A stretch of 64,000 nucleotides of DNA, taken from contig NZ_PGSG01000104.1 of NCBI RefSeq assembly GCF_002843305.1, positions 1 through 64,000 of the forward strand. The letters run 5' to 3'. A program made the position numbers and the translations under genes. Shown one piece after another: positions 1-64,000 of this stretch. How positions within the stretch are numbered: the stretch's first letter is position 1; each line of letters opens with the position of its first letter. Origin of the DNA: Streptomyces barkulensis. GTDB taxonomy: Bacteria; Actinomycetota; Actinomycetes; Streptomycetales; Streptomycetaceae. Under the pieces are notes generated by a model, which did not search any database, was not told where the DNA came from, and saw only the letters and a program-made list of their open reading frames with translations.

Positions 1-1519
<1,519 letters not shown>

Positions 1520-2188
1520 GGCTTCACCTCCACCGCGGCCGGCGTCCGATGCCCCGGCGGCTTTCACCGAACGGAATCGGCCGCCGGGAGCCCGGTACCG
1601 CCGGGCGCGGATTTCACGGAGCAGTCACCTGCGCTGTCGGACGGTCTTTCCGGTGCGCGGGGCAACTGGCCGGACTGTCTGCCCTGTTCGGCGGGCTTCC
1701 CGCGCTTTACGGCACCCACCGAAAGTTACTCCGGTGACTTCCGGGCGGCCACCGAAGGATTTCCCGCCTTTCCCCGCGCCGAGCCGGATGCAGTGGGAAA
1801 ACAGCGGAAAGACTTGTCCGGCCGGCCCCGAAGCCCAGCCCAAAGGTCACCCGAACGGCGGAACGCACAGCACCGCGGCGCGGGCCTCCCCGCCTCCCCG
1901 GCCCGGGACGCCCACCGGGGGCGGCATCCGCTTTCGCGCCGTGAAAGTTTCCGCCGGGCGCGGCCCGTCGGCGCAGCTCGCACCCGGCGGCAGAGGTCGA
2001 GACCACAGAGAGTGCCTGGAGCGTCTTTACAGGGCGACCGCCCACATGCGTCACTTATGACACGTGCACGTCAAGAAAGGCGCGCCGGCGCGGTCGCGCC
2101 GGCGCGCTCGTCCGCACCGACGGCATCACCCAGCACCTCCTCCCCTCCCCCCACCCCCGCCTTCACCGAGCGCCAGGAGGAAGCCATC
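1520..2188. other. Divergent intergenic region, ectA / lysozyme
   Basis: 669 bases between divergent genes, long for this genome, with no believable gene. It is less GC-biased than its neighbours and carries GAAAGTT-type words at about 1721 and 1943. Close to the lysozyme gene is a small inverted repeat, GTCA-CTTA-TGAC (2050-2061), running into CACGTG. I could not assign promoter boxes with confidence. A structured leader for the lysozyme gene is possible, but I did not recognise a known riboswitch class. Confidence 0.4.
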
Positions 2189-3070
2189 ATGCGCCCGCAC
2201 AGACCCCTCTCCCCCCACCGCCGGCAAAGAACCACCGTGGTCGCCGTACTCGCCGCCGTACTCGCCCTGCTGACGGCCACGGCGGGCACGGCCGCGGCGG
2301 CGCCTCCGCCCGCCAAGGAGCGCCTCAAGCCGGGCACGGCGTTCATGGGCGCCGGCCACCGACTCCACGAGGGCGCCGGCGCGCGGGAGGAACCGCCGCT
2401 GGGGGCCGCGTCCCACACCAGCGGCGTGCAGGGGATCGACGTCTCGCACTGGCAGGGCGCCATCAACTGGACCTCGGTGCGGAACTCGGGCATTCAGTTC
2501 GCCTGGATCAAGGCGACCGAGGGCACCAGCTACAAGGACTCGCGGTTCAACACCAACTACGTGGCGGCGTACAACGCCGGCGTGATCCGCGGCGCCTACC
2601 ACTTCGCGCGCCCCGACGTCTCCGGCGGATCGACCCAGGCGGCCTACTTCGCCTCCAACGGCGGCGCGTGGTCACGTGACAACAGGACCCTGCCGGGCGT
2701 CCTGGACATCGAGCACAACCCCTACGGGGCGATGTGCTACGGCCTGTCCACCACCCAGATGCGCGCCTGGATCAACGACTTCTACAACACCTACAAGGCG
2801 CGCACCTCGCGCGACGTGGTGATCTACACGACCGCGGGCTGGTGGAACACCTGCACCGGCAACTGGACGGGCATGTACAGCAAGAGCCCGCTGTGGGTGG
2901 CGCACTGGACCTCCAGCGAGACTCCGACCATCCCCGGCGGCTTCCCCACCTGGACGGTGTGGCAGTACACCAGCACCGGCTCGGTCGGCGGCGTCTCCGG
3001 GAACGTCGACCGCAACAAGTTCAACGGCTCCAGGGACCGGCTCCTCGCCCTGGCCAACAACACCCCGTAA
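2189..3070 (+). CDS. Secreted GH25 lysozyme
   Basis: Muramidase cleaving the MurNAc-GlcNAc bond of peptidoglycan, exported. 293 residues: Sec signal peptide 1-38 (hydrophobic core AVLAAVLALLTATAG, then AAAA), a proline/charge-rich spacer to about 78, then one GH25 barrel. Catalytic-site motifs are GIDVSHWQG (82-90), IKATEGTSY (108-116) and LDIEH (172-176), which supplies the acidic pair. The ATG at 2189 has AGGAGG eight bases upstream; the frame is open far upstream, but that part overprints ectA. A strong terminator follows and an amidase gene comes next, so two peptidoglycan-cutting enzymes sit side by side. Substrate bond inferred from family. Confidence 0.95.
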   Translation: MRPHRPLSPHRRQRTTVVAVLAAVLALLTATAGTAAAAPPPAKERLKPGTAFMGAGHRLHEGAGAREEPPLGAASHTSGVQGIDVSHWQGAINWTSVRNSGIQFAWIKATEGTSYKDSRFNTNYVAAYNAGVIRGAYHFARPDVSGGSTQAAYFASNGGAWSRDNRTLPGVLDIEHNPYGAMCYGLSTTQMRAWINDFYNTYKARTSRDVVIYTTAGWWNTCTGNWTGMYSKSPLWVAHWTSSETPTIPGGFPTWTVWQYTSTGSVGGVSGNVDRNKFNGSRDRLLALANNTP

Positions 3071-3096
3071 CCCCACGGAGCGGCCGAACCGACCCG

Positions 3097-3124
3097 GCCG
3101 GCCCCACCGCACGGTGGGGCCGGC
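3097..3124 (+). terminator. Hairpin terminator after lysozyme gene
   Basis: Perfect 12-bp GC-rich stem (3097-3108 with 3113-3124) and a 4-base loop, 26 bases after the stop. No U-tract, as is usual in Streptomyces. Confidence 0.75.
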
Positions 3125-3223
3125 GTCCGGGCCCGCCCGTCCCGTCTCCCGCCCCGTCCCCGTCCCCGTACAGCCCGTCACCCGCGGCCCGCGTGCTCCG
3201 CGCGGCTCTTTTGAGGAGCGACC

Positions 3224-3877
3224 TTGAACGGTGAGAAACCACTGCGCCGCCGTCTGCTGATCACCGGTGCCGCCGGGCTCGTCGCCGCCGGCGTGCCGGC
3301 GGGCACCGCCCGGGCCTCGGGCACGATCGAACCCGACGTCGACAGCACCTCGGAGTGGAACGCGCGGCCGCCCCGGGGGAACGTCACCGTTCTCGGGTAC
3401 CGGCCGGACCGGATCATCGTCCACCACACGGTGAGCGCGAACACCTCCGACCTCTCCCGCGACCGGGCCCACGCGCACGCCCACTGGGTCCAGGACCTGC
3501 ACATGGACGACAACGGCTGGATCGACACCGGCTACCACTTCGCCGTCAGCCGGGGAGGCTGGATCACCGAGGGCCGGCACGGCAGCCTGCGGACCCTCAC
3601 CGGCGGCACCTCCTTCGTGCTCGGCGCGCACACCTCCGGGCAGAACGACCGTGCCGTCGGCATCGCCTGCGAGGGCGCTTACCACGCGGGCGCGGTGCCG
3701 CCGCAGGCCCAGTGGGAGGTGCTGGTGATCCTGTGCGCGTACGTGTGCGAGCGGTACGGCATCGCGCCCGCGCGGATGTACGGCCACAAGGACTACGACA
3801 CGGGCACGCTGTGCCCCGGGGTGCTCCACGACATGCTGCCGCGGCTGCGCGACGAGGTGGCGGCGCGGCTGGGCTGA
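3224..3877 (+). CDS. Exported N-acetylmuramoyl-L-alanine amidase (PGRP/amidase_2)
   Basis: Zinc amidase that releases the stem peptide from MurNAc. 217 residues starting with TTG at 3224, preceded by GAGGAG. The N-terminus has a twin-arginine pattern, RRRLLITGAAGL (8-19), then ARA, suggesting Tat export. The catalytic domain keeps the type-2 amidase set: first zinc His in VHHT (66-69), Tyr in GYHF, and the second His and Cys in GHKDYDTGTLCPG (186-198). Tail-to-tail with the GH12 cellulase across a hairpin. Own transcription unit likely, because a terminator separates it from the lysozyme gene. Tat versus Sec is an inference. Confidence 0.9.
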   Translation: MNGEKPLRRRLLITGAAGLVAAGVPAGTARASGTIEPDVDSTSEWNARPPRGNVTVLGYRPDRIIVHHTVSANTSDLSRDRAHAHAHWVQDLHMDDNGWIDTGYHFAVSRGGWITEGRHGSLRTLTGGTSFVLGAHTSGQNDRAVGIACEGAYHAGAVPPQAQWEVLVILCAYVCERYGIAPARMYGHKDYDTGTLCPGVLHDMLPRLRDEVAARLG

Positions 3878-3899
3878 GGGCGGCCGGACCGAACGCGGC

Positions 3900-3946
3900 G
3901 CGGGGCCCGGACCGCCCCCTGTGCGGTGTGCGGTCCCGGGCCCCGC
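3900..3946. terminator. Bidirectional terminator, amidase / GH12
   Basis: 16-17 base GC-rich arms (3900-3915 and 3930-3946) pair with a single bulge around a 14-base loop. They sit between convergent stop codons. Confidence 0.7.
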
Positions 3947-3975
3947 GTCGCTCTACCGTGCCCGCCGCGCGCGGC

Positions 3976-5166
3976 TCACTTCACCGTGCAGACGGTGCCG
4001 TTGAGGGTGAACCGGGTCGGCTCGCCGGGCGTGCCCCCCGAGTGGGTCCCCTGGAAGCCGAACGACTGGGTGCCGCCCGGTTCGATGTTCCTGTTGTGCT
4101 CGACCGGACGGGCCGTCACCGTGCCCCCGCTGGAGGAGAGCGTGGCGTTCCAGGCGCTGGTGACCGACTGGCCGGCGGGCAGGGCGAAGCTCATCTCCCA
4201 GCCGCTGATCGCGGTGGAGCCGGTGTTCCTGACGCCGACGTCGGCGGTGAAGCCGTTCGACCAGGAGTTGGTGGTGTAGGTGACCTCGCAGGCGCCCGGC
4301 TCACCGCCCGGCCCGCCGTCGTCACCGCCGCCACCGTCACCGCCACCGTCGCCACCGCCGCTGCCGGTGTTGACGGCCGCGGAGAAGGAGTCGACCGCGA
4401 GACCGGCGCCGTTCTGCCAGGGCTCGAAGCCGGCCTGGACGCTCGTCAGGTACCACGAGCGCTGGGCCATGCCGCGGGCGACCGTCTCGTCGACGAAGTC
4501 CATGACGTCGAAGCTCATGCTCCGGACCGCGGAGGGGGCGATGAAGGAGATGACGTCGTTGGAGCCGTTGCTGCCGGTCCACACCTCCCAGCTGCGGCCG
4601 CCGACGTCCGCCGTGCCGACGCGGGAGCCGATGGGCTGGATCGGGCCGACCCGGTTGAGCCAGATCATGATCTCGGTCCGGTTGACCCCGTCCTTCTTCG
4701 GCGTCGGGTCGAGCCAGATGTCGTACGAGGCGTTGTAGACCGCGTTGTCGACGTAGGTGTAGGAGATGCTGCTGGGCGCGCTGCCGATCGAGCTGACCTG
4801 CATCGGCAGGTTGGTGCCCGGGGAGCAGTTGGTGTAGTGGCAGCCGTAGAAGACCGAGGGGTAGGACTTGGGCGCCCCGTCGGTCGGGACGGAGCCGTCG
4901 GCCTGGGCGAGCCGGAACCCGGTGCCCGTCACGTCGATGCACTGGGTGGCGCTGGTGCCCCAGCGGTTGTTCTGCACCACGTACTTGCCCTGGATGGTGG
5001 TGCTCCCGTACTGGTCGCAGATCCGCTCGTCGGCGCGGGCGGTCTGCGCCGTGGCGGTCAGGGCCGTCAGGGCCCCCGCGAGCAGCAGGAGCGCCAGCAG
5101 TACGGCGCGTATCCGGGGCAGGGAAAGGAGGGGGGTGCGCAGGGGGGTGCGCAGGGGGGAAGCCAT
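3976..5166 (-). CDS. Secreted GH12 endoglucanase with CBM2
   Basis: Extracellular endo-beta-1,4-glucanase. 396 residues: signal peptide 1-45, GH12 jelly-roll about 48-265, Gly/Asp linker about 268-290, family 2 carbohydrate-binding module to the C-terminus with its two Cys (CEVTYTTNSW and the terminal CTVK). Probable catalytic glutamates are E165 in RTEIMIWLN and E248 in VQAGFEPW, the nucleophile and acid/base positions of the family. ATG at 5166 with AAAGGA upstream. A perfect CebR operator lies 36 bases upstream of the start, so induction by cello-oligosaccharides is expected. Resembles Streptomyces CelB-type enzymes. Confidence 0.94.
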   Translation of the reverse strand: MASPLRTPLRTPLLSLPRIRAVLLALLLLAGALTALTATAQTARADERICDQYGSTTIQGKYVVQNNRWGTSATQCIDVTGTGFRLAQADGSVPTDGAPKSYPSVFYGCHYTNCSPGTNLPMQVSSIGSAPSSISYTYVDNAVYNASYDIWLDPTPKKDGVNRTEIMIWLNRVGPIQPIGSRVGTADVGGRSWEVWTGSNGSNDVISFIAPSAVRSMSFDVMDFVDETVARGMAQRSWYLTSVQAGFEPWQNGAGLAVDSFSAAVNTGSGGGDGGGDGGGGDDGGPGGEPGACEVTYTTNSWSNGFTADVGVRNTGSTAISGWEMSFALPAGQSVTSAWNATLSSSGGTVTARPVEHNRNIEPGGTQSFGFQGTHSGGTPGEPTRFTLNGTVCTVK

Positions 5167-5201
5167 GCTGTCCTTTCGGCAGGAGCGGGGCGGGGAGCCT
5201 C

Positions 5202-5215
5202 TGGGAGCGCTCCCA
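5202..5215. promoter_or_regulatory. CebR operator upstream of GH12 gene
   Basis: Perfect 14-bp palindrome TGGGAGCGCTCCCA, the published CebR box of Streptomyces cellulose regulons, 36 bases before the cellulase start. An identical copy lies at 17444-17457. Confidence 0.9.
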
Positions 5216-5775
5216 TCACTGCGCGGCGGACTCTATGACCACCCAAGGGACATGACAAGACGGACGGCACCCTCGACTTCCCTCCCCACCCCCGGATCTC
5301 CGCATCTCGCCGCCTGTCGTGAGCAACCGGGCATTCGCTCCCCTTCGAACCGTTCCTACGACAGGCCGTGCTCGGCGGCCAGTTCGGGATCGTCGGCGAG
5401 GTAGGGCTCCCCGGCGAGCATGCGCTCCTTGTGGCTGGTCACGGCATCCCTCCGCTCGGCGGCACACCGCCAGACCGCCCAGGAACCCCGCCGGCGTCAC
5501 CCGCGCGCCCGAACCGGTCAGCGGCGCCCCGGTTCCGGCCCCGGCCGGCACCGGGGCGCCTCACGCCCCGCCCGGCTCACCCGGACGTGCGCACGGGCCG
5601 GGATTTGGGACAACGATGGTGGCGCGGCGGCTCCAGGTGTGTGACCGTGGGGGAAGCCGCCCCACGGTCCGGCCGGGGGGGGCTCCTTTGCCCGCGCCGG
5701 CCGGGCACCGCCGAACCGCCCGATCCGGAAGACACCTCGGCCGGCACGAGCCGATCCACCCCGGAAGGGGGTCGA
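5216..5775. other. Intergenic region, GH12 / STAS gene
   Basis: About 560 bases. It contains the acetyltransferase remnant (5356-5442); otherwise I see no gene. The GH12 promoter should lie next to the CebR box at its left end. No clear -35/-10 pair was found for the STAS gene. Confidence 0.4.
5356..5442 (-). pseudogene. Sugar (maltose-type) O-acetyltransferase, N-terminal remnant
   Basis: A 28-codon frame beginning GTG at 5442, with GGAGGG just upstream, and ending TAG at 5356. It reads VTSHKERMLAGEPYLADDPEL and continues AAEHGLS, which matches the start of maltose/galactoside O-acetyltransferases (MAC domain, consensus KERMLAGE-Y---DPEL). The family is about 185-200 residues; I found no continuation in the other frames of the following ~130 bases before the GH12 promoter. 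Most simply a deletion remnant that kept its start and ribosome site. A short functional peptide cannot be excluded but is less likely. Confidence 0.7.
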
Positions 5776-6093
5776 ATGGCCATGCGCACCCTGTCCGTCG
5801 CCGTCACCCGCCAACACGACACCGTCGTCCTGCACCCCCGGGGTGATGTCGACCATGACAGCGCGCCGGCCCTGACGGGCGTCCTGGAGGAGATCGACCG
5901 GCCGTGGCGGAGCCTGGCGGTCGACCTGTCGAGCGTCCCCTTCATGGACTCCGCCGGTCTGCACGCCCTGCTCTCCCTGGAACGCCGCTGCCGGGACCGC
6001 GGGGTTCCCCTGACCCTGACCGGCGTCGGCGAACAGCCCGGCAGGCTGCTGGAACTGGTGGGGCTGGCCGGGTTCTTCACCGTCGCCCGCTGA
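5776..6093 (+). CDS. STAS-domain anti-sigma factor antagonist
   Basis: SpoIIAA/RsbV-like partner-switch protein that releases a sigma factor by binding its anti-sigma kinase when dephosphorylated. 105 residues, one STAS domain: hydrophobic strand VVLHPRGDVDHDSA, then the phosphoserine segment FMDSAGLHAL with S59 as the expected phosphorylation site. ATG at 5776 has GGAAGGGGG upstream. The gene for an HATPase anti-sigma-type kinase follows 106 bases downstream, behind a strong hairpin, so they probably work as a pair but may be transcribed separately. Target sigma factor not visible here. Confidence 0.88.
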   Translation: MAMRTLSVAVTRQHDTVVLHPRGDVDHDSAPALTGVLEEIDRPWRSLAVDLSSVPFMDSAGLHALLSLERRCRDRGVPLTLTGVGEQPGRLLELVGLAGFFTVAR

Positions 6094-6115
6094 CCGCTCC
6101 TCCCTCTCCGGGCCG

Positions 6116-6158
6116 CGCCCGGGCCCGCCCGCGGCAGTGGATGCGGCGGGCCCGGGCG
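6116..6158 (+). terminator. Hairpin after STAS gene
   Basis: Perfect 14-bp stem (6116-6129 with 6145-6158) and a 15-base loop. A TATGGT -10-like box follows at 6168-6173, suggesting that the next gene has its own promoter. Confidence 0.65.
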
Positions 6159-6199
6159 ACACCGGCGTATGGTGTGGGCCTACAGCGGGAAGACGCACC

Positions 6200-6649
6200 A
6201 TGGACACCGCTGTGTTGACTGGGGGACCGGCGATGGAACTGCTGAGCGAGGGTTTGGGGGCTCCCCATTTGCGCGCCGACTTCGAGGGCCACTCCGGCAC
6301 CATCGCCCGGGCTCGTGACGCCGCCGACGCCTTCCTGACGAAGCTGGCGGGCACCGAGCCGCCCGCCGGGGAGCGCTCGCACGACGACGTGCTGCTGGTC
6401 GTCTCCGAACTGGTCACCAACGCCGTACGCCACGCGCCCGGTCCGCTCACCCTGTGCCTGGCGTTCGCCGAGGGCCGCGTACAGATCACCGTCCGCGACG
6501 GCGACCCGGCCCCGCCCAGCCCCCGTCAGGCCGACCTGAACAGCGGCGGGGGCGGCTTCGGCTGGTCCATCGTCGAGCGGATCGCCGACCGGCTCAGCGT
6601 CCACCCGCTGCCGGACGGCAAGGAGATCCACGCCTTCCTCCCGTGGTGA
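6200..6649 (+). CDS. HATPase-domain anti-sigma regulatory kinase (RsbW-like)
   Basis: Small GHKL-type ATP-binding protein of the Streptomyces anti-sigma kinase class. 149 residues from the ATG at 6200 (GGGAAG upstream); an ATG at 6233 is an alternative. Bergerat-fold motifs are in order: N box ELVTNAVRHA, G1-like VRDGDP, and a glycine lid GGGGFGWSIVERIADR. By family it phosphorylates a STAS antagonist on serine and binds a sigma factor; the adjacent STAS protein is the natural partner. Whether it controls the stress promoters further right is only a possibility. Confidence 0.85.
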   Translation: MDTAVLTGGPAMELLSEGLGAPHLRADFEGHSGTIARARDAADAFLTKLAGTEPPAGERSHDDVLLVVSELVTNAVRHAPGPLTLCLAFAEGRVQITVRDGDPAPPSPRQADLNSGGGGFGWSIVERIADRLSVHPLPDGKEIHAFLPW

Positions 6650-6691
6650 AACCGGCCCCGGGACGCCCGGGGCCGGGCTAGATTCCCGGCC

Positions 6692-7381
6692 ATGGACTCC
6701 GCCCGCCTGCTCACCCGGACACAGCACGAACTCCAGGCCTTCCGGGCCTGTCTCGACGGGGACCTGAGCGCCCCGGTGGAGCACTGCGGCGGCTGGACGC
6801 TGCGCGATCTGGCCGAGCACCTGGGCGTGGGCAACCTCTGGGCCGCGGCGGCCGTGACCGAGGGGCACGGTGACCACCGGCCCGCGGTCCCCAGGGATCC
6901 GGCGGCACTGGCGGAATGGTTCGACCGGACGTGCTCGGTCCTGCTGGACGCCCTGCGGGCCGACCCCTCGGCACCGGCCTGGACGTTCCACCCCCCGCGC
7001 ACGGTCGGCTTCTGGCGGCGCCGCCGCTGCATGGAGACCCTCGTACACCGGTGGGACGCCGAGAACGCGCTCGGCGCGGCCCGCCCGCCCGACGCGGAGA
7101 CGGCCGCCGAGGGCGTGGCGGAGGTGTTCGACACCATGGCTCCGCGCCAGTTGGCACGGGGGCGCGCGGTCCCGCCCGGGCAGGCCGTACGCCTGGTCTC
7201 CACCGACACCGGCGCGTCATGGGTGCACGGCCCCGGCGCCCCGGTCGCCACGGTCTCCGCCACCGCCGCGGACCTGCTGCTCATGCTGTGGGGGCGCGTC
7301 CCGGGGGACGACGGACGGCTCGTGTGGGAGGGCGACCGCGCGGCCGGCCTACGGGTCCTGGAGGGTCCGCTGGTCCCCTGA
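6692..7381 (+). CDS. Maleylpyruvate isomerase-family (mycothiol-dependent, DinB-fold) protein
   Basis: 229 residues. N-terminal four-helix metal-binding domain of the mycothiol-dependent isomerase/DUF664 type: HCGGWTLRDLAEHLG near 30-45 and METLVHRWDAENALG near 110-125 hold the His/Asp/Glu that bind metal in this family. The C-terminal half (about 140-229) is a small SCP2-like domain. Family members are thiol-dependent isomerases or transferases acting with mycothiol; the substrate here cannot be told. ATG at 6692, 42 bases after the previous stop. Family call firm, function open. Confidence 0.85.
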   Translation: MDSARLLTRTQHELQAFRACLDGDLSAPVEHCGGWTLRDLAEHLGVGNLWAAAAVTEGHGDHRPAVPRDPAALAEWFDRTCSVLLDALRADPSAPAWTFHPPRTVGFWRRRRCMETLVHRWDAENALGAARPPDAETAAEGVAEVFDTMAPRQLARGRAVPPGQAVRLVSTDTGASWVHGPGAPVATVSATAADLLLMLWGRVPGDDGRLVWEGDRAAGLRVLEGPLVP

Positions 7382-7564
7382 CCGGACCTGCGCACACGGG
7401 TCCGCGCACGGACCGTGCCCGGACCGTGTACGGGGGCGGCCGCCGGCCTCGGTGGCGACGGCCCGGCCGCTTCGCCGGATTCCCGAAATCCCCGCTCCTC
7501 ACCGTTTCCCTGCCGCGCCTCACGCGCGCATCATGGACATATGGCGTGAAACGGAGGTTCAGCC

Positions 7565-7927
7565 ATGCTGGAAGTCAAGACCATCGAGAAGCCGGACGAG
7601 CGGCGCGACTTCCCCCGTGGCCACCTCGAAGCCCTCCACCTCACCGGGCTGGACTTCGCCGTGGCCACGTTCGAGCCCGGCTGGCGCTGGTCGGAGTCGG
7701 TGGGCCCGATCGCCGGAACGGAAAGCTGCCAAATCCACCACAACGGCTACGTGGTGCGCGGGCGGATGCGGCTGCGCATGGACGACGGCCAGGAGGCCGA
7801 GGTCGGGCCGGGCGACGTGTTCGTCTGCCCGCCGGGGCACGACGCCTGGGTCGTCGGCGACGAGGCGGTCGTGGCGTACGACTTCGCCGGCGCCATGGCG
7901 GAGGAGTACGCCAAGGCCCGCGAGTGA
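7565..7927 (+). CDS. Small cupin-domain protein
   Basis: 120 residues forming one beta barrel. Cupin motif 1 is diverged (IHHNGYVVRGRMRLRMDDG) and motif 2 reads VGPGDVFVCPPGHDAW, so one or two His could hold a metal. ATG at 7565 with GGAGGT upstream. The next gene starts 19 bases downstream with its own AGGAGG, so the two are probably one transcription unit; that neighbour is a small dimeric barrel protein. No substrate can be assigned. Confidence 0.85.
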   Translation: MLEVKTIEKPDERRDFPRGHLEALHLTGLDFAVATFEPGWRWSESVGPIAGTESCQIHHNGYVVRGRMRLRMDDGQEAEVGPGDVFVCPPGHDAWVVGDEAVVAYDFAGAMAEEYAKARE

Positions 7928-7946
7928 CCGTCACAGGAGGAGTCCC

Positions 7947-8240
7947 ATGACGTTCGTACAGCTCATCGAGTACGAGACGACGCACGACAAGGAGATGATG
8001 GATCTCTGGAACCAGTGGATGCGGATGACGGAGGGCAAGCGGACCCTCTCCCGCGAGCTCCACGGACAGGACCGCGAGAACTCCACCCACTACGTGGACA
8101 TCGTCGAGTTCCCCTCGTACGAGCAGGCGATGAGGAACAGCGAGATGCCCGAGACGCAGCGCGTCTCCGAGCAGATCCGGGGGCTGTGCAGCAAGGAGCC
8201 CCGCTTCGTGAACCTGGAGGTGGTCGACGAGATGTCCTGA
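7947..8240 (+). CDS. Small ABM-like (dimeric alpha/beta barrel) protein
   Basis: 97 residues, no signal or membrane segment. Pattern of strand LIEYETT, helices, strand HYVDIVEFPSYEQAMRNS and terminal strand FVNLEVVDEM resembles ferredoxin-like dimeric barrels of antibiotic-biosynthesis-monooxygenase type. The phrase VEFPSYEQAMRNSEMPE is characteristic of a small actinobacterial family of unknown role. Cotranscribed with the cupin gene. Ends in a 22-base palindromic terminator. Fold assignment is tentative. Confidence 0.75.
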   Translation: MTFVQLIEYETTHDKEMMDLWNQWMRMTEGKRTLSRELHGQDRENSTHYVDIVEFPSYEQAMRNSEMPETQRVSEQIRGLCSKEPRFVNLEVVDEMS

Positions 8241-8256
8241 GTCCCCGACCGCACCG

Positions 8257-8278
8257 CCGGCGGGCCCGGGCCCGCCGG
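8257..8278 (+). terminator. Palindromic terminator after ABM-like gene
   Basis: Perfect 11+11 palindrome of GC bases, 17 bases after the stop. It is followed by an AT-richer stretch (8325-8380) that could hold the multicopper oxidase promoter. Confidence 0.6.
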
Positions 8279-8449
8279 TTCTCCGTGCCCGCACCCTCCC
8301 GGAGCCGCGCGGTCCGCGGGAATCCATGTTTTTGTTCGCGTATGCGGCGAATCACGGATTTTTACCCGGACAGTCCATATACCGGCCCTTCTTTCCCGGA
8401 GATGATCACGGGTGCCCAGCCATCCGCGACCCCGAGGGAAAGACAGACC

Positions 8450-10234
8450 GTGGACAGAAGACGTTTCATCCAGGCGAGCTCGCTGACCGGGGGCGCGCTG
8501 CTCCTGTCCGGGCCCGGTACGGCGCCGCCCGCCGCCGCCCGGGAGGCCGCCGCACTGCCGCCCCTCGACGACCCTCTCTACCGCGAACCGGTCGCCGACC
8601 CCGCCGCCGTCCCCCGGTTCACCGACCCGCTGCCCCGCCCGTCACGCGTCGACGCGCTGGGCGGAGGCGACCGGACCTTCGTGATGGGCCCGGCGCGCCA
8701 GGACCTCCTGGGCGGCGGGCTGGGTCTGACCACACCGGTGTGGGGCTTCGGGGCGCGCGGGCGCCACGGCGGCGGCCTCGCCTCCGGGGGCCCGGCGCAG
8801 GTGTCCTACCCCGGCCCCACCATCGTGGCCCACCGGGACCGGCCCGTACGGGTGCACTGGATCAACGACCTGCCCCACCGGCACCTGCTGCCGGTGGACA
8901 CCACGGTCCACTGGGCCTTCGCCGGCACCGGCCGCACCATCGAGCGCGACGGCGTACCGGCCGTGGTGCACCTGCACGGCGGGCACACCGATCCGGACAG
9001 CGACGGCCACCCCGACGCCTGGTACACCCCCGGCGGCGCCGTCGGACCGCGCTTCGACGGCACGCGGTTCCACTACGACAACAGCCAGGAGGCCGCCACC
9101 CTCTGGTACCACGACCACACCCTCGGCATCACCCGGCTCAACGTCTACGCCGGGCTGGCCGGCTTCTACCTCCTGCGCGACTCGCACGAGCTCTCGCTCA
9201 TCGAGGACCACCGGCTGCCCTGCGGGCCGTACGAGCTGGAACTGGTGGTCCAGGACCGCATGTTCCACCCGGACGGGCGGCTGGCCTACCCGGACGTCCC
9301 CGCCGACTCGCCCGACTGGCCGGGCGGGCCCTCGGTGCGGCCCGAGTTCTTCGGGCAGGTGATCCTGGTCAACGGCAAGGCGTGGCCGTATCTGGACGTG
9401 GAGCCGCGCCAGTACCGGCTGCGGCTGCTCAACGGGTCGAACTCGCGCTTCTACCGGCTGTCGGCCGGCGGAGGGTGGCCGTTCCCCGTCACCCTGATCG
9501 GGACCGAGCTCGGCTTCCTCCACCGGCCGCTGCCGCTGGACGGGCCGCTGGTGATCGCCCCCGGCGAGCGGGTGGACCTGGTCGTCGACTTCCGGGGGCT
9601 GGAGGGCGAGGTCCACACCCTGACCAACGACGCGCCCACGCCCTTCCCCTACGGCGACCCCGTGGCCCCGCCCGCCGACCAGGTGATGCGGTTCCGGGTG
9701 AACCGGCCCCGCGACGAGCGGGTCCCCGAGCCCCGGCTGCCGCGGACGCTGCGCCGCGCCCCCTTCCGGATCTCCAGGCCCCCGGCCCGGACCCGCCGGC
9801 TGCTGCTGTCCGAGGGCACCGACGAGTTCGGCAGGCTGAAGCCGCTGCTGGGCACCGTGGAGCGGGGTCCGCTGGAGTGGTCCGAACCGGTCACCGAGGA
9901 TCCCGGGCTGCACACCGCCGAGATCTGGGAGGTCTTCAACGCCACGCCCGACACACACCCCATCCATCTGCATCTGGTGCGGTTCCAGGTGCTGGACCGG
10001 GCGCCGTTCACCGCCGACCGGGATCCGCAGACCGGGGCGCTGTCCGACATCGAGATCGGGCGACCGCAGCGGCCGGACGCCACCGAGCTGGGGCCGAAGG
10101 ACAGCGTGTCGGCTCCGCCCGGCCAGGTCACCCGGATCAAGGCGTTCTTCGACAGGCGCGGCCTGTACGTCTGGCACTGCCACATCCTCGAGCACGAGGA
10201 CCACGAGATGATGCGGAACTACCGGGTCCGCTGA
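8450..10234 (+). CDS. Tat-exported multicopper oxidase (CotA/phenoxazinone-synthase-like)
   Basis: Copper oxidase coupling one-electron oxidation of phenols, o-aminophenols or bilirubin-like substrates to reduction of O2 to water. 594 residues from GTG 8450 (GAGGGA upstream; ATG 8402 is an in-frame alternative). Tat signal RRRFIQASSLTGGALLL, then three cupredoxin domains. All four copper motifs are seen: VHLHGGHTD, WYHDHTLG, HPIHLHLVRF and HCHILEHEDHEMM, where the T1 axial ligand is a Met. Length and the long DPLPRPSRVDAL-type N-terminus fit CotA/PhsA rather than the small two-domain laccase of Streptomyces. Substrate unknown. Confidence 0.9.
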   Translation: MDRRRFIQASSLTGGALLLSGPGTAPPAAAREAAALPPLDDPLYREPVADPAAVPRFTDPLPRPSRVDALGGGDRTFVMGPARQDLLGGGLGLTTPVWGFGARGRHGGGLASGGPAQVSYPGPTIVAHRDRPVRVHWINDLPHRHLLPVDTTVHWAFAGTGRTIERDGVPAVVHLHGGHTDPDSDGHPDAWYTPGGAVGPRFDGTRFHYDNSQEAATLWYHDHTLGITRLNVYAGLAGFYLLRDSHELSLIEDHRLPCGPYELELVVQDRMFHPDGRLAYPDVPADSPDWPGGPSVRPEFFGQVILVNGKAWPYLDVEPRQYRLRLLNGSNSRFYRLSAGGGWPFPVTLIGTELGFLHRPLPLDGPLVIAPGERVDLVVDFRGLEGEVHTLTNDAPTPFPYGDPVAPPADQVMRFRVNRPRDERVPEPRLPRTLRRAPFRISRPPARTRRLLLSEGTDEFGRLKPLLGTVERGPLEWSEPVTEDPGLHTAEIWEVFNATPDTHPIHLHLVRFQVLDRAPFTADRDPQTGALSDIEIGRPQRPDATELGPKDSVSAPPGQVTRIKAFFDRRGLYVWHCHILEHEDHEMMRNYRVR

Positions 10235-10242
10235 ACCGCGAA

Positions 10243-10289
10243 GCGGTACGGGAGGGCCCTCCGAAACCCGGAGGGCCCTCCCGTACCGC
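10243..10289. terminator. Strong bidirectional terminator
   Basis: Perfect 21-bp stem (10243-10263 with 10269-10289) and a 5-base loop, between the convergent oxidase and flavin reductase genes. The longest perfect hairpin I found in the window. Confidence 0.85.
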
Positions 10290-10304
10290 GCCCGCGCGGT
10301 ACGG

Positions 10305-10865
10305 TCAGGCGGCGGACGGCGCGGCGGCGGCCGAGACCCTGCCGAGGACCTCGACGAGCTGCCCGGCGATCTCGGCGTCGTCGGCCGGGTGGGCCTCGGC
10401 GAAGCGCACGACCGAGTTGGGGATGGAGAGCTTCACGTCCTCCAGCACGGTGGCGCCCGCGATCCCCGCGGCCTTGCGGGTCTCGTCCTGCGCCCACACG
10501 CCGCCGTACTGCCCGAAGGCGGTGCCGACGACGGCCACCGGCTTGCCGGACAGGGCGCCGGCGCCGTAGGGGCGGGAGAGCCAGTCGATCGCGTTCTTCA
10601 GCACGGCCGGGATGGTGCCGTTGTACTCGGGCGAGAACAGCAGGAAGGCGTCGGCTCCACCGGCCACCTCGCGCAGCCGCGCGGCCTCGGCGGGCACGGA
10701 GCCCTCGACGTCGACGTCCTCGTTGTAGAAGGGCAGGTCGCCCAGGCCCTCGTGGACGGCGATCTCGACGCCCTCGGGGGCGTGCTTCACGGCCGCCTCG
10801 GCGAGCTGGCGGTTGTGCGAGCCGGAGCGGAGGCTGCCGACGAGGGCGAGGATGCGGACGGACAT
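10305..10865 (-). CDS. NAD(P)H-dependent FMN reductase
   Basis: Flavodoxin-like reductase that reduces FMN or small quinone/azo substrates. 186 residues: FMN-phosphate loop GSLRSGSHNRQLA (10-22) and the isoalloxazine motif SPEYNGTIPAVLKNAIDWLSRP (start about 78), both hallmarks of the ArsH/SsuE-like family. ATG at 10865 with AGGAG upstream. Divergent from a TetR gene with two identical operator-like palindromes between them, so it is very likely repressed by that regulator and induced by a compound such as a quinone. Ends at a strong terminator. Confidence 0.92.
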   Translation of the reverse strand: MSVRILALVGSLRSGSHNRQLAEAAVKHAPEGVEIAVHEGLGDLPFYNEDVDVEGSVPAEAARLREVAGGADAFLLFSPEYNGTIPAVLKNAIDWLSRPYGAGALSGKPVAVVGTAFGQYGGVWAQDETRKAAGIAGATVLEDVKLSIPNSVVRFAEAHPADDAEIAGQLVEVLGRVSAAAAPSAA

Positions 10866-10903
10866 GGCGTCTCCTGTGGGGATCGGGAGGGGTGGGGCGG
10901 TAA

Positions 10904-10919
10904 GCGGACCGTGGTCCGC
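10904..10919. promoter_or_regulatory. TetR-type operator, copy 1
   Basis: 16-bp palindrome GCGGACCGTGGTCCGC, 38 bases before the reductase start. Its core GGACCGTGGTCC recurs at 10941-10952, with centres 35 bases apart. Confidence 0.75.
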
Positions 10920-10940
10920 ATACTTTCTAGCACGCTAACC

Positions 10941-10952
10941 GGACCGTGGTCC
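10941..10952. promoter_or_regulatory. TetR-type operator, copy 2
   Basis: Exact second copy of GGACCGTGGTCC, 33 bases before the TetR start codon. A further small palindrome, TAGCACGCTA, lies between the two copies (10928-10937). One repressor probably controls both divergent genes. Confidence 0.75.
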
Positions 10953-10984
10953 ATTTTCTTCCCCCGGGGGGTACGCTGAGTTCT

Positions 10985-11659
10985 GTGACTCCGATCGCGC
11001 CGCCCGACGACGAACAGGGCCACCCCGGGCAGACAGCCGAGCAGGCGGCCGGGCAGGCGGCCGGCCAGCCGCTGCTGCCGCTGGCCGGCCAGACGCCTCC
11101 CATGCGCGCGGACGCGGCCCGCAACCGGACCCGTCTGCTGGAGGCCGCCGCCCGGCTGGTGGCCGAGCGGGGCCCCGAGCATCTGACCATGGAGGCCGTC
11201 GCGGCGGCCGCCTCCGTCGGCAAGGGGACCGTCTTCCGGCGCTTCGGCGACCGGGGCGGCCTGCTCATGGCCCTCCTGGACCACTCCGAGCGTCTCTACC
11301 AGGAGTCCTTCCTCACCGGCCCCCCGCCGCTGGGGCCCGGGGCGCCCCCCGTGCGGCGGCTGGAGGAGTTCGGCCTCGCCACGCTCAGGCACCTGGCCGC
11401 CCACCGGGCCCTGCTGCTGGCCGCCGAACCGGAGGCGTGCAGGCGCTTCGAGCCCCCGCCCCGCCGTCTGGTCCTCACCCACCTCACCACGCTGCTGCGC
11501 GAGGCCGGCGCCGGCGGCGACGCCGAGCTGCTGGCCCACACCCTGGCGAGCCATCTGGACGTCGCGCTGCTGCACCACCTCACCCAGCGGCGCGGCATGC
11601 CGCTGGAGCGTCTGGAGGCCGGCTGGCTCGACCTGGTCGCCCGTATCACCCGCACCTGA
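10985..11659 (+). CDS. TetR/AcrR-family repressor
   Basis: DNA-binding repressor, 224 residues from GTG 10985. I prefer this start because in-frame GTG triplets further upstream fall inside the operator palindrome. A Gln/Ala/Pro-rich tail of about 40 residues precedes the HTH domain: RNRTRLLEAAARLVAERG, then LTMEAVAAAASVGKGTVFRRFG, the TetR recognition helix. The C-terminal ligand domain shows no known signature. Divergent from the FMN reductase, with twin operators in the shared promoter, so autoregulation plus reductase control is the expected wiring. Confidence 0.9.
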   Translation: MTPIAPPDDEQGHPGQTAEQAAGQAAGQPLLPLAGQTPPMRADAARNRTRLLEAAARLVAERGPEHLTMEAVAAAASVGKGTVFRRFGDRGGLLMALLDHSERLYQESFLTGPPPLGPGAPPVRRLEEFGLATLRHLAAHRALLLAAEPEACRRFEPPPRRLVLTHLTTLLREAGAGGDAELLAHTLASHLDVALLHHLTQRRGMPLERLEAGWLDLVARITRT

Positions 11660-11704
11660 GCCGCCGGGCCGGCCCGCACCTCCCTGCTCGTGCAGGCAGC
11701 GGGC

Positions 11705-12337
11705 TCAGTGGCCCCGGTCGATCCACTCCTGGAGGTGGGGCGCCTCGGCGCCGATGGTGGTGGACTCGCCGTGGCCGGTGCGCACCACCGTCTCCGGCGG
11801 CAGGGTGAGCAGCCTGTCGCGGATGGAGTCGATGATGGTCGGGAAGTGCGAGAAGGACCGCCCCGTGGCTCCGGGGCCGCCGGCGAAGAGGGTGTCGCCG
11901 GTGAAGACCGTGCCCAGCGCCGGGGCGTACAGGCAGACCGCGCCGGGCGCGTGGCCGGGGGTGTGCAGCACCGTCAGCCCGGTTCCGGCGACGGTGAGCG
12001 TCTGCCCGTCGGCCAGCTCCCCGTCCGGCGCCCGGCCGGGGTGGGTCAGGTCCCACAGCGGCCGGTCGTCGGGGTGGAGGAGGACGGGCGCGCCGGTGGC
12101 CTCGGCCAGGGCCGGAGCGGCGCCGATGTGGTCGTCGTGGGCGTGGGTGCACACGACGGCGGTCAGCCGCCGCCCGCCCAGCGCGCGGGCGATGGCGTCG
12201 GCGTCGTGGGCGGCGTCGACGACCAGCGCCTCGTCCTCGTCGCCGACGATCCAGACGTTGTTGTCCACCTCCCAGGTGCCGCCGTCCAGGGAGAAGGTGC
12301 CGGAGGTGGTCAGATGGTCGACACGTACGGTGCTCAC
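11705..12337 (-). CDS. MBL-fold hydrolase, probable mycothiol-thioester hydrolase
   Basis: Glyoxalase II-like metallo-beta-lactamase fold protein, 210 residues. Binuclear metal motif THAHDDH (64-70), then HTPGHAPG and [12 protein letters not shown], with a final GHG, completing the metal set. Its GTG start overlaps the stop of the mycothiol formaldehyde dehydrogenase by four bases (GTGA), so the two are translationally coupled. That coupling suggests it hydrolyses the S-formyl-mycothiol product, the second step of formaldehyde detoxification. Family firm; substrate inferred from context. Confidence 0.9.
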
Positions 12338-13419
12338 AGGGACACCACCGAGCGCAGCACGTCGCCGGCCACCATGCGGTCGAACGACTCCTCCACCCCG
12401 TCCAGCGTGATGGTCTCGCTGACGAACGCCCCCAGGTCCAGCCGGCCCTGGAGGTAGAGGTCGATGAGCATGGGGAAGTCGCGGGAGGGCAGGCAGTCGC
12501 CGTACCAGGAGGACTTCAGCGCCCCGCCGCGGCCGAAGACGTCCAGCAGCGGCAGCTCCAGCCTCATCTCGGGGGTGGGCACCCCCACCAGCACCACCGT
12601 CCCGGCCAGGTCCCGGGCGTAGAAGGCCTGCCGGTAGGTCTCGGGGACGCCGACGGCGTCGATGACCACGTCCGCGCCGAACCCTCCGGTCAGCTCCCGC
12701 ACCGCCTCCACCGGGTCACTTCCGCGGGAGTCGACGGTGTGGGTGGCGCCCAGCTTCCGGGCGGTGGCCAGCTTGCGGTCGTCGATGTCGACGGCGATGA
12801 CCCGCGAGGCCCCGGCCAGGTTGGCGCCCATCACCGCCGCTCCGCCCACCCCGCCGCAGCCGATGACGGCCACGCTGTCGCCGCGCTGGACGTTCCCGGT
12901 GTTCAGCGCGGCGCCGAGGCCGGCCATCACACCGCAGCCCAGCAGGCCTGCGACGGCCGGCGACGCGGCCGGGTCGACCTTGGTGCACTGCCCGGCGTGG
13001 ACCAGGGTCTTGTCCGCGAACGCCCCGATACCCAGTGCGGCGGTCAGCTCGGTGCCGTCCTCCAGCGTCATCTTCTGCGCGGCGTTGTGGGTGGCGAAGC
13101 AGTACCAGGGCCGCCCGCGGCGGCAGGCACGGCACTGCCCGCACACCGCCCGCCAGTTCAGGACCACGAAGTCGCCGGGTTCCACCTCGGTCACGCCCTC
13201 GCCGACCGACTCCACCACGCCCGCGGCCTCGTGCCCCAGCATGAACGGGAAGTCGTCGGAGATGCCGCCCTGGCGGTAGTGCAGATCGGTGTGGCACACC
13301 CCGCACGCCTGCACCTTCACCACCGCCTCGCCGGGGCCGGGGTCGGGCACCACGACCGTCTCGACGGTGACCGGCTCGTTCTTCCGCCGGGCGATGACCG
13401 CCCGCACCTTCTGTGACAC
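12334..13419 (-). CDS. mscR: S-(hydroxymethyl)mycothiol dehydrogenase
   Basis: Class III-type zinc alcohol dehydrogenase that oxidises the spontaneous formaldehyde-mycothiol adduct with NAD, and in relatives also reduces S-nitrosomycothiol. 361 residues from GTG 13419, with AGGAGAGG upstream; the open frame further upstream is not coding. Catalytic zinc: CGVCHTD and GHEAAG. Structural zinc: the four Cys of [18 protein letters not shown] loop: [10 protein letters not shown]. First gene of a two-gene detoxification operon, divergent from a PrmC-like methyltransferase. Consistent with a mycothiol-using actinomycete. Confidence 0.92.
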
Positions 13420-13772
13420 GTCTTCGCAGCCTCTCCTGTGTTCCAGCGTCCTGGGCCCGTCTCGGCGGCGGGCCCCAGGTCCATCGCTACCCGAACCTCC
13501 CCCGCCGACCCACCGACCCGCCGCACGTCCCGCGACGGATCCGCGGGCGGGCCACACGGGCGGGCCCCCGGGCGGGCCCCGGGCAGAAGCCGCTCCCTGG
13601 GGCCGACCGCGGTGCTGTAGGGTTGCCGCTCCGCGACGCGGTGCGACGCGAGGGGGGTGGGACCGGTCGACGCCAGGTCAGGCAGGGCTCTCTCGTCCCC
13701 CGGTCCCGCGAAGGCGCCGGGGACCGGCGCGGGTGACCGCGAGAGCACCCTTCGGCATCCCGAAAGGCTCTC
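13420..13772. other. Divergent intergenic region with RBS-masking hairpin
   Basis: 353 bases without a gene. A TAGGGT -10-like box lies at about 13616-13621. The last 32 bases (13741-13772) fold into a hairpin whose 3' arm contains the GAAAGG ribosome site and abuts the ATG at 13773: GAGAG pairs with CTCTC, and CCTT-CGG pairs with CCG-AAGG across small bulges. Confidence 0.55.
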
Positions 13773-14606
13773 ATGTCTCATCCCACTCCCTTCCCCGCTT
13801 CTTCCATCACCTCCGCCCTGCCCGCCGTCGCCGCCCGGCTGCGGGCCGCGGGCTGTGTCTTCGCCGAGGACGAGGCGCGGCTGATGCTGTCCGCCGCCCG
13901 TGCCCCCGATGAGCTCGCCGCCATGGTGGAGCGCCGGGCGGGCGGTCTGCCGCTCGAACACGTGCTGGGCTGGGCGGAGTTCCGCGGCCTGCGCATCGCG
14001 GTGGAGCCCGGGGTCTTCGTGCCCCGCCGCCGTACCGAGTTCCTCGCCCGGCGGGCCGCGGCGCTCGCCGGGCGCCGGCGCGGCGCCGTCGTACTCGATC
14101 TGTGCTGCGGTTCGGGCGCGGTGGGCGCCGCGGTGGCGGCGGCCGTGGAGGGGGTGGAGCTCCACGCCGCCGACGTCGACCCGGCCGCGGTGCGCTGCGC
14201 GCGCCGCAATCTCGCCCCCGCCGGGGGCCGGGTGTACGAGGGCGATCTGTACGCCCCGCTGCCCGCGTCGCTGCGCGGCCGCGTCGACGTGCTGGTCGCC
14301 AACGCGCCCTACGTCCCCACCGGTGAGATGGGGCTGCTGCCCGCGGAGGCCCGCGAGCACGAGCCGCCGGTGGCGCTCGACGGCGGGCCGGACGGGCTGG
14401 GCGTCCAGCGGCGGGTGGTCGAGGAGGCGCCGCGGTGGCTGGCGCCGGACGGACGTCTGCTGGTGGAGACGGGCGGGCACCAGGCGCCGCGGACGGCGCA
14501 GGCCGTCGCCCGGGCCGGTCTGGTGCCGGAGACGGTCGTCTGCGAGGAGCTGTACGCCACCGTCGTCCTCGGCTCCCCGGCCGGCGACGGGCTGCGGCAG
14601 AGCTGA
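13773..14606 (+). CDS. PrmC/HemK-like methyltransferase paralogue
   Basis: SAM-dependent methyltransferase, 277 residues, with the PrmC layout: an N-terminal helical domain (PLEHVLGWAEFRGL, equivalent to the family P-Q-Y-I-x-G-x-x-x-F block), SAM motif I VLDLCCGSGAVGAAV and acidic motif II AADVDPAAV. The active-site tetrapeptide reads NAPY, not the N-P-P-Y that binds the target glutamine amide. True PrmC methylates release factors; this copy is likely a paralogue with altered or weaker activity, and the housekeeping gene should lie elsewhere. Translation may be limited by the hairpin that covers its ribosome site. Confidence 0.82.
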   Translation: MSHPTPFPASSITSALPAVAARLRAAGCVFAEDEARLMLSAARAPDELAAMVERRAGGLPLEHVLGWAEFRGLRIAVEPGVFVPRRRTEFLARRAAALAGRRRGAVVLDLCCGSGAVGAAVAAAVEGVELHAADVDPAAVRCARRNLAPAGGRVYEGDLYAPLPASLRGRVDVLVANAPYVPTGEMGLLPAEAREHEPPVALDGGPDGLGVQRRVVEEAPRWLAPDGRLLVETGGHQAPRTAQAVARAGLVPETVVCEELYATVVLGSPAGDGLRQS

Positions 14607-14636
14607 CGACGGAACTGACGGGGAGACTGACGGCGG

Positions 14637-14671
14637 AGGGCCGGGGCGCCCGGTGCGGGCGCCCCGGCCCT
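14637..14671. terminator. Bidirectional terminator, methyltransferase / GH9
   Basis: Perfect 14-bp stem (14637-14650 with 14658-14671) and a 7-base loop, between convergent genes. Confidence 0.75.
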
Positions 14672-14706
14672 CCGGTCGGGTGGCGTGCGGCCGAAGGTGC
14701 GTCAGG

Positions 14707-17370
14707 TCACTTGACCGTGCACGCCTTCCCGTTCAGGGAGACGGCGTCCGGGTCGGCCGCCTGGCCGCCGGAGGTTCCGTTGAAGCCGAAGCTCACGGAG
14801 CCATTCGCCGGGATGGTGCTGTTCCACTGCGCCGGCTTGGCGACGACGTCCCGTCCGGTCTGGACGACCTGGGCGTTCCACGCCTGGGTGATCCTCTGGT
14901 CGTCGGCGAAGGACCAGGTCAGCTCCCAGCCGCTGAGCGTGTCGGTGCCGGTGTTCTTCACCGTCACGTTGCTGTTGAAGCCGCCGTTCCACCGGTTGGA
15001 TGAGTAGGTGACCTCGCAGGAGGGCGTCTCGCCCGGGTCCTCGCCCGGGTCCTCGCCGCCGTCGCCGCCCTGGCCGAGGTCGTCGAGGTAGGAGGCCACC
15101 CAGGCCAGCGGGGCGTTCCAGTTGATGGTGATCTCGTTGGTGGCCCAGGACTCGATGTGGTCGATGTAGCACATCGCCGGGGCGCAGCCCTGGAGCTTGT
15201 CCTGGGCGATCGGGTCCTGGATCTCGACGTTCGGGCCGCCCGCGACGGAGCCGGGCGCCGGGTTGGGCAGGTCCGGGTCGAGCTGGTTGGCCCAGAACCG
15301 GTGGTGCTGGTTGCGCGAGTCGCGCTCGCCGTAGCCGGTGACGTAGGACTGGTTGAGCGGGTTGCGGCCCAGCAGGTAGTCCATGCCGCGCAGCACCGCG
15401 TCGCGGTAGGCGGCTTCGCCGGTCAGGTCGTGCGCGGTGGCCAGGACCACCATGTTGTTGAGGACCTGGCTGTTGGAGCCCCACACGTAGTGGTTGTCCT
15501 GCGGGGCGTAGGGCACGCCGTAGGCGGCGCCGCGGGAGTCGGCGGCGTAGCCGTCGGCGGCCTCGGTGACCATGGCGCGTACGCCCTGGAGCTGGGCGTC
15601 GGTCATCTCGTTGGGCACGGTGGCCAGGCTGAGCGCGCCCAGGCCGGCGGTGGCCCCCCAGGACATGCCGCCGCGCGGGAAGACGGCGTCGGTGTCACCG
15701 TGCAGCGGGGAGTCCATGACCTCCTGACGGTAGGTCTCGTTGCCGGTGGTGACGAAGAGTTCGGCCGCGGCCCAGTAGAACTCGTCGGTCACGTCGTCGT
15801 CGCTGTAGGCGCCGCCGCCGGTGCCGTCGTTCGGGTCGGCGAGCATGTCCGGGTGCGCCTTGGCGGCGGTCCAGGCGGTCTCGGCGGCGTCCAGGCACCG
15901 CGCGGCGAAGTCCGCGTCGTAGGGCTCGAACAGGCGGGCGCACTGGGCGGCGGTGGCGGCCACGTTGAGGGTGGCGGCGGTGGACGGCGCGTGCAGCTCG
16001 CGCGGCTGCGGGTCCTGGTGCGGCAGCAGCGGCAGTCCGGTCCACTCCCTGTCGTGGATCTTGTGGTGCGCCATGCCGGCGAGTTCCTCGCCGGCGGGCA
16101 CCATCATCCGCATCAGGAAGTCCATCTGCCAGCGGGCCTCGTCCAGTACGTCCGGGACGCCGTTGCCGCGCTCGGGGACGCGGAGCTTCCCGTCGCCGAG
16201 CGCGGCGCCGTCGGCGCCCTCGGCGGTGAGGGTGCGCTCGTAGTTGGACATCACCTGGGCGACGGAGATGCCGCCGTTGACGACGTACTTGCCGTGGTCA
16301 CCGGCGTCGTACCAGCCGCCGGAGACGTCCAGGGTGTAGTCGCACAGGCCCTCCTGGCACGGGACCTCGGTGTCGCCCTGGTTGGGCGCGGCGCCGACGT
16401 GTCCGGCGGGACGGGCGTACTCCTCGCCCACCAGGTCGGCGTCGATCTCGATGCCGCTGCGGTTGTGGTAGAAGTACGCCAGCGCGTCCGAGCGCAGCTG
16501 CGAGTACAGGTCGTCGCCGATGTCGAAGGGCTCGCTGGTCTCGCCGTCGACGGTGACGGTGTAGCCCTCGCCCGCCTCGGTGAAGTCACCGAAGTCGAAG
16601 GTGTGGACGTTCTGGCGCGAGGTGGGGTCGACGCCGGCGGGGGTGGTGGTGCCGGAGGCCTTCTCGGTGCCGTCGGCGTCCTTGAGCGTCCAGGTCAGGG
16701 CCGAGGTCTTGTCGGTGACGAAGGTGCCGTTCTTGGGCCCCTCGGTGAGATAGCCGACCTGGTTGACGCGCACCGGCGAGCCGGTGTCGGGCTCGTAGAC
16801 GGGCGGCTCGGCGCCGCCGGTGAGCGAGACGTCGTCCACGCAGAAGGTGTACGCCTGCTCGCTGCCGCCGATCTGGAAGGCGAGCTGGGCGGCCTCGTGG
16901 TCGGCGCCCGCGGTGAAGACGTGGGTGAAGGTCTTCGCCTCCGCGCCGACCTGGTCGGCCGAGGCGTGCTCGGTGGTCCAGGGTTCGGCGGCCATCTGGA
17001 CGTTGGTGCGGACGGTGATCGGCTCGGTGGCGCTGGCGGTGAAGCTCAGCTCGTAGCCCTCTCCCGCGGCGAGCGGAAGGTCGTTCTGCCCGACGATGGC
17101 GTCCCAGGGGTTCTCCGTGCCGGCGGGCACCTCGGCGCACAGCCGGCCGTCGACGACCTCGCCGGGGCTGTTCTCCGTCCACCACCAGCCGGTGGTGCCG
17201 TTGGAGAAGTCGCCGTTGGTGATCAGTTCGGGCCCGTCCGCGGCCGCGAGGGCGGGGGCGGTCAGGGCGCCGGCCAGCAGTCCGGCGGCGGCCACGGCGC
17301 CCAGCAGGCGGCGCCTGCCGCGGCGCGGGCGGCCCGTCGCCCGGGGCTGAGGGGGCGGATGAGGTGTCAC
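14707..17370 (-). CDS. Secreted multidomain GH9 cellulase
   Basis: Extracellular endo/exo-acting beta-1,4-glucanase. 887 residues from GTG 17370 (GGAAGGA seven bases upstream); the open frame continues far upstream but that part overprints the FAD gene. Order: signal peptide to about 45; CBM4/9-like module beginning ELITNGDFSNGTTGWW; CelD_N immunoglobulin domain (PVRVNQVGYLTEG); GH9 catalytic domain with WYDAGDHGKYV (aspartate base) and EITINWNAPLAW (acid glutamate); acidic linker; C-terminal CBM2 bounded by two Cys. A perfect CebR box lies 74 bases upstream. It probably acts together with the GH12 enzyme. Confidence 0.95.
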   Translation of the reverse strand: MTPHPPPQPRATGRPRRGRRRLLGAVAAAGLLAGALTAPALAAADGPELITNGDFSNGTTGWWWTENSPGEVVDGRLCAEVPAGTENPWDAIVGQNDLPLAAGEGYELSFTASATEPITVRTNVQMAAEPWTTEHASADQVGAEAKTFTHVFTAGADHEAAQLAFQIGGSEQAYTFCVDDVSLTGGAEPPVYEPDTGSPVRVNQVGYLTEGPKNGTFVTDKTSALTWTLKDADGTEKASGTTTPAGVDPTSRQNVHTFDFGDFTEAGEGYTVTVDGETSEPFDIGDDLYSQLRSDALAYFYHNRSGIEIDADLVGEEYARPAGHVGAAPNQGDTEVPCQEGLCDYTLDVSGGWYDAGDHGKYVVNGGISVAQVMSNYERTLTAEGADGAALGDGKLRVPERGNGVPDVLDEARWQMDFLMRMMVPAGEELAGMAHHKIHDREWTGLPLLPHQDPQPRELHAPSTAATLNVAATAAQCARLFEPYDADFAARCLDAAETAWTAAKAHPDMLADPNDGTGGGAYSDDDVTDEFYWAAAELFVTTGNETYRQEVMDSPLHGDTDAVFPRGGMSWGATAGLGALSLATVPNEMTDAQLQGVRAMVTEAADGYAADSRGAAYGVPYAPQDNHYVWGSNSQVLNNMVVLATAHDLTGEAAYRDAVLRGMDYLLGRNPLNQSYVTGYGERDSRNQHHRFWANQLDPDLPNPAPGSVAGGPNVEIQDPIAQDKLQGCAPAMCYIDHIESWATNEITINWNAPLAWVASYLDDLGQGGDGGEDPGEDPGETPSCEVTYSSNRWNGGFNSNVTVKNTGTDTLSGWELTWSFADDQRITQAWNAQVVQTGRDVVAKPAQWNSTIPANGSVSFGFNGTSGGQAADPDAVSLNGKACTVK

Positions 17371-17443
17371 AGTTCGGTCCTTCCGGCGTGGGGAAAACGG
17401 ACGGGGCGACGCGACGGCATGACGAGCTGCGCCCCACAACACC

Positions 17444-17457
17444 TGGGAGCGCTCCCA
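17444..17457. promoter_or_regulatory. CebR operator upstream of GH9 gene
   Basis: Second perfect TGGGAGCGCTCCCA palindrome, identical to the one at 5202-5215. Confidence 0.9.
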
Positions 17458-17591
17458 TAGATCGTGGGGTGCATGACAGAAAGCGTCAAGACATCGGACG
17501 CCACCAACGGATTCCCGCAACCGGGCGGACCGCCGGACGCGAAGGCGCGTTCCCGGGCCCGCGGCGGCGCGCGGGCCCGGGAACACACGGC

Positions 17592-18854
17592 TCAGCCCAG
17601 GGTCACCGTGTCCCGGGCGCCGGCCGAGCGCCGACTGCCGGGCACCGGGGCGCCGCGGCGCCCGCCCAGCCGGCGCCGGACCCCCCGCACCAGCCGTTCC
17701 GCCGTGAAACCGGCCCCGTAGACGAACCGCATGGACGGGCCGAAGGACGGGGCCGTCAGCAGCCCGGCGAAGAACAGGCCCGGAACCGAGGACTCGAACC
17801 GGCCGTCCACCTCGGGCGCCCGGCCGGTCCCCGCCAGCCGCAGGCGGTTGCGCACATACGGGTCCAGCAGGCCCAGCCGCCCGATGTCCGGGACGAACCC
17901 GGTGGCGGCCACCACATGGTCGGTCTCCAGGGTCGTGGCCGCCCCCTCGGCCGTCTCCAGGCTCAACCGCACTCCCCCGCCCGCCGGGACGGCCGCCCGC
18001 AGCCGCTGGCCGAGCAGCACCGGGATCCGGCTCTCCACCCGGTCGCGCAGCCACCAGGCCCCGGCCGGGCCCAGCGCACGGTCCACGATCCGGGTCCGCA
18101 GCGCGCCGGGCAGCCGGCGGACCACCCAGGGCTTCTCGGACCACACCCAGCTGGGCCAGCCCGTGCCCAGCCCGCAGTGCGGGTCGATCAGGGAGCGCAG
18201 CGCGGAGCGCTCCAGGGGCTGGGGCGGGGTGTTCCAGGAGACGCCGCCGGCGCGGGCCACCACCCGGGGGCGGGCGCCGCACTCGGCCAGCAGGGCCGCG
18301 GTCTCCAGGGCGGCCTGCCCGGCGCCGATCACCGTGACGTCCCGGCCGCGGAAACGCGACAGGTCCCGGTGGTGGCTGCTGTGCGTGACGAGTTCGCGGG
18401 GCAGTGCCCGCAGCGGCTCGGGGCGGTGGACGAAGGGCATCACGCCGACGGCCAGGGCCACGGTCCGCGTCAGGATCGCCTCGCCCGCCCCGGTCTCCAC
18501 CAGGAAGCCCTCCGTCCGGGGGCGCACGGAGACGACCGTCTCCTCCTCGACCGACGGCACGGCCGAACGCCCGAACCACAGCCCGTACTCGGTGAAGACG
18601 CCGATCGGCAGCGGGTTGCCGTGCTCGGCGCGCAGCCCCCGGGAGGCGCAGTAGGCGGCCAGGGTGTACTCGCCGGAGGGGTCGGACAGATTCGAGGACC
18701 AGGGCTCGGACTTGAGGAACATCCCCTCGGGCATGTGGTCACGCCAGGAGGCCATCGGGCGGCCGAGGACGCGTACCCCGATCCCGGCCGCCGCCGCGTG
18801 GGACGCGATCGACAGTCCGTAGGGGCCCGCGCCCACCACTACCAGGTCGTACAT
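17592..18854 (-). CDS. FAD/NAD(P)-binding oxidoreductase of the polysaccharide locus
   Basis: 420 residues. Two Rossmann loops: FAD site VVVGAGPYGLSIA (5-17) and a second nucleotide site TVIGAGQAALETA near 170-185, plus the VVAATGF motif of flavoprotein monooxygenases such as ornithine or lysine N-hydroxylases. A long Trp/Arg-rich insert (SWVWSEKPWVVRRLPG) is unusual. Starts ATG 18854, 31 bases after the stop of the ATP-grasp gene, so the two are one operon. Together they suggest oxidation and carboxylate ligation of a small molecule or glycan substituent; the substrate is unknown. Confidence 0.82.
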   Translation of the reverse strand: MYDLVVVGAGPYGLSIASHAAAAGIGVRVLGRPMASWRDHMPEGMFLKSEPWSSNLSDPSGEYTLAAYCASRGLRAEHGNPLPIGVFTEYGLWFGRSAVPSVEEETVVSVRPRTEGFLVETGAGEAILTRTVALAVGVMPFVHRPEPLRALPRELVTHSSHHRDLSRFRGRDVTVIGAGQAALETAALLAECGARPRVVARAGGVSWNTPPQPLERSALRSLIDPHCGLGTGWPSWVWSEKPWVVRRLPGALRTRIVDRALGPAGAWWLRDRVESRIPVLLGQRLRAAVPAGGGVRLSLETAEGAATTLETDHVVAATGFVPDIGRLGLLDPYVRNRLRLAGTGRAPEVDGRFESSVPGLFFAGLLTAPSFGPSMRFVYGAGFTAERLVRGVRRRLGGRRGAPVPGSRRSAGARDTVTLG

Positions 18855-18885
18855 GGTCGGTCACCGTTCTCTCGTCGTGGGGTCG

Positions 18886-20385
18886 TCATGCCGTGGGGTG
18901 TTCGGTGGTGCGCAGGTCAGCCGGGGTCCGGGGCGCGCCGAGGGGTGCCGCGGCCGCGCCGGCCCGGCCGCTGCTGCCGCCCGCGCCCTCCGGTGCCGGC
19001 ACGCGGACCGCCGGCCGCCCCGGACGCAGCAGGCGCCGTGCCAGGCGCACCGCGGTCTTGCGCCCGCCCTGTCCGAGCCAGGAGGCGGCCATGGCGAGGA
19101 AGGGCGCCGGGTCGTCCGCCGCGAACCAGGCGGTCTCCGTCTCCCGCGGCCGGCTCCTCCCCTCCCCCGCGTCCTCCCCGCCGCCCGCGCCGCCCGCGCC
19201 GCCCGCGCCGCCCGTGCCGCCCGCGGCAGCCGAGCGGCCGCGCCGGGCGGAGGTGAGCGGCACTCCTTCGGAGGGCAGTGCCGCCAGCGAGGACAGCAGG
19301 GCGTAGTTCTCCGCGACGAAGAGGCGGCCCGGTACGGGGTCGGCCGGGGCGGCGGTCCGGCCGGTGAGGTCCAGGTGCAGGGCCCGTACGACGTCCAGCC
19401 CCGAGCGGTCGGTGAACAGGCGGAACTGCGCGCCGGGACGGGGGTTGAAGTCCAGCAACCGGTAGGTGCCGGTGGCGGTGTCGAACCGGAAGTCCAGGTC
19501 GAGGATGCCCCGGTAGTCCAGGTGCTCGGCCAGCAGCCCTGCCGCCCGCTCGACCTCGGGGTTCGGCAGCCAGCGGCCGACCGCCGTGAGGCCCGCGCCC
19601 AGCGGCCAGGAACGCTCCTTGCGCCCGGCCCCTCCGGCGAGGCGGACCGCGCCGCCGGTGAAGCAGCCGTGGAAGAACCAGTCGGTGTCGCGGCCGCCGG
19701 GCACGAGCCGCTGGAGCAGCAGCCGGCTGCCGGCCTCGCCGCTGCGCCGGTACAGGGCGCGTGCCTGCTCCTCCGTGGTGACCACGGTGGTGCTGCGCAG
19801 TGTGCCGCCCTGGGGCAGCAGCCAGGGGCGGCTCCACTTGGCGATCAGGGGCAGGCCCAGCTCCCGGGCCGCGGCGGCGGCCTCGCCGGCGCTGCGCGGG
19901 CTCACGGTCGGCGGGTGCGGGATGTCCAGTTCCGCGCACATGGCGGCCAGGCGGGCCTTGTCGGCCACCCGCTGCGGCAGTTCGGGCGGCTGTTCGGGCA
20001 GCAGGAAGCGTCCGGCGAGCCGGCCGGCGAGCCGGGCCGCGGCGATGGCCCCCATGTCGTCCATGGGGATCAGGACGGCGGGCCGTCCGATGCGGTCGGA
20101 GATCTGACGGAGCATCCGCTCCAGCCGGCCGTCCGACGCTCCGCCGGCGGCATCGACCGTCTCTCCCGTCCGGTGGGCGCCGCGGACCCCGTCCGCCGGC
20201 AGTTGGTGCCCCTGCCGCAGGTAGCGGGAGCGGCCGATGGGGCAGTGCGGCGACTCGACGACGGCGTGGACCTCGACACCGGCGCGCCCCAGGGACCTGA
20301 TGGCCCCCAGGGTGCCGTGGTGGAAGGGGTTCCGGTCGAGTCTCAGCAGCAGTACGGGTACCTCGGTGTCGAACGGTGGCGACAT
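18886..20385 (-). CDS. ATP-grasp ligase
   Basis: 499 residues. Rossmann-like N-domain (VLLLRLDRNPFHHGTLGAIRSL) followed by an ATP-grasp core about 140-340: lysine in LIAKWSRPW, GGTL phosphate loop, and the metal-binding strand LLDFNPRPGAQFRLF. Resembles carboxylate-amine ligases of the carbamoyl-phosphate-synthetase-like group that work on glycans or peptides. The C-terminal region has a Gly/Ala tract encoded by a 9-base tandem repeat and a variable tail. Divergent from the GH26-like hydrolase across a 292-base gap; FAD enzyme downstream. Substrate not assignable. Confidence 0.82.
   Translation of the reverse strand: MSPPFDTEVPVLLLRLDRNPFHHGTLGAIRSLGRAGVEVHAVVESPHCPIGRSRYLRQGHQLPADGVRGAHRTGETVDAAGGASDGRLERMLRQISDRIGRPAVLIPMDDMGAIAAARLAGRLAGRFLLPEQPPELPQRVADKARLAAMCAELDIPHPPTVSPRSAGEAAAAARELGLPLIAKWSRPWLLPQGGTLRSTTVVTTEEQARALYRRSGEAGSRLLLQRLVPGGRDTDWFFHGCFTGGAVRLAGGAGRKERSWPLGAGLTAVGRWLPNPEVERAAGLLAEHLDYRGILDLDFRFDTATGTYRLLDFNPRPGAQFRLFTDRSGLDVVRALHLDLTGRTAAPADPVPGRLFVAENYALLSSLAALPSEGVPLTSARRGRSAAAGGTGGAGGAGGAGGGEDAGEGRSRPRETETAWFAADDPAPFLAMAASWLGQGGRKTAVRLARRLLRPGRPAVRVPAPEGAGGSSGRAGAAAAPLGAPRTPADLRTTEHPTA
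19180..19224. repeat. 9-bp tandem repeat in ATP-grasp gene
   Basis: Five consecutive units of GCCGCCCGC (one with a C-to-T change), encoding a Gly-Gly-Ala tract on the minus strand. Length could vary between strains by slippage without a frame change. Confidence 0.85.
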
Positions 20386-20677
20386 GGTGCGCAGTCCTCG
20401 GCGTTCCTCGGGGGTTTTCCTTGCGTTTTTCTCTGGTGTTTATCCGACGTTCTCCGGCGTTCCGCCGACGGTCTTACCGGGCGCCGGCGCGGTGCCGTGG
20501 CCGACGCCACCGAATTCCTCCCGACGCTGGGCCGGGCGGGCGACGAAAACAGCGAACGGGTTATCAGAAAGCAGCCTGGCGGTTCATTTGAGGGATTCTC
20601 CGATTAGTGTCTCGGAAAAGACGCGCAGGGCCGGGGAGAAAGAGCAGGCCGTTCTGGCGACGCAGCAAGGAGGCACG
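20386..20677. other. Divergent promoter region of the polysaccharide locus
   Basis: 292 bases with notably lower GC (runs of T near 20415-20445), consistent with two divergent promoters. Partial inverted repeats around 20448-20475. No confident -35/-10 assignment. Confidence 0.45.
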
Positions 20678-21847
20678 ATGCCCCATCGAAACCCCCGACC
20701 GGGAAGAACCGGCCGGCACCGGAAGCCCGCGGCGCCCGCCCGGCGCCGCAGACTGACGACCGCGTGCGCCGGGGCCGTCCTCGCCGGAGCGCTGGTGGCG
20801 GGCGGCGCCGTGGCGACCGGCACGTTCGGGGACGGCGACGGGCCCCGCCCGCCGGACGGGGCGGGCTCCTCCGTGGCCGCCGGCGCCTTCCTCGGGTCGG
20901 GTTCGGACGGGGTGCGGCGGATCACGGAGCTGCGGGAGTGGCTCGGCGGTGCGGACCTGCGGGTCGGCCACACCTATCTGCCGGGCGACACCTGGGAGCG
21001 CATCGAGAGCGACCCGTACTTCCTGCGCCCCTGGGCCGAATGGCGGCGCGCCGACCCCGACCGGCTGTTCGTGCTCAACGTGCCGATGCAGGCGCGCAAC
21101 GAGGCCGGCGTCCCCGACCACGAGGTGCGCGAACTGCTCGCCCGAGGCGCCCGGGGCCGCTTCGACCACCACTTCCGCACCCTGGCCGGGCATCTGGTCT
21201 CCGCGGGGGTGCCCGACACGGTGATCGTGCTGGGCTGGGAGATGAACGGCACCACCTACACCCACCGCTGCGCTCCGGATCCGCAGGCGTGGAAGGCGTA
21301 CTGGAGGCGCATCGTCAACGCCATGCGGTCGGTGGACGGGCAGAGGTTCCGCTTCGATTTCGCGCCCAGCCGGGGAAAGGACGCGATCGGCTGGACCGAG
21401 TGCTACCCGGGTGACGACGTGGTCGACATCATCGGCATGGACTCCTACGACCAGCCGCCCGGCGAGACGTTCGACGACCAGGTGAACCAGCCCTACGGCC
21501 TGCGGCATCAGGTGGATTTCGCCGCCGCGCGCGGAAAGCGGATCTCCTATCCCGAATGGGGGCTGTTCCGCAGGGGCGACAACGCCGAGTACATGCGCCG
21601 CATGCTGGACTGGATCGACGAGCAGAAGCCGCTCTACCACACCATCAGCGACTACTGTCCGCACGGCGTGTGGCGGTGCGAGGAGAACCCGAAGTCCTCC
21701 GCGGTCTTCCGGGAGAGGATGACGCCCGGCGCCTCGCGGCCGGGGCGGAACCGGCCGGAGATCTGCGTGGACCTGGGCGACTGGCTGGGCGGCTGGTTCG
21801 GCGACCGGCGGCTGTGCGTCACCCTCTCCTGGGCGAGAAGGCCCTAG
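20678..21847 (+). CDS. Exported GH26-like glycoside hydrolase
   Basis: 389 residues. A basic N-terminus and one hydrophobic segment (about 28-48) anchor or export it. The catalytic barrel carries WEMN (acid/base E188) and YPEWGLF (nucleophile E293), the GH26 (beta-mannanase clan A) pattern, with DIIGMDSYD between. ATG at 20678 with AAGGAGG upstream. Encoded divergently next to exopolysaccharide synthesis genes, it probably trims or releases the polymer made by this locus rather than digesting external mannan. The C-terminus has an extra Cys pair. Family good; substrate inferred. Confidence 0.85.
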   Translation: MPHRNPRPGRTGRHRKPAAPARRRRLTTACAGAVLAGALVAGGAVATGTFGDGDGPRPPDGAGSSVAAGAFLGSGSDGVRRITELREWLGGADLRVGHTYLPGDTWERIESDPYFLRPWAEWRRADPDRLFVLNVPMQARNEAGVPDHEVRELLARGARGRFDHHFRTLAGHLVSAGVPDTVIVLGWEMNGTTYTHRCAPDPQAWKAYWRRIVNAMRSVDGQRFRFDFAPSRGKDAIGWTECYPGDDVVDIIGMDSYDQPPGETFDDQVNQPYGLRHQVDFAAARGKRISYPEWGLFRRGDNAEYMRRMLDWIDEQKPLYHTISDYCPHGVWRCEENPKSSAVFRERMTPGASRPGRNRPEICVDLGDWLGGWFGDRRLCVTLSWARRP

Positions 21848-21868
21848 GCGAGGAGGCCCTGGACGACA

Positions 21869-21945
21869 GGCCCCCGGGCGGCCGGGGGCCGGAGCGCACA
21901 CCTCCCGCCCCGCCCCGGCCGGTACGCCCGCCGGCCGGGGCGGGG
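21869..21945. terminator. Two stacked hairpins between convergent genes
   Basis: A 9-bp stem (21869-21877 with 21882-21890) and a 15-bp stem (21908-21922 with 21931-21945), between the GH26-like and chain-length genes. Confidence 0.7.
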
Positions 21946-21963
21946 TACGGGGTGTGCGGCGGG

Positions 21964-22929
21964 TCACCGGGCGGACCGCCGGCCCAGTTTCCGCCGCTCC
22001 TCCGGCGTCCCGTCCCCGGCCGCGTCCTTGCCCAAGGGCGCGGAGACGGACGCCGCCGCCGCTGCCGCCGCCTTGGCCGCGGCCTTGACGGCGGGTGCGG
22101 GGACCCCGGAGTCGGCTGCGGGCGCGGCCTGGGCGGGGGGCACCGCGGAGGGTTTCGAAGGAGATGGTTTCCACGGGGAGGGCGCGTCGGCGGCAGGCAC
22201 CGGCGACTCGGCACGGGCGCCCCGGTTCGCGGCCCCGGCGGGGGCCGGTACGCCGGCGGGGGCCGGTACGCCGGCGGGGACCGGGGCGCGGCGGCTCCTG
22301 GGAGCGGCCAGGAGCGCGAGGCCGCCGACGAGCCCGCCCGCGCAGACACCCACCGCGACGGCGAGCGGCACCGAGGGCGAGGCGGGTTCGGTGGGGTCGA
22401 ACGCCGGGGCGAACAGCGACAGCCGCACCCCCGTACTGCTCGTGGCCTGGTTCCCGGTCCTGGTCAGGGCGTTGGCCACCGCGTTGGAGGCGGCCGCGGC
22501 CGGGCCGGGGCTGGAGGCGGTCCCGGTGATCTCCACCATGGGCGCGTCCGGGGAGGTGGCCGACCGTACGGCGTCGCGCAGTTCCTCCACCGGCATCCTC
22601 GCCGCCGCCCTCGCCTCGGCGAGGACGGCGCTGTCGGTGGCGACGCGGCCGTACGCCTGGGCGAAGCCGAGGGCGGTCGCCGAGTCCGCCCCGGGGCCGG
22701 GCACCACGACCACGTAACTGGTCGCGGTGTAGCGGGGCGTGGCGAGCAGGCCGTACGCCGCTCCGCCGGCCAGTCCCAGCAGGATCCCCAGTGCCAGCGG
22801 CCACCAGGCGGGCAGGGAGGACGGCCGCCACGGCGGCGAGAGGCGGGCGAGCGGGCCGGTGCGGCGCGGCGGTGCCGGCGGTCGGGGCGGTTCGGTCGTG
22901 CGCGGCTCGGTCGTGCGCGGCTCGGTCAA
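21964..22929 (-). CDS. Wzz-like polysaccharide chain-length/co-polymerase protein
   Basis: 321 residues starting TTG 22929, six bases after the previous stop. Two membrane helices (about 42-62 and 188-210) flank an extracytoplasmic region with ATPRYTATSYVVV, the start motif of Wzz/CapA domains. The long Ala/Pro-rich cytoplasmic tail includes an 18-base duplication (22241-22276). It lacks a Walker kinase domain and a Tyr-rich tail. By family it sets polymer length with the Wzy polymerase. Last gene of the minus-strand exopolysaccharide operon. Confidence 0.8.
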   Translation of the reverse strand: MTEPRTTEPRTTEPPRPPAPPRRTGPLARLSPPWRPSSLPAWWPLALGILLGLAGGAAYGLLATPRYTATSYVVVVPGPGADSATALGFAQAYGRVATDSAVLAEARAAARMPVEELRDAVRSATSPDAPMVEITGTASSPGPAAAASNAVANALTRTGNQATSSTGVRLSLFAPAFDPTEPASPSVPLAVAVGVCAGGLVGGLALLAAPRSRRAPVPAGVPAPAGVPAPAGAANRGARAESPVPAADAPSPWKPSPSKPSAVPPAQAAPAADSGVPAPAVKAAAKAAAAAAASVSAPLGKDAAGDGTPEERRKLGRRSAR

Positions 22930-22935
22930 GGCGGG

Positions 22936-24201
22936 CTACCTCTTCGTCGTCGGGGCGGTCGGGGCGGTCGGGGTGGCGGATGCGGCCGGGACGACCGGGG
23001 CGGGCAGGGGCGTTACGGGGGCGCGTACGGCGGCAGGTGCGGCGGTGCCCGCGGCCGGACGCGCGGGGGCGCGGCCGTGGAGCTCCTCGTACAGGGCCAT
23101 GAGCCGGTCCGCGCCGCGGGCCACGTCGTAGCGGCGCACGGCCTCGCAGACCGGGGCCCGGCGCCTGCCGGGCGGCACCGACGACGGCTCGCGCAGCGCC
23201 GCGACCAGGCTCGCGACCCCCGGCTCGATCCGGTGCGCCCCGGGGGCGTGGGAGCGCGGCAGCTCGTCGATGGCCGGGCAGGTCACATGGAGCACGGGCA
23301 GTCCGGCCGCCAGCGCCTCCAGCACGGCCAGCCCGAAGGCCTCCTCGGCCGACGGCGAGACGAACACGTCCATGGCGCTGAGCAGTCCGGGGATGTCCGG
23401 GCGGCCCTCGTGGCCGCCCGGCTCGGCCCCCACCGCTCCCCCGCACTCCCCCAGCAGCCGTACGCGGTCGGCGATACCGAGCCCGGCGGCCAGTTCGCGC
23501 AGCCTGCCGCGCTCCGGCCCGTCCCCGGCCAGGACCAGATGGGCCCCGGGGAGCTGTGCGACGGCCCGCACCGCGATGTCGAAGCGCTTGCCGGGCACCA
23601 GCCGTCCGACACCGCCGACCACCAGGGCGTGCGCGGGCAGTCCCAGGCGGGTGCGCACCGACGCGCGCACCACGGGGTCGAAGCGGAACCGGGCCGCGTC
23701 GATGCCGTTGGGGATGACCTTGATGCGGGAGCCGGGCACGCCCCAGCGGCGCAGCCGGGAGGCGACGGTGGTGGAGACCGCGACGGTCGCGGTGCCCATG
23801 CGCTCGGTCGCCAGGTACAGGGCGCGGGCGCCCTGGGTGAGCGGGCGGCCCTCGATCCGCCGCTCGCCCAGGGAGTGCTCGGTGGCGACCACCGTGCGCG
23901 TCCCGGCCAGCCGCGCCGCGATCCGCCCGTAGACGCAGGCCCGGTACAGATGGGTGTGGACGATGTCGTAGCGCCCGGCGCGGACGGTGTCCACCAGCCG
24001 CGGCAGGGCGGACAGGTCGCGGTTGCCGCGCATTCCCAGACGGGTGACGGCGGTGCCGTCGGCCTCGATGCCCTCGGCGACCGCGCCGGGGTTGGTCAGG
24101 GTGACGACGTCGCAGCACAGCGGCAGGTGGCGCAGCAGCAGCCGCAGTTGCTGCTCGGCGCCGCCCGCGCCGAGACCGGTGATGACGTGCAGCACTCTCA
24201 T
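22936..24201 (-). CDS. GT4 glycosyltransferase
   Basis: 421 residues, GT-B fold. N-domain VLHVITGLGAGGAEQQLRLLL with the typical glycine-rich acceptor loop; C-domain has VIPNGIDAARF, GVGRLVPGKRFDIAV and the EX7E-type donor motif SPSAEEAFGLAVLEALA. No membrane segment; it acts at the inner membrane face on the lipid-linked repeat unit. An Ala/Pro/Thr-rich tail of about 50 residues follows. ATG at 24201. Member of the exopolysaccharide operon; sugar specificity cannot be read. Confidence 0.92.
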   Translation of the reverse strand: MRVLHVITGLGAGGAEQQLRLLLRHLPLCCDVVTLTNPGAVAEGIEADGTAVTRLGMRGNRDLSALPRLVDTVRAGRYDIVHTHLYRACVYGRIAARLAGTRTVVATEHSLGERRIEGRPLTQGARALYLATERMGTATVAVSTTVASRLRRWGVPGSRIKVIPNGIDAARFRFDPVVRASVRTRLGLPAHALVVGGVGRLVPGKRFDIAVRAVAQLPGAHLVLAGDGPERGRLRELAAGLGIADRVRLLGECGGAVGAEPGGHEGRPDIPGLLSAMDVFVSPSAEEAFGLAVLEALAAGLPVLHVTCPAIDELPRSHAPGAHRIEPGVASLVAALREPSSVPPGRRRAPVCEAVRRYDVARGADRLMALYEELHGRAPARPAAGTAAPAAVRAPVTPLPAPVVPAASATPTAPTAPTTKR

Positions 24202-24277
24202 CGGTCCTCCTCTCCCACGCCGCGGTTCCGGGTCCGGGACCGCCTTCCGGGCGGGCTTCCCGTCCCGTGCGCCGCCG

Positions 24278-25108
24278 TCACCGTCCGGCCCCGGTGAGGG
24301 ATCCGGCGGCCGGGGCGGTGGGGCCGCTGGGCAGGGCCCGGCGCCGCAGGGGGTGCAGCAGTCTCTTGGCGTACAGCCGCGTCGAGGTGTCCTCCTCGCC
24401 GATGTGGACGCGGGGCAGGGCGTGCAGACCGGTCAGCGGGCCGGGGTCGATGGCGCAGGCGTACGTGTAGCCCGCCGCGCGCACCGCCCGCACCGCGCGG
24501 TGGTCGACCGTGCCGTAGGGGTAGCAGAAGCCGTCCGCCCGGCGTCCGGTGACCTCCTCCAGCAGCTCGCGGCTGCCCCCGGTCTCCCGGCGCAGGGTCT
24601 CGTCGTCGGCGGCCGTCAGGTCGAGGTGGAGCAGCCCGTGGGAGCCGACCTCCATTCCGGCGCCGACCGCGGCACGGATCCCCGCCTCGGTCAGCAGCGG
24701 CTTGCGCGGGCCCAGCGGGTCCCACTCGTTGTCGCCGCCGAGCCTGCCGGGCAGGACGAACACGGTCGCGGTGCAGCCGTGGCGGCGCAGCAGCGGCACG
24801 GCCTCCCCGATGAAGTCGGCGTACCCGTCGTCGAAGGTCAGGCCCACCAGGCCCGCGCCGCGTCCGGCCGCTCTCTCCCGCAGCAGCTCGCCCACCCCCA
24901 CGCCGCGCAGGCCGCGCCGCCGCAGCCAGCGCAGCTGGCGGTCCAGGCGGCCCGGCGAGACGGTGACGTCGTAGGGGTCCTCGGTGTGCTCGGCCACCGA
25001 GTGGTACATCAGCACCCAGGGGCGCACCGGCCGCAGCCGCGGCAGCGAGGCGGGGGGCACGGTCGGGGCGGGAGCGGGGGCGGTCGTGCGGGCAGGGTCA
25101 GCGGGCAT
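24278..25108 (-). CDS. Polysaccharide deacetylase (NodB domain)
   Basis: Metal-dependent de-N- or de-O-acetylase of the carbohydrate esterase 4 family, 276 residues. Motifs: TFDDGY (metal Asp and base), SHGLLHLDL (two metal His) and FCYPYG. No clear signal peptide, so it may act on the cytoplasmic side or start differently. ATG at 25108 overlaps the 3' end of the flippase gene by 11 bases. Likely modifies N-acetylated sugars of the polymer made by this locus. Confidence 0.9.
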   Translation of the reverse strand: MPADPARTTAPAPAPTVPPASLPRLRPVRPWVLMYHSVAEHTEDPYDVTVSPGRLDRQLRWLRRRGLRGVGVGELLRERAAGRGAGLVGLTFDDGYADFIGEAVPLLRRHGCTATVFVLPGRLGGDNEWDPLGPRKPLLTEAGIRAAVGAGMEVGSHGLLHLDLTAADDETLRRETGGSRELLEEVTGRRADGFCYPYGTVDHRAVRAVRAAGYTYACAIDPGPLTGLHALPRVHIGEEDTSTRLYAKRLLHPLRRRALPSGPTAPAAGSLTGAGR

Positions 25109-26870
25109 GGCGGAACCTTCGTGTGACGGCGGTGAGGAGCTGCGGTACTTCTGGCGCCCGGACGGCGAGCGCGGCGGCGGTGAAGGCGGCCGGGACGGCC
25201 AGCGCCCCGGCGGCGGCGGCGGGAAGCGGGGAGGGCAGGAGCGGTGCGGCGGCCAGGCCGGCCGCGGTGGCCGCGGCGGCGGCCAGCGTCAGCCGGACCA
25301 GACCGGCCGCCACCGCGCGCACCCGGACGGGCAGGACGCGGGTGCGCAGACCGCACAGGAGCAGCAGCGCGGTGGTGGTGATCCCGGCGGCGTTGGCCGC
25401 GGCGATACCGTGGACGCCCCAGCGGGGGGCCGCCAGGGCGCCGGCCACGACGGTGAGCAGCAGGCCGGCGGCCATCGCGGCGGCCGGGTACCAGACGGGC
25501 CGGGCGGTGGCGAAGAACGGCCGCACCAGGGCGCCGGCCAGGCAGTGGCCGAGCAGTCCGGTGGCGTAGACGCGCATGACCGAGGCGGTGGCGGCGGTGT
25601 CCGCGGCTCCGAAGGCGCCCCGCTCGAAGAGGAGCTGGACGATCTGGGGGGCGTAGGCGATCACATACGCGGCCCCCAGCAGCACCACCGTCGCGGCCAG
25701 CACCAGATCACGCTCCACGCGCCGCCGGGCCCGCTCGGTCCGGCCGTCGGCCATGGCCCGGGCGACCAGGGGGAAGGTGACCGTGCACAGCAGCAGGGAG
25801 AAGGTCATGGGCAGTTGGGCGATCTTCTGCGCGTAGTTCAGGTGTGAGATCGCGCCGGGCGGCAGCCCGGAGGCCAGGAAGCGCTCGACGAGCACCTGCG
25901 ACTGGCGGGAGAGGGCGAAGACGGCCACCGGCGCGACCACGCCCCAGCCCACCAGCGCCGCGGCGCGCGGGGGGCGTGCGGCGCGCGGGGGGCGTGCGGC
26001 GCGCGGGGGGCGTGCGGCGCGTACGGGCCGGCGCGCGCGCAGGGTTCCGGCGGCGCGGAGGTGCAGGCGCCGCCAGAACGCCGGGAGCTGGACCAGGACC
26101 ATCGCCAGGCTGCCCGCGGCCACCCCGAACGCGGCGGCGCGCACCCCCCACCGGGCGTGCAGGCCCAGCACCACGGCGATGACGGTGATGTTGTACGCGC
26201 AGTAGATCGCCGCCGGGGGCGCGAAGCTGCGGTGGGCGCGCAGGGCCGCGCTGAAGTACCCGGCGGTTCCGAAGCCCAGCACGGTGACGGCCGTCAGCCG
26301 GGTGCAGTCCACCGCCAGGCCGGGGTCGGCCAGGCCGGGCGCGAGGGCGCCCACCAGCGGCGGCGCCAGCAGTGCCACGGCCGCGGCGGCGCACGCCAGT
26401 GCCAGGAGCAGCCGGGGAAGCGTGGCCGCCAGCAGCGCGCGCACCGGGTCGGCGGGGCCCGCGGGATCCTCCGGGAGGGCGCGGGCGTCCTTCCCGGTCT
26501 CGCGGACGGCGGCGCGGCGCGACAGCGCGAGGCTGAACGCCGGGACCAGCACCAGCGCCATGGCGTCCTCGATGAGGATCGTCGAGGCGAACTCCGGGAC
26601 GGTCCAGGACACCAGGAACGCGTCCGTCTCGCTGCCCGCGCCGAACAGATGGGCGATGGTCTGGTCCCGCACCAGGCCGAAGAAGGAACCGGCGGCGGTG
26701 AGGACGGCGGTGGCCGCGGCGGCCCGGGCGACGAACCGCCTGCCCGGCGCGGAACCGGAACCGGGCGCGGAACCGGAGCCGGAACCGGGCGCGGGTGCGG
26801 CCGGGGAGGCGGAGGGTCCGGAGGGGGGCGGGGGCGCGCCGGTCACGCCGGTCGCGGTGCCGGCGCTCAC
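25098..26870 (-). CDS. MurJ/MviN-family lipid-linked sugar flippase
   Basis: 590 residues, polytopic (about 13-14 helices). Starts GTG 26870, overlapping the polymerase stop as GTGA. After a Gly/Ser/Pro-rich leader it shows the family block VLTAAGSFFGLVRDQTIAHLFG and the P-x-x-x-P-type hydrophobic repeats. By family it flips undecaprenyl-linked substrate across the membrane. Within this operon it most likely replaces a Wzx flippase for the exopolysaccharide unit, not the essential lipid II flippase. A loop near residue 290 carries three copies of ARPPRA, encoded by an 18-base repeat. Confidence 0.87.
   Translation of the reverse strand: MSAGTATGVTGAPPPPSGPSASPAAPAPGSGSGSAPGSGSAPGRRFVARAAAATAVLTAAGSFFGLVRDQTIAHLFGAGSETDAFLVSWTVPEFASTILIEDAMALVLVPAFSLALSRRAAVRETGKDARALPEDPAGPADPVRALLAATLPRLLLALACAAAAVALLAPPLVGALAPGLADPGLAVDCTRLTAVTVLGFGTAGYFSAALRAHRSFAPPAAIYCAYNITVIAVVLGLHARWGVRAAAFGVAAGSLAMVLVQLPAFWRRLHLRAAGTLRARRPVRAARPPRAARPPRAARPPRAAALVGWGVVAPVAVFALSRQSQVLVERFLASGLPPGAISHLNYAQKIAQLPMTFSLLLCTVTFPLVARAMADGRTERARRRVERDLVLAATVVLLGAAYVIAYAPQIVQLLFERGAFGAADTAATASVMRVYATGLLGHCLAGALVRPFFATARPVWYPAAAMAAGLLLTVVAGALAAPRWGVHGIAAANAAGITTTALLLLCGLRTRVLPVRVRAVAAGLVRLTLAAAAATAAGLAAAPLLPSPLPAAAAGALAVPAAFTAAALAVRAPEVPQLLTAVTRRFRHAR
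25963..26016. repeat. 18-bp triplicate in flippase gene
   Basis: Three perfect tandem copies of GCGCGCGGGGGGCGTGCG, plus a partial fourth. In frame (18 bases is six codons), giving a basic Pro/Arg loop between membrane helices. Confidence 0.9.
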
Positions 26871-28291
26871 CGTGCGCCCGCCTCCTTCGCGCCCCGCGCG
26901 CGGCCGCCGGCCACGCCGCCGACCGCCGCCGCGGGCGCCAGTGCCCACCAGGCGGCCAGGCCGAGTGCCACGGCGGTCAGCACCGTGGAGGGGCCCCCGA
27001 TGTCGGCGTAGAGGAAGTCGACGCAGACCAGGACGAGCAGGCCGGTCGCGGCCAGGCCGCAGTCGGCCTCCCGCCCCGCCGCCCGCGCCCGCCGCAGCCG
27101 CCGCAGGCCCAGCACCAGCAGCGCGGCCCAGCCGCCCGTGACGGCGGCGGCGCCGGCCAGCCCCTGTTCGGCCAGGAGGAGCAGGTACATGTTGTGCGGG
27201 GACAGCAGGGGCTGGCGGTGGAAGTCCTGTCCGGCCCCGGCGGTGTCGCTCGCCGAGGACAGCGCGAGGGAGGCGTGGGAGTCGCGGTGCTCGGCGAAGC
27301 CCCTGGGGCCCACCCCGGTCAGCGGGTTCTCGCGCCAGATCCCCGCGGCGGCGGCCCACATGGTGTAGCGGTCGGTCACGGACTGGTCGGGCTCTCCGGC
27401 GACCTCGGTGATGCTGGCGGCGCGCTCGGCGACGAGGTCGCCGCCCACGCCGAACCCCCCGACCAGGACCACCGCGGCGGCCAGAACAACCGCCAGGGTG
27501 CGCAGGGCCGCCCGCAGCCCCGTCAGGAGCAGCACGGCCGTGCAGGCGGCGGCGGTGGAGATCCACGCCCCCCGGCTGAAGGAGAGGACCAGCGGCACCA
27601 GGAGCGCGGCGGCGGTGCCCAGCGCCGCCGGCCGCAGCCACCGGGGGGCCCCGGCCGGCGGGGCGAGCCCTGCGGCCAGGGCGACGACGACGCCGCAGGA
27701 GACGGCGGAGGCCATCCCCATGACGTCCGTCGGCCCGAAGGTGCCCACCGCCCGGACGTTCTCCCCGCGGTACGAGGCGCCGGTGCCGGTGAGGTACTGG
27801 TGGACGCCGACCGCGCCCTGCACCACGGCGACCGCCACCAGCGAGGCGGCGACCGCCCGGGTGTGCCGCGGCGAGCGCAGCGTGAGCACCAGGGCGGCCG
27901 GCACCAGGACGAACACCTGGAGCAGGCGGACGAAACCGGTGAGGCCGGCCGCGGGGTCCTGAGCCGTCACGGCCGCCAGCGCCAGACCGGCTGCCGGGGC
28001 CGCCAGGACGGCGGCTGCCGGGGCCGCCAGCGGGCGCGCGCGGGTGCGCAGCGCCCACGCGGCGCAGTACACGACCAGGACGCCCGAGGCGGCGTCGGCG
28101 AGGGTGGGGCCCGCGCCTCCCCCACCGGGTTCGCGGTACGCGGGCACGCACACCAGCACAACGGTGGCGAGTGCCGGCAGCACCGGCCGGTGGGCGGCCA
28201 CCGCCTTCGCGAGGCGGGCCCCGGGCTGTGCGGGCTCTGTGCCGGCCGCGCCGGCCGTGGTGGCCGTGGTGACCGTGGTGGCCGTCGTCAC
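26867..28291 (-). CDS. O-antigen ligase/polymerase (Wzy_C) family membrane protein
   Basis: 474 residues, about 12 hydrophobic segments, with the large extracytoplasmic loop of the Wzy_C domain in the second half: SFSRGAWIS, then NPLTGVGPRGFAEH and SPHNMYLLLLAEQG, the conserved Arg and His-Asn block. By family it polymerises or ligates the lipid-linked repeats at the outer face of the membrane. GTG at 28291, one base after the stop of the initiating transferase; its own stop overlaps the flippase start. Core gene of a Wzy-type pathway. Confidence 0.88.
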   Translation of the reverse strand: MTTATTVTTATTAGAAGTEPAQPGARLAKAVAAHRPVLPALATVVLVCVPAYREPGGGGAGPTLADAASGVLVVYCAAWALRTRARPLAAPAAAVLAAPAAGLALAAVTAQDPAAGLTGFVRLLQVFVLVPAALVLTLRSPRHTRAVAASLVAVAVVQGAVGVHQYLTGTGASYRGENVRAVGTFGPTDVMGMASAVSCGVVVALAAGLAPPAGAPRWLRPAALGTAAALLVPLVLSFSRGAWISTAAACTAVLLLTGLRAALRTLAVVLAAAVVLVGGFGVGGDLVAERAASITEVAGEPDQSVTDRYTMWAAAAGIWRENPLTGVGPRGFAEHRDSHASLALSSASDTAGAGQDFHRQPLLSPHNMYLLLLAEQGLAGAAAVTGGWAALLVLGLRRLRRARAAGREADCGLAATGLLVLVCVDFLYADIGGPSTVLTAVALGLAAWWALAPAAAVGGVAGGRARGAKEAGAR

Positions 28292-28292
28292 C

Positions 28293-29855
28293 TCAGCTGC
28301 CCCCGAGCCGGAGGACGGAGCCCGCGGTGCGCAGCAGGATCGAGACGTCCTGCCACAGCGACCAGGTCTCGATGTAGTGGTTGTCGAACCGCGCCCGGTC
28401 CTCGATGGAGGTGTCGCCGCGCAGTCCGTGCACCTGGGCCAGCCCGGTGATCCCGGCGGGCATCCGGTGGCGGGCCGCGTAGCCGGGGTGGAGCCGGCTG
28501 AAGTGCTGGACGAAGTAGGGGCGTTCGGGCCGCGGCCCGACCAGGCTCATGTCACCGCGCAGCACGTTGAACAGCTGGGGCAGCTCGTCGAGCGAGGTGC
28601 GGCGCAGCACATGTCCGACCGTGCTCATCCGGCGGTCGTCGGCGACGTTCCAGCGCGTCGCCGACTCGTGCTCGTCACGGGGGCGCAGGGTGCGGAACTT
28701 CAGGACGGTGAACGGGCGTCCGCCCAGCCCGATCCGCTCCTGACGGAAGATCACCCCGGGCCCGTCGGCGATCCGGACGGCGAGCGCGCAGGCCAGCAGC
28801 ACCGGGGCGGCGGCCAGCAGAGCCGCGGCGGCCACGGCGACGTCCAGGGCGCGCTTGCCGCGCGGTCCGGCCCGGTGGTGCCGGGGCCGCGGGTCCAGGC
28901 GGCGGCAGGGGAAGCCCCACAGGTGCTCGACCGTACGTCCGCCGGCGCCGGGGACGGCGGCGGCCGGGTGTGCGGCCGGGGATGCCGCGCCGACCACCCA
29001 CACGGTGCAGTCCAGGTCCGTGAAGACCGGTACGAGCGCCGCGGCCTCCGGGTCCGTGCCGGGGTCGCGGGTGAACACCGCGTCGCGCACGGCGTTCTGG
29101 ATGGCGGCGCGGACGATGTCCTCGCGTCCGGTGAGCACCGGTACCGAGACGCCCTCGGCCAGTGCCGCGTCGGCCGGTTCTCCTCCCGGCTCGACCACCC
29201 CGACCGGGCGCATCCCGTACTCGGGGTGCTCGTACAGGGCGGTGGTGACGCGCCGTCCCGCCTCCCCGGTGCCGATCACCAGGGCGGAGCGCGGTCTGCG
29301 GCGTCCGGCACGGCGGCGCGCCAGGTGGACGGCGCCGCGTGCGACGCAGGCCAGGGCCGTGTGGGCGGCCACAGCGGCCACGAGGAGCGTCCAGCCCGGG
29401 GCGTTCCCCTCCCGGATCGCGGCCGGGATCGCGGCGGCCGCGCACCAGGCGGCGGCCGTACGGCCGAGCAGGGCGGGCAGTTCGCCGAGCGCGGTTGGCG
29501 CCAGGGCGATGCGGTAGAGGCCGGCGCGGGCGTTGAGCGGCACCAGGACGGCCAGCAGGACGGCGCACAGCACCGCGGCCGCGAGTACCCCCTCGCCTCC
29601 GCCCGCTCCGGGCGCTCCGGGCGCCGCGGTCACGGCGGTCACGGCGGCGGCCGCCGCGACCGCGGCGAGGCAGTCGGCCGCCGCGAGGAGGGCGGCGGCG
29701 CGGCGGCGGTGCGGGTTGCCGCGCAGAGCCGGCGGCAGCGGCCGGTGCGCCGGTGAGCGCGGCGGGCCGACATGGGCCGCCGTGGTGCGGGGCTTGGGCC
29801 CCGGCAGGGGCAGGACCCGGCTCGGGTTGGATGTCCCGGTGTTGTCCGTGGTCAT
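28293..29855 (-). CDS. Initiating undecaprenyl-phosphate sugar-1-phosphate transferase
   Basis: Polyprenol-phosphate hexose-1-phosphate transferase (WcaJ/WbaP type) that starts the lipid-linked repeat. 520 residues: four to five N-terminal helices, a CoA-binding-like middle domain (ALVIGTGEAGRRV), then the catalytic domain with KRALDVAVAAAALL, RQERIGLGGRPFTVLKFRTL and TSLDELPQLFNVLRGDMSLV followed by GPRPERP. ATG 29855 overlaps the upstream glycosyltransferase stop by four bases. Its presence defines the locus as a Wzx/Wzy-type exopolysaccharide pathway. Confidence 0.93.
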   Translation of the reverse strand: MTTDNTGTSNPSRVLPLPGPKPRTTAAHVGPPRSPAHRPLPPALRGNPHRRRAAALLAAADCLAAVAAAAAVTAVTAAPGAPGAGGGEGVLAAAVLCAVLLAVLVPLNARAGLYRIALAPTALGELPALLGRTAAAWCAAAAIPAAIREGNAPGWTLLVAAVAAHTALACVARGAVHLARRRAGRRRPRSALVIGTGEAGRRVTTALYEHPEYGMRPVGVVEPGGEPADAALAEGVSVPVLTGREDIVRAAIQNAVRDAVFTRDPGTDPEAAALVPVFTDLDCTVWVVGAASPAAHPAAAVPGAGGRTVEHLWGFPCRRLDPRPRHHRAGPRGKRALDVAVAAAALLAAAPVLLACALAVRIADGPGVIFRQERIGLGGRPFTVLKFRTLRPRDEHESATRWNVADDRRMSTVGHVLRRTSLDELPQLFNVLRGDMSLVGPRPERPYFVQHFSRLHPGYAARHRMPAGITGLAQVHGLRGDTSIEDRARFDNHYIETWSLWQDVSILLRTAGSVLRLGGS

Positions 29856-31138
29856 CGCCTGATGTGCTCCCTGGTATCGGGGTGGAGATCGGGATGGGGA
29901 CGGGATGGGGGTCCGGCGGCCGGCCGGGGAAGGCGGCCGGCCGGGGCGGGGGCCGGCGGGCGGGTCCGCCGGCGGCCGGGCGCGGCGGCGGACCGCTCGG
30001 CCAGCACCTCGGCGTACAGCCGCGCGACCCGCTCGGCCGTGTGCCGTACGTCGTGGAAGGCCCGGACGTGTTCGGCGGCCAGCAGCCCCAGGTCGTGCCG
30101 GAGCGGCGGGTCGGCCAGCAGCGAGGCCAGCGCGCGGGCCAGGGCGCGGGGGTCCTCCGGCGGGACCAGGAAGTCGGCGGCGCGGCCCGGCGGGAGGCTC
30201 TCGGCCGCACCGGTCACTGCGGTCGCCACCACCGGGCGGCCGCAGGCCATCGCCTCCAGCGGGACGAGCGCCATCCCCTCCCAGCGGGAGGGCAGCACCA
30301 CCGCGTCGGCCGCCGCGTACCAGGCCGCCGTGTCCTGTGCCGCACCGGCGAACAGCACCCCCGCGGGCGCCGCCGAGGCCAGTTCCCGGCGCGACGGGCC
30401 GTCGCCGACCAGGACCAGCCGGGCGCCGGGGACGCGGGCGGCGACCTCGGGCCAGGCCCGCAGCAGCACGTCCTGCCCCTTCTGCCGGCACAGCCTGCCG
30501 ACGCAGACGGCCAGGGGGGCGTGCGGCGGCACTCCGGCGAGCGCGGGCAGGGCGGTGCGCGCGCGGGCGCGGGCGGCTTCGTCCGCCGGGCGGAAGCGGC
30601 CGGTGTCCACGCCGTTGTGGACCACCGCCCAGCGGGCGCGCACCCCCGACGCCTCGCCGTGCCGCAGTTCGTCGCCGGCCACGCACAGCACGCGGTCCGC
30701 CCAGCGGGCCGCCAGCCGCTCCCAGTACAGGGCCAGCCGGGCGGTCGTCCCGCCGACGGCGTCGAAGGACCAGGCGTGCGGCTGGTGGACGGTGGGGACG
30801 CGGCCCCGCAGGGCCAGCCGCAGGGCCAGCCCCGCCTTGGCGCTGTGCGTGTGCACCAGATCGGGACGGACGCGCCGCACCAGCCGGGCGGCCCGTACGG
30901 CCTCGCCGTACAGGCCCGGTCCCGGTTCGCGCAGCGCCGGCCAGTCGGCCACCTCCGCGCCGGCCGCGGCGGCGTCCCTGCCCAGCGCGCCGCCGGGCGG
31001 GCAGGCCACCACGGCGCGCGTTCCCTCCGCGGTCTGGGCGCGGACCAGGTCGGTGACGACCCTGGCCACCCCGCCGTCCACGGGCTGGGACAGGTGCAGC
31101 ACCGTCATGGGAACCGCTTGCCGGTCGTTGTGGGACAC
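29852..31138 (-). CDS. GT4 glycosyltransferase
   Basis: 428 residues. I chose GTG 31138 because GGGGAG stands seven bases upstream; ATG 31108 and ATG 31153 are in-frame alternatives with poorer sites. GT-B motifs: HLSQPVDGGVARVVTDLVRA, HTHSAKAGLALRLAL, VHNGVDTGRF, CVGRLCRQKGQDVLL and PSRWEGMALVPLEAMACG. Pro/Arg-rich C-terminal tail. First gene of the minus-strand exopolysaccharide operon (31138 down to 21964); the promoter should lie just left of the DUF3344-like gene. Sugar specificity unknown. Confidence 0.92.
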   Translation of the reverse strand: MSHNDRQAVPMTVLHLSQPVDGGVARVVTDLVRAQTAEGTRAVVACPPGGALGRDAAAAGAEVADWPALREPGPGLYGEAVRAARLVRRVRPDLVHTHSAKAGLALRLALRGRVPTVHQPHAWSFDAVGGTTARLALYWERLAARWADRVLCVAGDELRHGEASGVRARWAVVHNGVDTGRFRPADEAARARARTALPALAGVPPHAPLAVCVGRLCRQKGQDVLLRAWPEVAARVPGARLVLVGDGPSRRELASAAPAGVLFAGAAQDTAAWYAAADAVVLPSRWEGMALVPLEAMACGRPVVATAVTGAAESLPPGRAADFLVPPEDPRALARALASLLADPPLRHDLGLLAAEHVRAFHDVRHTAERVARLYAEVLAERSAAAPGRRRTRPPAPAPAGRLPRPAAGPPSRPHPDLHPDTREHIRR

Positions 31139-31200
31139 GCGTGAACTCCCCATTCGCCGAAGCTTTCTGACGTCGCGCCGAGGGCGCCGGTCCGCGGCTC

Positions 31201-32298
31201 TCAGCGGCGTGCGTCGACCTGCAGGAAGAGCGCTCCGAGCTGGTAGCCCTCGTCGCGGGTGGTGAAGCGGAACGTCAGCGAGTCGCCGCCGCGCACCAGC
31301 GCGGGGGTGATGCCGTGAACGTCGGAGTCGTAGCCCAGCGTGTCGGGGTACGCGGGCACGCGGCGGGGCGCGGGGCGGCCGTGGTCGGTGATCGTGGAGT
31401 TCATGGGGTCGTCGGCGGGGTTGGCCGCGTCGCGCACCCGGTGGGCGGGTGCGGTCCCGGTGCCCACCGTCAGCGTCTCCCCGCCCCGGCCGCGGTCGCC
31501 GTCGTACGCCACCACGCCCGCGGCGCCGGACGCCCCGGGCGGCACCGGCAGGGCCTCGGCGGTGATCTCGAGGGCGCCCCTGGAGGGGGTCATGGCCTCG
31601 TAGCCGTCCATGAGCACCAGATGGCGCAGCGGTTCCCCGGGGTGGGCGTAGGCGGCCACCAGCGTCCAGCCGCCCCAGGCGCCGGCGGGCGAGCGGCCCG
31701 CGGCGACGTTGAGCTGGGCGACGGTGTAGGAGCCGCCGCCGGACCGTGCGACCAGGCCGGTGACGTCGGCGGACGCGGTGTACCCGTCCATGACGCCGGT
31801 ACGGCGGTGGCCGACGACGGTGTCGGCGAGGACCTCCTTGTACCGGCCGCCCGGCTCGGCGATCAGCACCCGTCCGTTGTCCTCGGGGGGCTTCTGCTCG
31901 CCGACCCGGAGGTTGCCGCCCCAGTACAGCCGGGCGTAGGTGACGCGCGCCCCGGCGGGCAGACGCAGTTCCGCTCCGCTGGAGTTGTAGGTGTTGGGGT
32001 CGTCGTCGATGTCGACGTAGGTCATCTCGTAGTCGCCGTTGTTCCCCTTCGCCGCGCCCTTCCGGGCCGGTGCGCACGGCGGCGTGCCGGGGGTGGCGGG
32101 GGTGAGGCAGGTGGCGGCCGAGTTGGCGGCGCGCACGATGCCGCCGTGCTGTGTGGCGCGGTACCGCTCCCCGAACGGGATGCGCGGCGCCTCGCCGGGC
32201 GCGGGCGCGGCCGCGGTCGGCGGCAGCGCCATCGCCAGGGCCGCGGCTGCCAGTGCGCACAGCACTCCTCGGCTGGTGAGCCCCAGGGAAACACGCAT
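31201..32298 (-). CDS. Secreted DUF3344-like protein
   Basis: 365 residues: signal peptide 1-30 (GVLCALAAAALAMALPP), the rest extracellular. The block YVDIDDDPNTYNSSGAEL, LYWGGNLRVGEQKPP and AGAWGGWTLVAAYAHPGEPL matches a beta-rich actinobacterial surface protein family (DUF3344-like); longer relatives add DUF11-type repeats, absent here. Two Cys (near 65 and 75). ATG 32298 with GGAGAAAG upstream. Upstream of the exopolysaccharide operon on the same strand, so an envelope role is plausible. Function unknown. Confidence 0.72.
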   Translation of the reverse strand: MRVSLGLTSRGVLCALAAAALAMALPPTAAAPAPGEAPRIPFGERYRATQHGGIVRAANSAATCLTPATPGTPPCAPARKGAAKGNNGDYEMTYVDIDDDPNTYNSSGAELRLPAGARVTYARLYWGGNLRVGEQKPPEDNGRVLIAEPGGRYKEVLADTVVGHRRTGVMDGYTASADVTGLVARSGGGSYTVAQLNVAAGRSPAGAWGGWTLVAAYAHPGEPLRHLVLMDGYEAMTPSRGALEITAEALPVPPGASGAAGVVAYDGDRGRGGETLTVGTGTAPAHRVRDAANPADDPMNSTITDHGRPAPRRVPAYPDTLGYDSDVHGITPALVRGGDSLTFRFTTRDEGYQLGALFLQVDARR

Positions 32299-32592
32299 GG
32301 ACTTTCTCCGATCGATACCGTTCAAATCGGAGCAAACCATGGCAGATGCGCGCACCTCCGCCGGAGGTGACGCGCGGGGGTTGCGCCGAGCGTGTGACCG
32401 CCCGGATCAGCCTCCGGCGCGTACGGCATCCGCTTGCGGCGGTACGGCCCACAGGAGAGCACCGGAACGGTGATCCCGCTGGGCCCTCCGGGTGGTCCTG
32501 CGCATCACCCCTGTTGGGCCGCCTCCGGACAGGACAACCCATTCACAGCCCGGATCGACCACGGTTCGAAGAATCCCGAAAGGAGAACGGCG

Positions 32593-32988
32593 ATGATGCG
32601 TATCGCCAAGACCGCCGCGATCGCCGCGGCCGCCTGCGCCCTGGTTCTCGGCGGCGCGGGAGCCGCCTCTGCCGGCGGAGACCAGCCCGGCGGTCACAAG
32701 GGCGGTCACAAGAAGGAGCAGAGGAAGGACGACGGGAAGAAGAACGACGGCAAGGGCCACGGGAAGGACCGGAGGAAGGACCACCGCAAGGGCGGGGACG
32801 ACCGCCGCGGCGGTCACGGCGGAGACGGCGGCGCCTCCGCCGAGGCGGTGGCCTTCGGTTCCCCCGGTGTCCTCAGCGGCAACGTGGTGCAGGTCCCGGT
32901 CGACTTCGACCTCAACTTCTGCGGCAACCAGCTGACCGTTCTGGGCGCGCTGAACTCGTCCTCCGGGAACGTCTGCGTCAACGAGTGA
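32593..32988 (+). CDS. Chaplin-domain protein with charged linker
   Basis: 131 residues: signal peptide 1-27 ending ASA, a 50-residue linker (28-80) made almost only of Gly, His, Lys, Asp, Arg and Glu, then one chaplin domain (81-131) with the family motif GSPGVLSGNVVQVPV and both conserved Cys (110 and 128). Chaplins are secreted amyloid-forming coat proteins of aerial hyphae. Classical short chaplins have no such linker, and this one lacks a sortase signal. ATG 32593 with AAAGGAG. The hydrophobic FDLNFCGN replaces the usual Val-rich strand. Likely a surface-active protein with an added metal- or polyanion-binding arm. Confidence 0.88.
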   Translation: MMRIAKTAAIAAAACALVLGGAGAASAGGDQPGGHKGGHKKEQRKDDGKKNDGKGHGKDRRKDHRKGGDDRRGGHGGDGGASAEAVAFGSPGVLSGNVVQVPVDFDLNFCGNQLTVLGALNSSSGNVCVNE

Positions 32989-32993
32989 TCCGG

Positions 32994-33030
32994 CGCCTCC
33001 GCCCCGCCGAGCCGGTGGGGCGGAGGCGTT
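32994..33030 (+). terminator. Terminator after chaplin gene
   Basis: 12-bp stem (32994-33005 with 33017-33028), 11-base loop, then TT. Confidence 0.7.
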
Positions 33031-33059
33031 TCGGCTCCGGGGGCGTCCCGTGAGGGCGC

Positions 33060-33470
33060 TCAGGGGCCGCCTTCCTCCTCCTGCTCCCGCACCGCGTCCC
33101 GCTCCCCCGCCGCGTCGCGCGGCAGGTTGCGGCCGGCCGGCGGGTCCACCTCCACCGGCGGGGTCCAGGGGCCGCGCTCCACGGTCTCGCCCGGCTGCAT
33201 CCCCGGGGTCGGCCCCGCGGCGATCTCGGGCTGCTCCATGTCGCCGGCGGCCACGGCGTGCACATCGCCCCTGCCCAGCGGGGAGGCTCCCGGTTCCTCC
33301 TCGCCGCCGGGCTCCCAGTGGTCCTCGCCCGTGCCCGTGTCCTCGCCGCTTTGGGGCCGCTCCTGGCCCGGGCCGTACGTGGCGTTGCCCGGGTTCCGCA
33401 TCCGCTCGGCCTCCTCGGCGATCTCGCGGGCGCGCCGCTCCCTGTCCGTGCCCTCGTCCTCACCGGACAT
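33060..33470 (-). CDS. Acidic hydrophilic protein, unknown function
   Basis: 136 residues, no hydrophobic segment, rich in Glu, Gly and Pro, with one predicted helix (RERRAREIAEEAERMRNPG, 11-29) and a disordered remainder. Composition recalls small stress-induced hydrophilins; no family recognised. ATG 33470 has GAGAGGAGCGAGG upstream. A sigma-B-like promoter (GAAT-N16-GGGTAC on the minus strand, 33552-33577) precedes it, overlapping the start of the divergent DUF72 gene. Similar in style to the DUF5709 protein at 38416. Confidence 0.75.
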   Translation of the reverse strand: MSGEDEGTDRERRAREIAEEAERMRNPGNATYGPGQERPQSGEDTGTGEDHWEPGGEEEPGASPLGRGDVHAVAAGDMEQPEIAAGPTPGMQPGETVERGPWTPPVEVDPPAGRNLPRDAAGERDAVREQEEEGGP

Positions 33471-33551
33471 GGCCTCGCTCCTCTCCACGGGGCCCGGAGC
33501 CCGGGAATCCCCGAATGCTTCCTGACGGCGGATCTCGCCGACGCGGCGCGG

Positions 33552-33577
33552 GTACCCGGCGGCCATGGGAAACATTC
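33552..33577 (-). promoter_or_regulatory. Sigma-B-like promoter (weak -35) for hydrophilic protein
   Basis: GAAT-N16-GGGTAC reading leftwards. It fits the Streptomyces stress consensus GNNT-N14-16-GGGTAY, but the -35 is not the GTTT seen elsewhere. The GGGTACCC is self-complementary; on the plus strand GGAT-N16-GGGTAC (33530-33555) could likewise serve the DUF72 gene as a near-leaderless promoter. Confidence 0.5.
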
Positions 33578-34446
33578 TGGTCGGCACCTGCTCGTGGACG
33601 GACCCCTCGCTGGTCGGCAGCGGGTGGTACCCCTCCTCGGCCGAGGGCGCGGAGGGGCGGCTGCGGCACTACGCCGGGCGTTTCGGCCTGGTCGAGGTGG
33701 ACTCGACGTACTACGGGCTGCCCAGCACGCGCAACAGCCGGCTGTGGGCCGAGCGCACTCCCGACGGGTTCGTCTTCGACGTCAAGGCGTTCTCCCTGCT
33801 CACCGGCCACTCCACCCGGGTCGGCTCGCTTCCGGCGCAGCTGCGCCCGGCCGGCGCCCCCGCGAACGCCCGGGTGCGGGCCGAAGCGCTGGGGCCGGCG
33901 GTCGTGGAGGAGGTGTGGCGGCGCTTCTCCGATGCGCTGGAGCCGCTTCGCGCGGCCGGGCGGCTGGGCGCGGTGCTGATGCAGTTCCCGCCGTCGCTGC
34001 GGCCCGGGCCCGGCGCGGAGGCGTTCCTGGAGCGGTGCCTGGGGCGCGCGGGCGCACTGGGGTGGCGCACGGCGGTGGAGTTCCGCGACCCGCGCTGGTA
34101 CGCGCCCGCGTACCGCGCGGACACCGCCGACCTGGCCAAGCGCCACGGCGCGGCGCTGGTCGCGGTGGACACCGCACGCGGCCTGCCCGCGTCCGTGCCA
34201 CCGGTCGCCGCCGCGACCGCGCCACAGCTGTCGGTGGTCCGCTTCCACGGCCGCAGCCCGCACTGGGGCACGGGTTCCAAGGAGGACTCCTACCGGCACC
34301 GCTACACCGGGGAGGAGCTGGCCGAGTGGGTTCCGCGGATACGGGCGCTGGCGGAGCGGACCGACCGGGTGCACGTGCTGTTCAACAACTGCTGCGGCGA
34401 CGCGGCCGTCCGCGCCGCCGAGGCGATGAGCGAGCTGTTGGGGTGA
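33565..34446 (+). CDS. DUF72 protein
   Basis: 293 residues, TIM-barrel-like family of unknown role (YecE type). Conserved family blocks: VGTCSWTDPS at the N-terminus, HYAGRFGLVEVDSTYYGLP, FDVKAFSLLTGH, VLMQFPPSL, VEFRDPRWY and the C-terminal FNNCCGDAA (a variant of the family N-N-x-x-G/D end). ATG 33565 stands only nine bases after a GGGTAC box and has no clear ribosome site, so leaderless translation is possible. The next gene follows after seven bases, implying an operon with a DNA glycosylase-like protein. Confidence 0.88.
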   Translation: MGNILVGTCSWTDPSLVGSGWYPSSAEGAEGRLRHYAGRFGLVEVDSTYYGLPSTRNSRLWAERTPDGFVFDVKAFSLLTGHSTRVGSLPAQLRPAGAPANARVRAEALGPAVVEEVWRRFSDALEPLRAAGRLGAVLMQFPPSLRPGPGAEAFLERCLGRAGALGWRTAVEFRDPRWYAPAYRADTADLAKRHGAALVAVDTARGLPASVPPVAAATAPQLSVVRFHGRSPHWGTGSKEDSYRHRYTGEELAEWVPRIRALAERTDRVHVLFNNCCGDAAVRAAEAMSELLG

Positions 34447-34453
34447 TGCGGCC

Positions 34454-35149
34454 ATGACCGAGCCGGGCGGGAAGAGGAACGCGCGGGCGGGCGCGGGCCG
34501 GCGCGCGGGTTCACGCGAGCGCGACGCCGCCGTGGTGCGCGCGCTGCTGGAACTCCACGGCCGCACGTATGCGCGGGAGGCGGGCATCCGGCTGCGGAAC
34601 ACCCCCGTTCCGCTGTACCGGCTGCTGGTGCTCTCACTGCTGCTGAGCGCCCGCATCCGGGCCGACACCGCGGTCTCCGCGGCCCGCGCCCTGTTCGACG
34701 CCGGGCTGGGCGACGCACGGAGCATGGCCGAGTCGGCCTGGCAGCGGCGGGTGGACGCCCTGGGCGCGGGCGGCTACCGGCGGTACGACGAGCGGACGGC
34801 CACCCAGCTCGGCGACGGCGCGGAGCTGCTCCTCCAGCGCTACCGTGGGGACCTGCGCGGGCTGCGTGAGGAGAGCGGGGTGGGCGAGCGGCTCCAGCGC
34901 TTCCCCGGCATCGGGCCGGCCGGGGCCGACATCTTCCTGCGCGAAGCCCAGGGCGTCTGGCCGGAGTTCGCCCCGTACCTCGACCGCAGGACCCGCGAGG
35001 GCGCGCAGCGGCTGGGGCTGGCCGCCTCGTCCCGGGAGCTGGCACGGCTGGTGCCCCGGGAGGAACTGCCCCGGCTGGCCGCGGGGCTGGTGCGCGTCGC
35101 CCTCGACCGGAAGGCCGCCGACGAGGTGCTCGCCGCGGCGGAGGCGTGA
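34454..35149 (+). CDS. HhH-GPD DNA glycosylase/endonuclease III-like protein
   Basis: 231 residues, all-helical. Helix-hairpin-helix block LQRFPGIGPAGADIFLREAQG followed by PYLDRR, whose Asp matches the catalytic aspartate of the HhH-GPD superfamily. The lysine of bifunctional endonuclease III is replaced, and the C-terminal 4Fe-4S Cys cluster is absent, so it resembles a monofunctional glycosylase or a non-catalytic relative. Basic N-terminal tail. Seven bases after the DUF72 gene, likely cotranscribed. Base-repair role is from family only. Confidence 0.75.
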   Translation: MTEPGGKRNARAGAGRRAGSRERDAAVVRALLELHGRTYAREAGIRLRNTPVPLYRLLVLSLLLSARIRADTAVSAARALFDAGLGDARSMAESAWQRRVDALGAGGYRRYDERTATQLGDGAELLLQRYRGDLRGLREESGVGERLQRFPGIGPAGADIFLREAQGVWPEFAPYLDRRTREGAQRLGLAASSRELARLVPREELPRLAAGLVRVALDRKAADEVLAAAEA

Positions 35150-36793
<1,644 letters not shown>

Positions 36794-36816
36794 TCCGCGC
36801 GCATCCGCCTTCCGCC

Positions 36817-36856
36817 CCGTCCCGCCCGGCACCGTGCCGGGCAGGGCGGGACGGGG
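36817..36856. terminator. Bidirectional terminator after Rpf-type gene
   Basis: GC-rich inverted repeat centred on an 8-bp stem (36824-36831 with 36835-36842) and a 3-base loop, with further imperfect pairing outside. It lies between convergent genes. Confidence 0.65.
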
Positions 36857-36877
36857 CAGGGCGGGACGGGGCGGCCG

Positions 36878-38419
36878 TCACCCGATGTCGCGCCGCTCCA
36901 GCGGGTGGGTCGCGGGGCCCTGGATCACCGAACCGTCCGGGGCGAAGCGCGAGCCGTGGCACGGGCACTCCCAGGCCAGTTCCGCGTCGTTGAAGTGGAC
37001 CAGGCAGCCCAGGTGGGTACAGCGGGCCGAGACGGCGTGCAGTTGTCCGCCGGCGTCGCGGTGGACGGCGCAGCGGCTCCCGCCGATCCGCACGACCGCG
37101 CCGTCGCCGGGGGCGATGTCGTCGACGGAGTCGGCGTGGGAGGGGCGCAGCCGGTCGCCGACGAAGTGCTTGGCGACGCCTGCCTGCAGGCCCAGCAGCG
37201 AGGGCGCGTCGCGGAAGCCGGGCAGCCGCCGGGGGTCGTACAGCTTCGCCCAGGCCGGCAGGTCGCCGCCGGTGACGTACCGGGCGAGCAGCCGGCCCGC
37301 CAGCACCCCGCTCGCCATCCCCCAGCCGCCGAAGCCGGTGGCCACGTAGGTGTGGCGCGCGCCGGGGTGGAACGGCCCGATGTACGGCACCCGGTCGGTT
37401 GAGCTGTTGTCCTGGGTGGCCCAGCGGTGGACGATCCGGGTGCCGGGGAAGCGCTCGCGCGTCCAGTCCTCCAGCCTCCCGAAGCGCTCGGTGACGTCGG
37501 CCGTGCCGGGCAGGAACTTCTCACCGGTGACGATCAGGAGCCGCTGCCCGTCCCCGTGGGGCGCGGTGCGCACCGAGCGGGTGTCGTTCTCGGGGGTCAG
37601 GTACATCCCGGCCGGGTCCCGCTCGGCGGGGATCGCGGCGGCGACGACCAGTTCACGGTGCGGCTCCAGCCGGGAGAACAGCAGCGCGCGGTCGAAGACG
37701 GGGTAGTGGGTGGCCACGACGACGGCGTTCGCGGTGACCGTGGCGCCGTTCTCGGCGGTCACCGTGCACGGTTCGCCCTCCTTCAGGTTCACCACCCGGG
37801 TGCGCTCGGCGATCCGCCCGCCGCGCCGCACCAGGTCGTCCGCGAGCGCCAGGAGGAACTTGCGCGGGTGGAACTGCGCCTGGTCGGCCACGCGTACCGC
37901 GCCCCGGACGGGGAAGGGCAGACCGGTCTCGGTGACGTAGGCGGCGGGCAGGCCGGCCTCGGCGGCGGCCTCGGCCTCGGCCCGCAGCTTCCGGGCCGTC
38001 TCCTCGGACTCGGCCCAGGTGTAGGCGGGCACGCGCTCCAGCTCGCAGTCCACGTCCAGCTCGGCGGCGGTCGCGGCCAGGTGCCCGATCGCGTCCTGCT
38101 GGGAGAGCGCGTACATCCGGGCGCCGTCGGCGCCGTGCTTGCTCCGCAGCTCGTCGTAGACCATGCCGTGCAGGGCGCTGACCTTGGCGGTGGTGTGGCC
38201 GGTGACCCCGGCGGCGATCCGGTCGGCCTCCACGACGGTGACCCGGCGGCCGGCGCGGGCGAGCTCCCAGGCGGTGCACAGGCCCGCGATGCCGCCGCCG
38301 ACCACCACGACGTCGGTGTCGGTGCCGCTGCCGGGCTCCAGCGGCGGGTGGGCGGCCTCGGGGGTGACGGGTGCGGTCGCCAGCCAGTACGACTCGTTGT
38401 CGGCAGGGGAAGCGCTCAC
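36878..38419 (-). CDS. FAD-dependent oxidase with C-terminal Rieske [2Fe-2S] domain
   Basis: 513 residues. N-terminal DAO-type FAD domain (DVVVVGGGIAGLCTAWELA near 35-53, GVTGHTTAKVSALHG, GFGGWGMASG) and a C-terminal Rieske domain (about 430-513) with cluster ligands CTHLGC and CPCHGSRF. This fusion oxidises amines or amino acids and can pass electrons through the iron-sulfur centre; substrate unknown. GTG 38419 with AAGGAG overlaps the DUF5709 stop by four bases, so expression is coupled and driven by the stress promoters at 39160-39365. Confidence 0.9.
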   Translation of the reverse strand: MSASPADNESYWLATAPVTPEAAHPPLEPGSGTDTDVVVVGGGIAGLCTAWELARAGRRVTVVEADRIAAGVTGHTTAKVSALHGMVYDELRSKHGADGARMYALSQQDAIGHLAATAAELDVDCELERVPAYTWAESEETARKLRAEAEAAAEAGLPAAYVTETGLPFPVRGAVRVADQAQFHPRKFLLALADDLVRRGGRIAERTRVVNLKEGEPCTVTAENGATVTANAVVVATHYPVFDRALLFSRLEPHRELVVAAAIPAERDPAGMYLTPENDTRSVRTAPHGDGQRLLIVTGEKFLPGTADVTERFGRLEDWTRERFPGTRIVHRWATQDNSSTDRVPYIGPFHPGARHTYVATGFGGWGMASGVLAGRLLARYVTGGDLPAWAKLYDPRRLPGFRDAPSLLGLQAGVAKHFVGDRLRPSHADSVDDIAPGDGAVVRIGGSRCAVHRDAGGQLHAVSARCTHLGCLVHFNDAELAWECPCHGSRFAPDGSVIQGPATHPLERRDIG

Positions 38420-39078
38420 GGCCGGCGGCTCCTTCCGGGCTCGGGACGCACGCCGGTCCCCTCGCCCTCGCCGGACGGGCCGACCTCGCCCACGCCCTCG
38501 GGCGGGCCGGTCCGCCCGGCCTCCTCCTCGCCCCTGAGCTGGCCGACGTCGCGGTCCTCCTCCACGGTGTGGACGGCCGACTCCTCCGGGGACAGCCCCT
38601 CGGCCGCGGACTCGTGGGAGAACACGTCCTGGTTGGCGGGCCGCTCTCCGAGGGGGTCGTCGCTGAGCTGGCCGGTCTCGTCCTCCGGGGGGCCGGAGGC
38701 CCGGGAGGTCTCGCCCACGTCGGGCTCCTCCTCGGCCAGCCGGTCGCCCAGGGGCTTGCCCTCCAGCTGCTCGGAGTAGGTGGTGCCCCACTCCTCGGCG
38801 GCCACCGGGCGCTCGCCGGGCACGGGCATCTGCTGCGGGTCGTTCGCCCACTCCTGCTCGGGCATGCCGTTCTGCAGGTCGGGGATGCCCTCGTCCTCGG
38901 GGCGGCCGCCCGGGTCGTAGGGGGCGTCCAGTGCCGAGTCGCCGGGGCTGGGACCGGTGGCGGGTTCCCCCTCGGGGGGCAGGCCGGGGGTCTCGTCGTC
39001 GTTGACGGTGGCGTCCTCTTCGGCCAGTTCGGGCCTGCTCTCGTCGCCCGCCGCGGTGGGCTCGTTCTCGTCAGCCAT
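38416..39078 (-). CDS. DUF5709-type acidic hydrophilic protein
   Basis: 220 residues, no hydrophobic stretch, strongly acidic and Pro/Gly-rich. The segment ERPVAAEEWGTTYSEQ then LGDRLAEEEPDV is the recognisable actinobacterial DUF5709 core. Family members are small stress-associated proteins without known activity. ATG 39078 with GGAGGGAG upstream. First gene of an operon with the FAD/Rieske oxidase. Two perfect GTTT-N15-GGGTAC promoters (39160-39184, 39341-39365) point at it. Confidence 0.78.
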   Translation of the reverse strand: MADENEPTAAGDESRPELAEEDATVNDDETPGLPPEGEPATGPSPGDSALDAPYDPGGRPEDEGIPDLQNGMPEQEWANDPQQMPVPGERPVAAEEWGTTYSEQLEGKPLGDRLAEEEPDVGETSRASGPPEDETGQLSDDPLGERPANQDVFSHESAAEGLSPEESAVHTVEEDRDVGQLRGEEEAGRTGPPEGVGEVGPSGEGEGTGVRPEPGRSRRP

Positions 39079-39159
39079 GGTCGGTCTCCCTCCGGGTCCC
39101 GGTGTCGGTCAGGGGCGCGCACGCGTCGGTGATCCGGTCGGCTCTCATCGACCCGCCCG

Positions 39160-39184
39160 GTACCCGCCGGTACCGGGCGGAAAC
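39160..39184 (-). promoter_or_regulatory. Sigma-B-type promoter, proximal, for DUF5709 operon
   Basis: Reads GTTT-N15-GGGTAC leftwards (GTTT = complement of 39181-39184; GGGTAC = complement of 39160-39165). It predicts a leader of about 75 bases. Confidence 0.8.
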
Positions 39185-39218
39185 GCGCGGTGTGCCCCGG
39201 CTGCGCACCGATCGTGCC

Positions 39219-39243
39219 GTTTCCGGGACCGGGGCGCGGGTAT
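39219..39243 (+). promoter_or_regulatory. Sigma-B-type promoter, distal, for GCS2 operon
   Basis: GTTT (39219-39222), 15-base spacer, GGGTAT (39238-39243). Exact match to the general-stress consensus. Confidence 0.75.
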
Positions 39244-39340
39244 CCCGGCGCATCGCGTCCGGCGCGGGAGACGGGAAGCGTCCAGGGGGCCGCGGGAAGC
39301 CGCGGTGGCGCCCGGTGCGCACCGGGTGCGAGCGGTCGCG

Positions 39341-39365
39341 GTACCCGTGGCCCGCCCCGGAAAAC
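39341..39365 (-). promoter_or_regulatory. Sigma-B-type promoter, distal, for DUF5709 operon
   Basis: Reads GTTT-N15-GGGTAC leftwards (complement of 39362-39365 and 39341-39346). Overlaps the opposing promoter region, giving an interleaved divergent pair. Confidence 0.75.
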
Positions 39366-39373
39366 CCCCGCCC

Positions 39374-39398
39374 GTTTCGCCGGACGGGCCGGGGGTAC
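39374..39398 (+). promoter_or_regulatory. Sigma-B-type promoter, proximal, for GCS2 operon
   Basis: GTTT (39374-39377), 15-base spacer, GGGTAC (39393-39398). Predicted start near 39405, just before a GTG at 39409. Confidence 0.8.
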
Positions 39399-39441
39399 CC
39401 ACACTGCCGTGACCAGGGATGGAACCGCCGGGGGGCTGACC

Positions 39442-40545
39442 ATGGGGGTCGAGGAGGAGTTCCTCCTGGCCGACCCGACGACCGCCCGCGCCGTGGCCGG
39501 CGCCCAGGCGGTACTGCGCCGCGCCCACCACGAGGCGTCCGCCGCCGACGGCTCCGGCTACAAGGCGGAGTTCCTCTCCAGCCAGGTGGAGTCCGCCACC
39601 GGGGTGTGCACCTCGCTGGAGGAGATCCGCGGTGAGCTGGCGGGGGACCGCGCCCGGCTGGTGGACGCCGCCCGGGAGGAGGGTCTGCTGCTGCTGTCCT
39701 CCGGGACGGCGGTGCTGAGCGACGGGCGTCCTCCGGTGGCCGAGGGGGAACGCTTCCGCCGCGTCTCGGAGCTCTTCGCCGACATCGTGGACGACTACCA
39801 GGTGTGCGGCTGCCACGTCCATGTGGGCGTGCCGGACCGGGATACGGCGGTGGCCGTGGTCAACCGGGTGCGCCGCTGGCTGCCGACGCTGCTGGCACTG
39901 TCGGTCAACTCCCCCTTCTGCGAGGGCCGCGACCGCGGTTACGCCAGCTGGCGCATGATGGAGCAGCTGCGCTTCCCCGCCGCCGGGATGCCTCCCCGCT
40001 TCCCCGACGCCGCCTTCCACGACGCGGAGGTGGAGCGGCTGGTGTCCTACGGGGCGCTGATCGACGACCGGATGAGCTTCTGGCTGATGCGCCCCTCGCC
40101 GTGGCTGCCCACGGTCGAGTTCCGGGTCGCGGACGCGGCGGCCACCGTCGACGACGCGGTGCTCCAGGCCGCGCTGGGGCGGGCCCTGGTGCGCCGGGCG
40201 CTGGCCGAGCTGGAGGCGGGGGTGCCGGAGCCGGAGCTGGACGAGCGGGCGGCCAGGGCCGCGGTGTGGTCCGCGGCGCGCTACGGGCTGCGGGGCGACG
40301 GCGTCGATCCGGTCGCCCGCGCCCGCGTGCCGGCCGGCGAACTGCTTCGGGCGCTGCTGCGGCACGTCGCGCCCGCCCTGGAGGAGACCGGGGACACCGA
40401 GGCCGTACGGCGGCTGCTGGAGACGGTGCGCGAGGACGGCACCGGGGCCGAGAGGCAGCGGCGTGCCTGGGCACGGGGCGGCCCCCGGGCGGTGGTGGAA
40501 CTGCTGGCCGCCCAGACCGACGCGAGGGAGCGCAAGCGGGCATGA
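39442..40545 (+). CDS. GCS2/YbdK-type carboxylate-amine (glutamate-cysteine) ligase
   Basis: 367 residues from ATG 39442. The family normally begins within a few residues of GVEEEF, as here; an in-frame GTG at 39409 is the alternative and would be nearly leaderless. Motifs: GVEEEFLLADP, CGCHVHVGVPD, LSVNSPFCEGRDRGYAS and LPTVEFRVAD. The fold makes gamma-glutamyl amides, ATP-dependent; EgtA-like members make gamma-glutamylcysteine. Its stop overlaps the start of a di-iron enzyme gene (ATGA), so both act together. Preceded by two sigma-B-type promoters. Confidence 0.88.
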   Translation: MGVEEEFLLADPTTARAVAGAQAVLRRAHHEASAADGSGYKAEFLSSQVESATGVCTSLEEIRGELAGDRARLVDAAREEGLLLLSSGTAVLSDGRPPVAEGERFRRVSELFADIVDDYQVCGCHVHVGVPDRDTAVAVVNRVRRWLPTLLALSVNSPFCEGRDRGYASWRMMEQLRFPAAGMPPRFPDAAFHDAEVERLVSYGALIDDRMSFWLMRPSPWLPTVEFRVADAAATVDDAVLQAALGRALVRRALAELEAGVPEPELDERAARAAVWSAARYGLRGDGVDPVARARVPAGELLRALLRHVAPALEETGDTEAVRRLLETVREDGTGAERQRRAWARGGPRAVVELLAAQTDARERKRA

Positions 40546-41612
40546 CGACAACCACCGGTACCGCCGCCGGTACGGCCGGTTCCGCCGCCGGAGCCCCCTC
40601 GGGCGCCGTCACAGCGGAGCTTCCCTCGGCGCGCGGCGAGTTGAGTTCAGCGGTGCTGGCGGCCCTGGCCGCCCCGCCGCCCGCGCGGCTGCCGTCGTCC
40701 CTCAAGGCGGCGGTGGAGAGGGCCGACCCGTACGGCGAGGACCTGCAACTGGCCCTGTACGTCTGCTACGAGCTGCACTACCGGGGCTTCGCGGGCGTGT
40801 CGGCCGAGTGGGAGTGGGATCCGGACCTGCTGCGGCTGCGCGCCGGTCTGGAGCGGGTCTTCCTGAGCGCCCTGCGCCGCGACACCCTCACCGGCACGGC
40901 CTCGGACTCGGACGTGGCCGCCGCTCTGGAGCCGCTGCTGGTGGAGCCGGCCGAGGGCGGCGGGGTGTCGGACTTCCTGCTGCGCGAGGGCGAGTGGTGG
41001 CAGATGCGCGAGTACATCGCGCACCGCTCGGTCTACCACCTCAAGGAGGCCGACCCGCACGCCTGGGTCATCCCCCGTCTCGACGGCCAGGCCAAGGCGT
41101 CGCTGGTGGCGGTGGAGTACGACGAGTTCGGCGGGGGCCGCGGGGAGCGGGTGCACGCGCGGCTGTTCGCGGACCTGATGGCGGGCGCGGGCCTGGACCC
41201 GTCCTATCTGCGCCATCTCGACGATGTGCCCGCCCCGGTCGTCGCCGGGGTGAACCTGATGTCGCTGTGCGGGCTGCACCGTTCCCTGCGCGGCGCGCTG
41301 GTGGGCCACTTCGCGGCGGCCGAGATCAGCACCGCCCCCAGCGCCCGGAAGATGGCCAGGGCGCTGGAGCGGATGGGCGCCGCGCCCGAGTGCGTGCTGT
41401 TCTTCACCGAGCACATCGAGGCGGACGCCGTGCACGAGCAGGTGATGCGCCGGGACGTCATCGGCGATCTGCTGGCGCGCGAGCCGGAGCTGGCCGCCGA
41501 CGTCGTGTTCGGCGTCCGCGCCACCGAGCTGCTGGAGGAGCGTCTGGCGGACCGTCTGCTGGGCGCCTGGCGGGCCGGCGCCACCTCGCTGCGGCGCCCG
41601 CTGGAGACCTGA
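40542..41612 (+). CDS. Iron-containing redox enzyme (heme-oxygenase-like di-iron fold)
   Basis: 356 residues, helical. The signature VEYDEFGGGRGERVHARLF and the later FFTEHIEADAVHEQV are the ligand-bearing helices of the iron-containing redox family (heme-oxygenase-like oxidases and oxygenases); WWQMREYIAHRSVYHLKEADPHAW supplies another His. Relatives cleave C-N or C-C bonds or N-oxygenate amines. ATG 40542 overlaps the ligase stop by four bases. Converges on a CDGSH gene after 18 bases. A ligase feeding an O2-dependent oxidase is the simplest reading; the substrate is unknown. Confidence 0.85.
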   Translation: MTTTTGTAAGTAGSAAGAPSGAVTAELPSARGELSSAVLAALAAPPPARLPSSLKAAVERADPYGEDLQLALYVCYELHYRGFAGVSAEWEWDPDLLRLRAGLERVFLSALRRDTLTGTASDSDVAAALEPLLVEPAEGGGVSDFLLREGEWWQMREYIAHRSVYHLKEADPHAWVIPRLDGQAKASLVAVEYDEFGGGRGERVHARLFADLMAGAGLDPSYLRHLDDVPAPVVAGVNLMSLCGLHRSLRGALVGHFAAAEISTAPSARKMARALERMGAAPECVLFFTEHIEADAVHEQVMRRDVIGDLLAREPELAADVVFGVRATELLEERLADRLLGAWRAGATSLRRPLET

Positions 41613-41630
41613 CGGGCGCCCGGCACCGGG

Positions 41631-41891
41631 TCAGCCCCGGCCCTCCCCCGCCTCCGAGTCCGGGTTCGCGGGCCTCGGGCGTCGCTCCCTGCGTCGGTGG
41701 CTGGTGTCGCACCACGGGTAGCGGTGGCTGCGGCGGCAGGTGCACAGGGCGACCGTGAAGCGGTCCGAGCGGGCGATGCGGCCGTCGGGGAGGACGACCT
41801 CGACCGGCCCCTCCACCAGCACCGGGCCCTCGGGATCGATCACCACGCGCCGGGCGCGGCTGTCACCGGCGGGTTCAGGGACGGTCGGCAC
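41631..41891 (-). CDS. CDGSH-type [2Fe-2S] protein
   Basis: 86 residues, one iron-sulfur domain. Cluster ligands are in the pattern CTCRRSHRYPWCDTSH: three Cys and one His as in mitoNEET-type domains, with CDTSH in place of CDGSH. C-terminal basic/Pro-rich tail. GTG 41891 lies 17 bases inside the 3' end of the methyltransferase gene, so translation is coupled. Redox-sensitive electron or cluster carrier by family; it may serve the convergent di-iron enzyme or the FAD/Rieske oxidase. Confidence 0.88.
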   Translation of the reverse strand: MPTVPEPAGDSRARRVVIDPEGPVLVEGPVEVVLPDGRIARSDRFTVALCTCRRSHRYPWCDTSHRRRERRPRPANPDSEAGEGRG

Positions 41892-42546
41892 GGACCACCA
41901 CCAGTTCCTCGGTGCGCTGCCCCGGGGCGATCAGGCCCCGCTCCTCCAGCCAGGCGGCGCGTCCGCACAGCACCGGGCCGAACGGGATGGTGGTGCGGGC
42001 CACCACGGAGGACTTCAGTCCCCGCTCGCGCAGCAGACCCAGCGTCAACTGCGTGCCGCACAGCTCGGAGTGGACCATCAGCATGGTGCCGCCCGGCGCC
42101 AGCAGCGCGGGCGCGTACGCGCACAGCCGGTCCAGCACCGCGCGGCCGTCCGGCCCGCCGTCCCAGCACATCGCCGCGCCCCCGCGGGGCGGTTCGCGCC
42201 GCGGGGAGGGCACGTACGGCGGGTTGGTGAGGACCACGCCGAAGGGGCGCCCCCGCTCCGCCTCGGCCAGGGCGTCGGCGAGGTCGCCGCGCCGTACCGC
42301 CAGCGGCAGCCGGTGCAGCCAGGCGTTGCAGCGGGCGGCGAGCACGGCCCGGGGCGAGGCGTCCAGCGCCACCGCCTCGGCCGCGCCCATCCGCAGGGCA
42401 GTCATGGCGAGCACTCCGGTGCCCGTGCAGAGGTCCAGGACGCGGGCTCCGGGAGCGAGCGCGGCGTCGTGCAGCGCCTGCCTCAGCAGCCAGGTGTCGT
42501 CCTGGGGCGCGTACACCCCGGGGGGCCTGAGCAGCAACATGAACAC
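41875..42546 (-). CDS. HemK2/MTQ2-like SAM methyltransferase
   Basis: 223 residues from GTG 42546 (GAGG upstream; ATG 42540 is an alternative). Rossmann SAM fold: VLDLCTGTGVLAMTA, VALDASPRAV and an intact NPPY active site (LTNPPYVPSP), then WDGGPDGRAVLDRL. The fold and the NPPY motif imply N-methylation of a glutamine-like amide on a protein or small molecule. It lacks the PrmC N-terminal domain. Coupled to the CDGSH gene and adjacent to the ligase/di-iron pair, a grouping that suggests a shared pathway. Confidence 0.87.
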   Translation of the reverse strand: MFMLLLRPPGVYAPQDDTWLLRQALHDAALAPGARVLDLCTGTGVLAMTALRMGAAEAVALDASPRAVLAARCNAWLHRLPLAVRRGDLADALAEAERGRPFGVVLTNPPYVPSPRREPPRGGAAMCWDGGPDGRAVLDRLCAYAPALLAPGGTMLMVHSELCGTQLTLGLLRERGLKSSVVARTTIPFGPVLCGRAAWLEERGLIAPGQRTEELVVVRADRP

Positions 42547-42600
42547 CGGATACCTCGTTTGCCGCTCCCCTAACGCACCCGTCCCGGGCCCGCGGGGCGG

Positions 42601-42625
42601 GACTGGCCGGCCCGCACCGGGGTAC
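42601..42625 (+). promoter_or_regulatory. Sigma-B-like promoter (weak -35) for Zn-dehydrogenase
   Basis: GACT-N15-GGGTAC. The -10 and spacing match the perfect copies; the -35 fits only GNNT. Predicted leader about 28 bases, with GAGAGGTGAGG as ribosome site. Confidence 0.55.
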
Positions 42626-42659
42626 CCGGCCGGTTCCCCGCGAAGAGAGGTGAGGACCG

Positions 42660-43841
42660 ATGAAGGCAGTGGTCTGGCACGGCCGGCGCGACGTACGGGT
42701 GGACGAGGTCCCCGACCCGGCGATCCGCGAACCGACGGACGCGGTGGTGCGGATCACGTCGAGCGGGCTGTGCGGCTCGGACCTGCACCTGTACGACGTG
42801 CTGACCCCGTTCATGACGGAGGGTGACATCCTCGGGCACGAGCCGATGGGCATCGTGGAGGAGGTCGGCCCCGAGGTGCCGGACCTCTCCCCCGGCGACC
42901 GCGTGGTGATGCCGTTCCAGATCGCCTGCGGCACCTGCTTCATGTGCTCGCAGGATCTCCAGACCCAGTGCGAGACCACCCAGAACCGCAAGTTCGGCAC
43001 CGGTGGCTCGCTCTTCGGCTACACCAAGCTCTACGGTCAGGTGCCCGGCGGCCAGGCCCAGTACCTGCGGGTGCCGCAGGCGCACTACGGACCGGTCAAG
43101 GTGCCCGAGGGGCCGGCCGACGACCGCTTCCTGTACCTGTCGGACGTGCTGCCGACGGCCTGGCAGGCGGTGGCGTACGCGGACGCGCCCAAGGGCGGCT
43201 CGCTGGTGGTGCTGGGCCTGGGCCCCATCGGCGACATGTGCTGCCGGATCGCACTGCACCTGGGCGTGGAGAAGGTGATCGGCGTCGATCTGGTGCCCGA
43301 GCGGCTGGAGCGGGCCCGGGCGCGCGGCGTGGACGTGCTGGACCTCACCGAGCACGACGACGTCGCCGACGTCGTCCGGGAGAAGACCGGCGGGCGCGGC
43401 GCGGACGCGGTCATCGACGCGGTGGGCATGGAGGCCCACGGCAGCGCGGTCGCCGAGGTGGCGCAGAAGTCGACCGGGCTGCTGCCGAAGAAGATCGCCG
43501 AGAAGCTGATGACCACGGCTGGCGTGGACCGGCTGGCCGCCCTGCAGCTCGCCATCGACGCGGTGCGGCGCGGCGGCACCATCTCGATCATCGGCGTCTA
43601 CGGCGGGATGACCGACCCGCTGCCGATGCTCACCCTGTTCGACAAGCAGATCCAGCTGCGCATGGGCCAGGCCAACGTCCGGCGCTGGATCCCGGAGATC
43701 ATGCCGCTGCTGACGGACGAGGACGTGCTGGGCGTGGACGACTTCGCCACCCACCACGTGCCGCTGGAGAAGGCCCCCCAGGCGTACGAGATGTTCCAGA
43801 AGAAGGCCGACGGCGCGGTGAAGATCGTCCTGCGGCCGTAG
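42660..43841 (+). CDS. Zinc-dependent alcohol/formaldehyde dehydrogenase
   Basis: 393 residues, medium-chain dehydrogenase. Catalytic zinc site CGSDLHLYD and GHEPMG; structural-zinc region CGTCFMCSQDLQTQC; NAD loop VLGLGPIGDMCCRIA. The insert YTKLYGQVPGGQAQYLRVP and overall length match glutathione-independent formaldehyde dehydrogenase-like enzymes that work with tightly bound NAD. Single gene with a sigma-B-like promoter. A second aldehyde-handling enzyme beside the mycothiol system at 12334; substrate inferred from family only. Confidence 0.88.
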   Translation: MKAVVWHGRRDVRVDEVPDPAIREPTDAVVRITSSGLCGSDLHLYDVLTPFMTEGDILGHEPMGIVEEVGPEVPDLSPGDRVVMPFQIACGTCFMCSQDLQTQCETTQNRKFGTGGSLFGYTKLYGQVPGGQAQYLRVPQAHYGPVKVPEGPADDRFLYLSDVLPTAWQAVAYADAPKGGSLVVLGLGPIGDMCCRIALHLGVEKVIGVDLVPERLERARARGVDVLDLTEHDDVADVVREKTGGRGADAVIDAVGMEAHGSAVAEVAQKSTGLLPKKIAEKLMTTAGVDRLAALQLAIDAVRRGGTISIIGVYGGMTDPLPMLTLFDKQIQLRMGQANVRRWIPEIMPLLTDEDVLGVDDFATHHVPLEKAPQAYEMFQKKADGAVKIVLRP

Positions 43842-43876
43842 GGCCGGCCGCCGTCCTTCCGCCCTCACGGCGGGGC

Positions 43877-43930
43877 GGCGCGGGCCGGGGGCCGGACCCT
43901 CACGGCGCGGGCCGGGGGCCGGACCCTCAC
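43877..43930. repeat. 27-bp perfect tandem duplication
   Basis: Two identical 27-base units between convergent genes. The second unit contains the stop codon of the small membrane-protein gene. Outer flanks (43872-43886 and 43931-43945) are inverted repeats, so the duplication sits inside a hairpin that may terminate both genes. Confidence 0.85.
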
Positions 43931-44229
43931 GGCCCGCGCCGCCCCGCCCCTCCCGCGCCCGCCGTGCGCTCGCGCCTGCGGCGCACCAGGACGACGATCA
44001 GGTCGATCACGCCCACCAGGGTCAGCGCGGCACAGATCCAGGCGATGGTGCGCAGCGAGTCCGCGCCGGGGACGTCGCCCGGGCCCGAGTCCGCCGCCCA
44101 GAGGGCGAAGAACACCGTCCCGGCCAGGAAGACCGGGATGTACACGACGGACAGCAGCAGCCGCAGCCCCAGCGGACTGCGGGCCGTCACGGGTTCGGTG
44201 CCGGTGCGCGACCGGCCGGGGATCCGCAT
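43927..44229 (-). CDS. Small two-helix membrane protein
   Basis: 100 residues: basic N-terminus, helix about 22-44 (LLLSVVYIPVFLAGTVFFALW), a short acidic loop, helix about 60-80 (IAWICAALTLVGVIDLIVVLV) and a basic tail. No family recognised. ATG 44229 with GAGGAGGTG upstream; the frame is open further upstream but without a ribosome site. A sigma-B-like promoter lies about 78 bases upstream. Possibly a stress-induced membrane protein; function unknown. Confidence 0.75.
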   Translation of the reverse strand: MRIPGRSRTGTEPVTARSPLGLRLLLSVVYIPVFLAGTVFFALWAADSGPGDVPGADSLRTIAWICAALTLVGVIDLIVVLVRRRRERTAGAGGAGRRGP

Positions 44230-44306
44230 GCGGGTGCACCTCCTCGGCTCCGGTTTCTCCGGGTCCCCCTGGTCCTTCTGTCCATCTGGTCCTCCGGCCT
44301 CGCCGG

Positions 44307-44332
44307 GTACCCGGTGCCGCTCCCGGCCATGC
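44307..44332 (-). promoter_or_regulatory. Sigma-B-like promoter (weak -35) for small membrane protein
   Basis: Reads GCAT-N16-GGGTAC leftwards. Fits GNNT-N14-16-GGGTAY. Confidence 0.5.
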
Positions 44333-44500
44333 CACCGCGCCGGGGCGCCATGGGCGCGGTTCGCCCTTCCGCCGTCGGCGTCCACCCCGTCGCCGGGGAT
44401 CGGCGCGGTGGCCGCGCCGTAGGTCCTGCCCGACGGGCGGGTGCGCCCCTCATGCCGTTGGGACCTCGGCAGGGGGAGCCCGGAGGACGGCCGGGCCGCG

Positions 44501-44968
44501 TCAGGCCTCTCGGCGCCGGCCGTCCCCGGCGCCGTCCTCCGGCCTGTCCCCCGGCTCGTCCGCGCTCCCGTTCCCGGTGTCGTCCGGCTCCGCCGCGGCC
44601 TCCGGGTCCGGGGGCCCCAGCCGCCCGGCCAGTTCGTCCACCACCAGGGTGCTCCGGTCCACCGCGCCGGTGCGGTAGGCGACCCGGCCGACGACCTGGC
44701 CGGCGACGGGCACGGTGAACAGCTGGAAGAGGGCGACGAGCAGCAGCAGTCCGGCGTAGGGCAGCGGCACCCGCAGGGCCGCGCCCAGCAGGGACAGCAG
44801 CACGCCCAGGGTCTGGGCCTTGGAGGAGGCGTGGAGCCGGGAGGCGGTGTCGGGGAAGCGCAGCAGCCCCAGCGCCCCCAGCAGGCAGAAGAGTGCGCCG
44901 GTCAGCAGCAGTACGGCCGAGGCGGTGGCCACCACGACCGCGCCGCCGTCGGCCGCCAGCCGGGTCAT
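44501..44968 (-). CDS. mnhG: Mrp/Mnh Na+/H+ antiporter subunit G
   Basis: 155 residues, three helices in the first 105: VLLLTGALFCLLGALGLLRFPDTASRLHASSKAQTLG is split by the family signature LRFPD-RLHA. Acidic hydrophilic C-terminal tail, a feature shared with subunits C and D here. Smallest accessory subunit of the multi-subunit cation/proton antiporter. Last gene of the operon; ATG 44968 overlaps the subunit F stop by four bases. Confidence 0.9.
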   Translation of the reverse strand: MTRLAADGGAVVVATASAVLLLTGALFCLLGALGLLRFPDTASRLHASSKAQTLGVLLSLLGAALRVPLPYAGLLLLVALFQLFTVPVAGQVVGRVAYRTGAVDRSTLVVDELAGRLGPPDPEAAAEPDDTGNGSADEPGDRPEDGAGDGRRREA

Positions 44969-45231
44969 CGTAGCTCCTCCCGTTCCTCGATGAGCCGCGC
45001 CGCCGTCATCGCCCCGATGAAACCGAGCAGCGCCAGCACGACCAGCACGGGCACGAACGTGGTGTACTCCCACACCGCGATGGCCACGCAGGCTCCGGCG
45101 ACCAGCAGCGTCACCAGCACCTCCACCGCCACGATCCGGTCCAGGGAGCGCGGGCCGCGCACCAGCCTGACCAGGACCAGCACCGCGGCGGCCGAGAGCA
45201 GGGCCAGGGCGGCGACGGCGACCGCGTTCAC
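44965..45231 (-). CDS. mnhF: Mrp/Mnh antiporter subunit F
   Basis: 88 residues, three helices, with the family segment RLVRGPRSLDRIVAVE between the first two and GFIGAMTAARLI at the end. GTG 45231 overlaps the subunit E stop by four bases and its own stop overlaps subunit G. Needed for assembly of the Mrp complex by analogy with other Mrp systems. Confidence 0.9.
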   Translation of the reverse strand: MNAVAVAALALLSAAAVLVLVRLVRGPRSLDRIVAVEVLVTLLVAGACVAIAVWEYTTFVPVLVVLALLGFIGAMTAARLIEEREELR

Positions 45232-45821
45232 CGCCCCACCCCCTTCGCGTGCCCGTCCCGCCGCAGCAGGCGCTCGCGCGCCCCGGCGGTGCCCAGGGCC
45301 CGCACCACACGGCGTTCGTCCTCGGACGTCTCCGCGCGCCGCCCCGGGACCTGCGAGGCGTCGCGCACCGGCAGCGCGTGGACGTACAGCCTGCGCCGCC
45401 CGCGGTCGATCTCCAGCACCAGCGTGCCCGGTGTCAGCGTGACCAGATGGGAGGTGGCGGTGATCAGCAGGTCGGTGTCCGCCTCCAACTGCACCTCCAG
45501 CACCGCGGCCCTGGTCCGCGGCCCGCGCAGCACCGCCTCCCGGGCCACCACGAGGGCCGAGCGGGCCAGGTCCACCAGCATGTTCCAGGCCATCACCACC
45601 AGTCCGAGGGGATGGACCGACGCCCGGTGGCCGATCGGCGGCAGCGGGAAGATCACCGCCACCGCCACCGCCACCGCCGCGCCGCAGACCAGCACGACGG
45701 GACTCACCGACCCCCACAGCACGATCCACAGCAGCCACAGCCAGAGCACCACCGGCCAGCGTCCCCGCAGCCGGTTCCCGGCAGGGGGCGCGGCGGTGGT
45801 GGTGTCGTCCGTGGAACTCAT
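45228..45821 (-). CDS. mnhE: Mrp/Mnh antiporter subunit E
   Basis: 197 residues: two N-terminal helices (WPVVLWLWLLWIVLWGS and PVVLVCGAAVAVAVAVIF), then the cytoplasmic domain with the family block ITATSHLVTLTPGTLVLEID and LYVHALPV. ATG 45821 overlaps the subunit D stop by four bases. Long Arg-rich C-terminal tail. Structural subunit of the antiporter. Confidence 0.92.
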   Translation of the reverse strand: MSSTDDTTTAAPPAGNRLRGRWPVVLWLWLLWIVLWGSVSPVVLVCGAAVAVAVAVIFPLPPIGHRASVHPLGLVVMAWNMLVDLARSALVVAREAVLRGPRTRAAVLEVQLEADTDLLITATSHLVTLTPGTLVLEIDRGRRRLYVHALPVRDASQVPGRRAETSEDERRVVRALGTAGARERLLRRDGHAKGVGR

Positions 45822-47500
45822 CGGCGCTCCCGCTCCTCGGTTCGGTGGGTGCTTCGGTCGTTCTCGCCGCCCGGGCCTTCCCCGCCGCCCGGGTCCTCCC
45901 CGCCGCCCCGGATCCGCCCGGTGCTCCGTGGGTGCCCGGGCTCTCCGCTCTCCCCGGTCTCCCCTGCCTCCCGGACGTCCGCGGGGATCGCGCCCCGCCC
46001 TCCGAGCACCGCCTCCAGGTAGGCGTCGCGCTCCAGCAGGTCCACCGCCGCACGCTCGCCGACCCGCGCCACCGGTCCGGCGCCCAGCGCGATCGCCACA
46101 CCGATCAGCACGGTGCCGGCGGTGGCGCCCACCATCAGCCGCGTCCCGGTGCCGCGGGGCCGTGCCGGGGGAGGCCGTCCGGACCCGGTGGCGAACGCCG
46201 CCCGCCACACCTTGGCCATCGCGTAGAGCGTCAGCAGGCTGGTGAGCAGGGCCGCGGCCAGCAGGGCGAGGGCGGCCGCGCCGCCCTGCTCCGCTCCCGC
46301 CTGGAGCAGGACGAGCTTGCCGACGAAACCGGACAGCGGCGGGATCCCGGCCAGGCTCAGGCCCGAGATCAGGAACAGCGCCGCCAGGATTCCCGGCGGC
46401 GGAGCCGCACCGGCCAGTCTGCTCAGCGACGCGGTGCCGCTCCAGGCGACCACCAGGCCCGCGATCAGGAACAGCGCGGCCTGGACGGCGATGTGGTGCA
46501 TGGCGTACAGGACGGTCCCGGTGAGTCCGGTGACGGAGTACAGGGACAGCCCGAAGAGCATGTAGCCGATGTGGCTGACCAGGACGAAGGACAGCAGCCG
46601 GTTGAGGTCCTGCTGGGCGATGGCGCCCAGGATGCCCACCAGCAGGGTGACCCCCGCCGCGACCAGCAGCGGCGTCCACGGCTCGGTGCGCGGGAAGAGC
46701 AGCGTCTGGGTGCGCACCATCGCGTACAGGCCGACCTTGGTCAGCAGCGCGGCCAGTACGGCGGTGATGGGCGCCGGGGCGGTGGGGTAGCTGTCCGGAA
46801 GCCAGAAGTGCAGCGGCACCATGGCCGCCTTGATGCCGAAGACGATCAGCAGCAGCAGACTGAAGACGGTCCGCAGTCCTTCGGGGAGGCCCGGCATCCT
46901 GTCCCCGAGGTCGGCCAGGTTGACCGTGCCGGTGGCCGCGTAGACCACTCCGATGGCCGTGAGGAAGAGCAGCGACGACAGCAGGCTGGTGATGGTGTAC
47001 GTCATCCCGGCCCGGATGCGGCTCTCGTCGGCGTCCAGGTTGATCAGCACGTAGGAGGCGGCGAGCATCAGCTCGAAGGCGACGAAGAGGTTGAACAGGT
47101 CCCCGGCCAGGAAGGCCAGGGAGACCCCGGCCGCCAGCAGCAGGTAGGAGGGGTGGAAGGGGGCGTGGACCGGGTCGCCGCTCCCGCTCCCGGCCGTGCC
47201 CTGCCCGATGGCGAAGACCAGCACCGCCAGCGCCACCGCCAGCGCCACCGTCAGCAGCAGTGCCGAGAGCCGGTCGGCCACCAGGGTGATGCCGGCCGGG
47301 GCCGGCCAGCCGCCGACGTCCAGCACCAGCGGGCCGCGCCGGTCGCTGAGGACCAGCAGGATCACGGCGTCCACCAGCGCCACCAGCAGCCCGCCGGTGC
47401 CCAGCAGCCGCTGCGCGCCGGCACTGCGCCACACGGCCAGTGACAGGCCCGCGGCCAGTACGGGCAGCAGGACGGGTGCGATCAGCAGCCAGTCGGTCAT
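45818..47500 (-). CDS. mnhD: Mrp/Mnh antiporter subunit D
   Basis: 560 residues, about 14 helices, complex I ND2/4/5-like proton-translocating domain. Conserved elements: FNLFVAFELMLAASYVLI (key Glu), IKAAMVPLHFWLPDSYPTAP (Lys), LLTKVGLYAMVR (Lys) and MHHIAVQAALFLIAG. An acidic and Gly-rich tail of about 70 residues at the C-terminus is not part of the core. ATG 47500 overlaps the subunit C stop. Confidence 0.93.
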   Translation of the reverse strand: MTDWLLIAPVLLPVLAAGLSLAVWRSAGAQRLLGTGGLLVALVDAVILLVLSDRRGPLVLDVGGWPAPAGITLVADRLSALLLTVALAVALAVLVFAIGQGTAGSGSGDPVHAPFHPSYLLLAAGVSLAFLAGDLFNLFVAFELMLAASYVLINLDADESRIRAGMTYTITSLLSSLLFLTAIGVVYAATGTVNLADLGDRMPGLPEGLRTVFSLLLLIVFGIKAAMVPLHFWLPDSYPTAPAPITAVLAALLTKVGLYAMVRTQTLLFPRTEPWTPLLVAAGVTLLVGILGAIAQQDLNRLLSFVLVSHIGYMLFGLSLYSVTGLTGTVLYAMHHIAVQAALFLIAGLVVAWSGTASLSRLAGAAPPPGILAALFLISGLSLAGIPPLSGFVGKLVLLQAGAEQGGAAALALLAAALLTSLLTLYAMAKVWRAAFATGSGRPPPARPRGTGTRLMVGATAGTVLIGVAIALGAGPVARVGERAAVDLLERDAYLEAVLGGRGAIPADVREAGETGESGEPGHPRSTGRIRGGGEDPGGGEGPGGENDRSTHRTEERERR

Positions 47501-47961
47501 CGCTCCTCCCCCTTCCCCGGTGTCTCCCGCGCCGTTTCCCGTGTCGTCCGTTCGGGTGTCTCTTCCGGTTCCCCGGCCGCGTCGCCGGGACGCCTGGGGT
47601 GCTCGCTCTCGCCCAGCCTGCGGTCCTCCACGTCGTCGCGGACCTCGTCGTGGCCGAGCATCAGCCAGCCCCGGTAGACCAGTGCGAGCAGCAGGATGGA
47701 GATGCCGAAGGTGATGACGATCGCGGTCAGGGCCATGGCCTGCGGCAGCGGGTCGGCGAACGAGGCCTCGTCCTGCCCGTGTCCGGTGACCGGTGGCCTG
47801 CCCGGCGGCCCCGCGGCCAGCAGGATCAGCAGGTTGGTGCTGTGCCCGAGCACGAGGAAGCCGAACAGCAGGCGCATCAGGGAGCGCTGCAGCAGCAGGT
47901 GGAAGCCGACGGCGAACAGCCCGCCCACCACCACGGCCGATGTCAGGTCCAGAGTCGTCAT
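47497..47961 (-). CDS. mnhC: Mrp/Mnh antiporter subunit C
   Basis: 154 residues: three helices in the first 100, resembling complex I subunit NuoK, with GFLVLGHSTNLLILLA and DPLPQAMALTAIVITFG, both conserved in MnhC. Hydrophilic charged tail after about 110. ATG 47961 overlaps the subunit AB stop by four bases. Confidence 0.92.
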   Translation of the reverse strand: MTTLDLTSAVVVGGLFAVGFHLLLQRSLMRLLFGFLVLGHSTNLLILLAAGPPGRPPVTGHGQDEASFADPLPQAMALTAIVITFGISILLLALVYRGWLMLGHDEVRDDVEDRRLGESEHPRRPGDAAGEPEETPERTTRETARETPGKGEER

Positions 47962-50906
47962 CGGCCGCGGCTCCCGGGTGCGTCGGAGGGCGGGGACTGC
48001 CCGGCGCCGCCGGATCCGCCGCCGGGCTCACCACCGGGCTCACCACCGGACGGTCGCGGCGCCTCCTCGACGGGCGCCTGGGCGGGGCCCATGGCCGCCA
48101 GTAGCTTCAGGCACACTCCGGCGACCAGCAGATAGACCCCGGTGTCGAAGACCACGCTGGTGCTCAGTTCCAGATGGCCGAAGACCGGCAGCGTCACGCT
48201 CGGCAGCGCGGTGGACAGGGGTGCGCCGCCGAAGGCGATCGGGGCCAGGCCCGCCGTCGCGGCCAGGGCCAGTCCGGCGCCCGCGATGACGCGGGGATCG
48301 ACCCGTCCGGCGAACGCGGCGTCGATCCGGCCGCCCACCAGATAGCGCAGGGTGAACGCCTGCCCGGCCACCAGCCCGCCGGCGAAGCCGCCGCCGGGCC
48401 GCAGATGGCCTGAGTAGAGCAGATAGACCGAGAACACCAGGATCGACGGGAACAGCAGCCGGGTGACGACCTCCAGCATGATCAGGCGGTCGTGGGCGGG
48501 CATGTTCTCCGCCTCCGGAAGCCACCGGTCCTGCGGTACGCCCCAGCGCGCGGTCGCCGGGTACCGGTCGGCGGCGGGGGGCCGGGAGCGGATCGGTCCC
48601 CCGGTCCTCCCGGCACCCGCCGGAAGCAGGATCAGGGCGCCCACGCCGATGGCCGCCACCAGCAGCACGGCGATCTCCCCGAGGGTGTCCAGGGCACGGA
48701 AGTCCACGATGATCGCGTTGACGACGTTGTGGGCCCCGGCCTCCTTGACGTGCTCGATGTAGTAGGCGGACACCGCCGGGTCCCGGCGGGCGGCGGAGGC
48801 GGCCACGGCCAGCAGCGCGACGAGCGTGCCGACGGCGGCGGACAGCGCCAGTCGCAGGCGGCGCGTACGGGGACGCGCGCGCCGGGGGCCCAGATGGGCC
48901 GGAAGACCGCGCAGCACCAGCACGATGATCACCAGTGTCAGCGTCTCGACCAGGAGCTGGGTCAGCGCCAGGTCCGGGGCGCCCTGCACCAGGAAGAGGC
49001 CGGCGACCCCGTAGCCCACCGCCCCGGCCAGCAGGGCGGCCGACAGCCGCCGGCGTACGCGGGCCAGGACGACCGCCGCGGTCAGCACCACCACGCCCAG
49101 CGGCACCTGGACGGCCGAGGCCCACAGCGGCGGTGCGGTGAAGGGGGTGTCGCGCAGCAGCAGGGCGGTGCCCGGCACCACCAGCACGGTGGTCAGCAGC
49201 ACGGTCAGATAGACCGGCAGGGAGCCGACCTGGGTGCGGCGGGTGAATCCCAGCGCGGCCCGGTCCAGGCCCTGTTCGGTGCGCCGGTAGCCCTCCTGCG
49301 CGTCGGGGGCGCGGGGCGCGCGGTCGCGCAGCGCGGCCAGGGCGGGGCGCAGGCGGTACAGCAGGACACCTGTGGCCTGCGCGGCGACGGACAGTGCGAG
49401 GGCGGGGCTCAGCCCGTGCCAGAGCGCGAGGTGGTACGGCTTCTGAGGGGACGGCAGCCGGTCGGCGTAGGGCTCGGTGAGGGTCTCGGTGCCCGGGTAC
49501 CACACGCCCAGGGCGACGGTGGCCGCCACCAGGGCGGCGATGGGTACGGCCATGCCGAGTGCCCGGTCGCCGGGGTCCTCCTGCGGTGTCGGTTCCGCGC
49601 CGGGCCGGCTCGCGAAGGCGCCCCACAGATAGCGGACGGCGTAGGTCACGGTGAGCGTGGAGCCGGCCACCAGGGCGGCCAGTACCCACTCCTCGCCGGT
49701 TCCGGGGCCGTGCCGGGCCGCGTTCCAGAAGGCGTCGAAGTACGCCTCGTGGCCCAGGTAGCCGACCAGCGGCGGCAGTCCGGCCATGGAGGCCGCGGCG
49801 AGGGCGGCCAGTGCCAGCAGGACCGGCCTGCGGCGGCCCAGGCCGGAGAGGCGGCCGATCTCGCGGGTGCCGGTGTGGTGCTCGACCAGACCGGTGATCA
49901 GGAACAGCGACGCCTTGAAGGTGGCGTGTGCCAGCAGCATCACCTCGCCGGCCAGCGCGGAGTTGCGGGTTCCGTAGCCGAACAGGGCGATGAGCAGACC
50001 GAGTTCGCTGATGGTTCCGTAGGCCAGGACACGTTTGAGGTCGCTCTCCCACAGGGCCCGCCAGGCGCCGAGGACCAGCGACAGCAGGCCGACGGCCAGC
50101 ACCAGGGGGCGCCAGGGCTCGGTGTCGGCGAAGCCGGGCGCCAGCCGGGCCGTCAGATAGACGCCGGCCTTGACCATGGCGGCGGCGTGCAGATAGGCGC
50201 TCACGGTGGTGGGCGCGACCATCGCGGCGGGCAGCCAGCCGTGCAGGGGGAACTGCGCCGACTTGGTGAAGACGCCCACCAGGACGAGCACCAGCGCGGC
50301 GGGGACGTACCCGCCCTCCGGGGGGTCGGCGACCAGTTCCGAGATCCGGTAGGTGCCGGCCGTCTCCCCCAGCATCACGAAGCCGAGCAGCATCGCCAGG
50401 CCTCCGCCGGTGGTGACGACCAGGGCCTGCTGGGCCGCCTGGCGGTGCTCCCGCGTCCTGCCCCGGCCCGCGATGAGCAGGAACGACACCACGGTGGTCA
50501 GTTCCCAGAAGACGTACAGGACCAGCAGGTTGTCGGCGGTGACCAGGCCGAGCATGACGCCGGCGAAGGCGAGCAGCAGCGCGGACTCGCGGCCGTGTCC
50601 CTCGGAGGTGTAGCGGGCGCCGTAGAACAGGACGGCGGCTCCGACGCCGCTGACGATCACCGTCATCAGCAGTGAGAGCGCGTCCAGCCGCAGGACGACC
50701 TCCAGGCCCAGCGAGGGCGCCCAGCCGAAGTGCTCCACGGGGGTGTCCCCGTCGAGCACGTCGGGGGTGAGCGCCGCCGCCCAGGCCAGCGTGGCCAGCG
50801 GTACCAGGGCGGCCACCCACCACACGGCGCGCCCGGCGCGCGGTGCGAGGGCGGGGAGGAGGGCGGCCACGGCGGCGTGGGCGGCGATCAGAACCAGCAA
50901 GGACAC
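47958..50906 (-). CDS. mnhA: Mrp/Mnh antiporter fused subunits A+B
   Basis: 982 residues, about 20 or more helices. ND5-like MnhA core (LYVFWELTTVVSFLLI, FTKSAQFPLHGWLPAAM, LMLAHATFKASLFLITGLVEHHTG, LPPLVGYLGHEAYFDA), then the C-terminal MnhA domains (DFRALDTLGEIAVLLVAAIG), then MnhB (VFSVYLLYSGHLRPGGGFAGG, VFDTGVYLLVAGVCLKLL), all in one frame. GTG 50906 has its GGGAG almost touching; a TTG six bases on would be better spaced. First gene of the six-gene operon; confers Na+ and alkali tolerance by family. Confidence 0.93.
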   Translation of the reverse strand: MSLLVLIAAHAAVAALLPALAPRAGRAVWWVAALVPLATLAWAAALTPDVLDGDTPVEHFGWAPSLGLEVVLRLDALSLLMTVIVSGVGAAVLFYGARYTSEGHGRESALLLAFAGVMLGLVTADNLLVLYVFWELTTVVSFLLIAGRGRTREHRQAAQQALVVTTGGGLAMLLGFVMLGETAGTYRISELVADPPEGGYVPAALVLVLVGVFTKSAQFPLHGWLPAAMVAPTTVSAYLHAAAMVKAGVYLTARLAPGFADTEPWRPLVLAVGLLSLVLGAWRALWESDLKRVLAYGTISELGLLIALFGYGTRNSALAGEVMLLAHATFKASLFLITGLVEHHTGTREIGRLSGLGRRRPVLLALAALAAASMAGLPPLVGYLGHEAYFDAFWNAARHGPGTGEEWVLAALVAGSTLTVTYAVRYLWGAFASRPGAEPTPQEDPGDRALGMAVPIAALVAATVALGVWYPGTETLTEPYADRLPSPQKPYHLALWHGLSPALALSVAAQATGVLLYRLRPALAALRDRAPRAPDAQEGYRRTEQGLDRAALGFTRRTQVGSLPVYLTVLLTTVLVVPGTALLLRDTPFTAPPLWASAVQVPLGVVVLTAAVVLARVRRRLSAALLAGAVGYGVAGLFLVQGAPDLALTQLLVETLTLVIIVLVLRGLPAHLGPRRARPRTRRLRLALSAAVGTLVALLAVAASAARRDPAVSAYYIEHVKEAGAHNVVNAIIVDFRALDTLGEIAVLLVAAIGVGALILLPAGAGRTGGPIRSRPPAADRYPATARWGVPQDRWLPEAENMPAHDRLIMLEVVTRLLFPSILVFSVYLLYSGHLRPGGGFAGGLVAGQAFTLRYLVGGRIDAAFAGRVDPRVIAGAGLALAATAGLAPIAFGGAPLSTALPSVTLPVFGHLELSTSVVFDTGVYLLVAGVCLKLLAAMGPAQAPVEEAPRPSGGEPGGEPGGGSGGAGQSPPSDAPGSRGR

Positions 50907-51047
50907 TCCCGGATGAACCGCGCATGGGCGAACAGAGCGTACATAAAGGGACGTGTGCCGTGTGGCTGTACACCCGTCCGTGGCGCGGTCGCGCCGGGGG
51001 CCGGGGCGCGGGCCGGAGGTGGGGGCGCGGGGCCGGGTGGCGCGGTG

Positions 51048-51248
51048 TCAGCCCTCGGCCCGCGCACACACCTCGCACAGCGCCCGGCGGGCCTCCGGCG
51101 CCTGGGTGACCTGGCCCATCCCCCGCGGCTCGCTGACGAGTTCGGCCTCGATCCGCAGGTGTTCGGGGCACAGGCCGACATGGCAGCGTGAACACACCGC
51201 GGCGGCGGTGGTGGTGCGGTCTCGCGTCAGACACTCGTAGCAGTTCAT
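51048..51248 (-). CDS. DUF2180-type small zinc-ribbon protein
   Basis: 66 residues with three CxxC pairs (CYEC, CSRC, CEVC) and a CPEHL motif, typical of the actinobacterial DUF2180 family, probably binding zinc. ATG 51248 overlaps the stop of the upstream membrane-protein gene (ATGA), so both are read from the stress promoter at 51661-51685. Role unknown. Confidence 0.8.
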   Translation of the reverse strand: MNCYECLTRDRTTTAAAVCSRCHVGLCPEHLRIEAELVSEPRGMGQVTQAPEARRALCEVCARAEG

Positions 51249-51628
51249 GGCCTCGGTCCGTTCTCGTCCAGTGCGTGGCCGCGCAGCCCCAGCGACTCCT
51301 CCAGCTCGCGGATGCGCGCGTCCAGCCGTTCGGCCCTGTCGGCGCGCTCGCAGGGGGCGGGCGGGGGCCTGACGGTGATCACCAGTACGGCGCAGCGGTA
51401 GAAGAGATACGCCGGTACGACGACCGGCCAGGCCATGCCGTACAGGAACGCCGTCGACGCGGTGGCCGACTGACCCTGCCGCCGGAACCGCTCGACCGGG
51501 TCCTCGTCCGCATGCCAGTCCCGCTCCAGTTCGATGACCCGGGCCCGCTCGATGCCGTACACCACACGGGCCGTCAGAAGGGCCACCGACACATAGACCG
51601 TCAACAGCAACAGCAGGCCGACCAGCAC
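51245..51628 (-). CDS. Small membrane protein with coiled-coil tail
   Basis: 127 residues from GTG 51628 (AAGGAGG eleven bases upstream). N-terminal helix LLLLLTVYVSVALLTARVVYG, a charged loop (ELERDWHADEDPVERFRRQG), a second helix (FLYGMAWPVVVPAYLFYRCAVLVI), then a short coiled coil (LDARIRELEESLGLRG). No family recognised. Coupled to the DUF2180 gene and divergent from hemerythrin, with a perfect sigma-B-type promoter just upstream. Confidence 0.75.
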   Translation of the reverse strand: MLVGLLLLLTVYVSVALLTARVVYGIERARVIELERDWHADEDPVERFRRQGQSATASTAFLYGMAWPVVVPAYLFYRCAVLVITVRPPPAPCERADRAERLDARIRELEESLGLRGHALDENGPRP

Positions 51629-51660
51629 GCCGCACCATCCCTCCTTCCGCACTTCGCGCA

Positions 51661-51685
51661 GTACCCGGGGCGAGGGGACGGAAAC
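51661..51685 (-). promoter_or_regulatory. Sigma-B-type promoter for membrane protein/DUF2180 operon
   Basis: Reads GTTT-N15-GGGTAC leftwards (complement of 51682-51685 and 51661-51666). About 33 bases from the GTG start. Confidence 0.8.
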
Positions 51686-51736
51686 ACCGGGTGTGCACCG
51701 GTTCGCGCGCCCCCGGCGGGCGGGGCGGGACGGGCC

Positions 51737-51761
51737 GTTTCCCCTCCGGGAGGGCGGGTAC
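51737..51761 (+). promoter_or_regulatory. Sigma-B-type promoter for hemerythrin operon
   Basis: GTTT (51737-51740), 15-base spacer, GGGTAC (51756-51761), 40 bases before the ATG. Back-to-back with the promoter at 51661-51685. Confidence 0.82.
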
Positions 51762-51801
51762 CCGGCGCCGGGCCACAGCGCATGCCGTGAGGAGGAGCGA
51801 G

Positions 51802-52404
51802 ATGGCTGGACGGGACATATCGCCCGGCGCCGTCGCGGAGGAGGACGTGGTGGCCCTGCTGACGCGGCGGCACGACGAGATCCGGGAGCTGTTCGACGCC
51901 GTGGAGAACGCCGCCGCCTGCGATGACGACAGCGGCGACGGGTGCCGGGCGGCGTTCCGGCGGCTGGTGCGGGTGCTGACCGCGCACGAGACCGCCGAGG
52001 AGGAGATCGTCCACCCGTACGCGCGCGGTGCCCTCGAGGGCGGCGAGGAGATCGTCGCGGCGCGGCTGGAGGAGGAGCGGCGGACCGGGCGGGCGCTGCT
52101 GCGGCTGGAGTCGATGGACTGCGCGGGGGACGGCCGGGCGGCCTTCCTGCGGGAGCTCGCGGCGCTGCGCGAGGAGACGGAGGCGCACACACGCGCCGAG
52201 GAGCGCTACGAGTTCCCCCCTCTGGAGGCCGGAGGCGACCCCGAGTGGCGCAGGGCGATGGCCCGGGCCGTGCGGGCCGCGGAGTCGGTGGCTCCCGCCC
52301 GTCCGTACCCCGCGGCCGTGCCGGACGGTGAAGACGCCGCGGCGGGCCCGTTCGCCGCCGTGGTGGACCGGGCCCGGGGCGCGCTGCGCCGGGAGGAGCG
52401 GTGA
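51802..52404 (+). CDS. Hemerythrin HHE-domain protein
   Basis: 200 residues, helical. Metal-binding pattern: LTRRHDEIRELF (His), LTAHETAEEEIVHPYA (His, Glu, His) and EAHTRAEERYEFPPL (His, Glu). Family members bind a di-iron centre and handle O2, NO or H2O2. ATG 51802 with GGAGGAG; perfect sigma-B-type promoter 40 bases upstream. The stop overlaps the next start as GTGA, coupling it to an NAD-dependent epimerase. Confidence 0.88.
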   Translation: MAGRDISPGAVAEEDVVALLTRRHDEIRELFDAVENAAACDDDSGDGCRAAFRRLVRVLTAHETAEEEIVHPYARGALEGGEEIVAARLEEERRTGRALLRLESMDCAGDGRAAFLRELAALREETEAHTRAEERYEFPPLEAGGDPEWRRAMARAVRAAESVAPARPYPAAVPDGEDAAAGPFAAVVDRARGALRREER

Positions 52405-53534
52405 CCGGGGCGCCGGCCGGGAGCGGCGGGAGCGCGGGGGGCGGTCTGCGCGTGGTCGTCCTGGGCGCGACCGGCAATGTGGGCACCTCGGTGGTGCGGG
52501 CCCTGGGCGACGCCCCCGAGGTCGGCTCGGTGCTCGGCGTCGCCCGCCGCACACCGCTGTGGACGCCGCCGAAGACCGAGTGGGCCAGTGCGGACATCGG
52601 GGCCGGCGGCGACGGCGAGGACCCGGCCGGGCGGGCCGCCGAGGAGCGGCTGACGGACCTGTTCCGGGGCGCCGACGCCGTGGTCCACCTGGCCTGGCTG
52701 ATCCAGCCCACCCATGATCCGCTGGTCACCTGGCGCACCAATGTGCTGGGCACCGCCCGGGTGCTGCGCGCGATGGCGGCGGCCGAGGTGCCCGCGCTGG
52801 TGTACGCCTCCTCGGTGGGCGCCTACTCCCCCGGCCCCGTCCACCGCGCCGTGGACGAGACCTGGCCGACCCACGGCGGCCGGCCGGACGCCGCGTACTG
52901 CCGGGAGAAGGCGTACGTGGAGCGGCTGCTGGACGGTTTCGAGCGCGACCACCCCCAGGTGCGCGTGGTGCGGATGCGGCCGGGCTTCCTCTTCAAGCGG
53001 GAGGCCGCCAGCGAGCAGCGCAGGCTGTTCGCCGGCCCGTTCCTGCCGCAGCGGCCGGCCGGACTCGGCCTGGTGCCGGCCGTGCCCGCCCTTCCGGGGA
53101 TGCGCTTCCAGGTACTGCACACCGACGACGCCGCCGAGGCGTACCGGCTCGCGGTCCTGAAGCCGGTGCACGGCGCCTTCAACCTGGCCGCCGAGCCGGT
53201 GGTGGACGCCTCCGTGCTGGCCGGCGTGCTGGGCGCGCGCGTGGTGCGGGTGCCGCTGGGGCCGGTGCGGGCCGCGGTGGGCGCGGCGTGGCGGCTGCGG
53301 CTGGTGCCCGCGCCTCCGGAGCTGCTGGACGCGTTCCTGCGGCTGCCGGTGATGGACTGCGGGCGGGCCGCCGGGGAGCTGGACTGGCGGCCGCGGCGGT
53401 CGGCGCAGGAGGCGCTGCGGGAGCTGCTGCGCGGGATGCGCGAGATGGCCGGGGCGCCCACCGCCCCGCTGGCGCCCGTCGTGGCGGGCGGGCGGCGGCA
53501 CGAGATCGCCACCGGGGTGGGCGGCCGGGCCTGA
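52401..53534 (+). CDS. NAD-dependent epimerase/dehydratase (extended SDR)
   Basis: 377 residues. NAD loop VVLGATGNVGTSVVRAL (19-35), DAVVHLAWLIQPTHD, and active site YASSVGAYSP followed by YCREKAYVERLL (Tyr and Lys). C-terminal substrate domain includes FNLAAEPVVDASVLAGVLG. GTG start overlaps the hemerythrin stop. Family acts on nucleotide sugars or similar; the stress-operon position gives no substrate. Ends at a hairpin shared with the pyruvyl transferase gene. Confidence 0.87.
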   Translation: MTGAPAGSGGSAGGGLRVVVLGATGNVGTSVVRALGDAPEVGSVLGVARRTPLWTPPKTEWASADIGAGGDGEDPAGRAAEERLTDLFRGADAVVHLAWLIQPTHDPLVTWRTNVLGTARVLRAMAAAEVPALVYASSVGAYSPGPVHRAVDETWPTHGGRPDAAYCREKAYVERLLDGFERDHPQVRVVRMRPGFLFKREAASEQRRLFAGPFLPQRPAGLGLVPAVPALPGMRFQVLHTDDAAEAYRLAVLKPVHGAFNLAAEPVVDASVLAGVLGARVVRVPLGPVRAAVGAAWRLRLVPAPPELLDAFLRLPVMDCGRAAGELDWRPRRSAQEALRELLRGMREMAGAPTAPLAPVVAGGRRHEIATGVGGRA

Positions 53535-53576
53535 CCCGGCCCGCCGGCCCCGGCGCCCGGCACCGGCCGCCGCGGG

Positions 53577-54629
53577 CTACCGCCGTACGCGCCCGGTGCC
53601 GGGCGCCGCGGACCCGGTTCCGGTCCCCGGCCGCAGGAGCCGCGCCAGTGCGCCGCCCTGGTCCCGGTCGGGGGCGCGGCGGAAGGCGTGCCGCCGGCGG
53701 CGGGCGGCGGCCCGGCCCCCGGTCAGGCACCACCGCCACCAGCGGTCCAGCTCCTCCCCGGTGCACCGCTCGGCCGGGACCAGGGCCGGCCAGCGGTGCA
53801 CCCGCGCCTGGGCGGTCACCTTCGCGCCGCCGGCCACCGGGTCGACGGCCAGGGCCGGGACCCCGGCACGCAGGGCGAGCACCAGGCCGTGCAGCCGGTC
53901 GGTGACCACGACGTCGAGCCGGGCCAGTACGGACTGGAGCTGGGCGGGGGTGGCGCACAGCCGCCAGTCGCCGCCCGCCAGCCGGGTGTCGAGCTCCACC
54001 CGGGCGCAGTCGGTCCGCGCCAGCCATCCGGTCACCCGCTCGGCGACCTCCTCATGGCGGCGGCGCCCGCCGTACTCCCCCTGCCCCCGGGTGAGGATCA
54101 CACCGGCCACCGGGGCGGCGGGCGCCTCCGGCGCGGCGGCGGCCAGATCGGCGGTGGGCCGCGCGTCCTCGGCGTCGCGCGGCAGCACATGGTGGAAGCC
54201 GCGCACGGCGGGGTCGCCGGGGTCGATGACCGACACGCCCACGGCGACGCGCACGCAGCCGGGGTACCGCTCGTGGAGCTGTGCGACCTGGGGCCCGTGC
54301 AGCGGGCCGCAGACGAAGACCACATGGGTGTACCGCGCCGGGTCCGCGTCCTCCAGATGCGGACCGTCCGGCCGGAAGCCCGGGCTCCAGGCGGTGTCGT
54401 GGGGTATGCCGGAGCGGTCCAGCACCTGCCGGACGCGCTCCAGCGCCAGCACGTCGCCGGCCGTGACCTCCCCGTGCAGGAAGGTGAACCAGCCGGTGAG
54501 CAGCGCTCTGGACGCTCCCGCCGCCCCGGCCGCTGCGCCTGCCCCGGCTGTTTCGGCTGTTCCGGTCGCTCCGGCCGCCTCGGCCGTTCCGGGTGTTTTC
54601 GGTGTCGCCATCCGGGGACTCGGGGTCAC
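53577..54629 (-). CDS. Polysaccharide pyruvyl transferase-family protein
   Basis: 350 residues, GT-B-like fold of the CsaB/WcaK family that transfers pyruvate from PEP onto glycan hydroxyls. Signals: LLTGWFTFLHGEVTAGDVLAL at the N-terminus, then VVVTDRLHGLVLALRAGVPALAVD, the donor-binding H and D/RLHG block. An Ala/Gly/Thr-rich N-terminal tail of about 40 residues. GTG 54629 overlaps the DUF6480 stop (GTGA). Convergent with the epimerase. Could decorate the exopolysaccharide or heptose glycan of this window. Confidence 0.82.
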   Translation of the reverse strand: MTPSPRMATPKTPGTAEAAGATGTAETAGAGAAAGAAGASRALLTGWFTFLHGEVTAGDVLALERVRQVLDRSGIPHDTAWSPGFRPDGPHLEDADPARYTHVVFVCGPLHGPQVAQLHERYPGCVRVAVGVSVIDPGDPAVRGFHHVLPRDAEDARPTADLAAAAPEAPAAPVAGVILTRGQGEYGGRRRHEEVAERVTGWLARTDCARVELDTRLAGGDWRLCATPAQLQSVLARLDVVVTDRLHGLVLALRAGVPALAVDPVAGGAKVTAQARVHRWPALVPAERCTGEELDRWWRWCLTGGRAAARRRRHAFRRAPDRDQGGALARLLRPGTGTGSAAPGTGRVRR

Positions 54630-54853
54630 AGTGCCACCGCGTAGGCGATGAAGAACCCCGCGACGACCACGGCCAGGACCAGCAGCAGGATCAGTGGCAC
54701 CGGGCCCCAGCCGCTGGGCGTGTTGGCGTTCTGGTCGGGTGCGCCCGCGGGCGTGCTGCTCTCGCCGGGCGGCGTCTCGCCCGGCGGCACCCCGCCACCG
54801 CTCTCGAGGCCGGGCGACCGCCTGGGGTCAGGATCCGGGTGCGTTTCGCTCAT
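54626..54853 (-). CDS. DUF6480-type single-pass membrane protein
   Basis: 75 residues: disordered Pro/Gly-rich N-terminus (HPDPDPRRSPGLESGGGVPP is the family hallmark) and one C-terminal helix (LILLLVLAVVVAGFFIAYAV). Common small Streptomyces protein of unknown role. ATG 54853; its stop overlaps the pyruvyl transferase start. Confidence 0.78.
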   Translation of the reverse strand: MSETHPDPDPRRSPGLESGGGVPPGETPPGESSTPAGAPDQNANTPSGWGPVPLILLLVLAVVVAGFFIAYAVAL

Positions 54854-54933
54854 GGTCTCCGAGTACGCAGCAGGACGCCCCCTTACACCGGCTCCGGGGA
54901 ACAAAAGCGGGGAACGACAGGAAGAGGTTGCCG

Positions 54934-55902
54934 ATGATGGGTGAACGTGACCGGCGGCGGGCCGTGGTGACCGGCGGCGCCGGGTTCGTGGGTTCGCACC
55001 TGTGCGAACGCCTGCTGGACGACGGTCTGGCGGTGACGGCCGTGGACAACCTGCTCTCGGGGTCCGAGAGCAATCTCGCGCATCTGCTCGGCCGGGACGG
55101 CTTCGCCTTCGTACGGCGCGACGCCTGCGCGCCGGGCGCCCTGGCGGACCTGCCCGGCGGCCCCTTCGACCTGGTCTTCCACCTGGCCTGCCCCGCCTCG
55201 CCCGCGGACTACCTGCGGCTGCCGCTGGAGACCCTGGAGACGGGCAGCAGCGGCACCCGCAACGCCCTGGAGCTGGCCGCGCGCGACGGCGCGCGGATGG
55301 TGCTGGCCTCCACCTCCGAGGTCTACGGCGACCCGCGCGAGCACCCGCAGCGCGAGGACTACTGGGGGCACGTCAACCCCGTCGGCCCGCGCAGCGTCTA
55401 CGACGAGGCCAAGCGGTACGCCGAGGCGCTGGTCACCGCCCACCGCGGGGCGCGCGGCACGGACACCGCGATCGTGCGGATCTTCAACTCCTACGGCCCC
55501 CGGATGCGCGCCGGGGACGGCCGCGCCGTGCCGACCTTCGTCCGGCAGGCCCTGGCGGGCGAACCGCTGACGGTGGCCGGGGACGGCGGCCAGACCCGTT
55601 CGCTGTGCTACGTCGACGACACCGTGGCGGGCATCGTCGCGCTCGCCGGGAGCGATCTGCCGGGGCCGGTCAACATCGGCGGCGAGGAGGAGACCACCGT
55701 CCTGGACATCGCCCGCCGGATCGTCAAGCTCACCGGCTCGGCCTCACCGATCACCTTCGTCGAGCGGCCCGGCGACGATCCCGCCCGGCGCTGCCCGGAC
55801 ACCTCCCTGGCCAGGGAGAGGCTGGGCTGGGAACCGCGCGTGGGCTGGCAGGAGGGGCTGGAGCGGACCATCGACTGGTTCGCCCGCCGGGCCGCCGCCT
55901 GA
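54934..55902 (+). CDS. UDP-glucuronate decarboxylase/4,6-dehydratase-like epimerase
   Basis: 322 residues, extended SDR. NAD loop VTGGAGFVGSHLCERL, FHLACPASPADYL, STSEVYGDP with SVYDEAKRYAEAL (catalytic Tyr and Lys), RIFNSYGPRM, and the C-terminal LGWEPRVGWQEGLERTIDWF. The ASPADY and YDEAKR words are typical of UDP-xylose-synthase-like enzymes. ATG 54934 with GGAAGAGG. First plus-strand gene before the heptose-glycan operon; likely supplies an activated sugar. Confidence 0.87.
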   Translation: MMGERDRRRAVVTGGAGFVGSHLCERLLDDGLAVTAVDNLLSGSESNLAHLLGRDGFAFVRRDACAPGALADLPGGPFDLVFHLACPASPADYLRLPLETLETGSSGTRNALELAARDGARMVLASTSEVYGDPREHPQREDYWGHVNPVGPRSVYDEAKRYAEALVTAHRGARGTDTAIVRIFNSYGPRMRAGDGRAVPTFVRQALAGEPLTVAGDGGQTRSLCYVDDTVAGIVALAGSDLPGPVNIGGEEETTVLDIARRIVKLTGSASPITFVERPGDDPARRCPDTSLARERLGWEPRVGWQEGLERTIDWFARRAAA

Positions 55903-56155
55903 TCCGCCGCCCGGACCGCCGCCCGGACCGGGGTCCGGACCCGAGCCGGGCGCGGTCCCTCCCACCCGGGCCGGACCGCGCCCGGCCCTTCCCCGCGCTC
56001 TTCCCGGGCGCGTTCCCTGTCACCCGTTGGAGTCAGTTCCCCCGTACAGAGTCGACCTTCGGCGTTTGGCATCACCGCCGACGGTAACCACGGACGCCAC
56101 GGCATCCCCAGGGGCACCTGGACGCACCGGGACCGACATCACGGAGGCATCCCTC
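55903..56155. other. Gap before carbamoyltransferase operon
   Basis: 253 bases, no gene seen. The left part is repetitive GC (two copies of CCGCCGCCCGGA near 55911-55930); the right part (56030-56100) is less GC-rich and may hold the operon promoter. No clear boxes. Confidence 0.4.
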
Positions 56156-57793
56156 ATGCGCATCCTCGGCATCAACGCCGTCTTCCACGACCCGGCGGCG
56201 GCACTGGTGGTCGACGGCCGCACCGTCGCGGCGGCGGAGGAGGAGCGGTTCAGCCGGCGCAAGCACGGCAAACGGCCGGTGCCGTTCTCCGCCTGGGAGA
56301 TGCCCGAGCTGTCGGCGGCCTGGTGCCTGCGGCAGGCCGGTCTCACCCCCGCCGACCTGGACGCGGTCGCCTACTCCTTCGACCCCGCCCTGTCGGCGCC
56401 GGCCGAGTCCCTGGGCCTGAACGACCCCTGGGACCACCTGCGCCAGGAGTACGCCCGCCGCGCCCCGTCCTTCCTGGCCGAGGCGCTGCCCGGCCTGGAC
56501 CCCTCCGTCGTCCGCTTCGTGCCGCACCACATGGCGCACGCCGCGTCCGCCGGGATCGCCGGGCCGCACCGCGACAGCGCGGTCCTGGTCCTCGACGGGC
56601 GCGGCGAGTGCGCCTCCCACCTGTCCGGCCGCTACCACGGCGACCGGCTGGAGGTACTGGCCACACAGAGGCTGCCGCACTCGCTCGGCCTGGTCTACGA
56701 GGAGCTGACCGAGCACCTGGGCTTCCTGCGCTCCAGCGACGAGTACAAGGTCATGGCACTGGCCTCCTACGGCAAGCCGCGCTTCCTGCCCCAGCTGCGC
56801 CAGTGGGTGCACAGCGACGGCAGGGGCGGCTTCACCGCCCACGGGGTGGAGTGGGCGGCGCTGGCCCCCGCCCGCGAGGCGGGCGCCGAGTGGAACCAGG
56901 ACCACGCCGACCTGGCCGCCAGCGCCCAGGCTGTGCTGGAGGAGACGCTGCTGGACCTGGCGAGCTGGCTGCACGCCGAGGGCGGCGGCCGGGAGCTGAC
57001 CCTGGCCGGCGGGGTGGCGCTGAACTGCGTGGCCAACTCCCGGCTGGCCGCCGAGGGACCCTTCGAGCGGGTGTGGGTGCAGCCCGCGGCCGGCGACGCG
57101 GGCACCGCGCTGGGCGCGGCCCTGCACCTGGCCGCCGCGCACGACGAGTCCCCGCCGCCGATGCCCGGCGCCGCCCTGGGCCGCGGCTGGTCGGACGAGG
57201 AGATCGAGGACTTCCTGAAGGAGGCGGCCGTCCCCTACGAGCGGCCCGCCGACATCGCCGAGACGGTCGCCGAGACGCTGGCCGGCGACGGGATCGTGGC
57301 CTGGTTCCAGGGCCGCGCCGAGTACGGTCCGCGCGCCCTGGGCCACCGCTCGCTGCTGGCCCACCCGGGCCGGGCGGAGAACCTGGACCGGCTCAACCGG
57401 GTGAAGGGCCGCGAGGAGTTCCGCCCGGTGGCGCCCATGGTCGCCGAGGAGCGCGCCGCGGAGATCTTCGACGGGCCGCTGCCCAGCCCGTACATGCTCT
57501 TCGTGCACGACGTGGCCAAGCAGTGGCGCGGCCGCATCCCCGCGGTGGTGCACGTGGACGGCACCGCCCGCATCCAGACGGTGAACCCCGGCGACGAGCC
57601 GCTGGTGGCGCGGATGCTGGAGGCCTTCGAGCGCCGCACCGGGCTGCCGGTGGTGGTCAACACCAGCCTCAACACCGCCGGACGCCCGATGGTGGACTCC
57701 CCGCGCGACGCGCTGGAGTGCTTCGGCTCCTCCCCCGTGGACCTGCTGGCCATCGGACCGTTCGCGGTCCGCCGCGGAAGGTTCTTCGCGTGA
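56156..57793 (+). CDS. NodU/TobZ-family carbamoyltransferase
   Basis: O-carbamoyltransferase using carbamoyl phosphate and ATP. 545 residues. Kae1-like domain: MRILGINAVFHDPAAALVVDG, AAAEEERFSRRKHGKRPVP and the metal His in PHHMAHAASA. The C-terminal YrdC-like-linked part has LAGGVALNCVANSRL, GRAEYGPRALGHRSLLA, REEFRPVAP and VNTSLNTAGRP. ATG 56156. Start of a run of coupled genes: its stop overlaps the GT2 start. It likely carbamoylates a sugar of the heptose glycan or its product. Confidence 0.93.
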   Translation: MRILGINAVFHDPAAALVVDGRTVAAAEEERFSRRKHGKRPVPFSAWEMPELSAAWCLRQAGLTPADLDAVAYSFDPALSAPAESLGLNDPWDHLRQEYARRAPSFLAEALPGLDPSVVRFVPHHMAHAASAGIAGPHRDSAVLVLDGRGECASHLSGRYHGDRLEVLATQRLPHSLGLVYEELTEHLGFLRSSDEYKVMALASYGKPRFLPQLRQWVHSDGRGGFTAHGVEWAALAPAREAGAEWNQDHADLAASAQAVLEETLLDLASWLHAEGGGRELTLAGGVALNCVANSRLAAEGPFERVWVQPAAGDAGTALGAALHLAAAHDESPPPMPGAALGRGWSDEEIEDFLKEAAVPYERPADIAETVAETLAGDGIVAWFQGRAEYGPRALGHRSLLAHPGRAENLDRLNRVKGREEFRPVAPMVAEERAAEIFDGPLPSPYMLFVHDVAKQWRGRIPAVVHVDGTARIQTVNPGDEPLVARMLEAFERRTGLPVVVNTSLNTAGRPMVDSPRDALECFGSSPVDLLAIGPFAVRRGRFFA

Positions 57794-58863
57794 GCGCCCC
57801 GCACCGGGCCGCCGTCGACTACTCGGTGGTCATACCCACCGTCGGCCGCCCCTGCCTGGCCGACTGCCTGGCATCGCTGGGCGGGTCGGCCGGCCCCGAG
57901 CCGCGCGAGATCGTGATCGTGGACGACCGGCCGCAGCCCGAGCCGCTCCGCGAGGACCTGCCGCTGCACGTCCTGGGCCCGCTGCGCGAGCGCGCCACCG
58001 TGGTGCAGACCGGCGGCCGGGGCCCGGCCGGAGCCCGCAACATCGGCTGGCAGCTGGTCACCGCCCCCTGGGTGGCCTTCCTCGACGACGACGTGCGCGT
58101 CGGCGCCCGCTGGCGCGAGGCCCTGGCCCGCGACCTGGGCGAGGCCGACCCCACCGTCGCCGGGGTGCAGGGCGTGCTGGACGTGCCGCTGCCCACCGGG
58201 CGGCGCCCCACCGACTGGGAGCGCAACACCGCCGGACTGGCCCGCGCCCAGTGGGCCACGGCAGACATGGCCTACCGCACCGAGGCGCTCAAGGCGGTCG
58301 GCGGCTTCGACGAGCGCTTCCCGCGCGCCTTCCGCGAGGACGCCGACCTGGCGCTGCGGGTGCTGGACGACGGCTGGCGCATCCGGCGCGGCAACCGGCT
58401 GACCACGCACCCGGTGCGGCCGGCCGGCCGCTGGGTGTCGCTGCGCACACAGCGCGGCAACGCCGACGACGCGCTGATGCTGCGGCTGCACGGCCCCGCC
58501 TGGTGGCGGCGGGCCGCGGCCCCCCGGGGGCGCATCCGCCGCCACGCGGCGGTCACCGCCGCCGGGCTCACCGCGCTCGTCTCGGCCGCGGCGGGGCGGC
58601 GGTGGGCCGCGGCCCTGGCCGGGGCGGGATGGCTGCTGGGCACGGCCGAGTTCGCCCGCGCCCGGATCGCGCCCGGGCCCCGAACCCGCGAGGAGGTCAC
58701 GACCATGCTGGTGACCAGCGCGCTCATACCGCCGCTGGCGGTGTACCACCGGCTGGCCGGGACGCTGCGCCACCGCGCCGCCACCCCCTGGGAGGCGGGC
58801 CCGGGCGGCGGGCACGACGGCGGAGAGCACGTCGGGGACCGTATCGGGGGAGGCACGGCATGA
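57790..58863 (+). CDS. GT2 glycosyltransferase
   Basis: 357 residues. GT-A fold: YSVVIPTVGRPCLADCLASL, IVIVDDRPQP, GPAGARNIGWQ, VAFLDDDVRVG (DxD-type metal site) and GGFDERFPRAFREDADLALR. Two hydrophobic segments near the C-terminus may attach it to the membrane. GTG 57790 overlaps the carbamoyltransferase stop; its own stop overlaps the phosphatase gene (ATGA). Sugar donor unknown. Confidence 0.9.
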   Translation: MSAPHRAAVDYSVVIPTVGRPCLADCLASLGGSAGPEPREIVIVDDRPQPEPLREDLPLHVLGPLRERATVVQTGGRGPAGARNIGWQLVTAPWVAFLDDDVRVGARWREALARDLGEADPTVAGVQGVLDVPLPTGRRPTDWERNTAGLARAQWATADMAYRTEALKAVGGFDERFPRAFREDADLALRVLDDGWRIRRGNRLTTHPVRPAGRWVSLRTQRGNADDALMLRLHGPAWWRRAAAPRGRIRRHAAVTAAGLTALVSAAAGRRWAAALAGAGWLLGTAEFARARIAPGPRTREEVTTMLVTSALIPPLAVYHRLAGTLRHRAATPWEAGPGGGHDGGEHVGDRIGGGTA

Positions 58864-59561
58864 CGGCGGTGCGCGCGGTGCGCGCGGTGCTCCTCGACCG
58901 GGACGGGACCCTCGTGGAGGACGTCCCCTACAACGGCGACCCGGCACTGGTGCGCCCGGTACCGGGCGCCGCCGAGGCGATGGCGCTGCTGCGCTCGCGC
59001 GGTGTGCCGGCCGCGGTGGTCACCAACCAGTCCGGCGTCGCGCGCGGTCTGATCGGCTGGGACGACATGGGCCGGGTGCACGCCCGGATCGACGAGTTGC
59101 TGGGCCCCTTCCACGCCTGGGCCGTCTGCCCGCACGGCCCGGAGGACGGCTGCGCCTGCCGCAAGCCCGCCCCCGCCCTGGTGCTGGACGCGGCCCGGCG
59201 GCTGGGCGCGGCCCCCGCCGAGTGCGTGGTGATCGGGGACATCGGCTCCGACATGGAAGCCGCGCGTGCCGCCGGCGCCCGCGGCATCCTCGTTCCCACT
59301 CCCGTGACCCTTGCGGAGGAGGTGCGGAAGGCTTCCGCGGTCGCCCCCGACCTGCTCACGGCGGTGCGCGCCGCGCTGGACGGGCCGTGGCCCGGCCCCG
59401 CCGGCGAGCGGGCCGGGGAAGGCCGCGCTCCCGTGCGGGCGTTCGCACCGGCCGCCCAGGCACCCCAGGCCTCCGGGCCCGCCCGTGCCGCGGCCCGCGC
59501 GGCCTCCCGTACGTCCGCCCGCACAGCCGCCCGTACCGCCACCGTCCGGAGGCCGTCATGA
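58860..59561 (+). CDS. gmhB: Heptose-1,7-bisphosphate phosphatase (GmhB-like, HAD-IIIA)
   Basis: 233 residues. HAD motifs: VLLDRDGTLVEDVPYNGDP, VTNQSGVARGL, the zinc-loop CPHGPEDGCACRKPAP (Cys/His set typical of GmhB) and VIGDIGSDMEAARAAGARGI. Removes the C7 phosphate in ADP-heptose synthesis. An extra Ala-rich tail of about 45 residues follows the domain. ATG 58860 and stop 59561 both overlap neighbours by four bases. Confidence 0.9.
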   Translation: MTAVRAVRAVLLDRDGTLVEDVPYNGDPALVRPVPGAAEAMALLRSRGVPAAVVTNQSGVARGLIGWDDMGRVHARIDELLGPFHAWAVCPHGPEDGCACRKPAPALVLDAARRLGAAPAECVVIGDIGSDMEAARAAGARGILVPTPVTLAEEVRKASAVAPDLLTAVRAALDGPWPGPAGERAGEGRAPVRAFAPAAQAPQASGPARAAARAASRTSARTAARTATVRRPS

Positions 59562-60622
59562 GAGCACTCGTCGCACGTCTGGACAGCTTCGGGGACGTGC
59601 TGCTGGCAGGCCCGGCGGTACGGGCCGTGGCCGCGCGCGCCGACCATGTGACGCTGCTGTGCGGTCCGCGCGGCGCGCCCGCCGGGCGGATGCTGCCGGG
59701 GGTGGACGAGGTCGTCGTCTGGGACGCCCCCTGGGTGGGCCTCGACCCGCCCCCCACCGCGCGGGACGGCGTCCAGGAGGCGGTGGAGCTGGTCGCCGGG
59801 CGGCGCTGCGACACCGCCCTGGTCCTGGCCTCGGCCCACCAGAGCCCCCTGCCGACCGCCCTGGTGCTGCGGATGGCGGGGGTGTCCCGGATCGCCGCCG
59901 ACAGCGTCCACTACCCCGGCTCGCTGCTGGACGTCCGCCACCGGCGCGACGAGCACGCGCACGAGGCCGAGGCCGCGCTCGCGCTGGCCGAGGCGGCCGG
60001 CTTCCCCCTGCCCGAGGGCGACGACGGGCGGCTGCGGGTGCTGCCGCCGCCCGGGGTGGAGGAACTGGCCGGGCCGCCGGGCTATGTCGTACTGCACCCG
60101 GGCGCGAGCGTGCCCGCCCGCCGCTGGAGCCCCGAGCTGTCGGCCGAGGCCGCCCGGGCCCTGACGGAGGCCGGGCACCGGGTGGTGGTCACCGGCGTGC
60201 CCGAGGAGCGCGAGCTGACCTCGTACGTGGCCGGCCGCGCGGGGCTGGACCTGGGCGGACGCACCTCGCCCGCCGAACTGGCCGGAGTGCTGGCGGGCGC
60301 GGCGGCCGTGGTCACCGGGAACACCGGCCCGGCGCATCTGGCCGCCGCCGTGGGCGCGCCGGTGGTCTCGCTGTTCTCGCCGGTCGTCCCGGCCGAGCGC
60401 TGGGCCCCCTTCCGGGTGCCCCTGGTGCTGCTGGGCGACCAGCAGGCCCCGTGCGCCGGGACCAGGGCCCGCGTCTGCCCCGTCCCCGGGCACCCCTGTC
60501 TGGACCGCGTGACGCCCCAGGACGTGGTCACCGCCGTGGAGAAGGCCGCCGCCGAAGGCGGTCGGCAGAGCACAGACGCCGAAGGCGGTCGGCAGAGCAC
60601 AGGCCGGGAGGGCGCCGCATGA
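59558..60622 (+). CDS. GT9 heptosyltransferase-like protein
   Basis: 354 residues, ADP-heptose:LPS heptosyltransferase family. N-domain VARLDSFGDVLLAGPAVRAV; C-domain VVLHPGASVPARRWSPE and VTGNTGPAHLAAAVGAPVVSLFSP, the conserved GPxHLAAA-type donor motif. The tail contains a duplicated nine-residue unit AEGGRQST(D/G) from a 27-base repeat. Coupled on both sides by ATGA overlaps. Clear partner for the GmhA, GmhB and HldE-type genes here. Confidence 0.92.
   Translation: MRALVARLDSFGDVLLAGPAVRAVAARADHVTLLCGPRGAPAGRMLPGVDEVVVWDAPWVGLDPPPTARDGVQEAVELVAGRRCDTALVLASAHQSPLPTALVLRMAGVSRIAADSVHYPGSLLDVRHRRDEHAHEAEAALALAEAAGFPLPEGDDGRLRVLPPPGVEELAGPPGYVVLHPGASVPARRWSPELSAEAARALTEAGHRVVVTGVPEERELTSYVAGRAGLDLGGRTSPAELAGVLAGAAAVVTGNTGPAHLAAAVGAPVVSLFSPVVPAERWAPFRVPLVLLGDQQAPCAGTRARVCPVPGHPCLDRVTPQDVVTAVEKAAAEGGRQSTDAEGGRQSTGREGAA
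60551..60602. repeat. 27-bp repeat in GT9 C-terminus
   Basis: Two 25-base identical blocks at a 27-base period, in frame, encoding the duplicated tail of the heptosyltransferase. Confidence 0.85.
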
Positions 60623-61584
60623 GGATCCTGCTGTGGCATGTACACGGTTCCTGGACCACCGCGTTCGTCCAGGGCCCGCACACCTATCTCGTGCCCGTCA
60701 CCCCCGACCGGGGCCCCGACGGACTCGGCCGCGCCGTCACCTTCGACTGGCCGGACAGCGTGGTGGAACTGCCCCCCGAGGAGCTGCGGGAGACGGACGT
60801 CGACCTGGTGGTGCTCCAGCGCCCCCACGAGCTCGGCCTGGCCGAGCAGTGGCTGGGCGGCCGGCTGCCGGGCCGCGATGTGCCGGCCGTCTACCTGGAG
60901 CACAACGCGCCGGACGGCAACGTGCCCGACACCCGTCATCCGATGGCCGGGCAGCCGGGTCTGCCGATCGTCCACGTCACGCACTTCAACCGGCTGTTCT
61001 GGGACTGCGGCCCCTCCCCCACCGCCGTCGTCGAGCACGGCATCGTCGACCCCGGGCCGCTGTACACCGGCGACCTGGAGCGGGCGGCGGTGGTGGTCAA
61101 CGAGCCGCTGCGCCGCGGCCGCACCACCGGCACCGACCTGCTGCCGCGCTTCGCCGAGGCCGCGCCGCTGGACGTCTTCGGCATGCGGACGCGGGGGCTG
61201 GCCGAACGGCTCGGCGTCCCGGAGGAGCGCTGCCGCTCCCACGAACTCCCCCAGCGCGAGCTGCACCGGGCCATGGCCCGGCGGCGGGTGTACGTGCACC
61301 CGGTCCGCTGGACCTCGCTCGGCCTGTCGCTGCTGGAGGCCATGCACCTGGGCATGCCCGTGGTCGCGCTGGACACCACCGAGGCGTCCGCGGCCGTGCC
61401 CGAGGGGGCCGGGGTGCTCTCCAACCGGCTCGACGTCCTGACCGACGCCGTCCGCGGTTTCCTCGCCGACCCGGCGTACGCGCGCCACGTCGGCGAGCAG
61501 GCACGCACGGCCGCACTGGCCCGCTACGGGCTGCCGCGCTTCCTGGACGACTGGGAGCGGCTGATCAAGGAGGTGGCCCGATGA
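60619..61584 (+). CDS. Glycosyltransferase (GT-B, group 1)
   Basis: 321 residues. N-terminus ILLWHVHGSWTTAFVQGPH is typical of a group that occurs in actinobacterial glycan loci; later VVLQRPHELGLAEQWL, YLEHNAPDGNVPDTRHP, and the C-terminal VYVHPVRWTSLGLSLLEAM with a Glu near the usual donor-site position. No membrane segment. ATGA overlaps on both sides. Sugar specificity unknown. Confidence 0.85.
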   Translation: MRILLWHVHGSWTTAFVQGPHTYLVPVTPDRGPDGLGRAVTFDWPDSVVELPPEELRETDVDLVVLQRPHELGLAEQWLGGRLPGRDVPAVYLEHNAPDGNVPDTRHPMAGQPGLPIVHVTHFNRLFWDCGPSPTAVVEHGIVDPGPLYTGDLERAAVVVNEPLRRGRTTGTDLLPRFAEAAPLDVFGMRTRGLAERLGVPEERCRSHELPQRELHRAMARRRVYVHPVRWTSLGLSLLEAMHLGMPVVALDTTEASAAVPEGAGVLSNRLDVLTDAVRGFLADPAYARHVGEQARTAALARYGLPRFLDDWERLIKEVAR

Positions 61585-62801
61585 GGATCGCCATGGTGTC
61601 CGAGCACGCGAGCCCGCTCGCCGCGCTCGGCGGCCCCGACGCCGGAGGCCAGAACGTGTACGTCGCGCAGTTGTCGAAGGAGCTGGCGCGGCGCGGCCAC
61701 CAGGTCACCGTCCACACCCGCCGGGACTCCCCCGAGCCGCCCGACCGGGTGCCGATGGCGCCGGGCGTGACCGTCGAGCACGTGCCGGCGGGGCCGCCCC
61801 GGCAGGTGCCCAAGGACGAACTGCTGCCGCACATGACCGCCTTCGGCGAGCATCTGGCGCGCCGCTGGGAGGCACGGCGGCCGGACGTGGCGCACGCGCA
61901 CTTCTGGATGTCGGGCACGGCCGCGCTGCTCGGCGCGGAGGGCCGGGGCGTCCCGGTCGTGCAGACCTTCCACGCGCTGGGCACCGTCAAGCGGCGCCAC
62001 CAGGGCGCGGACGACACCAGTCCGCCCGAGCGGACCGGGCTGGAGCGGCGGATCGGCCGCGAGTGCGCCCGTGTCCTGGCGACCTGCGCCGACGAGGTGT
62101 TCGAGCTGGCCGCGATGGGCGTGCCGCCGGAGCGGACGTCGGTGGTGCCCTGCGGTGTGGACACCCTGGAGTTCAGCCCGGGGGACCCGGCCGGGCGCGG
62201 CGCCCGGCGCGACGGCCCGCACCGGCTGCTGGCGATCGGCCGCCTGGTGCCGCGCAAGGGCTTCGACCAGGCGATCACGGCGCTGGCCGGGATCCCCGGC
62301 GCGGAGCTGCTGATCGCCGGCGGCCCCGAACCCGCGCTGCTGGAGACCGACCCCGAGGCGGTGCGGCTGCGGCGGCTGGCCGGGGAGCTGGGGGTGGCGG
62401 ACCGGGTGCGGCTGCTGGGCGCGGTGCCGCACGAGCGGATGCCCGAGCTGATCCGCGGCGCCGACCTGGTGCTGTCCACGCCGCGCTACGAGCCGTTCGG
62501 CATCGTCCCGCTGGAGGCCATGGCCTGCGGGGTGCCGATCGTGGCCACCGGCGTCGGCGGCCATCTGGACTCGGTCGCCGACCGGGTCACCGGGCGGCTG
62601 GTGCCGCCGGACGACCCCGGCGCGCTCGCCCGCGCCGTCAACGAACTGACCGGCTCCCCCGAGCTGCTGCGCCGCTACGGCGAGGCCGGTCGTGAGCGCG
62701 CCCTGGCCCGCTTCTCCTGGGAGCGGGTGGCCGAAGGCGCCGAGCAGGTGTACGCCCAGGTGGTCGCGCGCCACCGCGTTCCGACGGGGGCGATTCGATG
62801 A
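61581..62801 (+). CDS. GT4 glycosyltransferase
   Basis: 406 residues. MVSEHASPLAALGGPDAGGQ with NVYVAQLSKELARRGHQV resembles the sucrose-synthase/MshA-like GT4 N-terminus; AHAHFWMSG, VVPCGVDTLEF, AIGRLVPRKGFDQAI and STPRYEPFGIVPLEAMACG complete the GT-B set. It could be mistaken for MshA, but the context is the heptose operon. The stop overlaps the isomerase start by four bases. Confidence 0.9.
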   Translation: MRIAMVSEHASPLAALGGPDAGGQNVYVAQLSKELARRGHQVTVHTRRDSPEPPDRVPMAPGVTVEHVPAGPPRQVPKDELLPHMTAFGEHLARRWEARRPDVAHAHFWMSGTAALLGAEGRGVPVVQTFHALGTVKRRHQGADDTSPPERTGLERRIGRECARVLATCADEVFELAAMGVPPERTSVVPCGVDTLEFSPGDPAGRGARRDGPHRLLAIGRLVPRKGFDQAITALAGIPGAELLIAGGPEPALLETDPEAVRLRRLAGELGVADRVRLLGAVPHERMPELIRGADLVLSTPRYEPFGIVPLEAMACGVPIVATGVGGHLDSVADRVTGRLVPPDDPGALARAVNELTGSPELLRRYGEAGRERALARFSWERVAEGAEQVYAQVVARHRVPTGAIR

Positions 62802-63520
62802 CGACACCCAGGACCACCACGAAGAACGGCTCCAAGTCCGCCGCCGGGAACGGCGCGAAGGTACGCCGCGTCCGGGCGGCACCGGCACCGGCACCGGCTC
62901 CGGCCCCCGCCCCGGCGACGGGGCCGGTCGCCGGCCACTGCGACGAGCTGCTGGACGCGCTGGCGCCCTTCCGCGATCAGGCCGGCACCGCCCAGAGCTG
63001 GGGTGAGCGCCTGGCGCGGGTGCTGGCGGGCGGCGGGCGGCTGCTCGCGGCCGGGAACGGCGGCAGCGCCGCCCAGGCCCAGCATCTGACGGCCGAGCTG
63101 GTGGGCCGCTACCGCGACGACCGCCCGCCCTTCTCCGCCATCGCCCTGCACGCCGACACCTCCTCCACCACCGCGATCGCCAACGACTACGGCGTGGACG
63201 AGGTGTTCGCCCGGCAGGTGCGCGCGCACGGGCGCGAGGGCGATGTGCTGATGCTGCTGTCGACCAGCGGCGCCAGCGCCAACCTGCTGTCGGCCGCCGA
63301 GGCCGGGCGCGGGGCGGGGATGTCGGTGTGGGCGCTGACCGGGCCCGCGCCCAATCCGCTGGCCGCGGGCAGCGACGAGTCGCTGTGCGTACGGGCGGGC
63401 TCCACCGCGACGGTGCAGGAACTCCACCTGGTGACGGTGCACATGGTGTGCGCCGCGTTCGACGCCGCCCTGGAGGGCGTCCCGGAAGAGGGGAGCGCGG
63501 ACGATGCCGCCGACGCCTGA
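62798..63520 (+). CDS. gmhA: Phosphoheptose isomerase-like SIS protein (GmhA-like)
   Basis: 240 residues: Thr/Lys-rich and Ala-Pro repeat leader (1-45), then one SIS domain with AAGNGGSAAQAQHLTAELVG, DTSSTTAIANDYGVDEVF, LSTSGASANLLSAAEAG and TVQELHLVTVHMVC, including the His/Glu residues of sedoheptulose-7-phosphate isomerase. First step of heptose synthesis. Its stop lies 17 bases inside the kinase gene. Confidence 0.9.
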   Translation: MTTPRTTTKNGSKSAAGNGAKVRRVRAAPAPAPAPAPAPATGPVAGHCDELLDALAPFRDQAGTAQSWGERLARVLAGGGRLLAAGNGGSAAQAQHLTAELVGRYRDDRPPFSAIALHADTSSTTAIANDYGVDEVFARQVRAHGREGDVLMLLSTSGASANLLSAAEAGRGAGMSVWALTGPAPNPLAAGSDESLCVRAGSTATVQELHLVTVHMVCAAFDAALEGVPEEGSADDAADA

Positions 63521-64000
63521 TCCCACGCCCGATCCCACGCCCGATCCGATGTCCGATCCGATGTCCGATCCGATGTCCGGCCCGCTGCCCGGTTCGCTGT
63601 ACGGCCCGGCGCCCGGTGCCTTCGACGCGCCGGGCGGCGCCGCCGCACCGCTGGTCGTGGTCGGCGACGCCCTGCTCGACCGCGATCTGGTCGGCCGCGC
63701 GGACCGTCTGGCCCCGGACGCGCCGGTACCGGTCCTGGAGGACTGCGAGGAGCGGCTGCGTCCGGGCGGCGCCGCCCTGGCCGCCTATGTGGCGGCGCTC
63801 GGCGGCCGCCCGGTCACCCTGGTGACCGCGCTGGGGGAGGATCCGGCGAGCGCGCGGCTGCGCGAACTGCTGGCTCCCTGGGTGTCGGTGGCCGCCCTGC
63901 CCCTGGACGGCGCCCTGTCGGAGAAGACCAGGGTGCTGGCCGGTGGCCGCCCGGTGGTCCGGATGGACCGGGGCGACGGCCGGGCCCTCTTCGGCGGGGG
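63504..64000 (+). CDS. hldE: HldE/RfaE-type heptose-7-phosphate kinase (partial)
   Basis: PfkB-type kinase, 165 residues visible, cut by the right edge. A 25-residue Asp-Pro-rich repeat leader, then the ribokinase N-terminus VVVGDALLDRDLVGRADRLAPDAPVPVLE, of which DxxLDxxxxG and PDAPVPV are typical for HldE kinases, then RPGGAALAAYVAALGG. ATG 63504 with GGGGAGCG upstream. Expected to phosphorylate heptose-7-phosphate at C1; a nucleotidyltransferase domain may follow beyond the edge. Confidence 0.87.
   Translation, partial: MPPTPDPTPDPTPDPMSDPMSDPMSGPLPGSLYGPAPGAFDAPGGAAAPLVVVGDALLDRDLVGRADRLAPDAPVPVLEDCEERLRPGGAALAAYVAALGGRPVTLVTALGEDPASARLRELLAPWVSVAALPLDGALSEKTRVLAGGRPVVRMDRGDGRALFGG
63519..63578. 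repeat. 12-bp repeats at the HldE N-terminus
   Basis: Two copies of GATCCCACGCCC followed by three of GATCCGATGTCC, in frame, giving DPTP and DPMS repeats. They lie next to the overlap with the isomerase gene. Confidence 0.88.

Follow-up and report, generated by a model that had tools for sequence, protein, structure and literature searches.

Why should one short intergenic region between two divergent operons carry four SigB-type promoter motifs, two facing each way? In the 64,000-nucleotide stretch of DNA analysed here (the window), an operon coding for a DUF5709-like protein and a FAD-Rieske oxidoreductase lies back to back with an operon coding for a GCS2-type ligase and a di-iron enzyme (Table 1), and an earlier note had taken the four motifs between them as a sign of strong, coordinated stress control of both. 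Literature searches gave no paper title on this locus among the matches listed. The motif, the architecture in relatives, the nesting of the change, the absence of genes and the state of the promoter boxes, all read from sequence, point to a different origin: with a probability of about 0.86, the cluster is the scar of a deletion of approximately 2.05–2.1 kb, by which two divergent SigB-family promoter pairs were fused and two of the four promoters were left as orphans.

Table 1. Features of the window discussed in the text (window positions)
Feature	Positions	Strand	Remarks
FAD-dependent oxidoreductase with C-terminal Rieske domain	36878-38419	-	PF01266 E 6.7e-53, PF00355 E 7.6e-15 (scores taken on the longer mechanical ORF 36878-38851); start placed by its overlap with the DUF5709 gene
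DUF5709-like gene, first of leftward operon	38416-39078	-	PF18970 24.1 bits, below the cut-off of 27.5
Promoter B-	39160-39184	-	GTTT-N15-GGGTAC, exact; nearest to the DUF5709/FAD-Rieske operon, leftwards
Promoter B+	39219-39243	+	Exact match, -10 GGGTAT; putative orphan, ancestrally of the deleted putative ferritin-like gene
Scar between promoter pairs	39244-39340	none	Some 2.05-2.1 kb with two genes probably missing; junction not sharp
Promoter A-	39341-39365	-	Exact match; putative orphan, ancestrally of the deleted hemerythrin gene HHE1
Promoter A+	39374-39398	+	GTTT-N15-GGGTAC, exact; nearest to the GCS2/di-iron operon, rightwards
GCS2/YbdK-type carboxylate-amine ligase	39409-40545	+	PF04107 E 2.1e-48, TIGR02050 over cut-off (scores computed on the ATG 39442 form); probable GTG start
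Iron-containing redox enzyme (di-iron, haem-oxygenase-like)	40542-41612	+	PF14518 E 3.5e-58
Second pair, leftward member	51661-51685	-	Same motif, exact; ORF on its left of 137 aa, without Pfam match
Second pair, rightward member	51737-51761	+	Same motif, exact; upstream of HHE2
HHE2, hemerythrin-domain protein	51802-52404	+	PF01814 E 3.1e-16; 51% identical to HHE1

The four sites resemble SigB-family promoters

A pattern scan returned the four sites at the positions and on the strands given in the earlier note, all of them exact GTTT-N15-GGGTAY matches with an identical 15-base spacer; the note's list was correct for these and lacked two further exact sites, which form a second divergent pair in the window. 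All four lie within 240 bp, with B+ and A- convergent and 97 bp apart, and among pairs with both members intact the gap between the -35 boxes is 7–10 bp in pair A and 33–35 bp in pair B. Neither sigma-70 promoters nor terminator-like sites were found in 38900–39600. The view that so many copies cannot be chance was borne out: dinucleotide-preserving shuffles of the 64-kb window gave a mean of 0.02 matches, and the whole-genome scan that the earlier note had suggested yielded 11 exact matches in 6.53 Mb (six in the window, four at the DUF5709–GCS2 locus) compared with 3 for a reversed-pattern control, which together rule out a chance origin of the sites. When spacers of 12–18 bases were allowed, 26 matches were found in the genome (control: 8), 11 of them with the 15-base spacer and one to four with every other length (hand count of the list), a distribution that excludes coincidence as the source of the 15-base spacer. 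Beyond the window, all five sites have an ORF of at least 60 aa that starts no more than 400 nt downstream. Four of these ORFs have a Pfam match: DUF2267 (PF10025), DUF4383 (PF14325), a molybdopterin Fe4S4 protein (PF04879) and a short-chain dehydrogenase (PF13561/PF00106). The fifth, of 108 aa, has none.

The same exact form was counted in related genomes. The nine genomes of the S. pini clade, to which the window strain belongs, hold 94 exact sites, with a mean of 10.4 per genome against 1.1 for the control, whereas 59 other genomes of the genus hold 105, with a mean of 1.8 against 2.1 (the outgroup genome G462, placed in neither group, has two matches, control 0). Strong enrichment of the GTTT-N15-GGGTAY form was seen in the S. 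pini clade and not in the 59 other members of the genus, a count that covers this exact form only; elsewhere in Streptomyces the boxes may be looser or the spacers different. With GTTT, the spacer length and GGGTA imposed by the search, the final base is C in 92 of the 94 clade sites, and GTTT is followed by C in 75; the GGGTAT of B+ in the window is a variant present in two of the 94. These sites point to a compact SigB-type regulon in the clade that would include, among others, iron, redox and hemerythrin proteins.

Every one of the four sites has a -35 GTTT, a -10 GGGTAY and a hexamer spacing of N13 (accepted for SigB-family promoters, N12–14). When seven proteins of the window strain were scanned, six sigma factors scored over the cut-off of TIGR02980 (SigB/SigF/SigG) and the seventh was WhiG-like. 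The boxes and their spacing, the enrichment, the conservation in relatives and the six SigBFG-type sigma factors support the view that the sites are SigB-family promoters rather than chance matches. PMC8346170 quotes GTTTAA-N12-14-GGGWAW for SigB promoters of B. subtilis, and for the nine SigB homologues of S. coelicolor a GTTT-type -35 and a -10 of GGG.A. at a comparable spacing. The sites had been said to equal the Bacillus/Streptomyces sigma-B consensus; the Streptomyces half of that statement stands, and the Bacillus half does not, for although the window hexamer spacing is also 13, the final C of GGGTAC departs from GGGWAW, and the host genome, unlike the Bacillus system, has six SigBFG-type sigma factors.

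According to PMC8346170, the GTTT box is better conserved at the sporulation-type SigF/H/N promoters and a looser GNNT is given for the osmotic-stress group SigB/L/M. The motif of the S. pini clade is stricter than that of S. coelicolor, and its strict GTTT is nearer to SigF/H/N than to SigB/L/M; given this reported difference, the regulon may as well be one of sporulation as one of general stress. We infer that a SigB/F/G-type sigma factor reads the sites and that the flanking genes would respond to stress. A related case, described in PMC3613396, is that of the Streptomyces dps promoters, which were sought with GNNTN(N)14-16GGGYAY: there too the presence or absence of the motif varies between related genes, and it tracks osmotic induction, the motif-bearing dps genes being up-regulated by osmotic stress. 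In the dps case, however, the promoters vary between gene copies, whereas here genes appear to have been lost and promoters remain.

The locus exists in two arrangements

Comparison of the same intergenic region in relatives, a check that the earlier note had proposed, revealed two architectures, split (five genomes) and fused (four genomes). The split arrangement was found in S. radiopugnans, S. megasporus, S. carminius, strain G113 and strain DH37, in the last on two contigs (L084 and L215), and the fused one in the window strain, S. pini PL19, S. verrucosisporus and strain CNQ085. In split genomes, B- and B+ lie back to back between the DUF5709 operon and a gene for a 402-aa putative ferritin-like protein, which is followed by HHE1, coding for a hemerythrin (PF01814), with A- and A+ back to back between HHE1 and the GCS2 operon. 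The two divergent pairs are 2.1–2.3 kb apart in the four split genomes with the locus on a single contig (L082, L085, L087 and L161). The counterpart of B+ precedes the ferritin-like gene and that of A- precedes HHE1 in all five split genomes, so that the two promoters per direction do not look purpose-built: in these relatives the counterparts of B+ and A- would serve two other genes, neither of which was found in the genome of the window strain. Of the deep outgroups, ACA25 and G462, neither has one of these arrangements, and no DUF5709 match was found in their loci examined. A 24-base probe allowing up to 3 mismatches matched, besides the window, only G191 and, with one weak match, G247 among 296 genomes, a sample to which G518, G351, G486 and G113 do not belong.

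The 402-aa protein (L082:7856–9064 in S. radiopugnans) has an identity of 91–96% among the split strains; in G462 the figure is 82%. It had no Pfam match and no significant PDB match (best E 0.34), its best NCBIfam hit was the encapsulin-associated ferritin-like family TIGR04535 with 20.7 bits (cut-off 125), and its AlphaFold model is poor (mean pLDDT 37.7); the name ferritin-like, which derives in part from its Glu/His motifs, is tentative. As for DUF5709, one encapsulin paper was found in the literature. The HHE1 leader of S. radiopugnans (L082:9776–9896) contains a 13-bp hairpin (z -3.6). A conserved hairpin was not found in this leader among the other split strains compared (against shuffles, z -1.3 in DH37 and -1.0 in S. 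megasporus; none evident in S. carminius).

Aligned with S. radiopugnans, the BLAST matches of the window stop at 39268 (L082 7777) and restart at 39310 (L082 9870). Best-junction alignments for the four fused strains put the missing segment at 2048–2107 bp. The join is not sharp, and since the junction in CNQ085 differs from that in the other fused strains, two independent deletions are possible. The ancestral state would have been two divergent pairs providing each of four genes or operons with a promoter of its own, and loss of the ferritin-like gene and HHE1 would have brought the four promoters together.

Promoters that probably lost their genes may be starting to decay

B- and A+ were intact in all nine clade genomes examined; among the nine B- copies, pairwise identity was 1.00 in both boxes and 0.69 in the 20 bases upstream (sites chosen by motif). 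Together with the B+ and A- copies of the split genomes (five each, the A- of S. carminius intact with a 16-base spacer), all 28 gene-linked copies were intact. Among the eight orphan copies of the fused clade, five were intact and three broken: B+ was intact in three of the four fused strains and broken in CNQ085 (GTTC, GGGCGC), and A- was intact in two, the altered copies being those of S. pini PL19, with GTCT and a 16-base spacer, and of S. verrucosisporus, with GTCC. Fisher's test of three broken orphans out of eight versus none out of 28 gene-linked copies gave 0.008, and within the fused clade alone (gene-linked 8/8 intact versus orphan 5/8) p = 0.1, both values being rough since the rows are related. 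The orphans B+ and A- seem to be starting to decay, and we infer that their activity is dispensable. The pattern also provides a small natural experiment: in closely related strains, counterparts of one SigB-type promoter can be compared where it has a gene to drive and where it has none.

The conservation of B- and A+ in all nine genomes gives good support to control of the flanking operons by these two promoters, which would most likely still drive them under a SigB-family sigma factor. Of the claim of strong, coordinated control of two operons, what survives is one promoter per operon; two promoters per direction as an evolved design is not supported. Since the window strain keeps all four boxes, its orphans may still be used, and B+ and A-, facing each other, may still fire, yielding antisense RNA or, for the flanking operons, transcripts with long leaders. 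An arrangement in which all four promoters function and which is now adaptive, giving each operon a tandem second SigB-type promoter and with it the stronger joint control proposed in the earlier note, would be compatible with a deletion. In its favour are the matching boxes of the window strain, the five of eight orphan copies still intact in the fused clade and the lack of terminator-like matches in the region scanned; yet only one of the four fused strains, the window strain, has kept all four boxes intact, three apparently separate changes have hit B+ or A- and none B- or A+, and the convergent B+ and A- could interfere with each other across 97 bp, which makes this reading unlikely. The narrower idea that in the window strain the orphans have been captured as tandem second promoters of the flanking operons, firing head-on over the 100-bp scar, is doubtful, if slightly less so; if true, it would represent a natural gain of regulatory complexity through gene loss, within a lineage-specific regulon with an unusually rigid GTTT-N15-GGGTAC promoter, 4 of whose 11 sites in the genome crowd together here.

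On the preferred reading, that of a deletion scar, gene loss can produce a promoter array that seems elaborate. For those who read raw sequence this is a warning that the number of promoters does not by itself indicate selection for strong control. A literature search of a limited library found no paper on orphan promoters left by gene loss or deletion in bacteria.

The fused arrangement is nested within the split one

A tree built from six genes that flank the locus, with 6205 columns and 11 rows, unites the four fused strains in one clade (99/100); its sister is the split S. radiopugnans (99/100), and the remaining split strains fall outside. DH37 and ACA25 fill less than half of the columns of this tree, the outgroups G462 and ACA25 sit on long branches (for which the program gave a warning) and support at the base of the ingroup is poor. 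With the fused strains nested within the split ones, one deletion suffices, whereas insertion of the two genes between the pairs of a fused ancestor would need several independent events at one and the same point. Outgroup G462 has the ferritin-like gene together with a hemerythrin gene on a contig other than that of GCS2, which shows that the two are not tied to this locus and speaks for an insertion; the nesting and the fact that B+ and A- precede exactly these two genes in five of five split genomes nevertheless make it very improbable.

Gene absence is in line with a deletion. The ferritin-like gene had no match in any of the four fused genomes (G000, G518, G519 and G520) and was found in all five split ones; its relocation in the fused strains was ruled out by this lack of a match. 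HHE1 gave no tblastn match in the fused loci, in a search of the relatives' loci that had FAD-Rieske outside its set of queries. When the four fused genomes were searched with the 51% identical paralogue HHE2 as the query, no HHE1-like match appeared, the matches being HHE2 itself in three of them (not in CNQ085) and otherwise relatives of 34–35% identity. Relocation of HHE1 as HHE2 was likewise ruled out, as the two are only 51% identical and relatives of both co-occur in S. radiopugnans and DH37. Redundancy with HHE2 was rejected as a general reason for the loss of HHE1: CNQ085, whose 4.9 Mb genome may be incomplete, shows neither gene and just a 35% identical relative.

GCS2 probably starts close behind promoter A+

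An in-frame GTG lies exactly 10 nt after the -10 box of A+ in nine of nine clade genomes and also in Streptomyces sp. ACA25, which has a GCS2 of 58% identity. GTG 39409 rather than ATG 39442 is probably the start of GCS2, and the region between the operons, previously delimited as 39079–39441, would then have to be corrected at its right end, its non-coding part ending near 39408. The conserved GTG so close to the -10 suggests that the GCS2 mRNA of the clade probably has no leader or almost none, and points to a conserved transcript of this kind. Among 82 GCS2 loci, 20 have a GNNT-N14-16-GGGTAY site within 250 bp upstream (1.15 expected from mononucleotide shuffles), 11 of them from outside the clade; an in-frame start follows the -10 by 9–11 nt in 12 of the 20. 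Starts at 9 and 11 nt, with 16-base spacers, were seen in Actinophytocola algeriensis (L156) and a Micromonospora (L111).

That the sites are large inverted-repeat binding sites of another regulator and not promoters, as the back-to-back pairs both here and at HHE2 might suggest, is scarcely credible, given that the gap between pair members varies while the box-to-box spacing is constant at 15 (once 16), that single unpaired sites precede other ORFs and that so many GCS2 loci have a start at a near-fixed distance from the -10.

The second divergent pair of the window, beside HHE2, was also found in S. pini PL19, S. radiopugnans, S. verrucosisporus and DH37. Elsewhere in the genome of the window strain (G000:C103:11083–12298), a gene for a distant hemerythrin-domain protein, with 34% identity to HHE2, adjoins the gene of one of the six SigBFG-type sigma factors.
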